A stretch of DNA of 33,780 bases, taken from IMG/VR virus record IMGVR_UViG_3300037460_000319, positions 1-33,780 of that record; one strand, written 5' to 3'. Positions within the stretch are counted from its first letter, which is position 1, and each line of letters begins with the position of its first letter. A model generated the notes under the pieces. It saw only the letters and a program-made list of their open reading frames with translations. It searched no databases and was not told the DNA's origin. This DNA is from a virus. The position numbers and the translations under genes were made by a program. Of the stretch, positions 1-33,780 are shown piece by piece.

Positions 1-1
1 C

Positions 2-907
2 GAGTACCAGAACGGGCAGGCCTTCGTGGTTGTAATCGGCAACACTAACACCGGCGCTTCGACCGCTAATCCAGCGAGTATGGGCGTCAAGAGCATTAAG
101 ACTGAGATCGGCACCGACCCGGCCGCCGGAGCCATTGTAGCGGGTAGACGGACAATATTTGCTTACGACCTAGCCAATGACTGGCTTACGCTCGTAGAGT
201 TGGCGACTAGTGATTTCTTGCAGCGGTTAGCGGGCCTCAGCACTACAGGCTACACGTTGATCACGGTTTTTGACCTCGATACTTTCTTCGGTAACGCTCA
301 ACTGATCGTAAACAGTAACAGTAATTGCCCCCTACCGTTTGGTGAGAGCGGCATACTTACCGTGCGCATGGGGTCTGACAACCAGACCGGTGTACAGGAG
401 GTGGAGAGCATCTCGGGTACTTCTAAAGGTGAGATTTACAGGCGTCAACTTGCTGCCGGCGTGTGGCCGGCTGCGTGGAATAACACGGACTCTTCAGGTG
501 TGTTCACCCCAACAGTGCAGGACAACACGTTTAGCGACGGTGAGGGGCAGACGTACGGCGCGTTCACCTCGGGCCATTACACCATATCGGGTGGCCAAGT
601 TTTTTTCGATATTCGGATGCAAGTAACTAGCCTGGGCACGCTAACGCTAACCGACGGCGTGGTGATAGCCGGCTTGCCTTTTTTGAGTGACGTGCTGAAG
701 ACGGATACCCGGTACAACTTTACCGTAGGCACAGGCACCAGCTTGGCCCTCCCAGCCGCAGGGACGCCGCTGTCGGCATACATGGAAGCGGGCGTTGACT
801 ACCTAAGGATCGTCAAATGGAGCACGACGGGAGGGGGGCAGTCCATGTTGCTCAGTGAGTTGACCTCCTCCGGGACGCTAACCATCTCCGGGAGGTACTC
901 AATGTGA
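2..907 (+). CDS. Tail fibre / receptor-binding protein, C-terminal part (5' end outside window)
   Basis: The frame is open to the left edge from base 2, so the GTG at 26 is internal and the gene begins upstream. About 301 residues are visible, rich in Gly, Ser, Thr and short hydrophobic beta-strand-like segments with no membrane helix. The middle part (FTPTVQDNTFSDGEGQTYG, then GHYTISGGQVFFDI) resembles the small beta-sandwich modules at the ends of phage tail fibres. It sits directly before a lipase-like gene and the holin region, where tail adhesins commonly lie. Its stop overlaps the next start by 4 bp (GTGA), implying translational coupling. Function as an adhesin is inferred from composition and position; no catalytic motif is visible. 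Confidence 0.6.
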   Translation, partial: EYQNGQAFVVVIGNTNTGASTANPASMGVKSIKTEIGTDPAAGAIVAGRRTIFAYDLANDWLTLVELATSDFLQRLAGLSTTGYTLITVFDLDTFFGNAQLIVNSNSNCPLPFGESGILTVRMGSDNQTGVQEVESISGTSKGEIYRRQLAAGVWPAAWNNTDSSGVFTPTVQDNTFSDGEGQTYGAFTSGHYTISGGQVFFDIRMQVTSLGTLTLTDGVVIAGLPFLSDVLKTDTRYNFTVGTGTSLALPAAGTPLSAYMEAGVDYLRIVKWSTTGGGQSMLLSELTSSGTLTISGRYSM

Positions 908-1677
908 CCGCCTTCAACAAACAAATAGCGCTAGCAATGGCGCAAGCGTCACACCTGGCATATGGGAACGACCCGCTATTGCCCACTACGGCAATGCTCA
1001 GCCTCGACCCGACGTTCTCAGCCGATAGCTTCGAGATGGTGGGGGGCAGGAACGGTGAGACCGCCGAGATGTTGATCATTCGAGGGGACGATGTAACTAT
1101 ACTGTCTCTGCGTGGGTCCGATGAGATAGAGGATTGGTTCAAGAACATAAACGTTATGCCCCGCCGTTCTCAGTACGGAACGATGCTAGGTGGCTTCCAG
1201 TGTGAAGCTGAAAAACTTATAGACATCTGTCTGGCCGAGTACGACCGTGCAGGCGCAGTGTATTTCACCGGCCACTCTAAAGGTGGCGGCGAAGGCATCT
1301 GCCTCATGAATATGATCAGGGTACGGCGCTCGGGGGTAAAGATTCGCGGTGCGTACTTCTTTGGTTGCCCAAGGGCGCTAGGCGTAGGCACGGCGGATAA
1401 ATTCACCCAAGCGTACCGAGGGCGCGTGTTCCGCGTGGTCAATAACAACGACATCGTCTGCCGCGTGCCACCACACGGCACCTACGGTCATGTCAACCCA
1501 GGGAGTCGGGCTTACATCAGCCGGAACAATAAGCTATGGTTAGGTAAAGTCGACCCATGGCGCTTAAGGTACGATAGGTTCATGGGGCGTGTAGACGCTT
1601 GGAAGTCAGGCTGTACGTTCGACGGTCTACACGATCATTACCCAATGGATAAACGTTACGTGAGCAAATTACTATGA
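904..1677 (+). CDS. Lipase class 3 family alpha/beta hydrolase
   Basis: A 257-residue protein starting at GTG 904, overlapping the upstream stop by 4 bp. It shows the class 3 lipase pattern: LSLRGSDEIEDW near residue 67 (the family's FRGT...DW oxyanion region), the nucleophile elbow GHSKGG with Ser125, an Asp at 183 in NNNDIVCRVPP, and a His at 243 or 245 in GLHDHYP. This gives a plausible Ser-Asp-His triad in the expected order. Family members hydrolyse acylglycerols or other esters. No signal peptide is present, so it may be packaged in the virion, act on the host envelope, or be released at lysis. Its place after a tail-fibre gene favours a virion or lysis role, but that is inference. Confidence 0.82.
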   Translation: MTAFNKQIALAMAQASHLAYGNDPLLPTTAMLSLDPTFSADSFEMVGGRNGETAEMLIIRGDDVTILSLRGSDEIEDWFKNINVMPRRSQYGTMLGGFQCEAEKLIDICLAEYDRAGAVYFTGHSKGGGEGICLMNMIRVRRSGVKIRGAYFFGCPRALGVGTADKFTQAYRGRVFRVVNNNDIVCRVPPHGTYGHVNPGSRAYISRNNKLWLGKVDPWRLRYDRFMGRVDAWKSGCTFDGLHDHYPMDKRYVSKLL

Positions 1678-1772
1678 GCGCACCAGCACCCGCACCACCG
1701 CCACCCGATACGAATCAAATACCTGTGGGCGCTGTAGGCGGTCGCGGTAAACAGCGCACCAAGCCTAAATGA
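1674..1772 (+). CDS. Small Pro/Ala-rich protein
   Basis: A 32-residue frame linked by ATGA overlaps to both neighbours (1674-1677 and 1769-1772), which is the main support that it is translated. It begins MSAPAPAPPPPDTNQ and ends in a basic tail, GGRGKQRTKPK. It has no membrane segment and no recognised domain. Very short Pro-rich proteins occur among tail and lysis genes of many phages, but I cannot assign a role. Confidence 0.6.
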   Translation: MSAPAPAPPPPDTNQIPVGAVGGRGKQRTKPK

Positions 1773-2278
1773 TTAGTGCCGAATGGTTCGAGGTGTGTAT
1801 CACGTGGTGGAGGGTTGTGGTGTTCCTGCTGTTAATGGTTGCTGTGTTCCTCCAGCCGAACGCCCCGAGGTTTTACGCCGCTGTCTGTTTCCTGGCTATA
1901 ACACTTAGCCATGAGGGAATAGCTGGGCATCTAACCGGGCTGGCGTATTACGGCAGTGCTGCACTCTTCGACCTGCTTATCATCATACTGACCGCGGGCA
2001 TCAACCCGGTACCTCGTATGGTGCTGTGGTTGCATAGGGTGTGCATGGTCTCTATCGTGGCGAACGGTATCGGGTGGGTGATGTGGTACGCGTACTGGCC
2101 GCCTTATGCTTACGATGCGACGTTCATTGTGATCTACCTATGGGCGCTAGTTACACTACTGGAGAGGGACGCCGCCGATGACATGGGAGGATTTACAGCT
2201 GATAGCTGGGCTTCTTGTTTTCGTTTCAGTGTTAACCCACGCGCGGAGTGTTTCCGTAAGTACGGCGGCCCGTCATGA
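1769..2278 (+). CDS. Multi-pass membrane protein next to holin
   Basis: A 169-residue protein with about four hydrophobic segments (roughly residues 12-28, 33-52, 64-78 and 87-129) rich in Trp and aromatic residues, then a short acidic and basic C-terminus. It starts at ATG 1769 in a 4-bp overlap with the small upstream gene and ends in a 4-bp overlap with the holin-like gene. The last 35 residues lie in a region also read in another frame (2178-2363), so that part may be under double constraint. It might be an antiholin, a superinfection-exclusion factor or another lysis accessory; no family was recognised. Confidence 0.7.
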   Translation: MISAEWFEVCITWWRVVVFLLLMVAVFLQPNAPRFYAAVCFLAITLSHEGIAGHLTGLAYYGSAALFDLLIIILTAGINPVPRMVLWLHRVCMVSIVANGIGWVMWYAYWPPYAYDATFIVIYLWALVTLLERDAADDMGGFTADSWASCFRFSVNPRAECFRKYGGPS

Positions 2279-2363
2279 ACGTGAACGAATTGCTAAGCAG
2301 CGTGAAGCTCGGCGTGGGTGTGGCGGCGACAACGGCGACGGCGGGAGTAACAGCGATTCTTAA
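2178..2363 (+). CDS. Possible nested small membrane protein in lysis region
   Basis: A 61-residue frame that overlaps the end of the membrane-protein gene (101 bp) and the start of the holin-like gene (89 bp). It has a good Shine-Dalgarno (GAGAGG about 9 nt before ATG 2178), one N-terminal hydrophobic helix (LIAGLLVFVSVL), a strongly charged middle (RHERERIAKQREARR) and a Gly/Asn/Asp tail. Overlapping genes are common in lysis cassettes, for example Rz/Rz1, but no lipobox is present. The alternative is a chance frame; the ribosome site and helix-plus-charged-tail layout argue for it. Confidence 0.45.
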   Translation: MTWEDLQLIAGLLVFVSVLTHARSVSVSTAARHERERIAKQREARRGCGGDNGDGGSNSDS

Positions 2364-2562
2364 CGTGCTGCCCGAGGTTCTACAATGGGCGGCTACTGCG
2401 GCGGGCATAGCGCTATCGGTGGTGCTGATTAGGGTTCACTTGCTGAATATTCGTAAGACACGACTAGAGATACGGATAATGAGAGAGCAGGAAGACGAGC
2501 GTAAAGCGGAGGTTGAGAAGCGCCGGGCAGCCGGAGAGGCCACCCGACGGGAGAGTGATTAG
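2275..2562 (+). CDS. Holin-like protein (class II type)
   Basis: A 95-residue protein beginning at ATG 2275 inside the ATGA junction with the upstream gene. It has two hydrophobic segments (about residues 10-29, Ala/Thr/Val-rich, and 36-52) followed by a highly charged helix (HLLNIRKTRLEIRIMREQ and onward). This resembles small holins of podo- and siphoviruses that end in a charged cytoplasmic helix. It would permeabilise the inner membrane and release the endolysin, although the only endolysin seen lies far away at 16456-16767. Its TAG stop interlocks with the stop of the convergent minus-strand gene. Confidence 0.62.
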   Translation: MNVNELLSSVKLGVGVAATTATAGVTAILNVLPEVLQWAATAAGIALSVVLIRVHLLNIRKTRLEIRIMREQEDERKAEVEKRRAAGEATRRESD

Positions 2563-2840
2563 CTTACGGGTTGTAAGCGTCTTGAGTTCTGGTGGAGCAG
2601 CATGTAATCGCCGTCGCAATCGATGCTTCCCACGACTAGGTCAAGCGGTTCACCGAAGTACGGGCTGCCGGGGCCGAGGGTGACGTCGGAGATCGGCTCT
2701 TCCAGCACCTCACTTACAACAAACGGGCCATCTGAACGTCGGTTGCAAAGTCCCGGTTTCCACTCGACCAGCTGGCCCGGCTCAAAGGTGTGTTTTACGT
2801 TCATTAGGTTGTTCAGTCCTATCAGTTTCTCGTTGTTCAT
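2559..2840 (-). CDS. Conserved phage protein of unknown function
   Basis: A 93-residue protein with a clear ribosome site (GAGGA 8 nt before ATG 2840). It contains FEPGQLVEWKPGLCNRR and a C-terminal strand-rich part. The pattern looks like a small beta-barrel of the SH3-like kind found in many phage early proteins, but this is only a guess. It is the last gene of the leftward unit driven by the promoter at 3907-3935, and it meets the rightward lysis genes tail to tail with a 4-bp stop overlap. Confidence 0.65.
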   Translation of the reverse strand: MNNEKLIGLNNLMNVKHTFEPGQLVEWKPGLCNRRSDGPFVVSEVLEEPISDVTLGPGSPYFGEPLDLVVGSIDCDGDYMLLHQNSRRLQPVS

Positions 2841-2844
2841 ATTA

Positions 2845-3072
2845 CTAGTTCCTCTCTATTAATTTCTGTAAACGATTATAAAGGTCCCGTAAGCCGGGAA
2901 CCTCAAGATATTTTCCTACCATTACCACGTCAATGATCTTGAATTGCTCAACGTGGCTTATCTGCTGGACCATTAGCAGCGGCCGTCTGCCGTCAGGGTC
3001 GATCAGCTTACGGAACCGCTCAAAGTCTTCTAGGCGCGGTGCCACGACGGCTATGACTTCAGGTCTAGGCAC
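2845..3072 (-). CDS. Small protein of unknown function
   Basis: A 75-residue protein starting at GTG 3072, lying 6 bp after the previous gene and 4 bp before the next in the same leftward unit. It contains ISHVEQFKIIDVVMVGKYLE and ends in a helix (LRDLYNRLQKLIERN). There are no Cys clusters or membrane segments. The ribosome site is weak, so it is probably translationally coupled. Function is not recognised. Confidence 0.6.
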   Translation of the reverse strand: MPRPEVIAVVAPRLEDFERFRKLIDPDGRRPLLMVQQISHVEQFKIIDVVMVGKYLEVPGLRDLYNRLQKLIERN

Positions 3073-3078
3073 GCGGGG

Positions 3079-3348
3079 TCACCGCTTCGCCCGCACGCTA
3101 TCCGGGTCGATATCGGCGATGATGGCGACAGCGACGCCAGTCAGCACCCCAACGGCGTGTAACTGTTCTACCAGACGGCCGAAAGCTTCGCGGTTGGTGT
3201 CTATCCGGCAGGCCTGGTCGTTGACGTTATTGTCTGATTTGTCGTAATCCTCCGAGTTCAACCCATTACACACCAACTCGGACGCGGTGACGGTGCGGGC
3301 GCGGTCCCACGTGCCGGCGTATCCCTTAAGTTCCAGTAGCTTAGCCAC
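3079..3348 (-). CDS. Small protein of unknown function
   Basis: About 89 residues. An ATG at 3354 abuts the AGAGGA ribosome site with no spacing, whereas the GTG at 3348 lies 6 nt after it, so I place the start at 3348. The middle is polar (SEDYDKSDNNVNDQACRID), followed by an amphipathic and hydrophobic stretch (LVEQLHAVGVLTGVAVAII). It is the second gene of the leftward unit behind the palindrome-bearing promoter. No family was recognised. Confidence 0.62.
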   Translation of the reverse strand: MAKLLELKGYAGTWDRARTVTASELVCNGLNSEDYDKSDNNVNDQACRIDTNREAFGRLVEQLHAVGVLTGVAVAIIADIDPDSVRAKR

Positions 3349-3360
3349 AGTCATTCCTCT

Positions 3361-3873
3361 TTAGTTATCGTCTAGCAGTGTGCTAAGACGGAGTTTATCG
3401 TCATCTTCAAAGGCTTCTCGTATTTCGACGAGGACGGCCTCTAACTTCTCAAGTTGGGCGGCAAGGTCAGTGCACCCCTCGCATTCATCGTCCTCAAAGA
3501 GCGGGCTGTCCGACAGGACATGCCGCCCCAGTTCAATGAGCGCCTCTTGGTCTTCATCGTCGGCTAGGCGTTTCAGCTCCTCGACGGTTAGGGTGCTGTA
3601 GTTCATCGGCTGTTGCCTCTCGTTGGCTAGGTCCACAGATTGTTGTAGCAACGACGGGATGTGCTGAAAAACAGATTCAGGTCTGTTCCAGTTTTCCTCC
3701 GCCATTTTTATCATGCTCTCGAACCATGCTTTAAACCACGATGGGTCCTCGTTGTTCTCAGCAATATAGATGTAGTCCATTATGTGGAACAGCTCCCCGT
3801 GTGAGTTGCTGCTGAATATCCGGTCGCCGTAATCTTCAATATCCAGCTTTTGTAGTGCCTCTAGGAACGGCAT
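3361..3873 (-). CDS. Acidic protein of unknown function, first gene of an operator-controlled unit
   Basis: A 170-residue acidic protein with a strong ribosome site (GGGAGG before ATG 3873). It holds a CxxC pair (DECEGCTDLAAQLEKLEAVL) leading into a helical C-terminus, and many Glu/Asp residues throughout. It is the first gene downstream of the sigma70 promoter at 3907-3935, whose spacer carries the GTGACGGCGTCAC palindrome, so it and the three genes after it are probably co-regulated. Acidic early phage proteins are sometimes DNA mimics or host-takeover factors; nothing here proves that. Confidence 0.7.
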   Translation of the reverse strand: MPFLEALQKLDIEDYGDRIFSSNSHGELFHIMDYIYIAENNEDPSWFKAWFESMIKMAEENWNRPESVFQHIPSLLQQSVDLANERQQPMNYSTLTVEELKRLADDEDQEALIELGRHVLSDSPLFEDDECEGCTDLAAQLEKLEAVLVEIREAFEDDDKLRLSTLLDDN

Positions 3874-3906
3874 GCTCGCCTCCCTCTCAGTTAGTAAGTA
3901 CCTAAA

Positions 3907-3935
3907 ACTATAGCCGTGACGGCGTCACATGTCAA
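3907..3935 (-). promoter_or_regulatory. Sigma70-type promoter with palindromic operator in spacer (P1)
   Basis: Read leftward: -35 TTGACA (3930-3935), 17-bp spacer, -10 TATAGT (3907-3912). The spacer contains the perfect odd palindrome GTGACGGCGTCAC (3916-3928). The same palindrome sits in the same place in the promoters at 15751-15779 and 29480-29508. A protein bound there would block RNA polymerase. It drives 3361-3873 and the genes after it. Confidence 0.85.
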
Positions 3936-3950
3936 CACTCTATTTCACTA

Positions 3951-4316
3951 TTACGCGTCAGGCCTTAACTGGGCTTCATGCGCCCATATTGTGGAGCCTA
4001 TAGGGTAGCGGGGGTTATTGCTTTTAAGTAACCTCACCTCGACGCCATCATTACTTTCTGATAGCCGCACAACAATCCCAGGCAGGGGAATTGCGAACAG
4101 GTATCTTTCGTATACGATAACCTTGTCATCTGCAGCGAACGGTAAAGCCTTACCCCGGTCACCGATCTCAAGCTTCCCATCTATCACCCCTGCACGGTAG
4201 CCGTTAATGAATGTAGATAGCTGCTTTTCTTGTGCTTGGTGAGCATGTCCGCTTCTGGCAAATAAAACCTCAAAGCAAATAACCAGTCTTCGTTTAATTG
4301 TTAACTTCATGTTCAT
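3951..4316 (-). CDS. Conserved phage protein of unknown function
   Basis: About 119-121 residues; ATG 4316 and ATG 4310 are both possible, with CGGAG upstream favouring the second by spacing. The N-terminal part (KRRLVICFEVLFARSGHAH, then AQEKQLSTFINGYRAG) resembles a segment I know from many phage hypothetical proteins. The C-terminal half looks beta-rich. It lies 9 bp after the polymerase stop, so it is probably the last gene of the replication operon before the promoter at 3907-3935. No function is recognised. Confidence 0.68.
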   Translation of the reverse strand: MNMKLTIKRRLVICFEVLFARSGHAHQAQEKQLSTFINGYRAGVIDGKLEIGDRGKALPFAADDKVIVYERYLFAIPLPGIVVRLSESNDGVEVRLLKSNNPRYPIGSTIWAHEAQLRPDA

Positions 4317-4325
4317 GTCTCCGTA

Positions 4326-6677
4326 TCACTTCTGATACCGTTTATGTCGCCATCCGGCGGCTTTAATTGGCCAGTTAGCGGCCCAGGTAGGGCGCTCTGA
4401 CATGATTGCGGCCATCTCTTCAATGCTGCTATTGCGCATGCCCACTAACACCTCTTCCAGCACCGCCGGGGAGTACAGGCTACCGTCAACAGCGGCGACA
4501 CTTGGTACTTCAGCGGTACCCTCATCGTGGGTGTGCATCACGATAGGGTACCCCCGGTCTTCAAGTCTTGCCAACGCTTCAAACTCAAAGTCGGCCCCGA
4601 TAGCTTGGCATACATTCTCAAACAGGCGTCCGCCGTATGTCTCCATTAGTATCCACCCGACCGGTCCCTTGGTGGTGTCAGTGTTGTAGCCCCAAAATGT
4701 TATCTTAACCGCAGGGCCACGGTGCAGCTTATCCTCAGTGGCGACTAATCGTGGTTGATGGTAGTGCAGGAAACGCCCCGACGGTAACTGGCAATGGAGC
4801 ACGTCGTTAGCCACTATGTAACCGATGTCGTTGTGTCCGAACCACTGGTCGGGGTGCCGTATGGCTTGAATAGCTGCGCCCTCAAGGCCGTGAAGCTCTG
4901 GTCGGTAGTCCCACCTACCGGGACCACACCATATGAACTGACCGCCCCACATTTCGACGATCTCGGGTGATTCCGCACGCCACGCTAGGACGTCCGCTTT
5001 GATCTCTTCGTCAGTCATGAATTTGTCAGCGCCAAAATTCTTATTTGCACCAATCCAGCCGCCGTATCCGTTGGCCAGCTCCCTTACTTTACCTATCGTC
5101 TTTCTGGCCGGGTGGTGCTGGCCGGTGTCCCTCTTGTGCTGCAGTATTTCGGCTAATGGAATCCCGGTGGCCTTCGCGGCGCTGGCTTCGTATATCTTCC
5201 CGTCGCCGTTGAACACATCGATGCGCCACTGACACCGAGAGATCACAGCAGCGATAACCGCCTCGATAGCTGAGAAGTCACAGCACACTAGATCGTGGCC
5301 CGGCTTGGCGATGAGTAGCCCACGGAGGCATCCCGTTATCACGTCGGCGGGGTCACCCCACACTTTAATGACGTGATCGAGGTCGCGTATCTTGATATCT
5401 GCGAGGGCAAACTCGACCGCCTCAACTGTCCAGTCGTCGCGGAGCTGCACATCGAATGATCCGCAGCGGGGGCAACTTGGGGACCCGCCGTCAATAAGCC
5501 CGGAGATCTGACCACAATGTCGGCAGCCTATCGACGTAGGCCCGTCGCCCGTTAGGTTCTGCAGTTGAACCCCACCGGCGGACGCTCTGCCCGTCCTGTC
5601 CGCCCCGCAGTACGTGTACTGGTCACGGAGACGACCGTCACTATTAACTTGACGGTCGAGGGTGTAGAGCTTTTTAACGTTAGCGCCGCCGAGTATCGAT
5701 CTGATCTGCAGCACCCGTTTACACTGTGAGGGCAGGTCGTCTCGTTCTAGCGCTTCGGCGACCGTTTCAGCTTTGAGGTCAGGCAACGAGAGGCCGTTCT
5801 CTCTGAGCCACACCCCTATCCTAGCGACCTCTGACACTGAGCCGACGGACCCACCGGTAACGTTGCACAGCTCAAGGGTGTAGCGCTTCTCGGCCTGTCG
5901 CATCACGTAGATGCAGTCAGCTAGGGCGTCAGTATCGACCTGTACCCCACGGGCGTTGATCGTTTGATCAACCAGCCATGTGCGGCGCTCATACGCTGTG
6001 AGGTCAGGCATACGGGACGACACCCCGGCTTCAGATACGATGTCTTGGTCACAGTATGCGTAAATCTCCTCGAATAGCGGTCGGTCGGTTGTCGTGGTGC
6101 GCTGGAAGTACTGCCGGTCTTTTACCCAATTGTTGGGGCGGCATAGCAATTGTATGAGCTGTGCGCCGCGTTTGTCTTTCGGTGCGGTGCCGAGGACCCC
6201 TGCCAATTTTCCTAGAGCCCCCGGCAGACTGTACCGCCGCGCTTTCGCCATCGAACAAAAACATTGGTGCAGTTGGAGTGGTGGCCAACCGTACCGGGGA
6301 GCACAAATAGCGTTCCATATCCAAAATTCAAAAGTTACATTGTGAGCTTCAATCGGGTTTCCGGCCGCGATGTGCGCTAACAGGTCGTGCGGACTCGGTG
6401 CGCCTGGCATCCAACGTCGGCAGCCCTTACCATCTTTCAGGTCGTACGACAGGCATATAGGCCGGGTGCTGGGGTGCGTGGCGTAGACCGGCGTACCGAC
6501 TACACCGAGGCCACCTTTACCGCCCGGCCCTGTGCCTCTCACCTTGCCGGTTGCAGGGTCAAGCGTGAACCCCGCCTCGCTGTATGTCTCGAAGTCGAAG
6601 TCGGCCAGTATCGTAGAGTGACCGAACGCCGTTGAAATCCGTTTACCGGCTGAGAGTAGGTGTGGGGCTGTGATCAT
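4326..6677 (-). CDS. DNA polymerase, family A, with 3'-5' exonuclease domain
   Basis: 783 residues from ATG 6677 (AGG 8 nt upstream). The frame stays open about 55 codons further, but that part is low-quality and lies in a structured non-coding stretch. The N-terminal proofreading domain shows DFDFETYS (acidic residues 26-30). Palm motif A is CDFSAIEA (Asp467), the fingers motif B is GKVRELANGYGG (Lys530) and motif C is HTHDEG (Asp718-Glu719), so all metal-binding and nucleotide-binding positions are present. Between exonuclease and palm there is a small zinc-ribbon-like insertion, with Cys pairs at 385/388 and 402/405. It would copy the phage genome together with the primase-helicase (18228-20759) and the ssDNA-binding protein (7538-8296). 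It is preceded by an unusually structured leader and followed at 9 bp by a small unknown gene. Confidence 0.95.
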   Translation of the reverse strand: MITAPHLLSAGKRISTAFGHSTILADFDFETYSEAGFTLDPATGKVRGTGPGGKGGLGVVGTPVYATHPSTRPICLSYDLKDGKGCRRWMPGAPSPHDLLAHIAAGNPIEAHNVTFEFWIWNAICAPRYGWPPLQLHQCFCSMAKARRYSLPGALGKLAGVLGTAPKDKRGAQLIQLLCRPNNWVKDRQYFQRTTTTDRPLFEEIYAYCDQDIVSEAGVSSRMPDLTAYERRTWLVDQTINARGVQVDTDALADCIYVMRQAEKRYTLELCNVTGGSVGSVSEVARIGVWLRENGLSLPDLKAETVAEALERDDLPSQCKRVLQIRSILGGANVKKLYTLDRQVNSDGRLRDQYTYCGADRTGRASAGGVQLQNLTGDGPTSIGCRHCGQISGLIDGGSPSCPRCGSFDVQLRDDWTVEAVEFALADIKIRDLDHVIKVWGDPADVITGCLRGLLIAKPGHDLVCCDFSAIEAVIAAVISRCQWRIDVFNGDGKIYEASAAKATGIPLAEILQHKRDTGQHHPARKTIGKVRELANGYGGWIGANKNFGADKFMTDEEIKADVLAWRAESPEIVEMWGGQFIWCGPGRWDYRPELHGLEGAAIQAIRHPDQWFGHNDIGYIVANDVLHCQLPSGRFLHYHQPRLVATEDKLHRGPAVKITFWGYNTDTTKGPVGWILMETYGGRLFENVCQAIGADFEFEALARLEDRGYPIVMHTHDEGTAEVPSVAAVDGSLYSPAVLEEVLVGMRNSSIEEMAAIMSERPTWAANWPIKAAGWRHKRYQK

Positions 6678-6697
6678 GCTGATTACCTGTAGGGGGT

Positions 6698-6952
6698 GTG
6701 AGGTTGAATCACTTGGCTGGTTAGTCGGACTTATCCTAGTAAGTGTTATAAATTCGGACGTTCCAGTAATCGGTTGTAATGTGTTACATGTAGTTACAAT
6801 CGGAGTTACCAAGCCTGTTTCTAGAGTATGCTTGAGCCTCAACCAATTAGCAGTTGGTTGCTAGGGTCCACCTAGCTTCGGCAATGAATGCGGCCACATT
6901 CTAACCGCTTAAGGTGCGGTGCAAACCTCTGCCAAATCGCCTTCAACCTCAC
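6698..6952 (-). ncRNA. Candidate structured RNA / leader before the DNA polymerase gene
   Basis: A 285-bp gap between the 102-residue gene and the polymerase start. An 11-bp inverted repeat (GTGAGGTTGAA at 6698-6708, TTCAACCTCAC at 6942-6952) could close the whole region. Inside lie consecutive hairpins: CTTA/TAAG (6730-6743), CGGTTGTAA/TTACAATCG with one G-U pair (6771-6802), a 7-bp stem with 7-nt loop CAACCAA/TTGGTTG (6840-6860), CTAGG/CCTAG (6861-6875), GAATG/CATTC (6886-6901) and ACCGC/GCGGT with 7-nt loop (6904-6920). The outer helix ends about 20 nt before the polymerase ATG. An RNA regulator of polymerase translation is inferred; a DNA-level role such as protein-binding sites is also possible. 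No known riboswitch class was recognised. Confidence 0.55.
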
Positions 6953-6962
6953 GTTTACTCTT

Positions 6963-7271
6963 TTACTTCGCGCCTTCGCTGTAGTCCTTCCAAACTAGAG
7001 GCTCAACTGTAATGTCAACAGTCCAATTAAGCTGTTGAATTGCAGCATCAATCAACCGTAGTTTATTGGCGTAGTAGTCGTATTCTTTTGTAACCTGATT
7101 TAGGTCTAGCTTAGCCACTTTGCCGGTAATGTCATCCAACTGCTCGCTTACTTGTCGGCGCTGCATTACGTTTTCAAATATATCTGACTGCTTGATCCCA
7201 CGCACCTGATCTACTTTCTGCTGTAGCTCTTTGCGTCGTAGCAGTGCATCTGCAAGTTTAAATTGTGCCAT
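6963..7271 (-). CDS. DIP1984/DUF6847-like coiled-coil protein
   Basis: 102 residues from ATG 7271. The in-frame GTG at 7280 lies inside the ribosome site AAGGTGG and is rejected. The opening FKLADALLRRKELQQKVDQ, followed by alternating helices and a final strand pair, matches the overall pattern of the DIP1984-type family of small helical proteins found in bacteria and phages, though shorter than cellular members. It has no membrane segment or Cys. The biochemical function of that family is not established. It lies between a small basic gene and the structured leader of the DNA polymerase. Confidence 0.6.
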   Translation of the reverse strand: MAQFKLADALLRRKELQQKVDQVRGIKQSDIFENVMQRRQVSEQLDDITGKVAKLDLNQVTKEYDYYANKLRLIDAAIQQLNWTVDITVEPLVWKDYSEGAK

Positions 7272-7289
7272 TCTGTCCACCTTTAAAAG

Positions 7290-7442
7290 TTAAATGTTAT
7301 TTCTTCGTAGTATTACAGCTCTAATGAGCTTCTTAACCTCGTCCCACTCCCCCTGAGTGAGGGGGGCCGTACTTCTTTGCCATCTTTTGTGGTCGTCTTT
7401 CTCTTTCGCCTTAAATGCTGCTTGGTGTTTTGCGTTGTTCAT
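7290..7442 (-). CDS. Small basic protein, possibly translated from a leaderless mRNA
   Basis: A 50-residue frame from ATG 7442, beginning MNNAKHQAAFKAKEKDDHKR and ending in a basic helix (VKKLIRAVILRRNN). The N-terminus recalls small Ala/Lys/Arg-rich helix proteins (AKHQAAF..., related in style to AERQRAY-type phage and plasmid regulators), but that likeness is weak. A consensus promoter has its -10 only 7 bp upstream, so the transcript would begin at or within a few bases of the ATG and no Shine-Dalgarno is available. If real, it is a leaderless early gene and a candidate regulator. Confidence 0.55.
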   Translation of the reverse strand: MNNAKHQAAFKAKEKDDHKRWQRSTAPLTQGEWDEVKKLIRAVILRRNNI

Positions 7443-7449
7443 GTGGGTA

Positions 7450-7477
7450 ATTATAGTCCTTACCCCGTAAGTGTCAA
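7450..7477 (-). promoter_or_regulatory. Consensus sigma70 promoter with a second type of spacer palindrome
   Basis: Leftward reading: TTGACA (7472-7477), 16-bp spacer, TATAAT (7450-7455), both hexamers perfect. The spacer end carries the palindrome CTTACCCCGTAAG (7459-7471; 5-bp arms, 3-nt centre). It is a different sequence from the GTGACGGCGTCAC operators but in an equivalent position. It should drive 7290-7442, the DUF6847-like gene and probably the DNA polymerase. Confidence 0.85.
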
Positions 7478-7503
7478 GCCCTTATTTGCGTGTGCTCCTG
7501 TAA

Positions 7504-7528
7504 GGCCGCACCGGCGAACCGGGCGGCC
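7504..7528 (-). terminator. Strong hairpin after the ssDNA-binding protein gene
   Basis: Arms GGCCGC-CCGG and CCGG-GCGGCC form 10 bp with one bulged base around a 4-nt loop (UUCG on the minus strand, CGAA on the plus). It lies 10 bp beyond the stop of the ssDNA-binding protein gene and just upstream of the next promoter. There is no U-tract, so it may protect the mRNA 3' end or act as a weak or factor-aided terminator. Confidence 0.5.
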
Positions 7529-7537
7529 GTTGCCCTT

Positions 7538-8296
7538 CTACTGCGTTGGAATGAAGGTGTGAACCTGTGTGGCACCGGCGTCGAGACGTTCACCTGTCAG
7601 TGGGTCAAACTTCGGGGCGGGTGCTGCGTCCGCTATTGGTTGGCCGGTGTTAGGATCAAAGCGTTGGGCCGGTGCTGCCTCAGTGACGATAGGCTGGCCG
7701 GTGTTAGGGTCGAACTTCTGCGCTGGTGCCGCTGTAGTCGCTGCCTGTGCCGTACTGCCCCCACCACCGAATGCCGACTCCGTGCTCACCCCGCCGCCAC
7801 CAAAGTTAATACGTTGGGCGTTGCGGCTAGGTAGGGGCATGAAGCCGTCAAGGCCGGTAGCAACGCCTTTATTGCCTTTAGCGTTGTAAGCGTAGCAGTG
7901 GACGACGATGTCTACCGCCTGGCCGCCGTAGATCAGTTGGCCGTACTGCATGGGGTCGCTGTCAATACGTTTGCCTGCCTCGCTGAAAATCTCAGGCAGT
8001 CGGTTGGTGTTACAGTTGAGGACCGCCCAACCGTTGAACATCCCCTCGAATTCGCTCGGGCCTGCTTGGCCTTCAGGCATACGGCCACCGGCAGGAAGAA
8101 CACCTTTAAACTCGGACTGCTGCAGTGTGGAGGATGCCAGCTGTCGGAAGTCATTAAGGTCCTGGTTAGACGGCTCAACCACAACTTTCAGGCTGTATTT
8201 TTTGCCGCCCCCCTCTTTATCCTCAGGGTTGGTGATGCCGTCCCACACGACCAGTGCGTTGTGAATTTTTACATGGTTATCGTCGATTACGTACAT
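7538..8296 (-). CDS. Single-stranded DNA-binding protein (DUF2815 / Enc34 type)
   Basis: 252 residues from ATG 8296 (GAGGT 8 nt upstream). The first ~165 residues match the Enc34-type ssDNA-binding OB-fold pattern: a strand-rich start (VKIHNALVVWDGI), KKYSLKVVV, GWAVLNCN, YGGQAVDIVVHCYAYN and the GVATGLDGFMPL turn. A Gly-rich linker (GGGGVSTESAFGGGG) leads to three copies of an APAxKFDPNTGQPI-type repeat (residues 190-241) and the tip HTFIPTQ. It would coat ssDNA at phage forks. The repeat tail probably recruits partners, as acidic SSB tails do, but here the repeat is neither acidic nor terminal in the usual way. It overlaps the DUF2800 stop and is co-transcribed with it. Confidence 0.85.
   Translation of the reverse strand: MYVIDDNHVKIHNALVVWDGITNPEDKEGGGKKYSLKVVVEPSNQDLNDFRQLASSTLQQSEFKGVLPAGGRMPEGQAGPSEFEGMFNGWAVLNCNTNRLPEIFSEAGKRIDSDPMQYGQLIYGGQAVDIVVHCYAYNAKGNKGVATGLDGFMPLPSRNAQRINFGGGGVSTESAFGGGGSTAQAATTAAPAQKFDPNTGQPIVTEAAPAQRFDPNTGQPIADAAPAPKFDPLTGERLDAGATQVHTFIPTQ
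7574..7729 (-). repeat. Three 17-18-residue tandem repeats in the SSB tail
   Basis: Codes for residues 190-241: units of 18, 17 and 17 residues, each with the core KFDPNTGQPI (last unit KFDPLTGERL). The units have diverged at DNA level but keep Phe-Asp-Pro and Thr-Gly in every copy, suggesting selection for the peptide. Confidence 0.85.
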
Positions 8297-9501
8297 TAGG
8301 TGTTACCTCTTGGTTGAAAAGCGCGGGCGGTCTTTGACTCACTCGCGGGTACAAGTTGAAGGCCGGTGCTGTTACGCGTGGTGATTTTCTTCATGGCCTG
8401 TTTAAAAAACGATCTGATTGCTTTGGGCGCTTTCGCCACCGATTGGGTGGGTGTTAAAACGCCCAGTTTAGAGATATCAAAGCCGAACTGTGCAGCCAAT
8501 GATATGGCTTGCCCGGCGGGTACAGTGTACTTCTCACGACCCTGACCGGCTTGAAGCACAAACCCCGTGTCGGTGGCCCCGTCGCGGATACGCTGCCCGA
8601 GATCATCGTCTATGGCTTCGAGTCGTGACTTCATCAGCACAAGACCGTCTTCAATTATCTGACGTTCAAATGCTAAGTCCGGGCCGCCCATTGTCTCAAT
8701 CTCGTAGGGCAGTTTCACCCAATCGATCAGAGCGTAGTTAGCCTGACGGTTCGCCGGGCAGCGTATACGCGCCGGACAGTAGCGGCAGTGCTTACCGGCG
8801 CACATCTGCGGGTTCTGGTCCGCTTCAAGTGCCTGGCTGTGCAGGACGTTGACAAACGGTCGAATATCCGCGAAGTTGCAGATCCATTCGTCGACCGGGC
8901 CTATCTCCCGGAAGCATCGAGGTTGAACGATTCGGCTGTGCACTATGAGTCCCTGATCTTGCCAACCGTCTATGCTCCATTCGTGTCGTAGTCCCTCCAA
9001 ATAGTTGATTGATTGTAGGTTGTGTTTAGCGTTCACCTGACCGTGGCCGTGCTTAAAGTCCCATAGGTAGAGCTTACCGCCACGTAGTTGATGGCGCAGG
9101 TCAAGCGCGACGTCTAACGTGCCCCAATTATCGGCGTGAATCGTTGGGGTGTGAACCCGATACTCGATCTTGAGTTCTCTCGGGTGAACGTTGTAGAACT
9201 GACAGACCGACAGAACATCGTCGACCATGACAGTCGCACTATCTACGATCTCTTGATCAACAATTATGCCGTTGGGGGCGGTCTGACCGACCCCCTCGTC
9301 CATGAAGTCCGGTGGCAGGTCCCCCAGGCTGTTGAGGGCTACGTGCTCCAGGGAGTTAGCCACCACCCAGTGAGCCGCGTCGCCTTCACGTGAGGCCTGC
9401 GTGTCGAGGTCCGGCACCGCTTGTGCTGCTAACACAGACCCCGAACAGAAGCCCCACACGGGGGCCGCTGACGGGGCAAAGCGGGCGTGTTGCCCAGACA
9501 C
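8296..9501 (-). CDS. DUF2800 PD-(D/E)XK nuclease with C-terminal cysteine cluster
   Basis: 401 residues from GTG 9501. It shows the RecB/Cas4-like pattern of DUF2800: EGDAAHWVVANSLEH (residues 39-53), GTLD with Asp130, WDFKHGHGQVNAKHNLQ with Asp148 and Lys150 as the DxK pair, then NYLEGLR, and the metal-binding cluster C-x4-C-x2-C-x5-C at residues 234-248 (CAGKHCRYCPARIRC). Relatives are exonucleases that process DNA ends, often with an iron-sulfur cluster. It sits directly upstream of the ssDNA-binding protein, a common pairing for recombination or replication. Which substrate it cuts cannot be read from sequence. Confidence 0.85.
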   Translation of the reverse strand: MSGQHARFAPSAAPVWGFCSGSVLAAQAVPDLDTQASREGDAAHWVVANSLEHVALNSLGDLPPDFMDEGVGQTAPNGIIVDQEIVDSATVMVDDVLSVCQFYNVHPRELKIEYRVHTPTIHADNWGTLDVALDLRHQLRGGKLYLWDFKHGHGQVNAKHNLQSINYLEGLRHEWSIDGWQDQGLIVHSRIVQPRCFREIGPVDEWICNFADIRPFVNVLHSQALEADQNPQMCAGKHCRYCPARIRCPANRQANYALIDWVKLPYEIETMGGPDLAFERQIIEDGLVLMKSRLEAIDDDLGQRIRDGATDTGFVLQAGQGREKYTVPAGQAISLAAQFGFDISKLGVLTPTQSVAKAPKAIRSFFKQAMKKITTRNSTGLQLVPASESKTARAFQPRGNT

Positions 9502-9502
9502 G

Positions 9503-10186
9503 TTACGCCCCGACCAGTAGCAAGAGTTCGGCGTGGACCAGCTTGATGTTGGCTGCGATGCGTGCCGGCTGCGGGTTGGACGGGTTGTCGAACGTGTCAG
9601 TATAGTTAAAGCCGAGTTTTACGTAGGTGGCGTCAACCTGTGGCTGAGTGAGTAGGCCGGCTTCCTGGCGCTCAGACACCCACACCATTAGGTCGCCGCC
9701 GTCTTTCGGTACGGGGTTCGCGTCGGGTTCTGTAGCGGTCTCGGTGAACGCTGATGAAGTGTCAACCTGTTTCTGTCCGGCGGGCGTGTCGGCCTTCAGC
9801 GCTTCAAGTTGCTCAGCGTACCACTTATCGTAAGTATCCTCGGCTACACCCTGACGGCGTTTCCACTGGCCTGATTTCTTGCCTGAGGTGTAATAAGGGA
9901 CCGCCGCCTTGCCGCAGTACTTAACGTCGAAGGGTACGTTGTGCTCATCTACTGCGAGGGCGTCTTGGTCGGTTAGCTCCTTCTCGGTGAAGTCGCCGTC
10001 GGTAAGCCCGGAACCATCGTTAAAGGCCTTCTCCGCCTCTGAAGGGCCGCCTTCCGGGTACTCGTCACCGTCCAGTGCTTCGGTGGTTTCGACTTCAATT
10101 ACCGTCAGGCCACCGATGGCGACAAGTGCTCGTCCGAGGTGTAGGGCCGCCATCTTATTGTTGGCGGGAAATTCAATTTTAATCAT
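9503..10186 (-). CDS. Conserved replication-cluster protein of unknown function
   Basis: 227 residues from ATG 10186, first gene of the leftward replication operon. The N-terminus is a small alpha/beta piece (MIKIEFPANNKMAALHLGRA), followed by an acidic linker. The middle segment NVPFDVKYCGKAAVPYY, then SGKKSGQWKRRQGV and YDKWYAEQL, is a pattern I know from hypothetical proteins beside DUF2800/DUF2815 genes in other phages. The C-terminus is helical. It is probably an accessory to DNA replication or recombination, by association only. Confidence 0.7.
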   Translation of the reverse strand: MIKIEFPANNKMAALHLGRALVAIGGLTVIEVETTEALDGDEYPEGGPSEAEKAFNDGSGLTDGDFTEKELTDQDALAVDEHNVPFDVKYCGKAAVPYYTSGKKSGQWKRRQGVAEDTYDKWYAEQLEALKADTPAGQKQVDTSSAFTETATEPDANPVPKDGGDLMVWVSERQEAGLLTQPQVDATYVKLGFNYTDTFDNPSNPQPARIAANIKLVHAELLLLVGA

Positions 10187-10208
10187 GATGTTTAGTTCCG
10201 TTGTGTTG

Positions 10209-10237
10209 TTGACGTGTGGGAATCTTAGTGCTAACTT
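10209..10237 (+). promoter_or_regulatory. Rightward promoter of overlapping divergent pair
   Basis: TTGACG (10209-10214), 17-bp spacer, TAACTT (10232-10237), with initiation expected near 10244. It drives the 10277-14631 operon. It overlaps almost entirely with the leftward promoter at 10222-10250: each -10 lies in the other's spacer. Confidence 0.7.
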
Positions 10238-10250
10238 ACACCCCTGTCAA
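10222..10250 (-). promoter_or_regulatory. Leftward promoter of overlapping divergent pair
   Basis: Read leftward: TTGACA (10245-10250), 17-bp spacer, TAAGAT (10222-10227), initiation near 10215. It drives 9503-10186, the DUF2800 gene and the ssDNA-binding protein gene. Because it shares its core with the rightward promoter, only one polymerase can occupy the site at a time. Confidence 0.72.
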
Positions 10251-10276
10251 CAAGAAATTTTATGAGGTGTGAGAAG

Positions 10277-10579
10277 ATGGCTGCTGAGCGAGTTAGAAAA
10301 CAAATCATCGTAGAGAAATGCGATGACTGCCCCTACAACGGCGGGTGTGCTGCTTGGAAGAAACTGACCGGCAAGCAAAGAGTAACTTTAGCTATTGGCG
10401 TGGGCGTCGGTGATTTTATCCTGAAAGACTGCCACTTAGAAGATGAGCTGTTAGGTAAGCGCGCCAAGGTTGCGCAAGTTCTAGCTACGGTGCTGAGCAT
10501 GGCTGAAGCTGACCCGGCCGCCCTGGAGCATTTCCGCCCCCAGCTGGAAAAACTACTGAAGATACTAGACGAGGTGTGA
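10277..10579 (+). CDS. Small protein with CDDCPYNGGC cysteine motif
   Basis: 100 residues from ATG 10277. An in-frame ATG at 10262 overlaps the ribosome site GAGGTGTGAG and is less likely. The core has CDDCPYNGGCAAWKKL and, about 30 residues later, KDCHL, giving C-x2-C-x5-C plus a fourth Cys and a His that could bind zinc or an iron-sulfur cluster. The rest is helical. A paralogous core occurs in the gene at 17050-17376, in an oppositely oriented operon. It is the first gene of the rightward operon. Function is unknown; a nucleic-acid-binding or redox role is a guess. Confidence 0.75.
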   Translation: MAAERVRKQIIVEKCDDCPYNGGCAAWKKLTGKQRVTLAIGVGVGDFILKDCHLEDELLGKRAKVAQVLATVLSMAEADPAALEHFRPQLEKLLKILDEV

Positions 10580-10583
10580 GCAG

Positions 10584-10754
10584 ATGAAGATATCAGAACT
10601 TAGAGCGGTATTGGAACAGCTGGAAGAGCGTTGCGGCGATTTAGAGGTGATCAGCGGGGGTAGAGAGTTGAAAGCGGAAAACATATCAGTTACCCGCGAT
10701 CGTGGCCTTCCGTTACATCTTGCGGGTGATGAGCCTGTGCTACTTCTTACTTAG
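10584..10754 (+). CDS. Small protein of unknown function
   Basis: 56 residues from ATG 10584, with GAGGTGTGAG as ribosome site supplied by the end of the previous gene. It begins MKISELRAVLEQLEERCGD and ends in a beta-like segment (PVLLLT). The layout, one long helix with 'GDLEVISGGRELK', looks like a small helix-strand protein found in several phage early regions, but I cannot name a family. Confidence 0.65.
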   Translation: MKISELRAVLEQLEERCGDLEVISGGRELKAENISVTRDRGLPLHLAGDEPVLLLT

Positions 10755-10767
10755 CGGGGTGTGAGAG

Positions 10768-11037
10768 ATGGCTACCGATCAAGAGACGATGGACCGAGCG
10801 TTCGCGAAAACGTTCGACGAGATAGTACGTGATTACGGCGAGGGGGAGAAGCTGGCCCGTCTGGTAGGGCTGGAAGCCCCCGACCTAATGAAAGGAATCA
10901 AGGCGGCTATCGAAGAGCGGGGGGCGGTGCCCGGCTGTAGCCACGAATGGGAGGACGCCAGCAATGAAGCCGTTAAAGGCGGTCTTATCTGTTCGAAGTG
11001 TTGGGAGTTGAAACCTGGCAACATAGACGAGGTGTGA
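10768..11037 (+). CDS. Small protein with C-terminal zinc-ribbon-like motif
   Basis: 89 residues from ATG 10768, preceded by GGGGTGTGAG. The N-terminal ~50 residues are helical and acidic. The C-terminus has C-x-H (CSHEW) and C-x2-C (CSKCWELK) about 20 residues apart, a likely single zinc site. Its last codons (GAC GAG GTG TGA) form the ribosome site of the next gene, exactly as in the gene ending at 10579. No function is recognised. Confidence 0.68.
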   Translation: MATDQETMDRAFAKTFDEIVRDYGEGEKLARLVGLEAPDLMKGIKAAIEERGAVPGCSHEWEDASNEAVKGGLICSKCWELKPGNIDEV

Positions 11038-11038
11038 G

Positions 11039-11266
11039 ATGAGTAAGTTCAAGTATAAGCCCAGTACCCGCGCGGAAGGTATGCCGTACGTTAGTGGGCC
11101 GGGCAACGGGCTTGGCTACCACGGGCACACGTTGAACCCTGATCTCACTTGTGGCAGCGAGCAAGAAGCCGAAAGAGCGGCTAGGATCGCTAACATAGCT
11201 TACCAAGCAGGGTATAACCAAGCCCAGTTTGACATACAGAAAGCGTTGGGGCTCGCCGCTCAGTGA
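11039..11266 (+). CDS. Small protein of unknown function
   Basis: 75 residues from ATG 11039, one base after the previous TGA, using GAGGTGTGAG. The N-terminal half is Gly/Pro-rich (YVSGPGNGLGYHGHTLNP) and the C-terminal half is one Ala-rich helix (EAERAARIANIAYQAGYNQA). The latter resembles helices common in small phage replication-region proteins. Its end overlaps the helicase start by 4 bp (GTGA), suggesting coupled expression. Confidence 0.65.
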   Translation: MSKFKYKPSTRAEGMPYVSGPGNGLGYHGHTLNPDLTCGSEQEAERAARIANIAYQAGYNQAQFDIQKALGLAAQ

Positions 11267-12912
11267 TCCAACTTTACCCCCATCAAGCCGACTTAGTAGC
11301 CCGCACTTACGCCGCATGGGAAACCGTGCGCGGGGTGTTGCTGCAGCTCTCAACAGGCGGGGGCAAAACGGTCATTTTCTCGACCATTGCACACGATCAC
11401 GTCGGCGCGTCGCTCATGGTGGCGCACCGTAAAGAGATCATCAGTCAGATCTCATTAGCGCTGGCCGCACTCGGCACTAAACACCGAGTCGTTGCACCAC
11501 CCAAGACGATCAGACGGATTAGACGCCGTCACCTTAAGAAGTTCGGCCGGTCGTTCGTTGACCCTAACGCGCAGTGTGGCGTTGGTTCAGTGCAGACGAT
11601 TACTAGCCGGGCGTCAGAGGGTAAGGCAGAGCTTCAGCGGTGGTTGAATCAGGTTACCTTGGCGATATTCGATGAGGGGCACCATTATGTAGACAGCGGC
11701 CTGTGGTCAAGGGCTATCGACTCGGTGCCCAACGCTAAGCTGTTATTTGCCACTGCCACCCCAGAGAGAGCAGACGGTAAAGGCCTCGGCAGTTACGCGG
11801 ACGGTTACGCCGATGTAATGATCGAAGGGCCGCCGACTAAATGGCTGATCGAAAACGGCTACCTGGCACCGTTCCGCTATTACGCCCCGAATACCGATCT
11901 AGATGTTTCAGGCATGGCGGTCACGGCGTCGGGTGATTTCAACGCTAAAGCGTTCCGTGCACGGGTAGTTGACTCCCATCTGGTCGGTGATGTGGTTCGC
12001 CACTACCGACAGTTTGCCCTCGGTAAGAAAACTATTGTATTCGCCACCGATGTAGAAACGGCCGAAGAGATAGCCGAAACGTTCAGGGCGGACGGGCACC
12101 GCGCCATAGCGGTAAGCGGTGCGACTGAGGCCGGAGAACGGGACCGCATCGGGGACGGGTTCGAGGGGGATGAGTACGACGTGTTGGTCAACGTTGACCT
12201 GTTCGATGAGGGCTACGACGTACCGAAAGTGGAATGCGTATTGCTGGCACGCCCTACTGAATCACTCGGCAAATTCCTGCAGATGGTCGGCCGTGCTCTC
12301 CGCATACTGAAGGGCAAGACCCACGCCATTATCATTGATGCGGTGCGTAACTGGGAGCGCCACGGCATGCCCGATTGGCCGCGTACCTGGACACTTGACG
12401 CCAGAGAGAAGGGCACCCGGAACGCTCCGACTGATACCGTACCACAGCGTGTGTGTAAGGGGTGCACCCAGCCGTATGAGGCGTTCTATCGGGCATGCCC
12501 TCACTGTGGGTACGTACCGGAACCGGAAGGACGCGGTTCACCCGAACAGGTCGACGGCGTACTGACCGAATTAGACGTCGATGCACTGGCCGCACTGTTT
12601 GACAAGATGCGGGTCGCGGACATGTCAGACGAAGAGTTCCAACAGCAACAGATTGCCCGACACGTGCCAGCTATAGGGCAGCGTGCCGGTCTGAAACGCC
12701 ACCAGTCCGCTAAGTACCGCCGAGGGGTGTTACGTCAGTTAGTGGCGTGGTGGGTAGGTGCGCAGCCTGGGCGCGATATGGACGAAATACACAGCAGATT
12801 TTTTTACAGATTTGATATCGATATCGGTCTCGCGTTCACGCTCTCAGCTAAAGAGACTGACGCTCTGATCGAAAAGATATCGAGTCGTTTTGGAGAGGAT
12901 GTATTGAGATGA
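11263..12912 (+). CDS. Superfamily 2 DNA helicase (SSL2/DEAD-like) with zinc ribbon
   Basis: 549 residues from GTG 11263. N-terminal Q-like motif YPHQ, Walker A STGGGKT (30-36), motif II DEGHH (137-141, a DEAH variant), motif III ATATPERADGKG, and the C-terminal RecA domain ending in motif VI MVGRALRI (from 341). A CxxC...CPHC zinc ribbon (CKGCTQPYEAFYRACPHCGY, about 398-417) and a helical C-terminal extension follow. It is the usual length for phage UvsW/SSL2-like helicases, which translocate on dsDNA and remodel forks or recombination intermediates. It is coupled by ATGA overlap to a Spo11/TopoVI-A-like gene and then a VRR-NUC-like nuclease, hinting that the three act on the same DNA structures. 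Confidence 0.92.
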   Translation: MIQLYPHQADLVARTYAAWETVRGVLLQLSTGGGKTVIFSTIAHDHVGASLMVAHRKEIISQISLALAALGTKHRVVAPPKTIRRIRRRHLKKFGRSFVDPNAQCGVGSVQTITSRASEGKAELQRWLNQVTLAIFDEGHHYVDSGLWSRAIDSVPNAKLLFATATPERADGKGLGSYADGYADVMIEGPPTKWLIENGYLAPFRYYAPNTDLDVSGMAVTASGDFNAKAFRARVVDSHLVGDVVRHYRQFALGKKTIVFATDVETAEEIAETFRADGHRAIAVSGATEAGERDRIGDGFEGDEYDVLVNVDLFDEGYDVPKVECVLLARPTESLGKFLQMVGRALRILKGKTHAIIIDAVRNWERHGMPDWPRTWTLDAREKGTRNAPTDTVPQRVCKGCTQPYEAFYRACPHCGYVPEPEGRGSPEQVDGVLTELDVDALAALFDKMRVADMSDEEFQQQQIARHVPAIGQRAGLKRHQSAKYRRGVLRQLVAWWVGAQPGRDMDEIHSRFFYRFDIDIGLAFTLSAKETDALIEKISSRFGEDVLR

Positions 12913-13820
12913 AAATTGCATATAAAGCATGGGACCCGAAGCAGAGTACCCTTGACATAGTCTATCAAGCAGAGTCGATTATCGTTGAATACCAGCGGGC
13001 GGGGTACGTGCTGACACTACGCCAACTCTATTACCAGTTTGTAGCCAGAGGCATCATCGAGAATTCAGAACGCAGCTATAAGAACCTAGGCAACACTGTT
13101 ACTAAAGCACGGATGGCCGGGATGATTTCATGGGAGGCTATCGAGGATAGGAACCGTGAGCATAAGTCATTTTGGTGTGACGAGGATGTACTTAGCCCGA
13201 TAAGGGACTTACCTCAGTACATCCGCTTTGACCGCTGGGCCAGGCAAGACTATTACGTTGAGGTATGGGTCGAAAAAGAAGCGCTCGGCAATGTCGTGTC
13301 GAGGGCGTGCGACCCCTACCTCGTCCCCCATCTTTCTTGTAAAGGGTACCTATCGGCTTCGGAGGCGTGGCGGGCAGGGATGAGGTTTAAAGAAAAGCTG
13401 AACGAAGGCAAAGAGTGCGTCCTTATTCATTTAGGTGACCATGACCCTTCGGGCATCGATATGACTCGGGATAACAAGGACCGCATGGCCCTTTTTACTG
13501 GAATGTCGGACGGCGTAACCGTTACACGGCTTGCTCTTAACATGGACCAGGTGCAGGAGTACTCCCCGCCGCCGAACCCTACGAAGATAACCGACAGTCG
13601 AGCGGCCGGATACATAAAACGATTTGGTAGAACATCATGGGAGCTTGACGCCCTTGAACCACAAATTATGGAACAGATGATTCAAGATGAGTTCACCCAA
13701 TACATTGATGACGATATTTGGGAAGAAGCCGGACGGGAGCAGGAAGAAAAGCGGCAGCTACTGGAAGGTGTCTACGACTACTGGGGTGAGATAGAAAGCA
13801 TGTTAGAGGGCTTGATGTGA
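12909..13820 (+). CDS. Spo11 / topoisomerase VI A-subunit-like protein (Mini-A type)
   Basis: 303 residues starting inside the ATGA junction with the helicase. The N-terminal winged-helix part has LTLRQLYYQF (residues 36-45), which matches the catalytic-tyrosine region of Topo VI-A/Spo11 (R-x-x-Y-Y; Tyr42 would be the nucleophile). The Toprim part has WVEKEALG (Glu122), CKGYLSASE, and LGDHDPSGID (Asp177, Asp179), corresponding to the VEKxA, GKGxPD-like and DxDPxG motifs of that family. No B (GHKL ATPase) subunit is in the window. Solo A-subunit-like proteins from mobile elements are known as Mini-A. It may cleave or nick DNA during replication, recombination or termination; cleavage activity is inferred from residues only. 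Confidence 0.78.
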   Translation: MKIAYKAWDPKQSTLDIVYQAESIIVEYQRAGYVLTLRQLYYQFVARGIIENSERSYKNLGNTVTKARMAGMISWEAIEDRNREHKSFWCDEDVLSPIRDLPQYIRFDRWARQDYYVEVWVEKEALGNVVSRACDPYLVPHLSCKGYLSASEAWRAGMRFKEKLNEGKECVLIHLGDHDPSGIDMTRDNKDRMALFTGMSDGVTVTRLALNMDQVQEYSPPPNPTKITDSRAAGYIKRFGRTSWELDALEPQIMEQMIQDEFTQYIDDDIWEEAGREQEEKRQLLEGVYDYWGEIESMLEGLM

Positions 13821-14320
13821 GCAACTACGCCACATGGGCGTGGCGCCACCCGCAAGCCGCTGCAGAGCTTCAGGCCTTACTCGGTGCTGTGTCCGTTCCG
13901 ACGGGTGCGCCGTCCGACGGTGCCCACCAGGCGGGGCAGTCTGAGGCGTGGGCGCAGCAGCAAGTGCGCTTGAAGGTGTCACACGCGGGGGCGATGTCTT
14001 GGCGTAATAACGTCGGGGCTACCCCGGCGCGGTGCCCTGACTGTGGGGCACAACAACGACCGATTCGATACGGTCTGTGCAATGACTCGCCTCAGCTGAA
14101 TAAACGGTTCAAGAGTAGCGATCTGATTCTGGCTATTCCGCGACGTATTACGCCGGCCATGGTTGGTACGACTATCGCACAATTCGGCAGCATTGAAACC
14201 AAACGGCCAGGGTGGGCGTACAAGGGAACAGATAGAGAAGTTGGCCAATTGGCTTGGATTACATTAATTGAAAAATTGGGCGGTTACGCTCGGTTTAGTA
14301 CTGGGGGGATAGAACTATGA
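13817..14320 (+). CDS. VRR-NUC-like endonuclease
   Basis: 167 residues from GTG 13817 in a 4-bp overlap with the Spo11-like gene. After a variable N-terminus it shows WRNNVGATP (from residue 62), a CxxC pair (ARCPDCGAQ), then the nuclease core: KSSDLILAIP (Asp102), GSIETKRPG (Glu127, Lys129) and GQLAWITLIEKLGGYARF with Gln144. This D...ExK...Q order is the PD-(D/E)XK core of VRR-NUC proteins, which cut branched or flapped DNA in phages and in FAN1. The CxxC insertion is extra. It likely processes junctions unwound by the neighbouring helicase. Confidence 0.78.
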   Translation: MSNYATWAWRHPQAAAELQALLGAVSVPTGAPSDGAHQAGQSEAWAQQQVRLKVSHAGAMSWRNNVGATPARCPDCGAQQRPIRYGLCNDSPQLNKRFKSSDLILAIPRRITPAMVGTTIAQFGSIETKRPGWAYKGTDREVGQLAWITLIEKLGGYARFSTGGIEL

Positions 14321-14631
14321 CAGGAACAAGACGTAAACCGGCCGATGTGCGCCGTGAAGAGATTTTAGATACCGCTTATGAGATCGCCGTAGCGGACGGG
14401 CTGGCAAGTGTTAGCGGTACGCAGATCGCCCGCAGGCTCAACGTCTCACGTGGCACTGTTACGTACCACGTGAAGAGTATGAAGACGTTGAAGTGTGATG
14501 TCATGAAACGGGCGGTACGCCTGCGAGCTCTCGGTTTAATAGCGCAGGGGCTTGTGGTACATAATCCGGTAGCGGTAAGGGCTCCGGTAGATCTAAGGCG
14601 TGAAGCTGCGGAACTGCTGATACGTCGTTAG
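14317..14631 (+). CDS. Short TetR-type HTH regulator
   Basis: 104 residues from ATG 14317, overlapping the nuclease stop. The N-terminal 60 residues match a TetR DNA-binding domain: RREEILDTAYEIAVADGLAS, then the HTH itself, GTQIARRLNVSRGTVTYHVKS. The usual ligand-binding domain (about 120 further residues) is missing; only a 40-residue tail remains. Truncated TetR-like proteins of this size recur in phage early operons. It is a candidate binder for one of the palindromic operators in this window. Its last 131 bp are overlapped antisense by the minus-strand gene 14501-14704. Confidence 0.78.
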   Translation: MTGTRRKPADVRREEILDTAYEIAVADGLASVSGTQIARRLNVSRGTVTYHVKSMKTLKCDVMKRAVRLRALGLIAQGLVVHNPVAVRAPVDLRREAAELLIRR

Positions 14632-14704
14632 AAGCGAAGACCAGGACAGCGGACGTCCCCCACACTATGACGGTGATTACTATCCAACGGAGGGTCGGGT
14701 TCAC
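14501..14704 (-). CDS. Small single-pass membrane protein, Pro-rich tail
   Basis: 67 residues from GTG 14704, in a GTGA overlap with the gene before it. A signal-anchor-like helix (WIVITVIVWGTSAVLVFA) is followed by a Pro/Leu-rich tail (LDLPEPLPLPDYVP). It overlaps the TetR-like gene antisense for 131 bp, so one of the two may be shorter than drawn. It is the last gene of the long leftward operon that also encodes the endolysin. A lysis accessory such as a spanin-like piece is possible, but no lipobox is present. Confidence 0.5.
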   Translation of the reverse strand: MNPTLRWIVITVIVWGTSAVLVFASNDVSAVPQLHALDLPEPLPLPDYVPQAPALLNRELAGVPPVS

Positions 14705-14868
14705 AACCCCGCCTCTCTAATCCGTTTAAGTTTATCGGCGAGTGCTTCATGCTCGCTGTCGGTTGCCCGGTACTTCTTCTCATACGGGCGGCCGGGTACG
14801 GTACGGTCTAGCTCCCGCTGTTTACGCTTGCGGGCGTTTGCGGCCGCCCGGTGCTCTTTACTTACCAT
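14701..14868 (-). CDS. Small highly basic protein
   Basis: 55 residues from ATG 14868. A TTG at 14886 would also fit, but GGTGG precedes the ATG. It is rich in Lys and Arg (HRAAANARKRKQRELDRTVP) with a C-terminal helix (EHEALADKLKRIREAGL). The start overlaps the end of the upstream membrane-protein gene by 11 bp. It could bind nucleic acid; no family is recognised. Confidence 0.6.
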   Translation of the reverse strand: MVSKEHRAAANARKRKQRELDRTVPGRPYEKKYRATDSEHEALADKLKRIREAGL

Positions 14869-15022
14869 CGACTGACCACCACCCAAAAGTTAACCCTATC
14901 ACGGCAGCCACGACCATAGAACCGACTAGCTCAGCCGGATTCATGACTGCGAGCGCTCCGGTGTAGTGCAGGCCCCACACTACCGCAAGCCCCGCGCCAT
15001 ACGATGTGAACATGAATTTCAT
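14858..15022 (-). CDS. Two-helix small membrane protein, holin candidate
   Basis: 54 residues from ATG 15022, in an ATGA overlap with the preceding gene. Two hydrophobic segments, about residues 8-26 (AGLAVVWGLHYTGALAV) and 32-49 (ELVGSMVVAAVIGLTFGW), are joined by a short turn, with charges only at the ends. Size and topology fit a small holin or pinholin. It is in the same operon as the M15 endolysin (16456-16767), which supports a lysis role, but a second holin-like gene exists at 2275-2562. Confidence 0.6.
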   Translation of the reverse strand: MKFMFTSYGAGLAVVWGLHYTGALAVMNPAELVGSMVVAAVIGLTFGWWSVDGK

Positions 15023-15330
15023 GGTATCACCTTCATTGCTCTGTGGTACGCCGACGTAGGCTCGATTGGTCGGCCCTTGTCGAGGACCGCTTTCATCTCG
15101 GCCAGAAGGGCTAAGAGTTCGTCATGGGTTGGTGCGTCAGTGGGTACGACGAGCGACAGCGGGTGGTCGCTTCCGAAGGTGGAGTCGATCAGTTGTCCCG
15201 CTTTGGGGCCTTCTGCTTCTCTCCAATAGCCGTCACTCCCACGCAATGAACTGTCACGGGGGTCCACCTCGAGCATACGCACGTCAAGGCCGTTCTTCGT
15301 TTTGTAGGTTTCTCCTAGCTTGAATCTCAT
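15019..15330 (-). CDS. Protein of unknown function
   Basis: 103 residues from ATG 15330, whose ATGA overlaps the stop of the HTH gene. The longer upstream frame runs through the HTH coding region and is rejected. The N-terminal part is strand-rich with a KTKNGLDVRMLEVDPRDSSL segment resembling short KOW/SH3-like phage proteins. The C-terminus is helical (HDELLALLAEMKAVLDKG). It lies between the HTH regulator and a small membrane protein. No function is recognised. Confidence 0.62.
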   Translation of the reverse strand: MRFKLGETYKTKNGLDVRMLEVDPRDSSLRGSDGYWREAEGPKAGQLIDSTFGSDHPLSLVVPTDAPTHDELLALLAEMKAVLDKGRPIEPTSAYHRAMKVIP

Positions 15331-15716
15331 GTCAGTTCTCCAGGTGGCATTGGAACCACAACGTGTTTGATAAGCGCGGAGTGCACGGGTTCTAAAGGGC
15401 TGTCCAGGCTGTAGTACAACCGCATCTCGCCGATCTTCTCCACAATAGTGCGTTCCCACTGCCCGTTATACTTGGCATAAACAAAGTGGCGTCCGGGCGC
15501 TATAGACTCCTCGAACTCACGGCGAGTCATACGCTTGGGCGTGCTGCGGCTCAACTCTAACTGAGCCCGTGCACTGATCAGTGCGTAGTCAGGTATGGCG
15601 GCGGTGGTGCGCCATGACTTGTAGGTGTCCTCTGGCACCCCTAGCCGCTCGGCTGCCTGCGGCTGGGTGAGTTTCAGCTCACTGCGGATTGCTTCTAGGT
15701 CGGTCCATGTGTCCAC
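15327..15716 (-). CDS. HTH (Cro/CI-like) protein, candidate repressor of the palindromic operators
   Basis: 129 residues from GTG 15716, with a strong ribosome site (GAGGAG, 7-nt spacing). The first 50 residues form a helix-turn-helix: SELKLTQPQAAERLGVPEDT with the recognition helix following (YKSWRTT). The C-terminal half (residues 70-129) is strand-rich and shares its style with small phage early proteins (FVYAKYNGQWERTIVEKIGE). It is the first gene behind the promoter at 15751-15779, which carries GTGACGGCGTCAC in its spacer. Autoregulation is therefore a plausible inference, with the promoters at 3907 and 29480 as further targets. Confidence 0.7.
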   Translation of the reverse strand: MDTWTDLEAIRSELKLTQPQAAERLGVPEDTYKSWRTTAAIPDYALISARAQLELSRSTPKRMTRREFEESIAPGRHFVYAKYNGQWERTIVEKIGEMRLYYSLDSPLEPVHSALIKHVVVPMPPGELT

Positions 15717-15750
15717 GTTACATCTCCTCGTTTGTTAACTGTTACAGGGG

Positions 15751-15779
15751 AGTATAGGCGCGTGACGGCGTCACGTCAA
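15751..15779 (-). promoter_or_regulatory. Sigma70-type promoter with palindromic operator in spacer (P3)
   Basis: Leftward reading: TTGACG (15774-15779), 17-bp spacer, TATACT (15751-15756). The palindrome GTGACGGCGTCAC lies at 15762-15774, shifted 2 bp toward the -35 compared with the other two copies, so that it shares one base with it. It drives the HTH gene and the small membrane-protein genes downstream. Confidence 0.83.
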
Positions 15780-15794
15780 GGGGTTTATTTCACT

Positions 15795-16244
15795 CTAGGG
15801 ATGTACGCTAACAAACGTATTGCCACTTTTTATAACCTCACGCTTATCTGATTCAAACGTGATGTCCGTAACTATCGACCCCTCTAATATCTTTGACGGG
15901 TCAACGTCAGCATTTTTTCCGTCTTCGTACTCCACCCAATACATCATCGTGCCTATGTCGCACGGTACTGCTTGGCTTCTGAAATACTTCTTCCATGGTG
16001 GGTTTTTATTAGAGCAAAGGTGGTGGTCGAGTTGAAGCTCTGCATCCTGTTGCGTGTACCCGCAGCCGCTACAGCGGGTTCTATCGTTATGTTCTACCCT
16101 GATCCACACGTCATTACGTTTACCACAGTGTGGGCAATTACCGAAGTTATGGGCCGTTGCGTCCTTCGCTCTGTATAGGTCTAACTGATACTCTTTATTG
16201 CAGCTAGAGCACAGACGGTAGACGACAGTCTCAGGCACGCTCAC
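15795..16244 (-). CDS. Protein with two zinc-binding motifs
   Basis: 149 residues from GTG 16244, which overlaps the upstream stop as GTGA like most neighbours; longer frames are possible (ATG 16310) but overlap the previous gene by 70 bp. It has a CSSC...CPHC pair (about 12-40) and CSGCGYTQQ followed by LQLDHHLCSN (His/Cys), suggesting two zinc sites, the second rubredoxin- or restriction-alleviation-like in style. The C-terminal 60 residues are strand-rich. It ends the part of the leftward operon upstream of P3. Nucleic-acid binding is possible, but not shown. Confidence 0.62.
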   Translation of the reverse strand: MSVPETVVYRLCSSCNKEYQLDLYRAKDATAHNFGNCPHCGKRNDVWIRVEHNDRTRCSGCGYTQQDAELQLDHHLCSNKNPPWKKYFRSQAVPCDIGTMMYWVEYEDGKNADVDPSKILEGSIVTDITFESDKREVIKSGNTFVSVHP

Positions 16245-16459
16245 GTCGCCACCAGCCCGCAATAGCCCTTCCCGCTGTACTTCTTTTCGGGTGGCGTCCA
16301 CTCTGGCCATGATCGACCTGGCACGGAAGGCGGCCGCACGGTTGGCCTGTCGGTGTAGGTGTGCTCGATCCACGCCATGCACCGCGCGCCCTCACACCTT
16401 CTATTCACATTAACGCACATGTGGCTCGTTATTGCGTCTTCGCTGGTTACGATCTTCAC
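16241..16459 (-). CDS. Small Cys-containing protein of unknown function
   Basis: 72 residues from GTG 16459, overlapping the endolysin stop by 4 bp and using GGAGGTG as ribosome site. It contains MCVNVNRRCEGARCMAWIEH (three Cys) and a Pro-rich middle, then GKGYCGLVAT. The spacing of the Cys could make a zinc or disulfide site. Position between endolysin and zinc protein gives no clear role. Confidence 0.58.
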   Translation of the reverse strand: MKIVTSEDAITSHMCVNVNRRCEGARCMAWIEHTYTDRPTVRPPSVPGRSWPEWTPPEKKYSGKGYCGLVAT

Positions 16460-16767
16460 TTCACACCTCCATGCTCTAAGCTGAAATGGTTGCCGTCGTT
16501 GAACCGGCCACCCCATGACCCACCGATTGATTCCCAGTACAGACCGAGAGGCTCGTAGTCCTCGGTCTGGGTGAGATATACACCGTCTTTGAACAGGTTG
16601 AAGTCAACAGCGAGCCGTTTCCGGTGCAGGCTCTTCCACTTCCCGTAGATAGCACGTGGGTCACGGTACGCATCGCCGAACGTCAGCTCATACCCCAGCT
16701 GTTCAGCGTGCAGGATGAGCAGCGCCACCATGTGGGTGAAACGGCTTTGTTTGGTTTGTAGGGCCAT
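16456..16767 (-). CDS. M15-family peptidoglycan peptidase (endolysin)
   Basis: 103 residues from ATG 16767. The TTG at 16788 lies before the GGAG ribosome site and is rejected. It shows the LAS/M15 zinc peptidase core: TFGDAYRDPR, SLHRKRLAVDFN (His48, Asp55) and GGRFNDGNHFSLEHGG (His94), as in T5-type endolysins that cut the L-Ala-D-Glu or D-Ala cross-bridge. There is no signal peptide, so a holin would be needed. It is encoded in the leftward operon with replication genes, not beside the holin-like gene at 2275, an unusual split. The 54-residue membrane protein at 14858 may be its operon-mate holin. Confidence 0.88.
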   Translation of the reverse strand: MALQTKQSRFTHMVALLILHAEQLGYELTFGDAYRDPRAIYGKWKSLHRKRLAVDFNLFKDGVYLTQTEDYEPLGLYWESIGGSWGGRFNDGNHFSLEHGGVK

Positions 16768-16771
16768 TGGG

Positions 16772-17053
16772 TTATTGCTCCAGGTCAACGATAGTGAACG
16801 GTGGGTGCCTGACGTGCTGGCCGCCGTCCGTATGCCGTGGGGTTACAGTCCAGACCGGATACCCGCTTAAGGTATCTTGGCGGGAAAACTCGTAAACACC
16901 GTTCGACACTGGACCGTGGATCTCCCTCTGACATTCAACATAAAAGTCGTAGTCCATGTATACCGCGAGTTGCGGCACGTACTCAGGGCCGTTCTGGCCT
17001 TGCAACTCTCGGCTCTTTTTCCATAACGCGTTTAACGCTTCTTCGATCTTCAT
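16772..17053 (-). CDS. Small protein of unknown function
   Basis: 93 residues from ATG 17053 in an ATGA overlap with the upstream stop. An N-terminal helix (MKIEEALNALWKKSRELQ) is followed by a strand-rich part with many aromatic residues (VYMDYDFYVECQREIHGP). Its codons run to 5 bp before the endolysin ATG. No recognised family; a lysis or early accessory role would be guesswork. Confidence 0.65.
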   Translation of the reverse strand: MKIEEALNALWKKSRELQGQNGPEYVPQLAVYMDYDFYVECQREIHGPVSNGVYEFSRQDTLSGYPVWTVTPRHTDGGQHVRHPPFTIVDLEQ

Positions 17054-17376
17054 GGTGTGGGCTCCGCGTTCGGTAGGTGGCACCCTTTCAGTATGAAGGC
17101 ACCGAGGCCAATGCTTAGTGTTAGGGTCACCCTCTGCTCTGAGGTTAGCTTCTTCCAAGCAGGGCAGCCACCGTTGTAAGGGCAGTCATCACACGTTGTT
17201 ACGATGATCATCTTCTTGGGTGGACCGTCTGGCTGCTCTGCAGGCTCCGCGTCAATCGCCCCTAGAGCGATGCAACAGGCTTCGTCTTGTCTAACAGACG
17301 GCAGAGCGGCTATTTCCTTAAGTGCCCGCAACATACCGCCGCATGACGGGCAGCCGGTTAGGTTGTCGGTGTTCAT
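17050..17376 (-). CDS. Two-module cysteine protein (GCPSCGG plus CDDCPYNGGC)
   Basis: 108 residues from ATG 17376. The N-terminal module MNTDNLTGCPSCGG is identical to that of the gene just upstream. The C-terminal module has TTCDDCPYNGGCPAWKKL and KGCHL, closely related to the gene at 10277-10579. The two parts look like separate zinc or iron-sulfur pieces joined by a linker (EPAEQPDGPP). It overlaps both neighbours by 4 bp. Composition suggests shuffling of Cys modules between two oppositely oriented operons; function unknown. Confidence 0.7.
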   Translation of the reverse strand: MNTDNLTGCPSCGGMLRALKEIAALPSVRQDEACCIALGAIDAEPAEQPDGPPKKMIIVTTCDDCPYNGGCPAWKKLTSEQRVTLTLSIGLGAFILKGCHLPNAEPTP

Positions 17377-17383
17377 GATGTTA
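17336..17383. repeat. 48-bp perfect direct repeat, copy 1
   Basis: Identical over 48 bp to 17650-17697. It covers the last bases before the ATG and the first codons (MNTDNLTGCPSCGG) of the gene 17050-17376. Confidence 0.97.
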
Positions 17384-17690
17384 GCTCTGGTTGAATGCAA
17401 GTGAGCGGGACGTACACCGGGTTCCGGTTTGGTCCGGGGGACACCAAGGCGGCTTTAAATACGTCCGTCACATGGAACGCGTAACCCTCATCGTGGTAGC
17501 ACGTCACCCGGCCGTTACGAAGGGTGCGGGTTCCTAGATAGATACCGGACACCACAGCGGTTCTCTCTTCCCATGTCTTAACGCCGCCTGACAGCCACTG
17601 ACGTTTTAGTGTCGCTGTCGCTGTTACTCTCTGTCCGTATTCGGGGGTGCCGCCGCATGACGGGCAGCCGGTTAGGTTGTCGGTGTTCAT
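17373..17690 (-). CDS. Protein with N-terminal GCPSCGG zinc-knuckle motif
   Basis: 105 residues from ATG 17690 (AGGAG 11 nt upstream). It opens with the same MNTDNLTGCPSCGG as its downstream neighbour and then diverges: a strand-rich domain with GGVKTWEERTAVVSGIYLG and CYHDEGYAFHVTDVF. The N-terminal CxxC resembles a half zinc ribbon of the kind fused to small phage proteins. Recombination between the two 48-bp repeats would delete almost all of this gene. No function is assigned. Confidence 0.68.
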   Translation of the reverse strand: MNTDNLTGCPSCGGTPEYGQRVTATATLKRQWLSGGVKTWEERTAVVSGIYLGTRTLRNGRVTCYHDEGYAFHVTDVFKAALVSPGPNRNPVYVPLTCIQPELTS

Positions 17691-17697
17691 GATGTTA
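17650..17697. repeat. 48-bp perfect direct repeat, copy 2
   Basis: Identical to 17336-17383. Here it spans the start of the gene 17373-17690 and reaches the stop of 17695-18231. Confidence 0.97.
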
Positions 17698-18231
17698 TTG
17701 CTCCTGTCTGGGTCGGTTCTGTTGTGGGGTGTAGTAGGGGTTCCCAGGCTGCACCACTTCGGCATCCTCCCAAGCCCACCAACCGTAGGGGCGCTTGCAT
17801 AACCCTTTAAGGCCCAATAATCGGCGGTCGGCGACGGTAATGTCTTGCACGCACAGCCTTCCTTTGCTGTCGCGGCGCACCAACATGTACATGTAGCGAT
17901 GCCATAGAAAATGTTCGTTACGCTCTGAGCGTGAAACCTTCAGCAGATCGCATTCACGTATCCTCCGGTCGTTTGAATCGTAGAAGTGGTATTCTCTAGC
18001 CACGTCGGCCAACGGGCGTAACGCTAGACCGTTGTACCCCTTGAAAAGACGTCGAAAAGTGGTACTGCCTACCTCATGATGGCACCCACCCCGGTCCGCG
18101 TCCCACTTCCCGAAGGCAGCATATAGGTCTTTGGAGGTGACGGTGCTCTCACCCTCCGAAACAACGCACGCTTCACGAATGAAGCCGTTGATGAGGGTTT
18201 CTATTTCACGCTGTTCATCTAAATTGTTCAT
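17695..18231 (-). CDS. D5-like C-terminal winged-helix domain protein
   Basis: 178 residues from ATG 18231, overlapping the primase-helicase stop by 4 bp. Residues 10-70 (INGFIREACVVSEG, SKDLYAAFGKWDADRGG, STTFRRLFKG) follow the pattern of the winged-helix domain at the C-terminus of D5-type phage and plasmid primases (F..E.C, LY.AY..W, T...F...L). The primase itself retains a similar segment (VLAAYQKWCRENN), so this is a separate second copy, not a simple split. The C-terminal half is basic and Trp/Tyr-rich. It probably contacts DNA or the primase at the origin. Confidence 0.68.
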   Translation of the reverse strand: MNNLDEQREIETLINGFIREACVVSEGESTVTSKDLYAAFGKWDADRGGCHHEVGSTTFRRLFKGYNGLALRPLADVAREYHFYDSNDRRIRECDLLKVSRSERNEHFLWHRYMYMLVRRDSKGRLCVQDITVADRRLLGLKGLCKRPYGWWAWEDAEVVQPGNPYYTPQQNRPRQEQ

Positions 18232-20759
18232 TTTGTCACCGCCGTTAGGTGGGGTTGAAAGGCGCCTTGTGTGGCTGACGGTACGGTCTCGACGTCGGGG
18301 ATAAGCCTTATCCCCTTGTAGCCTGACGTCGTGGGGTGCCCGTCGACTCTGACTGACTTGGCGACTTTGACCTCGGCACCGTCAATCGAGGGGAAAAGTT
18401 TCTTAAAATCGATTATGAAGTCGCTTTTAGTCTTCTGCCGCACGTTATTTTCACGACACCACTTTTGGTATGCGGCCAACACGTCGATGCTTCTACACTT
18501 ACCCTTCGGGTCCACTACGAAGTACTCCTCCAGGAACCCAAGCATAGGCCGGTTGGCGGTTTTCAGTTCCTCAATTGCCTCCGCTGAGGTAGGCGGGAAA
18601 GTGAAACGGCCGCTGTTGACTAAAAGCCTTCGCGCGCCCTCTACAGCCCACGCGGTGATCCCCGCTACCTCAGCGAGCAGCTTCTGTAACAACCCCCTAT
18701 CTTGCTGCTCTTCGGTGAACTCGCGAGTGAATTTGAGGATCATGAATCGGTTAGCACTCGCCCCGGAGCTGTCTCGCATAGTGGGTATAGAGTTGCAGGC
18801 CATGAGGACCTTGGCATCAAGGCGGCCGCCCCACGTTTTTTGAGTGTGCAATAGCTGGATGCTCACCCGTTCGTTAGATGACGCTTTGTTTAAAAATGCC
18901 AAGGCTTGCGTGGCATCTTGACGCGAAGGGGGTTTAGCTTCTAGGTCAAGCATTATGCGAGAGTGCCGGAAGCTGCTTTGTGTTTTGCCGTCGGCTAGAT
19001 TGCTGAATGTGAAATCCCCACAAGCGTGCGGACCTAGTATCTCGGTTAGAACTTCAAGCGCAACACCCTTCCCAGCCCGGCTGGCTCCCTCAAGTGCGAT
19101 GACTTTGTGGAGGTTCAGCAGATCGGTGAACAGGCAGTACCCGAAGATTTCCTGTAGTAACTCGCGTCGCTCCACATCGTTGAATATGCTCTCTAGAAAC
19201 GCGTCCCACTGTGGGCATTTGGAGGCAGGGCTGTACTCTACCTGCAGGGTATCTAGGTTGAGGTTCTCTTTGTTGTGCGCTACCAGGTGCGGGCCGCCGT
19301 TAAGGTCAAGCACGCCGTTGAGGAAATATACTCGTTTATCGAGGGGGGGCAGGGTGAGCTTGTCCGCCGCCATATAGAGTGTTTTCTGCGTGCCCGCTAT
19401 GTTGCCCACGGTGGCCTTGAGAGGCTCCAAAGCTTGTAAGGTCGCAGTTTCAAACCATTCCGGGTCTAGCTCCTCCCAGTGTTGGCCGTTCCACCATCGT
19501 AAGTCGCCCCTGAAGCCTTTTAGTCTGGACGGGGTAAAGACCTCATTGAGCATCAATCTGGCGTTACCGCCGTGGGACGTGGTGGGGCGCGATAACGCCT
19601 TCATGGGGATATCTGCCACGGCCATGAGTTCTTCAGAGAATACGGCCGGTTGTCCTTCAGGCTTGGCGCTGGCCGGGGTTAAAGCGTTACGGACCATGTC
19701 CAGCAGCCCCTTGCTCTTAAACTCGGCGCCTTTCATCCCACTGAGCAGTTGGTCACACAGGAGGGCGTTTTGGAGGGCGTTACACCTCGATGAACGTATC
19801 TCATCAATTACGGCGGGTATTTGCTCCGGGTCGCTGCCGCTCTCGTTTATTCGGGTGATCAGACCGACGTACACATCACCAGGTGCGGCCTGGGGGCCGA
19901 ATGCTGCAGCCGTATCAAACCCGGACGGCAGCTTGTAGCCCTTCGTCATGGCCTCGCCGAATACGCTGGCGATGGTGCGCGTTGCACCTGTGCCGGGTTC
20001 GGCTTTAAGGCTGTTCCATTGTTGTTCCACTGTGGTGTAGTCAAGCAGACCGGGGGCGCTCTCTGACCATTCAACCCACAGCGCATAGCCTACGTCGGGG
20101 GTGTCGTGGAAGTGGTGGCGGAGAGACATACCCATGTTGATCCACTCCCCACGTGTACAGTCGGAGCTTATGAACGTTAGGGCTTGGCGCACGTCGTCGA
20201 CGTTTCGGTCTCCGACTGGGAGGTCTACGGGGTCGGCTGTAACGGTGACGGCTTCCAGTACTGAGCGGCAGGCGTCAGGGAGCTTCGGCAACAGCCCCAC
20301 GGGGTTCATCAGACGGAACACGCCGCCGTTTTTCTGGGGGTAGGCTGAGCCCGTGCAGATGTAGCCTTTACCGGCTGACCGGGTATCGAATCCTTCCAGC
20401 CCTTTGTGGTTGCTGTCTTGCTTCACCGACCAGTCGGGGGCCTGGAAGGCGTAGTGTTCCCCCCTACCGTCTTTGTTTCCCGGGGTGAACTGAACCAGGG
20501 CCGCGTCCCACGGTAGAGCACAACCGAGGAGTTGCTCAACGGCTTCGCGGGTTGCGCCTTTGTAGGCGTCCAGATCGATGACGGTGACGCCTTCGGGGAT
20601 CGGCACTCCGATGTACTCAGAAGGCCAATGCAATGACTCGGGTGGTTGCTGTGCGACTGCTCGCCAGTTCTCCCCCTCTTTAACGGCCGGTTTCTTGTTG
20701 GCTCTACACGGGAATACTGGTATGCCTGCGCCGGATAACTGGTGAGCTAACTCATTCAT
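18228..20759 (-). CDS. Primase-polymerase / SF3 helicase (D5/P4-type)
   Basis: 843 residues from ATG 20759. The N-terminal PrimPol domain shows VIDLD (Asp62, Asp64), GRGEHYAF (His102) and LEGFDTRSAGKGYICTGS (Asp125). A PriCT-like helical segment follows (about 185-265, ECWIN-type: TRGEWINMGMSLRHHF). The C-terminal superfamily 3 helicase has Walker A EGASRAGKG (about 557-565), then SRIMLDLEAKPPSR as Walker B region and LMACNSIPTMRDSSGA as motif C, ending in a winged-helix part. This is the usual length of phage primase-helicases. It would open and prime the origin predicted at 20996-21258, immediately upstream of its operon, and lay primers for the family A polymerase. Confidence 0.93.
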   Translation of the reverse strand: MNELAHQLSGAGIPVFPCRANKKPAVKEGENWRAVAQQPPESLHWPSEYIGVPIPEGVTVIDLDAYKGATREAVEQLLGCALPWDAALVQFTPGNKDGRGEHYAFQAPDWSVKQDSNHKGLEGFDTRSAGKGYICTGSAYPQKNGGVFRLMNPVGLLPKLPDACRSVLEAVTVTADPVDLPVGDRNVDDVRQALTFISSDCTRGEWINMGMSLRHHFHDTPDVGYALWVEWSESAPGLLDYTTVEQQWNSLKAEPGTGATRTIASVFGEAMTKGYKLPSGFDTAAAFGPQAAPGDVYVGLITRINESGSDPEQIPAVIDEIRSSRCNALQNALLCDQLLSGMKGAEFKSKGLLDMVRNALTPASAKPEGQPAVFSEELMAVADIPMKALSRPTTSHGGNARLMLNEVFTPSRLKGFRGDLRWWNGQHWEELDPEWFETATLQALEPLKATVGNIAGTQKTLYMAADKLTLPPLDKRVYFLNGVLDLNGGPHLVAHNKENLNLDTLQVEYSPASKCPQWDAFLESIFNDVERRELLQEIFGYCLFTDLLNLHKVIALEGASRAGKGVALEVLTEILGPHACGDFTFSNLADGKTQSSFRHSRIMLDLEAKPPSRQDATQALAFLNKASSNERVSIQLLHTQKTWGGRLDAKVLMACNSIPTMRDSSGASANRFMILKFTREFTEEQQDRGLLQKLLAEVAGITAWAVEGARRLLVNSGRFTFPPTSAEAIEELKTANRPMLGFLEEYFVVDPKGKCRSIDVLAAYQKWCRENNVRQKTKSDFIIDFKKLFPSIDGAEVKVAKSVRVDGHPTTSGYKGIRLIPDVETVPSATQGAFQPHLTAVTK

Positions 20760-20931
20760 AGCGACGTTCAGCTATTAGCTTCTCGACGCTGTCCTCAAAA
20801 ACTCTGGTCGTTCTCGGACCGAGTTTGATGGCGGTTAGGTCCCCCCTGGCTATGAGCACGTGGAGCATTTCGTTATCAATGTTCAGCAGCTCGTACACCT
20901 GAGCGGGGGTCAGCAGCTTACGTCTCGGCAC
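20752..20931 (-). CDS. Small excisionase-like winged-helix DNA-binding protein
   Basis: 59 residues from GTG 20931 (AAGGTTG upstream); longer frames would start inside the promoter and are rejected. It is a compact MerR/Xis-style wHTH: RRKLLTPAQVYELLNIDNEM, then LHVLIARGDLTAIKLGPRTT and FEDSVEKLI. It is the first gene of the primase operon, next to the iteron array. No integrase is visible, so a role as origin-binding initiator or autoregulator is more likely than excision. Its stop overlaps the primase start by 8 bp. Confidence 0.75.
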   Translation of the reverse strand: MPRRKLLTPAQVYELLNIDNEMLHVLIARGDLTAIKLGPRTTRVFEDSVEKLIAERRYE

Positions 20932-20965
20932 GGTTTCAACCTTCGGGTTAGGGTGGATAAGAAGG

Positions 20966-20994
20966 ATACTAGCCGTAGCACAACACCCTGTCAA
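20966..20994 (-). promoter_or_regulatory. Sigma70-type promoter of the primase operon (P4)
   Basis: Read leftward: TTGACA (20989-20994), 17-bp spacer, TAGTAT (20966-20971). The bases just upstream of the -10 are ACGGC, as in the promoters at 3907 and 29480. The -35 abuts the inverted repeat at 20996, so a protein filling the iterons would interfere with it. Confidence 0.83.
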
Positions 20995-20995
20995 C

Positions 20996-21258
20996 CCCTA
21001 AAAACAAACTACAAACCGAACTACAAAATTTCTAGCCGATGTAGTTTGTAGTTTTAGTGTAGTTCTGTTTTTAGGGCTAAAACTACATCTGAAACCCATC
21101 AACCGTGCGGCCTCAGAGCCTTTTGTAGTTTTGTAGTTTGTTTTTACAGTTAGTTATATATAAAGATATATAGAGGGTATATAGGTAGTAGGTATAGGGT
21201 AAGTACGGGGGTAAAAAGAGTATAGAGCTAATATAAGGAAACGGAACTACAAACTACA
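20996..21258. other. Predicted replication origin with iterons and AT-rich tract
   Basis: Ten copies of AACTACA or its complement: plus-strand reading at 21007, 21019, 21081, 21245 and 21252; minus-strand (TGTAGTT) at 21040, 21047, 21058, 21124 and 21132. Several are tandem at 7-8 bp. An inverted repeat, CCCTAAAAACAAACTACA (20996-21013) against TGTAGTTCTGTTTTTAGGG (21058-21076), matches over 18 bp with one extra base. Between the two iteron groups, 21141-21240 is AT-rich with runs such as TTATATATAAAGATATATAG, fitting a DNA unwinding element. It lies in the gap between the primase operon and the terminase gene, as origins often do. No gene fits in this 346-bp gap. Confidence 0.8.
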
Positions 21259-21278
21259 AGCCAATTCGCCAATTTGCC

Positions 21279-21303
21279 CCCACCGTCGATATGCCGCTAT
21301 ACT
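21279..21303 (+). promoter_or_regulatory. Possible promoter of the packaging/head operon
   Basis: TATACT (21298-21303) preceded at 18 bp by a poor -35 (TTGCCC). A 15-bp element TTAGATCGGTATAGG follows at 21318-21332 and recurs with one change before the protease gene (30336-30350). A phage activator may be needed. Confidence 0.35.
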
Positions 21304-21340
21304 GACACCCATGACAATTAGATCGGTATAGGGGCGGTAA

Positions 21341-21919
21341 ATGGGCGTAATGCGCTTCACACCAAAGATGCAAGCAGCGTTAGGCCACTACGCCAATGAC
21401 CCCACTCGCAACAAAGAGGCGGCGTATCGGGTCGGCTATAACTGCGCCAACATGCAAGACCACGTCGTACAGGTAAAATCCGCTGAGCTGTTCAAGCACC
21501 CCCTCATGGCCGAGGCTCTCAAGCAGATGAAATCGTTAGCCATGGAGAAGACGGCAATCGATGCGGCGTGGGTGCTTGAACGGGCGGCTAAGGTGGCGGA
21601 CTTCAACGTCACCAAGTTCATCACCGCCGATCCAGAGACAGGCGAGCGCTACTTCGACTTCGACAAGGCAACAGAAGACGATTGGTACTGCCTCACCATG
21701 CTAGGGCAGCACACGGTAGGCTTGGGCCTCAAAAAGCGTTACGCACTCAGCGAGATCGTAATCAAGCCTGGGCATCAACTGAAAGCGTTGGCGATGGTAG
21801 GCGACAGTACAAACGTCCAGGCGTTCCAAAAGAACGTAGCCCTGAGTGGGCGGGACGGCGGCCCAGTCGTCACCCGTACGCTGAACGACTTCTACGGCGA
21901 CGAGAGTGGCGAGACTTAA
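21341..21919 (+). CDS. terS: Terminase small subunit
   Basis: 192 residues from ATG 21341; ATG 21350 is also possible. The N-terminal MRFTPKMQAALGHYANDPTR and KEAAYRVGYN form the DNA-binding HTH-like region typical of the Terminase_2 type (many end with GY/GYS in the second helix). A central helical oligomerisation part (MKSLAMEKTAIDAAWVLERA) and a C-terminal tail follow. Small subunits recognise the packaging site and load the large subunit, whose gene overlaps by 14 bp. The predicted origin lies just upstream, so the packaging site could be in the same gap or within this gene. Confidence 0.85.
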   Translation: MGVMRFTPKMQAALGHYANDPTRNKEAAYRVGYNCANMQDHVVQVKSAELFKHPLMAEALKQMKSLAMEKTAIDAAWVLERAAKVADFNVTKFITADPETGERYFDFDKATEDDWYCLTMLGQHTVGLGLKKRYALSEIVIKPGHQLKALAMVGDSTNVQAFQKNVALSGRDGGPVVTRTLNDFYGDESGET

Positions 21920-23303
21920 CCCCGCACTACGTGAGTTCTGGCGAACCAAAGCCGACGTTAAAATACTCAAGGGGGGGCGCTCCTCATCCAAGACGTGGGA
22001 TACGGCAGGCTTTGCCGTCTACCTGGCATCCAACTACACGTTGAAATTCCTGTGCATGCGGATGTTCCAGAACAAAATAGCTGAGTCCGTCTACGCGGTA
22101 ATCGTGATACAGATCAAACGCTTCGGCATGGAGGACGACTTCGAGATCCTCCGCAACGTCATACGCCACAAGCGTACCGGCTCAGAGTTCCATTTCTACG
22201 GCATCCAGCGCAATATCCGAGAGATCAAAGGCTTCGAGGGCGCCGACATTGGGTGGATCGAAGAGGGCGAGAGCCTGACCAAAGAGCAGTGGGGCATCAT
22301 CGAACCGACGTTACGCAAGGAAGGCTCTGAGGCGTGGATACTCTACAACCCGCACCTAGTGTCTGATTTCATCGAAACGTTCACTGACGACCCCAAAAAC
22401 GGCGTCATAGTCCGTCACATCAACTACGACGAGAACCCGTTCATCTCTAGCACGATGCTGCGCAAGATCGAGCGCATGAAGGCGGCAGACTACGACGAGT
22501 ACGAGCACATCTACGAAGGCGTGCCGCGTACCGATGACGACCGCGTCATAATCAAGCGTTCATGGATCGAAGCGGCCATAGATGCGCACATAAAACTCGG
22601 TATCGAACCGTCCGGCCCTAGGCGTATGGGCTTTGATATCGCTGACGACGGGGCGGACCTTAACGCCGTAGTCTATGCGCACGGAATCGTCGCGCTGTGG
22701 GGCGAGAACTGGAAAGGCGGCGAGGATAAGCTTCTACAGAGCTGCACCCGAACGTACAACAGAGCCCTAGAGTACGGCGCACATGTGAACTATGACTCTA
22801 TCGGCGTTGGGGCGTTGGCTGGTTCCAAATTCCAAGAGGTGAACGAAGAGCGAGCCGAGAAAGGCATGCCGGGAAAGGTTAAATACTCTAAGTTTGTGGC
22901 AGGCGCTAAAGTCACCGACCCTGACGGCCTTTACGTGAGCGACGAACACGACAGGATCACTAATCACGACTTCTTCAGCAACCTGAAGGCCCAAGCATGG
23001 TGGACGGTGGCGGACCGGTTCCGCAACACCTACAACGCCATTAATGACGTGGAACGACGCCCTGATGATGAGCTGATAAGCATTAGCTCCGACATGCCGG
23101 GACTCGCCAACCTGATCACACAGTTATCGACACCCCGCAGGCACTTTGACAAGATCGGCAGGGTTAAAGTCGAATCGAAGGAGGACCTGGCCAAGCGGGA
23201 GGTGAAGTCACCAAACGATGCGGACGCGTTCATCATGGTGTATGCTCCAGTAGAGGCCAACCATCTTGAAGAACTTCTCAAACTAGCATTGGGGCAGACA
23301 TAA
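21906..23303 (+). CDS. terL: Terminase large subunit (PBSX/Terminase_3 type)
   Basis: 465 residues from GTG 21906. The ATPase has Walker A GGRSSSKT (residues 23-30) and Walker B GWIEEGE (116-122). The RNase H-like nuclease begins with MGFDIADDGADLNAVVYAHG (Asp244) and closes with NDADAFIMVYAP, supplying the last acidic residues. The length is standard for the PBSX-like group, which pumps DNA into the prohead and cuts it. It is followed at once by a small unknown gene and not by the portal, which is displaced about 3.2 kb downstream. Confidence 0.95.
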   Translation: MARLNPALREFWRTKADVKILKGGRSSSKTWDTAGFAVYLASNYTLKFLCMRMFQNKIAESVYAVIVIQIKRFGMEDDFEILRNVIRHKRTGSEFHFYGIQRNIREIKGFEGADIGWIEEGESLTKEQWGIIEPTLRKEGSEAWILYNPHLVSDFIETFTDDPKNGVIVRHINYDENPFISSTMLRKIERMKAADYDEYEHIYEGVPRTDDDRVIIKRSWIEAAIDAHIKLGIEPSGPRRMGFDIADDGADLNAVVYAHGIVALWGENWKGGEDKLLQSCTRTYNRALEYGAHVNYDSIGVGALAGSKFQEVNEERAEKGMPGKVKYSKFVAGAKVTDPDGLYVSDEHDRITNHDFFSNLKAQAWWTVADRFRNTYNAINDVERRPDDELISISSDMPGLANLITQLSTPRRHFDKIGRVKVESKEDLAKREVKSPNDADAFIMVYAPVEANHLEELLKLALGQT

Positions 23304-23548
23304 TGGCACAACACGTATATCTCTCAGTCGGACAGCTACAGGCTGACGGCTCCCGAATTAACCCGAAGACCAGTGAGCCGACTAACGCTATGCGTTACCG
23401 TGGCTACGCGAACGGTAAACATGATGACGTCGATTCGTTCATTGAGCGTATGGCCCGCGACGGCCACGTAGTTGAGGCCCACGACACCATCGTCGGTGAA
23501 CTGAACCAAGCCACCGGTCACATTGAATACGAACTAGAGGAGGGCTGA
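23303..23548 (+). CDS. Small protein of unknown function
   Basis: 81 residues from ATG 23303, one base overlapping the terminase stop (TAATG). It contains NAMRYRGYANGKHDDVDSFI and ends acidic. No membrane segment or Cys. It is likely co-translated with the terminase; not recognised. Confidence 0.65.
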   Translation: MAQHVYLSVGQLQADGSRINPKTSEPTNAMRYRGYANGKHDDVDSFIERMARDGHVVEAHDTIVGELNQATGHIEYELEEG

Positions 23549-23550
23549 GC

Positions 23551-24087
23551 ATGCAACTCGTGTATGTAGACGGCGTTCACCACCCAGAGCTAAGCGCACA
23601 ACTTCCGACTCTTCAAGACCTTGCCAGTATGCCGCTACCCGACATCCGCAAGATGCTGGGGCGCTTCAAGGCCGGCGTCATGGAGATGGCCGGCTTTGTA
23701 CCGAACGAAGGCGAGGCCGCCATCGGCCAGCTGACTTATGGTCGGGTCACCACGGACTACGGCACCGACATGGAGCTCGGACTGTTCACCAACGTAGCAC
23801 CTGGTGAAACGATCACAGAGGCTACGCTCACAGAGCCCACAGGCACAGGTTATGCACGCAAGACGCTAACCGACGCCAGTTGGACCGGTGCGGCTGATGT
23901 CCGCAGCTACGCACAACAGGTTTTCACAGGTGGCGCGGGTGGTTGGACTGGATCAATTCAGGGGTACTTCATCGTGACGAACGGGGCGACTCAACGCATC
24001 ACAGCCATTGAAGTCGATGCGTCCGGCCCGTACACCATCGGTGAGGGCGACACCTACAGCATCACACCGAACAACACCACATCATAG
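23551..24087 (+). CDS. Probable virion structural protein
   Basis: 178 residues from ATG 23551. A helical start (DIRKMLGRFKAGVMEMAG) is followed by a beta-rich body (YGRVTTDYGTDMELGLFTN, then GYARKTLTDASWTG and GGWTGSIQGYFIVT). The latter strand pattern, with WTG/GYFIV turns, resembles proteins encoded in phage structural regions that build accessory head or tail parts. The ending is Thr/Asn-rich. No enzymatic motif is visible; the assignment is by style and place. Confidence 0.6.
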   Translation: MQLVYVDGVHHPELSAQLPTLQDLASMPLPDIRKMLGRFKAGVMEMAGFVPNEGEAAIGQLTYGRVTTDYGTDMELGLFTNVAPGETITEATLTEPTGTGYARKTLTDASWTGAADVRSYAQQVFTGGAGGWTGSIQGYFIVTNGATQRITAIEVDASGPYTIGEGDTYSITPNNTTS

Positions 24088-24097
24088 GGGATAAAGA

Positions 24098-24424
24098 ATG
24101 CTAGTTTCAGACTTACCGCTAGATGAGCAGGATCTGGTAGACGTGTTTACCAACCAGATTAGAGCGCACCAGGGGCACGTTAATAAAATGATGGATATTG
24201 GGCGTGATATTGACGATATGGCCATTTCTTCATGCGAGGTGATTTTGGCAAAGCTTAGTGATGGCGCTATCATTCCGAACGCTAGTAACTTAGCAGGCAG
24301 TATTGCGCTAACAAAAGAAGATATTGAGGCTGCTATATTGTCTAACCGTGGCGCACTTGCTGTTTATGCCACTCCTGAGCAGCGTCAAAAACGCATAGAG
24401 TTTGCTGGCATTAATGCTAATTAA
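24098..24424 (+). CDS. Protein of unknown function in an AT-richer patch
   Basis: 108 residues from ATG 24098. It is mostly helical and acidic at the start (LDEQDLVDVFTNQIRAHQG) and ends with YATPEQRQKRIEFAGI. Codon choice is noticeably more A/T at third positions than in the terminase or portal genes, a trait shared with the following beta-helix gene. This suggests that both arrived together. Function not recognised; a chaperone or base for the beta-helix protein is possible. Confidence 0.62.
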   Translation: MLVSDLPLDEQDLVDVFTNQIRAHQGHVNKMMDIGRDIDDMAISSCEVILAKLSDGAIIPNASNLAGSIALTKEDIEAAILSNRGALAVYATPEQRQKRIEFAGINAN

Positions 24425-24426
24425 TT

Positions 24427-25455
24427 ATGGCATTATCTGAGACATATTGTGACCCTGCGATAGCTGCAAGTTCTGGCACAGGCACTATAGGTGACCCCTA
24501 CGGTGACGTGCAATACGCGTTAGATACCATGACGCAGGATAGCACTAATGGTGACCGGCTTAATGTAAAGGTTGGAGCTGATGAAGTTGCCACTGCCTCC
24601 ATTAATCTAACGATATACGGCTCTCCGACTGAGCAAGCCCCTTTTATCCTGCAGGGCTATACGTCCGCCGCTGCTGATTTAGGGGTGGCCGGAATTGACG
24701 GTAACAATGGCGCTTACGACGTACTCGGGTTTGGCGGCATTTCCTATGTACATGTGCTTGATATTCACTTACACAATAGTCAGCAACGTGGGCTAACAGC
24801 AGCACACTATTGCACCGCAGCAAGACTAGAGGTAAATGATGTTGGCGATGGCGCTTACGATGGTATAAATCTCGGTAGTAGCGCATGCGTAACACGATGC
24901 AATGTGCATGATGTTAACGACAGGGGTATAGATATCGCGTCAGGTATTGTTTACGGCAACTACCTTAAAAATGACGGTACAAGAGACATGTTGTGCGCCA
25001 TAAGGTGTACCGGTATCGGGGTTGTTCTTAATAACATTATTAGCATAGATGGCGCAACTGACGGGATAGATGTAAGGCAGGGAGGGGTCGCTATTGGTAA
25101 CTCTATACTGTCATCAAGCGGCACAGGCTCAGGGATTACTCTAGGTGCAACAAACTCCACGATAGCGTCAATTACCAATAATATTGTAGAAGGGTTTTCT
25201 GGTGTTGGCGGGGTCGGTATCGATCCATCAGCGTCCGGTACGGTGCTGCAGCTTTACGGTAGTAATGCGGCCTATAACAATACTACTAACTATGCAAGTG
25301 TGGGGTCGCATGTAATAAATAATACTGGCGACAATGAGTCGTTATCGGAAAGCGGGTTTACTAAGTCAGGTGCAGATACCTTTGCAAATAGGTTTACTTA
25401 CTTTGCGCCTGTAGATACCGGAAACGTACAAACTGGTGGATTCCCGCAGGCATAA
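24427..25455 (+). CDS. Right-handed beta-helix protein (adhesin or tailspike-like)
   Basis: 342 residues from ATG 24427. After an N-terminal segment typical of pectate-lyase-like folds (DPAIAASSGTGTIGDPYGDV), repeated short strands with inward Ile/Val/Leu and Asn ladders run through residues 60-290 (for example VLDIHLHNSQQRGL, CNVHDVNDRGIDIASG, GNSILSSSGTGSGITL, ITNNIVEGFSG). This is the usual look of parallel beta-helices in tailspikes and capsid-bound depolymerases. No obvious catalytic acid pair can be named. Encoded between terminase and portal, it might decorate the head or neck. Its lower GC supports a separate origin. Confidence 0.72.
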   Translation: MALSETYCDPAIAASSGTGTIGDPYGDVQYALDTMTQDSTNGDRLNVKVGADEVATASINLTIYGSPTEQAPFILQGYTSAAADLGVAGIDGNNGAYDVLGFGGISYVHVLDIHLHNSQQRGLTAAHYCTAARLEVNDVGDGAYDGINLGSSACVTRCNVHDVNDRGIDIASGIVYGNYLKNDGTRDMLCAIRCTGIGVVLNNIISIDGATDGIDVRQGGVAIGNSILSSSGTGSGITLGATNSTIASITNNIVEGFSGVGGVGIDPSASGTVLQLYGSNAAYNNTTNYASVGSHVINNTGDNESLSESGFTKSGADTFANRFTYFAPVDTGNVQTGGFPQA

Positions 25456-26204
25456 TGACTACACAGCAGAAAGCTAAAGGCGCGGTACAGCTAGCAGCTA
25501 GCCCACAGGGGGCGGCTAAAGGGGCCGTGCAGGTTAAGCACCCCGCGGGTGACGCCATCACCGGTGATGTAACAGTCACGCAAACCGCCAACGCCGCAAT
25601 GGAGTACGCTCAGCACTCAGCGTTCTCCGGTGCTGTCACACTGACCCAAACAGCCAACGCGGTGATGGGTTTCTCCTCTGGGTTCAGTATCACGGGCGAT
25701 GTTACCGTTACGCAGACGGCCAATGGCGTCATGGACTACGCCCAACACAACACCATCACTGGCGACGTTACCGTTACGCAGACGGCCAACGCGGTGATGA
25801 GCTTTTCATCTGGCGCGGCGATTGTGGGCAACGTCACTCAAACGCAGATAGCCAATGCGGTGATGGCTCACCAGTTTAACGCCTCACTGGTCGGTGGTGT
25901 TACGCTGACGCAAACGGCCAACGCAACAATGGCTTACGCTCAACACCCTGTGATCACTGGTGCGGTAACGCTCACACAAACCGCTAACGCTGTGATGAGC
26001 TACACCACAGGGTTCAATATAACAGGGGATGTGACGCTCATACAGACCACTAATGCCGTGATGACGTACTCCTCATCGGAGCCGTTCGACCCGTTGGCCG
26101 CCCGTGTTATACTCAGAGTGCTGTACCCACAACGCACGTTCAGCGTGCCGTACCCACAACGCACGTTCAGCGTGCCGTACCCACAACGCACATTCAGGGC
26201 TTGA
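25455..26204 (+). CDS. 22-residue repeat structural protein
   Basis: 249 residues from ATG 25455, one base overlapping the beta-helix stop. It has a basic start with two AKGAVQ units, then eight exact-length 22-residue repeats (residues 35-210) with the core ITGDVTVTQTANAVM followed by alternating YAQH-type and FSSG-type ends. It closes with three 9-residue units (PYPQRTFSV). The strand-turn look suggests a repetitive beta-solenoid or fibre whose length can vary with repeat number. Position between a beta-helix protein and the portal fits a virion surface protein. No similarity to a known family was recognised. Confidence 0.7.
   Translation: MTTQQKAKGAVQLAASPQGAAKGAVQVKHPAGDAITGDVTVTQTANAAMEYAQHSAFSGAVTLTQTANAVMGFSSGFSITGDVTVTQTANGVMDYAQHNTITGDVTVTQTANAVMSFSSGAAIVGNVTQTQIANAVMAHQFNASLVGGVTLTQTANATMAYAQHPVITGAVTLTQTANAVMSYTTGFNITGDVTLIQTTNAVMTYSSSEPFDPLAARVILRVLYPQRTFSVPYPQRTFSVPYPQRTFRA
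25557..26084 (+). repeat. Eight 66-bp tandem coding repeats
   Basis: Each unit codes for exactly 22 residues with no length variation. Units 1, 3 and 6 carry YAQH and units 2 and 4 FSSG, so the original unit was probably a 132-bp pair. DNA identity is high between some units and lower in units 5 and 8. Confidence 0.92.
26123..26198 (+). repeat. Three 27-bp tandem repeats at the gene's 3' end
   Basis: Copies at 26123-26149, 26150-26176 and 26177-26198 (last one incomplete). The first two are identical and the third differs at one base before diverging. They code for PYPQRTFSV units, the first preceded by Leu. Confidence 0.95.
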
Positions 26205-26206
26205 CG

Positions 26207-26503
26207 ATGGAAAATTTGACAACCACCAAACCCGTTTGCTCTGATGAGCCGTTCACGCTGAAGTGGATAGATTTCTATACCGAATTCGACCTAGACCCCG
26301 ACGTTTACCCGATCACTACTAGTGTGTGGGAGGCGACAGGCGTCACAGCTGGCGACAGCATCATCGCCACGCCTAACACCTCGCAATGGGCCTCAGGCGG
26401 GGCAGTTGGCGTGGCGGCCTCACTGAAAAACACTATTAGCGTTGTAGTTGGGGCCAGAACGTACCGATCATGTAAGACTATCGACATCACAATCACTGAG
26501 TAG
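26207..26503 (+). CDS. Probable small structural protein, Ig-like style
   Basis: 98 residues from ATG 26207 (AGGG 8 nt upstream); the TTG at 26201 is less likely. The sequence has the alternating strands of small beta-sandwich virion proteins: FTLKWIDFYTEFDLDPDVYP, SVWEATGVTAGDSIIATP, then NTISVVVGARTYRSCKTIDI. Similar small proteins lie beside portal genes in several phages. Role as a head or neck accessory is inferred. Confidence 0.6.
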   Translation: MENLTTTKPVCSDEPFTLKWIDFYTEFDLDPDVYPITTSVWEATGVTAGDSIIATPNTSQWASGGAVGVAASLKNTISVVVGARTYRSCKTIDITITE

Positions 26504-26508
26504 CAGCT

Positions 26509-27876
26509 ATGAGCGATAAAACATACACAGGGCCAGAGGTCGCCGAGCTGATCAACAAGGTACTAGCCACCAATGCAGCTGACCCCGCCTATGCGGTGCG
26601 CCAGCGCATGGCAGCGCAGATCAGCGGCGGCTATGACTGCGGCGACACCTTGCACAACATCTACCTCGATTACGGTTACCCCGCCACCCTGGACTTCTTC
26701 AATTTTTGGAACATGTACCGCCGGTTTGGGCTTGCTACTCGTGTTGTGGAGCTGTATCCCGATCAAACGTGGCTTGATGATCCTGAGGTTGAAGGCGACA
26801 CCCGTTTCAACAGCGAGCTAGAGAAACTAGAGAAGCGCCTCGGCCTATGGCGTCAAGCTAAAGCCCTTGACACGTACCAACGGGTAGGCCGATACGCCGG
26901 GCTGTTCATGCGCGTGCGTGACAACAAGAAGCCCAACGAACCGCTTGAGGGCGTGCTGCCGAGTGCTGACAGCCTTATGGGCATGATGCCGATATATGAA
27001 GGGCAGCTCAAAGTGTTGGAGGTGGACAACGACCCTATGTCAGACACCTTCAGTCAACCTAAAATGTACCAGTTCGACGAGGGGGCGACAGGCAGCCGGA
27101 ATGAGCTATCATCGTCATCGTTCAGCATACACCCGAGCCGCCTTATCATAGCCGCCGAAGGGGCGAACAGTGGCAGTATCTATGGCATACCGGTGTTAGA
27201 GAGCATCTACAATTCATTGATGGACTTGCGCAAGATCTTCGGCGGTGGTGGCGAAGGCTTCTATAGGAACGCCGCCCAGAGCACCGTATTTGACATCAAA
27301 GACGCTGCTAGTGTGAGCCAGAATAAGGCCCTACTAGAGGAGTTTAACGAGCAAGCCGACGACTTTCTACAGAACCGTATGCGTAGGTCGATGATGACCC
27401 CAGGCATGGAGGTCACCGCGTTACAATCCAACCTGATCAACCCTAAAGATTTCGCGCTTAACTCACTAATGGACGTCACGTCCGGTGCGAAAACGCCGAT
27501 AATGCTACTAGTGGGCAACCAGACCGGCCGCCTTGCGGGTGACCAAGACAACAAGAGCTTTCTTACCCAAGTGAACGCACGGCGCAAGGGCTTTGGCACT
27601 GAGATCGTCACGTCTATGGTCGACTGGTGCGTGCGGTACGGTGTGCTGCCCGCATCTGAGTATGAGGTCGAATGGCCTGACGCCATGGCACCGTCTGACA
27701 CTGAGAAGCTGACCGACGCGAGCAGCATGGCCACGATCAACAAGACTCAATACGAATCGGGCGGAGAGATACCGTTCAGTGGTGAAGAGATCCGCGAACA
27801 GGCGGGCTATAAACCTAACAAAACACTGGAGCTGCCACCTGATGAGAGCCTGGGTGACGATAACTTGCAGCCCTGA
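26509..27876 (+). CDS. Portal protein (DUF1073 type)
   Basis: 455 residues from ATG 26509. The body matches DUF1073-type portals: LHNIYLDYGYPATLDFFNFW, then MYRRFGLATRVVELYPDQTW with DDPEVEG, ALDTYQRVGRYAGLFMRV, HPSRLIIAAEG, YGIPVLESIYNSLMDL, and the C-terminal QTGRLAGDQDNKSF tunnel-loop neighbourhood. It would form the 12-subunit ring at the capsid vertex through which DNA passes and to which terminase docks. Size is normal for the family. The next gene lies 48 bp downstream. Confidence 0.88.
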   Translation: MSDKTYTGPEVAELINKVLATNAADPAYAVRQRMAAQISGGYDCGDTLHNIYLDYGYPATLDFFNFWNMYRRFGLATRVVELYPDQTWLDDPEVEGDTRFNSELEKLEKRLGLWRQAKALDTYQRVGRYAGLFMRVRDNKKPNEPLEGVLPSADSLMGMMPIYEGQLKVLEVDNDPMSDTFSQPKMYQFDEGATGSRNELSSSSFSIHPSRLIIAAEGANSGSIYGIPVLESIYNSLMDLRKIFGGGGEGFYRNAAQSTVFDIKDAASVSQNKALLEEFNEQADDFLQNRMRRSMMTPGMEVTALQSNLINPKDFALNSLMDVTSGAKTPIMLLVGNQTGRLAGDQDNKSFLTQVNARRKGFGTEIVTSMVDWCVRYGVLPASEYEVEWPDAMAPSDTEKLTDASSMATINKTQYESGGEIPFSGEEIREQAGYKPNKTLELPPDESLGDDNLQP

Positions 27877-27924
27877 CGATTAGCGCCTATGCTTGTGGCT
27901 CAGAGTTAATTAGGAGAGCACGAC

Positions 27925-28281
27925 ATGATAACCACCACGATAAAAGGTTTACCGGAATTTGAAGGTAAAGGAATTCTGATAGAGGCGGACAGGCGGGGGC
28001 ACGAGATTTTAATGCTACTAGGTGACGATTTTAAAGCCAAAGACCGTATAATCGTTGGCCTCGCCAGTATGCTGTACGAAAGCAACGCGTTTAATGAATT
28101 GGAGCCACCCTACCAAGTAACCGAGCTTGACCCCGCCGACCCTAAGCACAAAGAGATGAAAAAATCCTTTGACGAGGTGCGGGGGCTGATGGTGCCTGAG
28201 CCGCCACCCGTACCACCTAAACGCTTACTCAGTGAGGACGTGCGCCCCTGGTTCACACGTGGGTGGCCGCCGTGGGTGTAA
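27925..28281 (+). CDS. Protein of unknown function between portal and head morphogenesis gene
   Basis: 118 residues from ATG 27925 (GGAGAG upstream). The start (KGLPEFEGKGILIEADRRGH) leads to an alpha/beta part, and the C-terminus is Pro-rich (VPEPPPVPPKRLLSEDVRPW). It overlaps the following gene by 19 bp. Similar small acidic proteins with Pro-rich ends occur by phage portals, but I know no function. Confidence 0.65.
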   Translation: MITTTIKGLPEFEGKGILIEADRRGHEILMLLGDDFKAKDRIIVGLASMLYESNAFNELEPPYQVTELDPADPKHKEMKKSFDEVRGLMVPEPPPVPPKRLLSEDVRPWFTRGWPPWV

Positions 28282-29216
28282 AAACCCTACACGACCCCAC
28301 CGGTCAAGCGCGTAACCGGTTCAAAGCCACACGGCTACTACAGAACCGGTTAACGCTGGCCGAGCGCAAGGTCAAGGCCCTGTTTCGCACCGTCCCCCGT
28401 ACGCGTAGGCGCGAAGCTGTCATCCGTAACGTCGAACAGGTGACGGTCTACGACTACCAGATCACAGCTACAGAACTCGAGCAGCTAGACCAACAGATCC
28501 GGGCACTCGTGCGCGAAGAGCTGCTAGAAACTCAGATGGAACGCATGCCGCCGGGTTGGTGGTGGCAGGACGTCATAGAGCTACCGTATCGCCAGGGCAC
28601 CGCCGAAGAGGTCGTAGACTTTAACAGCCTGATCACCGCCGCTATTATCGCCTTAGGCCTGAAGCGTGGGCTACAGGTGCGGAAACTTGATGTAGGTCAA
28701 GTGCTGCAGTCCCTTGAGTACCAGACCGCCCTCAATAACGTTTACGTTCGCAACTTCTCCAACATCAAGACGCTAACCGACCGTACAGCCGATCAGGTGG
28801 TCGGTGTGATCAACCGTGGTATGGAAGCGGGCCTGACACCTACCGAGATCGGCCAACAGATCAGCGACCGATTTGACGTGAGCCGTTCCAGTGCACAGCG
28901 TACCGCCGTGACTGAGGTCAACAAGGCCTACACCGACGCCCGCATGGACGCCGGAGACGTGGCAGCCGCTCAGACTGGGTTGCGCGCTGCCGTGTTACAC
29001 ATATCGGCGCTACTGCCTACCACCCGGAAGCACCACGCAGACCGCCATGGAAACTCCTACACGACAGCGCAGCAGCGGAAGTGGTGGTCGGAAGGTGTAA
29101 ATCGAATTAACTGCCACTGTTCGGTGCGTTCTGTGCTCGTTGATGCGCGTGGCCGGGTGATAGACATCGAGCTACAGGAAGAGATTAAGGCTGAGAGGAG
29201 CTATTTTGATGAGTGA
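28263..29216 (+). CDS. Minor head / morphogenesis protein (Mu gpF, SPP1 gp7 type)
   Basis: 317 residues from GTG 28263. The N-terminal half is helical. The C-terminal domain carries the family signature: QISDRFDVSRSSAQRTAVTE, VNKAYTDAR, then HHADRHGNSYTTAQQRKWWS and VNRINCHCSVRSV, which is the usual H..RHG..Y and N-C-x-C ending of these proteins. In SPP1 and Mu this protein binds the portal and helps load it or accompany DNA. It follows the portal as expected. Confidence 0.85.
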   Translation: MAAVGVKTLHDPTGQARNRFKATRLLQNRLTLAERKVKALFRTVPRTRRREAVIRNVEQVTVYDYQITATELEQLDQQIRALVREELLETQMERMPPGWWWQDVIELPYRQGTAEEVVDFNSLITAAIIALGLKRGLQVRKLDVGQVLQSLEYQTALNNVYVRNFSNIKTLTDRTADQVVGVINRGMEAGLTPTEIGQQISDRFDVSRSSAQRTAVTEVNKAYTDARMDAGDVAAAQTGLRAAVLHISALLPTTRKHHADRHGNSYTTAQQRKWWSEGVNRINCHCSVRSVLVDARGRVIDIELQEEIKAERSYFDE

Positions 29217-29472
29217 GCCGAACAGCCGTGAATGCTTCGAGGCGTTCATGGGTGCGCGGGGGCTGCTCCAAGTTGAGTGGCTGGAAACTGGCTGGGCGTT
29301 CTGGTGTGCGACCCGTTGGTACAGGGTGGTATTCGTCCACGACCGTACCGGAGAGGTAACGTGCATGTCTAGGCCGTACGAACCGATGTCCCACCACGGG
29401 GCGTGCGTGTTTAAAAGTAAGATGATGCGCAGAGAGCACGGCCGACATATGCTATCGGAAGTGTCGCGATGA
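29209..29472 (+). CDS. Small protein of unknown function
   Basis: 87 residues from ATG 29209 (GAGGAG 9 nt upstream), overlapping the end of the head gene by 8 bp; the TTG at 29206 is not needed. It is Trp- and Met-rich (LQVEWLETGWAFWCATRWYR, VVFVHDRTGEVTC). It ends just before the operator-bearing promoter at 29480. Not recognised. Confidence 0.62.
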   Translation: MSEPNSRECFEAFMGARGLLQVEWLETGWAFWCATRWYRVVFVHDRTGEVTCMSRPYEPMSHHGACVFKSKMMRREHGRHMLSEVSR

Positions 29473-29479
29473 GTATCGC

Positions 29480-29508
29480 TTGACATGTGACGGCGTCACG
29501 GCTACTAT
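29480..29508 (+). promoter_or_regulatory. Sigma70-type promoter with palindromic operator in spacer (P2)
   Basis: TTGACA (29480-29485), 17-bp spacer, TACTAT (29503-29508), with GTGACGGCGTCAC at 29487-29499. From TTGACA to ACGGCTA it is the same as the promoter at 3907-3935 apart from the central base. It lies in the middle of the late head genes and serves the short gene 29545-29739. Confidence 0.87.
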
Positions 29509-29544
29509 GTGTACAACATCAACGAAAACAGAGAGCCGAGACTA

Positions 29545-29739
29545 ATGGGCTATAAGCTAAAGGACGTCATGCACGAAACGGAGAACTACTGGGTTTTACG
29601 CGTCGTTAACGGCTTCGAGGTGTACAAAAACGGTATTACGCACTCCACAAGATGCGCTCAAATTGGGTGGAAGGGTGACGTAGGGCTAAACAAGGCCATC
29701 GCTGAGTGTGAGAAGCGCGAGGCGGCGGCCACTAGTTGA
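29545..29739 (+). CDS. Small operator-controlled cassette protein
   Basis: 64 residues from ATG 29545. An in-frame GTG at 29509 lies before the predicted transcription start and is rejected. The protein, MGYKLKDVMHETENYWVLRV and onward, has a short strand-rich body (GFEVYKNGITHSTRCAQIGW) and an acidic/basic helix end (NKAIAECEKREAAATS). Its TGA lies inside the -35 of the next promoter. Having its own regulated promoter inside the head block marks it as an accessory (moron-like) gene that is probably expressed on a different schedule. Confidence 0.7.
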   Translation: MGYKLKDVMHETENYWVLRVVNGFEVYKNGITHSTRCAQIGWKGDVGLNKAIAECEKREAAATS

Positions 29740-29764
29740 CACCCCAGCCGATTAGCCGTAGTAT
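29736..29764 (+). promoter_or_regulatory. Sigma70-type promoter of a predicted small RNA
   Basis: TTGACA (29736-29741), 17-bp spacer, TAGTAT (29759-29764). Initiation is expected near 29771. No open frame follows before the terminator at 29805-29839. Confidence 0.8.
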
Positions 29765-29770
29765 CTACCG

Positions 29771-29838
29771 CATAACGTCTCTGTCCTCCACCCATTTAGA
29801 CGCGCCCTCAGTTGCTCTTGCCGCTGGGGGTTTTTTTT
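29771..29838 (+). ncRNA. Predicted small RNA with an exposed anti-Shine-Dalgarno sequence
   Basis: About 68 nt from the predicted start to the end of the U-tract. The 5' part can form GUCU (29777-29780) with AGAC (29798-29801), exposing a 17-nt loop that contains UCCUCC (29784-29789), complementary to GGAGGA ribosome sites. The 3' part is the terminator hairpin. This is the layout of a trans-acting RNA that blocks translation, but the short 4-bp stem is weak and expression is not known. Confidence 0.55.
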
Positions 29839-29839
29839 T
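29805..29839 (+). terminator. Rho-independent terminator
   Basis: Stem CCCTCAG (29805-29811) with CTGGGGG (29824-29830), six Watson-Crick pairs and one G-U, 12-nt loop, then nine T. It ends the predicted small RNA. Confidence 0.82.
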
Positions 29840-29870
29840 GTTGACCTGTCGGGCGACGCGCTGTACGGTG
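29840..29870 (+). promoter_or_regulatory. Possible promoter of the CxxCH gene
   Basis: TTGACC starting at 29841 with 17 bp to TACGGT. The -35 is good but the -10 is poor, so strength is doubtful. Confidence 0.35.
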
Positions 29871-29915
29871 AGCGGGCAAGTTAACTTTGTCCAACAACCT
29901 TAAAATGGTGAATTC

Positions 29916-30251
29916 ATGAATAAGTTTTTCCTCTCCCTACTCGTAATGGCGGCGTTGTGCCTCCCATTCACGGTATCAGCTGTTGAGTTTAGCCCCGGCT
30001 ATACTGTTGCTGCCAGCGGCCATCAATGCGACGGCTGTCACACCGCTGAAAATACTGGAACCTTACCCACATCAAGCGTCACTACCGGTGGTAAAACAGG
30101 CGTTGCGCTTGTTTCTCCTACCTCCAAAGCTGAGTACAGCCGTGTCGTAGCAATGGCCGGGGGCAGTCCGAACGGTGACGGGAAAAACATTTGCATGGCG
30201 TGTTCAGTGCCGCTTGAGGTCAGTTTAGTTTCAGAACGACAGCCCTTCTGA
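29916..30251 (+). CDS. Secreted protein with CxxCH haem-binding-type motif
   Basis: 111 residues from ATG 29916. A clear Sec signal peptide (MNKFFLSLLVMAALCLPF) with likely cleavage after VSA at residue 22 gives an 89-residue exported protein. It contains HQCDGCHTAE (Cys38, Cys41, His42), the c-type cytochrome haem attachment motif, and a second pair CMACS (Cys93, Cys96) where the His of a second CxxCH is replaced by Ser. It stands alone between two terminators in the head block, a moron layout, and probably changes the host envelope or periplasm. A haem protein, a thiol-binding protein, or a decayed doubled-CxxCH protein are all possible. Confidence 0.7.
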   Translation: MNKFFLSLLVMAALCLPFTVSAVEFSPGYTVAASGHQCDGCHTAENTGTLPTSSVTTGGKTGVALVSPTSKAEYSRVVAMAGGSPNGDGKNICMACSVPLEVSLVSERQPF

Positions 30252-30276
30252 CGAATAGCCCATAGAAGATTAAAGG

Positions 30277-30307
30277 AAAGCCGCTTCTCACGAGGCGGCT
30301 TTTTTTT
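30277..30307 (+). terminator. Rho-independent terminator
   Basis: Perfect 8-bp stem AAAGCCGC (30277-30284) and GCGGCTTT (30295-30302) followed by a T-run to 30307. It lies 26 bp after the CxxCH gene. Confidence 0.9.
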
Positions 30308-30325
30308 ATTCCTTGATTTTTACGC

Positions 30326-30471
30326 TATAATGTCGTTAGATTGGTATAGGTGGCAGCCCTAGGGGCTTTAATCGTAAAACCTTTACGGTATCACGGCCGC
30401 TCGCACACACCGCCGAGGTGTTCTACCGTCGCGAGACTGGGAGACTCGGCACCTAACTGTCGGGAGACAGA
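30326..30471 (+). promoter_or_regulatory. Intergenic region with possible promoter before the protease gene
   Basis: After the terminator the gap to 30472 holds no gene. TATAAT (30326-30331) has no good -35. TTAGATTGGTATAGG (30336-30350) repeats the element upstream of the terminase gene with one change, suggesting a shared late-gene signal. The rest is GC-rich and shows nothing else I can name; GGGAGA before ATG 30472 is the ribosome site. Confidence 0.4.
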
Positions 30472-31827
30472 ATGCCTAAAAGAATATTGATGCAGTGCTC
30501 GACCCTCGTAGCCCGGAACGCCGTAACGCGGACCACCATTGACGGCGTTGAACACATTATCGTTAGCTCACGCACGCTGCCAGACAACATCGTAATGAAT
30601 GGCGGCCTGTATCCTGCCGACGAGATAGAAAGCAGCTACGAGACCCTCGAACGTACTCCCGCACCACTCGAACACCCCCACGACAGCAACGGAAACTTTC
30701 TCACTGCCGTCGACCCCGTAGCAATAAACAATTTTTACGTTGGAGCCTACAACGCAAACGTCCGCCGTGAGAACGGCCGCGTACTGCTCGACAAGGTGAT
30801 CAACGTACAAGAAGCCCTCAAGACTGATCGCGGTAAACGCCTGCTTGATCGTATTGATGAGCTAGAGACCAGCGATGACCCCCGCCCTGTTCACACCTCA
30901 GTAGGTGTGTTCTTGGATGTCGAGGAGTTAGACGCACCACAGCGCAACGAGGCGGGCCTAGAGTACACCTGGGTAGCCCGCAACATGTACTTTGACCATG
31001 ATGCTCTTCTGCTTGAATCTGTAGGCGCCGCACAGCCACACCAGGGCGTTGGCATGGCGGTCAATCGCAGCGGACTAGAGATGGACGTTCAGCACCATGA
31101 GTTGACAGCCAACGAGCTTGTGACCATCGAAGTCACACCAGGCGACAACATGAGCGCTGGTGAGATCTACAGCGCCCTAGAAGATGCCATACGTAAGCCC
31201 CCGCTGAACGGCCAATACATCGAAGAGTACTACCCCGAAGACGGAAAAGTGGTCTTCTGGTCCGGTGAAATCCTATTTTCTGCCCCGTACAAAATAACGG
31301 ACGGGATAGCCCAAATCGTAGGAATCCCGCTCCCTGTGGAGCGCGATGTTACGTACGTACCCCGAACCAACCAAACAGGTGACCTAATGAAAAAGCTTAT
31401 CATCGAGGCTTTGGCCGCTGCCGGAGTGACGGTTAACGCCGAAATCTCCGACGCTGAGCTTAAGATCGAATACGACAAACTGACCGATAACGCCGAAAAA
31501 GATCAGGTGGTGCCTGGCGATAATGCCGAGGCTATCGGCCTAGCTATCACCAACGCTATGAAGCCCTTGACCGATAAAATCGACGGTCTTGAAGCGAAGA
31601 TCAACCAGACCGGCGAGGCAGAGCTTGAACGTTTAGCTGGTCTCATAGGCAACAATGAGAAATACCCAGGCATTGACGCTGCAGCCGCTAAGAAGTTGGG
31701 TGTTGAAACGCTCACCTCTATGGTGGCTAACTGCACACCCGCCCACGGTATCCCAGACCTGTCGCTAGTAGGCAATAACGACAGCTGGAAAGACCTCGAC
31801 ATGCCTAACGCAAAGAAGGAGGGTTAA
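30472..31827 (+). CDS. Prohead protease with C-terminal scaffold domain (DUF2213-like)
   Basis: 451 residues from ATG 30472. The N-terminal ~200 residues look like a DUF2213-type capsid maturation protease: TLPDNIVMNGGLYPADEIES, APLEHPHDSNG (a His that would be catalytic), GRVLLDKVINVQEALKT and DPRPVHTSVGVFLDVEE (a Ser that would be the nucleophile). From about residue 306 the sequence becomes helical and acidic (MKKLIIEALAAAGVTV and on), with the look of a scaffold. Protease-scaffold fusions just before decoration and major capsid genes are common: the scaffold guides shell assembly and is then degraded. A nested start at 31387 may make the scaffold alone. Confidence 0.78.
   Translation: MPKRILMQCSTLVARNAVTRTTIDGVEHIIVSSRTLPDNIVMNGGLYPADEIESSYETLERTPAPLEHPHDSNGNFLTAVDPVAINNFYVGAYNANVRRENGRVLLDKVINVQEALKTDRGKRLLDRIDELETSDDPRPVHTSVGVFLDVEELDAPQRNEAGLEYTWVARNMYFDHDALLLESVGAAQPHQGVGMAVNRSGLEMDVQHHELTANELVTIEVTPGDNMSAGEIYSALEDAIRKPPLNGQYIEEYYPEDGKVVFWSGEILFSAPYKITDGIAQIVGIPLPVERDVTYVPRTNQTGDLMKKLIIEALAAAGVTVNAEISDAELKIEYDKLTDNAEKDQVVPGDNAEAIGLAITNAMKPLTDKIDGLEAKINQTGEAELERLAGLIGNNEKYPGIDAAAAKKLGVETLTSMVANCTPAHGIPDLSLVGNNDSWKDLDMPNAKKEG
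31387..31827 (+). CDS. Nested in-frame scaffold protein
   Basis: ATG 31387 is in frame with the protease gene at codon 306 and is preceded by AGGTGA at 6 nt. It would yield a 146-residue helical protein identical to the protease's C-terminus, with the DKIDGLEAKINQTGEAELER coiled-coil-like segment. Lambda Nu3 is made this way inside gene C. Expression here is inferred from the ribosome site and the domain border coinciding. Confidence 0.6.
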   Translation: MKKLIIEALAAAGVTVNAEISDAELKIEYDKLTDNAEKDQVVPGDNAEAIGLAITNAMKPLTDKIDGLEAKINQTGEAELERLAGLIGNNEKYPGIDAAAAKKLGVETLTSMVANCTPAHGIPDLSLVGNNDSWKDLDMPNAKKEG

Positions 31828-31830
31828 GTC

Positions 31831-32298
31831 ATGGCTAAAGGTAAAAATCTAGTCTACGTCGGCCCTGCTGACGGAGCGAACCGCCACCCTGCTAACGTCG
31901 AGGGTGTGGCTGTGGCCGCTATCCTACCGGGTACGCTGGTTGAACACGCAGCCGCAGACGCCGGGCTACAGGTTAACGCTAACGCCGCCACCGTATTCGA
32001 CGGTATCCGCCTTGTTGCTGACAAAGATCAGCAGCGCACCAAGTCAATGACCGACGCTTGGACCATCAACGAAAACATGGTGGCCATCGACCCACGTCCT
32101 GGTGAATTCTTCAATATCTTAGTGGTCACCGGTCAGGCTCTGGTAGTCGGCACACCGCTCACTCGAAATGGTGCAGGTTTGCTTAAGATTGCGGTCACCC
32201 CAGCGACTATCGGCGTGACAAGCGAAGAGGTGCTGTTTCACTCAGACGAGACCATCACTACTTCCGGTACTCAGCTTGTCCGCGTTAAAGCGATTTAA
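31831..32298 (+). CDS. Head decoration protein
   Basis: 155 residues from ATG 31831, 3 bp after the protease stop. It is beta-rich with Ala/Val content: NVEGVAVAAILPGTLVEHA, NAATVFDGIRLVADKDQQ, NEFF-type turns (GEFFNILVVTGQALVVGTPL) and GVTSEEVLFHSDETITTSG. This fits the lambda gpD-like or related outer-capsid stabilising proteins usually encoded between protease and major capsid. It would bind the three-fold sites of the expanded shell; assigned by style and synteny. Confidence 0.72.
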   Translation: MAKGKNLVYVGPADGANRHPANVEGVAVAAILPGTLVEHAAADAGLQVNANAATVFDGIRLVADKDQQRTKSMTDAWTINENMVAIDPRPGEFFNILVVTGQALVVGTPLTRNGAGLLKIAVTPATIGVTSEEVLFHSDETITTSGTQLVRVKAI

Positions 32299-32309
32299 GG
32301 AGCTATGAA

Positions 32310-33374
32310 ATGATTTTTGATTCTAATTTACCGGGCAACAACCGCTCGACTGTCTCCCAATGGGTAGAAGTCAACGCGGCCCGTAGAATGGCCGCAGCAA
32401 ACGAAGCGATGCACACGCTAACCATGAGGCGAGCGGGTGTAACGGTAGTCAACGAAGGGCTTATCCCTCGCGACGTCTACCAGGACTTCGACAATGTAAC
32501 CGTTGAGGTTATGCACTCAGACGACGGCGACGCATACCTGAATGATCTGCTCGCCCTCTCTAGCTCGGTCAGTATCGGTAAGCTTGTACAGAAATTCCGT
32601 AAAGCTTCCGACGCTGGCAACGCTCAGACCTCCATGACCGGCCAGATCGGAATTAAGATGGATCAGGTCGAATATAGCTACGACGGTGCCATCATTCCAA
32701 TTCATGACACCGCGTATACCCGAAATTGGCGTGAGTGGAACGCTATGACGTCTGAAGGCTTTGATGCTCTGATTGACGATCAACGCGAGTCTGTGCGCTC
32801 ATTGCGTCAACACATTGCCGACCAGTTCATGGATGGTCACGTGGACGCTCAGGGCAACCCTATCGTGGTTGACAGCCTATCGTGGTTGGGGATGCGTAAC
32901 GACTCCCGTGTAGAGTCTATCGACTTAGGTTCTGGTGGTGTGAATTTCGATTTTACCGATAGTGCCCAAACAGGCGAAGCGATTAAAGCGGCACTCATTG
33001 AGGTTCGCGACATTATGCGGATTACCAATCTGTGCTCTAACGATATTACCTTCTACATCAGCCGTGAGATCGGCTCTAACTGGGAACGTCGTTTTTCTCA
33101 ACAGTACGCCGCTGATCTGATCTATGAAGAGTTGGCCAAGCTTGTTGGTATCGCAACCATCAAGCAGACCTCTAAGTTAACTGGTAATCAGTTGATGGGC
33201 TTTCCGTTGGACAGAAACCGTATTCGTGCGCTCGTTGGCATGGGCATTAACACCGTAGCTATGCCACGTCCGCTGTACAACTCAAATTACGAGTTTGCGG
33301 TGTGGGGTGCAGTAGGCTTCCAGGTCCGAACGGACTTCAACGGTAACACTTGCGCATTTTACGCAGCGGCTTAA
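32310..33374 (+). CDS. Major capsid protein (HK97-fold, DUF6260-like)
   Basis: 354 residues from ATG 32310 (AAGGAG upstream). Segments include NRSTVSQWVEVNAARRMAAA, LIPRDVYQDFDNVTVEVMHS, GKLVQKFRKASDAGNAQTSM, IPIHDTAYTRNWREWNAM, and a C-terminus with GMGINTVAMPRPLYNSNYEF and VWGAVGFQVRTD. The size and the strand ending typical of HK97-fold A-domains fit a major capsid protein, as does its place after protease and decoration genes. The family name is from memory of similar proteins. Confidence 0.85.
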   Translation: MIFDSNLPGNNRSTVSQWVEVNAARRMAAANEAMHTLTMRRAGVTVVNEGLIPRDVYQDFDNVTVEVMHSDDGDAYLNDLLALSSSVSIGKLVQKFRKASDAGNAQTSMTGQIGIKMDQVEYSYDGAIIPIHDTAYTRNWREWNAMTSEGFDALIDDQRESVRSLRQHIADQFMDGHVDAQGNPIVVDSLSWLGMRNDSRVESIDLGSGGVNFDFTDSAQTGEAIKAALIEVRDIMRITNLCSNDITFYISREIGSNWERRFSQQYAADLIYEELAKLVGIATIKQTSKLTGNQLMGFPLDRNRIRALVGMGINTVAMPRPLYNSNYEFAVWGAVGFQVRTDFNGNTCAFYAAA

Positions 33375-33385
33375 GGGGAACAACT

Positions 33386-33694
33386 ATGGCTAATAAGACA
33401 GTGAAACGCGTTGTAACCCATCCTCGTCTCACCATGCGTGTTGACGGGAAGCTACAACGCATCCCAGTCGGTACCGAGCTCACCCTCACTGAGGCACAAG
33501 CTGACAGCTCGTTCATGAAGAGTAGAACGGCTGACCCTAAGGACGTGAAGAGCATCAACGCTTCAGGCGAAGACGCTGCACCTGAAGGGAACGCAGAGCT
33601 TAAGAAGGCGCAAGCCGACTTGAAGACCCTGGCTGAGCAGTTCACGTTAGTTCAGAAAGAGAACGTAGCGCTTAAGAAAGCCCAAAAGCAGTAA
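33386..33694 (+). CDS. Small head-region protein with coiled-coil tail
   Basis: 102 residues from ATG 33386 (AAGGGG 7 nt upstream); an earlier in-frame start at 33350 is rejected because it lies in the capsid gene. The N-terminal half is a small beta part (RLTMRVDGKLQRIPVGTELT). The C-terminal half is a charged helix with heptads (LKTLAEQFTLVQKENVALKK). Similar proteins follow capsid genes in many phages and may join head assembly; no definite function. Confidence 0.68.
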   Translation: MANKTVKRVVTHPRLTMRVDGKLQRIPVGTELTLTEAQADSSFMKSRTADPKDVKSINASGEDAAPEGNAELKKAQADLKTLAEQFTLVQKENVALKKAQKQ

Positions 33695-33704
33695 AGCAAC
33701 AACC

Positions 33705-33724
33705 GGGCCGCCTTCGGGCGGCCC
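33705..33724 (+). terminator. C(UUCG)G hairpin after the capsid genes
   Basis: Perfect 8-bp stem GGGCCGCC/GGCGGCCC closed by the very stable UUCG loop with a C-G closing pair. No T-run follows, so it more likely protects or attenuates the abundant capsid mRNA than fully terminates. Confidence 0.7.
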
Positions 33725-33744
33725 ACTAACAACATGGGGGCGGC

Positions 33745-33780
33745 ATGCCTGCGACACTACCAAACGTCTCCATCCCCGCC
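33745..33780 (+). CDS. Start of next head/tail gene (cut by window edge)
   Basis: ATG 33745 is preceded by GGGGG at 4 nt. Only 12 codons are visible (MPATLPNVSIPA). By position it is likely to be a head-completion or neck protein. Confidence 0.5.
   Translation, partial: MPATLPNVSIPA

Follow-up and report, generated by a model that had tools for sequence, protein, structure and literature searches.

We identified a predicted replication origin at positions 21007–21258 of a 33.8-kb virus record (IMGVR_UViG_3300037460_000319, analysed over its full 33,780 nucleotides and hereafter called the window). It is very probable that this region serves as an origin resembling those of P4 and of the PICI/SaPI islands, and that the phage primase-helicase is bound to it via a C-terminal winged helix. 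An original prediction, made from the DNA letters, had proposed a phage replication origin here, and the idea is supported: the iteron array accompanies the primase-helicase in most relatives, its geometry outlasts its letters, the order, orientation and spacing of its iterons are those of the P4 ori, and the iteron word covaries with the helicase/C-terminal half of the protein. These sequence features suggest that initiator binding, melting, initiation and autoregulation could all take place at the array. To our knowledge, no origin has been located in a tailed phage whose PrimPol-D5 primase is of the type found in the window.

An iteron array in the gap between the primase operon and the terminase genes

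The array occupies a divergent gap between a leftward operon, encoding a small helix-turn-helix (HTH) protein and the primase-helicase, and the rightward terminase genes terS and terL, which start at 21341 (Table 1). It consists of ten exact copies of AACTACA/TGTAGTT, at 21007, 21019, 21081, 21245 and 21252 on the plus strand and at 21040, 21047, 21058, 21124 and 21132 on the minus strand. No other 7-mer forms so dense a cluster in the window, which holds 14 copies of the word in total compared with 3.9 expected. When the gap was shuffled by dinucleotides 2000 times, no 7-mer exceeded five copies, and the maximum was likewise five in 60 shuffles of the whole window; thus, the ten iterons that had been predicted are present beyond chance. 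A collection scan with the exact 16-mer AAACTACAAACTACAA matched 84 stretches.

The other elements that had been predicted were recovered as well. The inverted repeat is a perfect 11-mer within a longer, imperfect arm, and is joined by a larger inverted repeat, I2 (17 nt, 100%, 20999–21015/21130–21146). The promoter of the operon comprises a -35 element, TTGACA (20994–20989), and a -10 element, TAGTAT (20971–20966), separated by a 17-bp spacer, with 1 bp between the end of the -35 element and the inverted repeat, as had been described. The claimed AT-rich tract of about 100 bp does lie between the iteron groups, but is only moderately AT-rich, at 68% compared with 46% for the window; in most relatives, the corresponding tract spans 83–118 bp and is 64–84% AT.

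Table 1. Features of the predicted origin and neighbouring genes (positions in the window)
Feature	Position	Strand	Remarks
Sigma-70-like promoter of the HTH/primase operon, TTGACA-17-TAGTAT	20966..20994	-	10/12 matches
Inverted repeat CCCTAAAAACA / TGTTTTTAGGG	20996-21006 / 21066-21076		11 nt perfect, within a longer arm (19 nt, 74%)
Promoter-proximal iterons, two AACTACA (21007, 21019)	21007..21025	+	
Core iteron set	21040..21138		TGTAGTT 21132 and 21124 (pair), AACTACA 21081 (inverted), TGTAGTT 21058, 21047 and 21040; spacing 8-43-23-11-7
AT-rich tract, presumed DNA unwinding element	21139..21244		106 bp, 68% AT
Distal inverted iteron pair AACTACA-AACTACA	21245..21258	+	Closes the AT-rich tract
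Xis-like HTH_17 protein, 59 aa	20752..20931	-	GTG start
PrimPol / PriCT_2 / D5_N / SF3 helicase with P4-family primase C-terminal domain, 843 aa	18228..20759	-	Proposed initiator
C-terminal winged-helix domain of the primase-helicase (about residues 736-820)	18300..18554	-	Proposed iteron-binding domain
Small terminase subunit gene (terS)	21341..21919	+	
Large terminase subunit gene (terL)	21906..23303	+	

Elsewhere in the 33.8-kb record are genes for a family A polymerase, a helicase, a topoisomerase, an ssDNA-annealing protein, a portal and head proteins; an esterase/lipase-like protein (phrog_21992, 904–1677) is encoded near the left end. The sign of the AT skew flips at the gap, which we do not count in favour of an origin because divergent transcription alone could produce it. 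A DnaA-box-like sequence with one mismatch, TTATCCACC, closely follows the operon promoter (20952–20960); at this tolerance the window shows no excess of DnaA boxes (9, compared with 5.4 expected). The Rfam and tRNA scans yielded no family and no tRNA, and no match was obtained in a near-identity DNA search among phages or in a single-sequence search of viral contigs with the primase.

Iteron spacing is conserved among relatives with different iteron words

Most relatives of the primase-helicase, in phages of Vibrio, Aeromonas, Alteromonas and Oceanospirillum and in about 20 metagenomic phages, are accompanied by an array in the equivalent gap, mostly built from a different word (TGTAGTC, TGTAGTA, TGTTGTA, TGTGACG, TGTGACA, TGTAACG, TGTAACA, TGTACCG, TGTGGC or GTGGTC). 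According to the original prediction, an origin would be refuted if relatives with the same primase lacked the repeats. The literal word is indeed missing from most of them; the positions, in contrast, are occupied by another word.

Read from the AT-rich tract toward the operon, the window array starts with a pair 8 bp apart, followed by 43 bp to an inverted iteron and then by intervals of 23, 11 and 7 bp. The spacing is 8-43-23-11-9 both in Vibrio 97.13, which keeps the word TTGTAGTT with a helicase 52% identical to that of the window, and in Vibrio 367.14, where the word is TGTTGTC and most copies carry one mismatch. In PD0307 it is 8-43-24-11, in the TGTAACG group 8-44 followed by 11-12, and in L346, with the word GTGGTC, 9-43-12-12. 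The common layout is a pair at 8–10 bp, 43–45 bp to the next iteron and intervals of 22–24 and 11 bp; the other flank is formed by the AT-rich tract and a distal pair in inverted orientation. Among the strong arrays, with words chosen automatically, a pair followed by 42–45 bp occurs in 12 of 16. Shuffling the gaps and orientations within each array gives an expectation of 5.7 (p = 0.0003), and placing the iterons at random gives 2.7. The AeroV_348 type (L168/L227) has a small array devoid of the 43-bp element, and inspection of the gap revealed no clear array in L232, L233 and L240. The array of L346, the phage with the closest polymerase, includes about nine GGTTA units in succession between iterons (about 1040–1100).

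CKB-S1 and VP16T use the words TTGTGCCC and TTGTGCAC, respectively, and in both the helicase half of the protein is of another type. These loci (L170 and L174 for CKB-S1 and VP16) have the PrimPol half in common, combined with the other type of helicase half and a different word, an apparent domain swap. In VP16T (orf63T, L174), VP16C (orf60C) and PY6, the primase-helicase carries the annotation ‘putative integrase’.

The array is associated with the primase-helicase, not with the packaging genes

Given that terS begins 82 bp beyond the last iteron, and that arrays are found near packaging genes in several relatives and in BPP-1, the repeats could alternatively serve to bind the small terminase subunit, as a cosB or pac site. 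We regard this as very unlikely. In AeroV_348, CKB-S1, PD0307 and VP16T, an entire gene intervenes between the array and the end of the record or the first terminase gene. In Vibrio 97.13, where the word and the spacing are the same, homologues of the window TerS and TerL were not detectable. Conversely, among TerL relatives that are 57–74% identical but come without a window-type primase, an array of this kind ahead of terS is missing from most. Among the TerL relatives, L013 has the primase; L027 has an array of five TGTAGCA copies upstream of a terminase gene (1136–1376), on a contig that ends before any primase could appear. Thus, the array does not accompany the terminase genes across relatives as a cos or pac site should. 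TerS is likewise not supported as the iteron-binding protein, the terminase of Vibrio 97.13 being unrelated.

An attachment site, in which the iterons would be attP arm repeats acting with an excisionase, is suggested by the weak excisionase score of the HTH gene product and by the position of P4 xis next to the P4 ori. It appears extremely improbable, considering that no integrase was found among the scanned window proteins, that the gene annotated as an integrase in VP16T/C and PY6 is the primase, and that the attP arm repeats of P4 are distinct from its ori repeats.

The C-terminal winged helix of the primase-helicase is the likely iteron-binding domain

The primase-helicase belongs to TIGR01613 (147 bits, cut-off 108.7), and the helicase part of the full model matches the SaPI5 primase-helicase (7OLA, TM 0.64–0.72 on the target). 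Its C-terminal domain was modelled by AlphaFold with a winged-helix topology at moderate confidence (pLDDT 69); in Foldseek, the closest structures were RFX DNA-binding domains (prob 1.00), and the P4 origin-binding domain was also recovered (1KA8, prob 0.57, TM 0.53). In SaPIs, iterons are recognised by the C-terminal domain of Rep (PMC7581432); in P4, the alpha protein uses a winged helix to bind the repeats (PMC4234260).

We compared the divergence of the iteron words with that of the candidate binders using Mantel permutations, in which the phylogenetic non-independence of the relatives is handled only in part. In a non-redundant set of phages, with automatic words and strong arrays only, word distance was correlated with the distance between helicases (r = 0.46, p = 0.004) and between C-terminal domains (r = 0.46, p = 0.005), two signals that are inseparable from each other, and not with PrimPol distance (r = 0.00, p = 0.49) or HTH distance (r = -0.03, p = 0.55); the cut-off and word length of this run were set after the result of a first one was known. 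That first run, which was noisy because it took in weak arrays and one array outside the scanned stretch, gave r = 0.37 for the helicase, 0.34 for the C-terminal domain, 0.13 for PrimPol and 0.23 for the HTH (p = 0.024). Hand-anchored words gave 0.68, 0.66, 0.13 and 0.14, respectively.

The 59-residue HTH protein, which the original prediction had put forward as a ligand of the iterons, is not supported in this role, since HTH divergence does not follow the word and Vibrio 97.13, a complete genome with no detected HTH_17-like protein, keeps both word and spacing. The same observations bear on the possibility that the repeats are operators through which this or another regulator controls a divergent pair of early and late promoters, and do not act as an origin. 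The array does flank a good promoter, and an HTH_17 gene adjoins the primase gene in most relatives. However, the array is present in Vibrio 97.13 although no HTH_17-like protein was detected in its complete genome, loci L256 and L247 are also devoid of one, and phages with close HTH proteins have different words: L346 and the window share 62% identity in the HTH, 51% in PrimPol and 20% in the C-terminal domain, and their iteron words differ. An array of operators would, moreover, leave the geometry of the known P4 and PICI origins unexplained, and we consider this explanation very unlikely. Taken together, the sequence comparisons and the structural model indicate that the C-terminal winged helix of the primase-helicase is more likely than the HTH protein to bind the iterons.

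A possible mechanism of initiation

In the proposed origin, several copies of the primase-helicase (18228–20759) would bind the iterons via their C-terminal winged helices, and the fixed spacing, with a pair, about four helical turns to an inverted single iteron, then two turns and one turn, could position them for the assembly of SF3 helicase rings. The rings would melt the adjacent AT-rich tract, bounded distally by the inverted iteron pair, after which the PrimPol domain would prime synthesis and the family A polymerase of the phage would take over. With the array placed immediately ahead of the operon promoter, the bound initiator could potentially tune its own synthesis, and the Xis-like HTH_17 protein is likely to be a regulator of the operon rather than an iteron binder.

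Discussion

We find it reasonably likely that a single ruler, consisting of a pair, 43–48 bp, an inverted single iteron, 22–23 bp and 11 bp, is common to tailed phages, P4 and PICIs, and that the word drifts along with the helicase/winged-helix half of the initiator, giving rise to many mutually orthogonal initiator–origin pairs. In a search of the open-access literature, no report of a spacing match between tailed phages and P4 was found. Such a rule, independent of sequence, would enable the computational finding of origins of this kind and would connect phages with their parasitic satellites and islands, and the diverged initiator/iteron pairs could be used as a set for reading the specificity code of the winged helix.

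Compared with the annotated repeats of the P4 ori, all six core iterons agree in order, orientation and spacing (6/6), with intervals of 10-43-22-11-10 in P4, iterons of 7–8 bp, and a summed deviation of 6 bp. The probability of such a match by chance is 4.5e-5 under random placement (summed error of at most 6), 2.4e-4 at a tolerance of 3 and 6e-4 under gap permutation. Both copies of P4 crr also begin with a pair at 9 bp followed by 43 bp and an inverted iteron. Further likenesses are the location in a gap between a leftward operon with an Xis-like first gene and rightward late genes, and the P4-family helicase with a C-terminal winged helix. The iteron word of P4 is GGTGAACA, in contrast to TTGTAGTT in the window, its primase is of the TOPRIM type whereas the window protein has a Pfam Prim-Pol domain (PF09250), and its 43-bp spacer is 83% AT, compared with 44% in the window, where the AT-rich tract is found instead on the far side of the pair and ends at the distal inverted pair. 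This shift of the AT-rich DNA is the main structural difference. No second, crr-like iteron cluster was found in the 33.8-kb window, which may be incomplete, and outside the array AACTACA occurs in single copies only.

Among the PICIs, the rep-ori of Escherichia coli EcCICFT073 drives plasmid maintenance (PMC6092414). The GGTAGACA iterons of this island are spaced 9-46-22-11-9-31-11-22-46-9, forming two half-patterns that face each other, and the half-site 9-46-22-11-9, mirrored, resembles the window array. PICI/SaPI origins share with the window the two iteron sets flanking an AT-rich region, the joint encoding of Xis and the primase-helicase, and an initiator whose C-terminal domain is the expected iteron binder. 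They differ in that the origin lies 3' of rep, whereas the window array is 5' of the HTH–primase operon, and in that the distal set of the window is reduced to a pair; furthermore, the window, with its terminase, portal, head and own polymerase genes, represents a tailed phage and not an island. Our observations argue against the published uniqueness of the PICI origin layout as a general statement.

With pRN1 and the Bordetella phage BIP-1 (BPP-1), the window protein shares the domain order PrimPol–PriCT_2–SF3–winged helix, and in pRN1, too, the replication gene has a gene for a small repressor as its partner. The origin proposed for BIP-1 is a 3' stem-loop without iterons (PMC4234260), unlike the window iterons, which lie 5' of the gene. 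In BPP-1, which is near-identical to BIP-1, we observed an origin-like arrangement of a TTGCCTCG pair (9 bp), 78 bp and an inverted pair (9 bp), at 2608–2711 of locus L354 (NC_005357.1, about 26607–26710 of the record), between bbp27 and bbp28, which places it between the primase and the terS side. This iteron-like array, together with the window data, argues against the iteron-free proposal for BIP-1, and equally against the uniqueness of the PICI layout, as general statements.

To conclude, the predicted window origin is strictly a member of neither class: P4 differs by its TOPRIM primase and by crr, and PICI origins by their location 3' of rep. By analogy with these systems, it would represent a new combination, in which a tailed phage couples a PrimPol-D5 initiator to a predicted 5' origin that probably works like the origins of P4 and of PICI/SaPI islands.

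Follow-up and report, generated by a model that had tools for sequence, protein, structure and literature searches.

Very short RNA genes within phage insertions, RNAs launched from the stop codon of a protein gene and RNAs that display an anti-Shine–Dalgarno (anti-SD) loop have each been described, and the locus reported here resembles all three. AsxR (EcOnc02) and AgvB (EcOnc01) are sRNAs of 51–60 nt from E. coli O157 prophages, located at a phage moron site (PMC4104026). They share with the present candidate a position in a moron insertion site beside moron coding genes and a very short gene, but those two are found downstream of PR' in lambdoid prophages, are arranged convergently in pairs and have host sRNAs as their targets, whereas the candidate belongs to a head-gene cluster, shares the strand of its neighbours and carries an anti-SD loop. 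DapZ is transcribed from a promoter of its own, placed at the stop codon of a protein-coding gene whose terminator it shares (PMC9438474), an arrangement that the candidate is predicted to repeat; DapZ differs in being bacterial, with a conserved promoter and known targets, while the candidate comes from a phage and from one contig. Anti-SD sRNAs are known in Alphaproteobacteria, namely alpha-R8 and SisA–D of Caulobacter (PMC12559287). They and ar14 (RF02344), likewise alphaproteobacterial, for which the layout of loop and terminator was taken from the Rfam consensus, resemble the candidate in having a C/U-rich anti-SD motif in a hairpin loop that is followed by a terminator hairpin; the candidate is shorter, has a weak 5' stem and a terminator loop without an anti-SD motif, and scores far below the ar14 cut-off. 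A 2025 review describes many phage sRNAs, among them c4, which acts around a ribosome-binding site through its loops (PMC12197685), and within our limited coverage of the literature on phage-encoded anti-SD sRNAs, which makes this weak evidence, we found no phage sRNA with a UCCUCC loop.

The DNA analysed here, referred to as the window, is a 33,780-base IMG/VR record that encodes a DNA polymerase, exonuclease, helicase, topoisomerase and primase, together with a terminase, portal, MuF-like protein, head decoration protein and virion structural proteins. The features relevant to the candidate are the following.

3907–3935, minus strand: promoter with an exact copy of the palindrome GTGACGGCGTCAC
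15751–15779, minus strand: promoter with an exact copy of the same palindrome
29480–29508, plus strand: P0001 promoter, TTGACA-17-TACTAT, the spacer of which holds the operator-like palindrome (29487–29499)
29545–29739, plus strand: small gene P0001 of family phrog_20712, function not known, ATG at 29545 (frame open from GTG 29509)
29736–29764, plus strand: candidate sRNA promoter of the sigma-70 type, TTGACA (29736–29741), 17-nt spacer, TAGTAT (29759–29764)
29772–29839, plus strand: predicted 68-nt small RNA, its start placed from the −10 box
29776–29802, plus strand: predicted 5' hairpin, 5-bp stem (29776–29780 paired with 29798–29802) and 17-nt loop
29784–29789, plus strand: UCCUCC anti-SD motif in the loop of this hairpin, from sequence and fold
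29804–29839, plus strand: intrinsic terminator from the folding scan, GC-rich stem and T9, common to P0001 and the putative sRNA
29841–29869, plus strand: weak promoter-like site, TTGACC-17-TACGGT, a possible promoter of the CxxCH gene
29916–30251, plus strand: P0002, a 111-residue CxxCH protein with a signal-like N-terminus, from the ORF and profile searches
30277–30307, plus strand: second intrinsic terminator from the folding scan, which closes the island
30313–30341, plus strand: promoter-like site TTGATT-17-TTAGAT before the DUF2213-like gene, similar in the related locus L016 and marking the right edge of the insertion

We read 29736–29839 as an sRNA gene that sits at the 3' end of a moron gene, with an anti-SD loop that would act on ribosome-binding sites, and give this reading a probability of roughly 0.5. 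The stretch is a real sequence feature and a plausible sRNA gene, for which we infer the function. The first-pass annotation had described a promoter followed by an intrinsic terminator with no open frame between them, and this description holds: the promoter matches the consensus at ten of 12 positions, the terminator has a predicted energy of −18.2 kcal/mol (stem 29804–29831, loop UCUU, nine T at 29831–29839), and the RNA contains no ATG or GTG, its two TTG triplets (29812 and 29818) both lying within the terminator hairpin. The accompanying description of the unit as having no gene is right in that 29772–29839 contains no ORF, but the unit is not quite gene-free, as its −35 box overlaps the TGA stop codon of P0001 (29737–29739). 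Owing to this overlap the same terminator, the first after P0001, serves P0001 too, so that by prediction both the promoter at the upstream stop codon and the common terminator of a 3'-end sRNA with its own promoter are present. Neither the ending of P0001 by this terminator nor the moron island to which the whole belongs was part of the earlier reading. Transcription would be expected to start near A29772. A suitable sigma factor and Hfq are assumed for this unit.

The candidate promoter is one of three ten-of-12 promoters among 11 promoter-like sites in a scan of 26000–33780. TTGACN18TANNNT sites number nine in the window, compared with an average of 0.85 per genome across 300 Markov genomes, none of which contained a three-promoter cluster within 400 bp like that at 29480–29869; the excess and the cluster together argue that promoters of this class are genuine in this phage, and we infer that the 29736 promoter is active. 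The terminator was absent from the output of a simple scan and was detected by the folding scan, in which only two terminators of the whole window have a T run of at least eight; these runs, at 29831 and 30300, flank P0002, and the terminator at 29804–29839 is the stronger of the two. When a unit was defined as a promoter of at least ten of 12 with a terminator 25–150 nt further on, the window contained one, the sole one of its kind, compared with one in total across 30 Markov-2 genomes and none, at a slightly stricter terminator cut-off, in 66 partly redundant related loci that include near-duplicate contigs (548 kb, 40 terminators). None of these 40 terminators had CCTCC in the 45 nt that precede its stem.

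The strongest competitor, which we consider possible yet clearly less probable than the sRNA gene, is that the stretch is the plain 3' untranslated end of P0001, with the terminator belonging to the P0001 cassette, the promoter at the stop codon fortuitous or very weak and UCCUCC accidental. The P0001 family occurs elsewhere as an autonomous cassette, judging from sequence: promoter–gene–terminator arrangements in other phages (loci L069 and L073) account for a terminator without any sRNA. Klebsiella phage RCIP0108 has a P0001-family gene with a palindrome-bearing promoter and a terminator. In Salmonella phage FSL SP-038 such a gene, with its own promoter and its own terminator, separates the MuF-like gene from the coat gene and runs opposite to the head genes. 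The motif is also no rarity by itself, CCTCC being present in 451 of 20 000 random 32-mers. Against an accident stand the scarcity of ten-of-12 promoters, found in just 11 of 4000 random 100-nt stretches, and that of unpaired CCTCC within a fold at least as stable (25 of 20 000 random 32-mers), a frequency to be read with the fact that the loop was picked out post hoc.

Thirteen P0001 relatives were examined, ten fetched among 27 phage records (20 of them listed) and three viral loci; clear promoter–gene–terminator cassettes were seen in two, and the order of stop codon, promoter and terminator found in the window in none of the 13, in a scan that began past the stop codon and would thus not have listed the window's own 29736 promoter, which overlaps it. 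The idea that the sRNA travels with the P0001 family was therefore rejected. Ten records searched whole gave no P0001 match. In Klebsiella phage KP2025 (L068, 992–1027) a perfect 12-of-12 promoter, TTGACA-18-TATAAT, starts 6 nt past the end of the P0001-related gene, counted from its stop codon, and leads into nearly 780 bp without annotated genes, up to the end of the fetched piece; no strong terminator follows it there.

The 68-nt RNA is predicted to fold into two hairpins. Its stability was equalled by one of 200 shuffles (z = −3.2), mainly through the contribution of the terminator, while the 5' hairpin alone is weak (−3.2 kcal/mol, equalled by seven of 200 shuffles). The first-pass annotation had placed UCCUCC in a loop, and the computed fold agrees, exposing the motif in the 17-nt loop with an unpaired probability of 0.80–1.00, as expected of a trans-acting anti-SD sRNA. 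For several longer transcripts that include P0001, folding predicts a mostly paired loop (only about half paired in 29545–29839), which points to the short form as the one that would act. In the sRNA-gene reading, RNA polymerase would start at the promoter overlapping the P0001 stop codon and stop at the terminator shared with the P0001 message, presumably there because of its strength, releasing an RNA of about 68 nt. The U tail and stem would permit binding of an Hfq-type chaperone, and the exposed loop would pair with GGAGG-like ribosome-binding sites and block ribosome entry on phage messages, host messages or both.

Possible targets were assessed on 49 phage starts picked by hand from the ORF list. 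The first-pass annotation had spoken of GGAG/GAGGAG sites used by this phage; strong GGAGG-type sites are present but not general (five of the 49 starts, with some four-base SD match at 16). Pairing of the loop with the 49 start regions exceeds that of 298 of 300 shuffled loops and of 279 of 300 shuffles that keep UCCUCC, the other 21 equalling it. The pairing is thus only weakly above chance, and the latter figure points to no particular targets in the phage other than what a general match to SD sequences would give. The proposal of a stand-alone short anti-SD transcript survives as a sequence prediction that is hard to obtain by chance, but is tempered by this weak margin. A same-strand antisense regulator of P0001, the 5' part of which would pair with the coding region at about 29660–29681, appears very improbable. 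The duplex is predicted at −28.5 kcal/mol, as good in only six of 289 window blocks, and the predicted concealment of most of the loop in longer P0001 transcripts, although not in every length tested, would fit; once competing folds are counted, however, the gain shrinks to −7.7 kcal/mol, a value reached by 25 of 110 blocks from the window and, among shuffled versions of the 5' part, by 33 of 200. The P0001 mRNA was accordingly dropped as an sRNA target, being not above chance.

Downstream, P0002 begins 76 nt past the terminator on the same strand, and the promoter-like site at 29841 is weak; both would suit a promoter at 29736 that drives P0002 through an early-termination leader, with the terminator acting as an attenuator or being targeted by phage antitermination. 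We regard this as improbable: no alternative antiterminator fold was seen among the folds made, of the two terminators with long T runs this is the stronger, and a separate promoter-like site follows it. The first-pass annotation had named read-through that makes the transcript only the leader of the CxxCH gene as what would refute the sRNA; given the strong terminator and the separate, weaker site, this is unlikely. P0002 itself looks secreted, and its CDGCH is a heme-type motif. It has no relatives in the viral contigs, phages or plasmids, and the only NCBIfam indication was a weak one, for a choice-of-anchor V domain (14.8 bits against a cut-off of 42); it is possibly a host fragment acquired as a moron.

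The palindrome GTGACGGCGTCAC occurs exactly three times in the window (3916–3928, 15762–15774 and 29487–29499), each time between the −35 and −10 boxes of a TTGAC-17-TAnnnT promoter. The promoter at 15751–15779 lies directly upstream of an HTH-like gene (15327–15716, minus strand) with weak matches to phage repressors, and together the three copies resemble a set of phage-repressor operators, which would tie P0001 to that control. The 29736 promoter has no such operator, so that repression of P0001 would be expected to leave production of the sRNA unaffected. A bolder extension, which we consider a long shot, is that the moron RNA mimics the anti-SD tail of the ribosome: an always-on 68-nt RNA would throttle strong GGAGG sites of the host or a rival phage while P0001 is held by the repressor, giving a two-mode island that delivers RNA when repressed and protein when derepressed.

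Searches for relatives of the RNA returned little. Exact and slightly degenerate patterns of its core had no matches in viral_contigs and genome_contigs, and blastn of 29700–29920 against phages and plasmids gave just 33–40 nt matches (E 0.2–0.7) that were taken as chance. No Rfam family matched at its gathering score: ar14 reached 12.6 bits against 58.8 (E 1.3) and RybB (RF00110), at 29772–29839, 13.1 bits against 40 (E 1.3), so that neither assigns the candidate to a family. The suhB/mmgR family (RF00519), which we take to be the alpha-r8 family, had no match in 29736–29845 up to E 10; a match of 14.8 bits at 30235–30315 is at another site and below the cut-off.

The setting of the unit was defined by the gap between the MuF-like gene and the DUF2213-like gene. 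The latter matches phrog_760 (function not known), some named-phage relatives being annotated as DUF2213 or prohead protease; its relatives in genomes are distant (three loci). The gap is 1255 nt here, compared with 31–102 nt in 14 of the 18 relatives measured, the closest 18 of 26 loci with a MuF match, in which the gap sequences of L019 and L020 are identical; it is 246–274 nt in two others and about 1 kb in the remaining two. An 18-nt stretch from the short gap of L016, TATAATGTCGTTAGATTG, recurs at 30326–30343, past the second terminator. This is most simply read as the insertion of some 1.1 kb, from 29217 to about 30312, and the gap comparison places the candidate sRNA within it. By its gene content the insertion is a moron island, with P0001 behind a repressor-type promoter, the putative sRNA, and the CxxCH gene closed by the second terminator; an 88-residue ORF (29206–29472) that overlaps the end of the MuF-like gene and has no family match is part of it. 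If the RNA is made, the locus would clearly exemplify the gain of a stand-alone sRNA gene by the head-gene cluster of a phage, within a moron island; morons could then bring RNA regulators besides proteins, and an anti-SD loop like that of the alphaproteobacterial sRNAs would also occur in a phage.

The MuF/DUF2213-like gap seems, from the related loci, to accept extra DNA repeatedly. The insertion of about 1 kb in L012 apparently holds a separate reading frame, and that in L015 apparently lengthens the MuF frame considerably. L005, too, has a long gap, of 246 nt, before its DUF2213-like gene. In the window, the leader of the DUF2213-like gene (the 30313–30471 region) is 127 nt long and G+C-rich, with a predicted fold at z = −2.0 that was equalled by seven of 200 shuffles.
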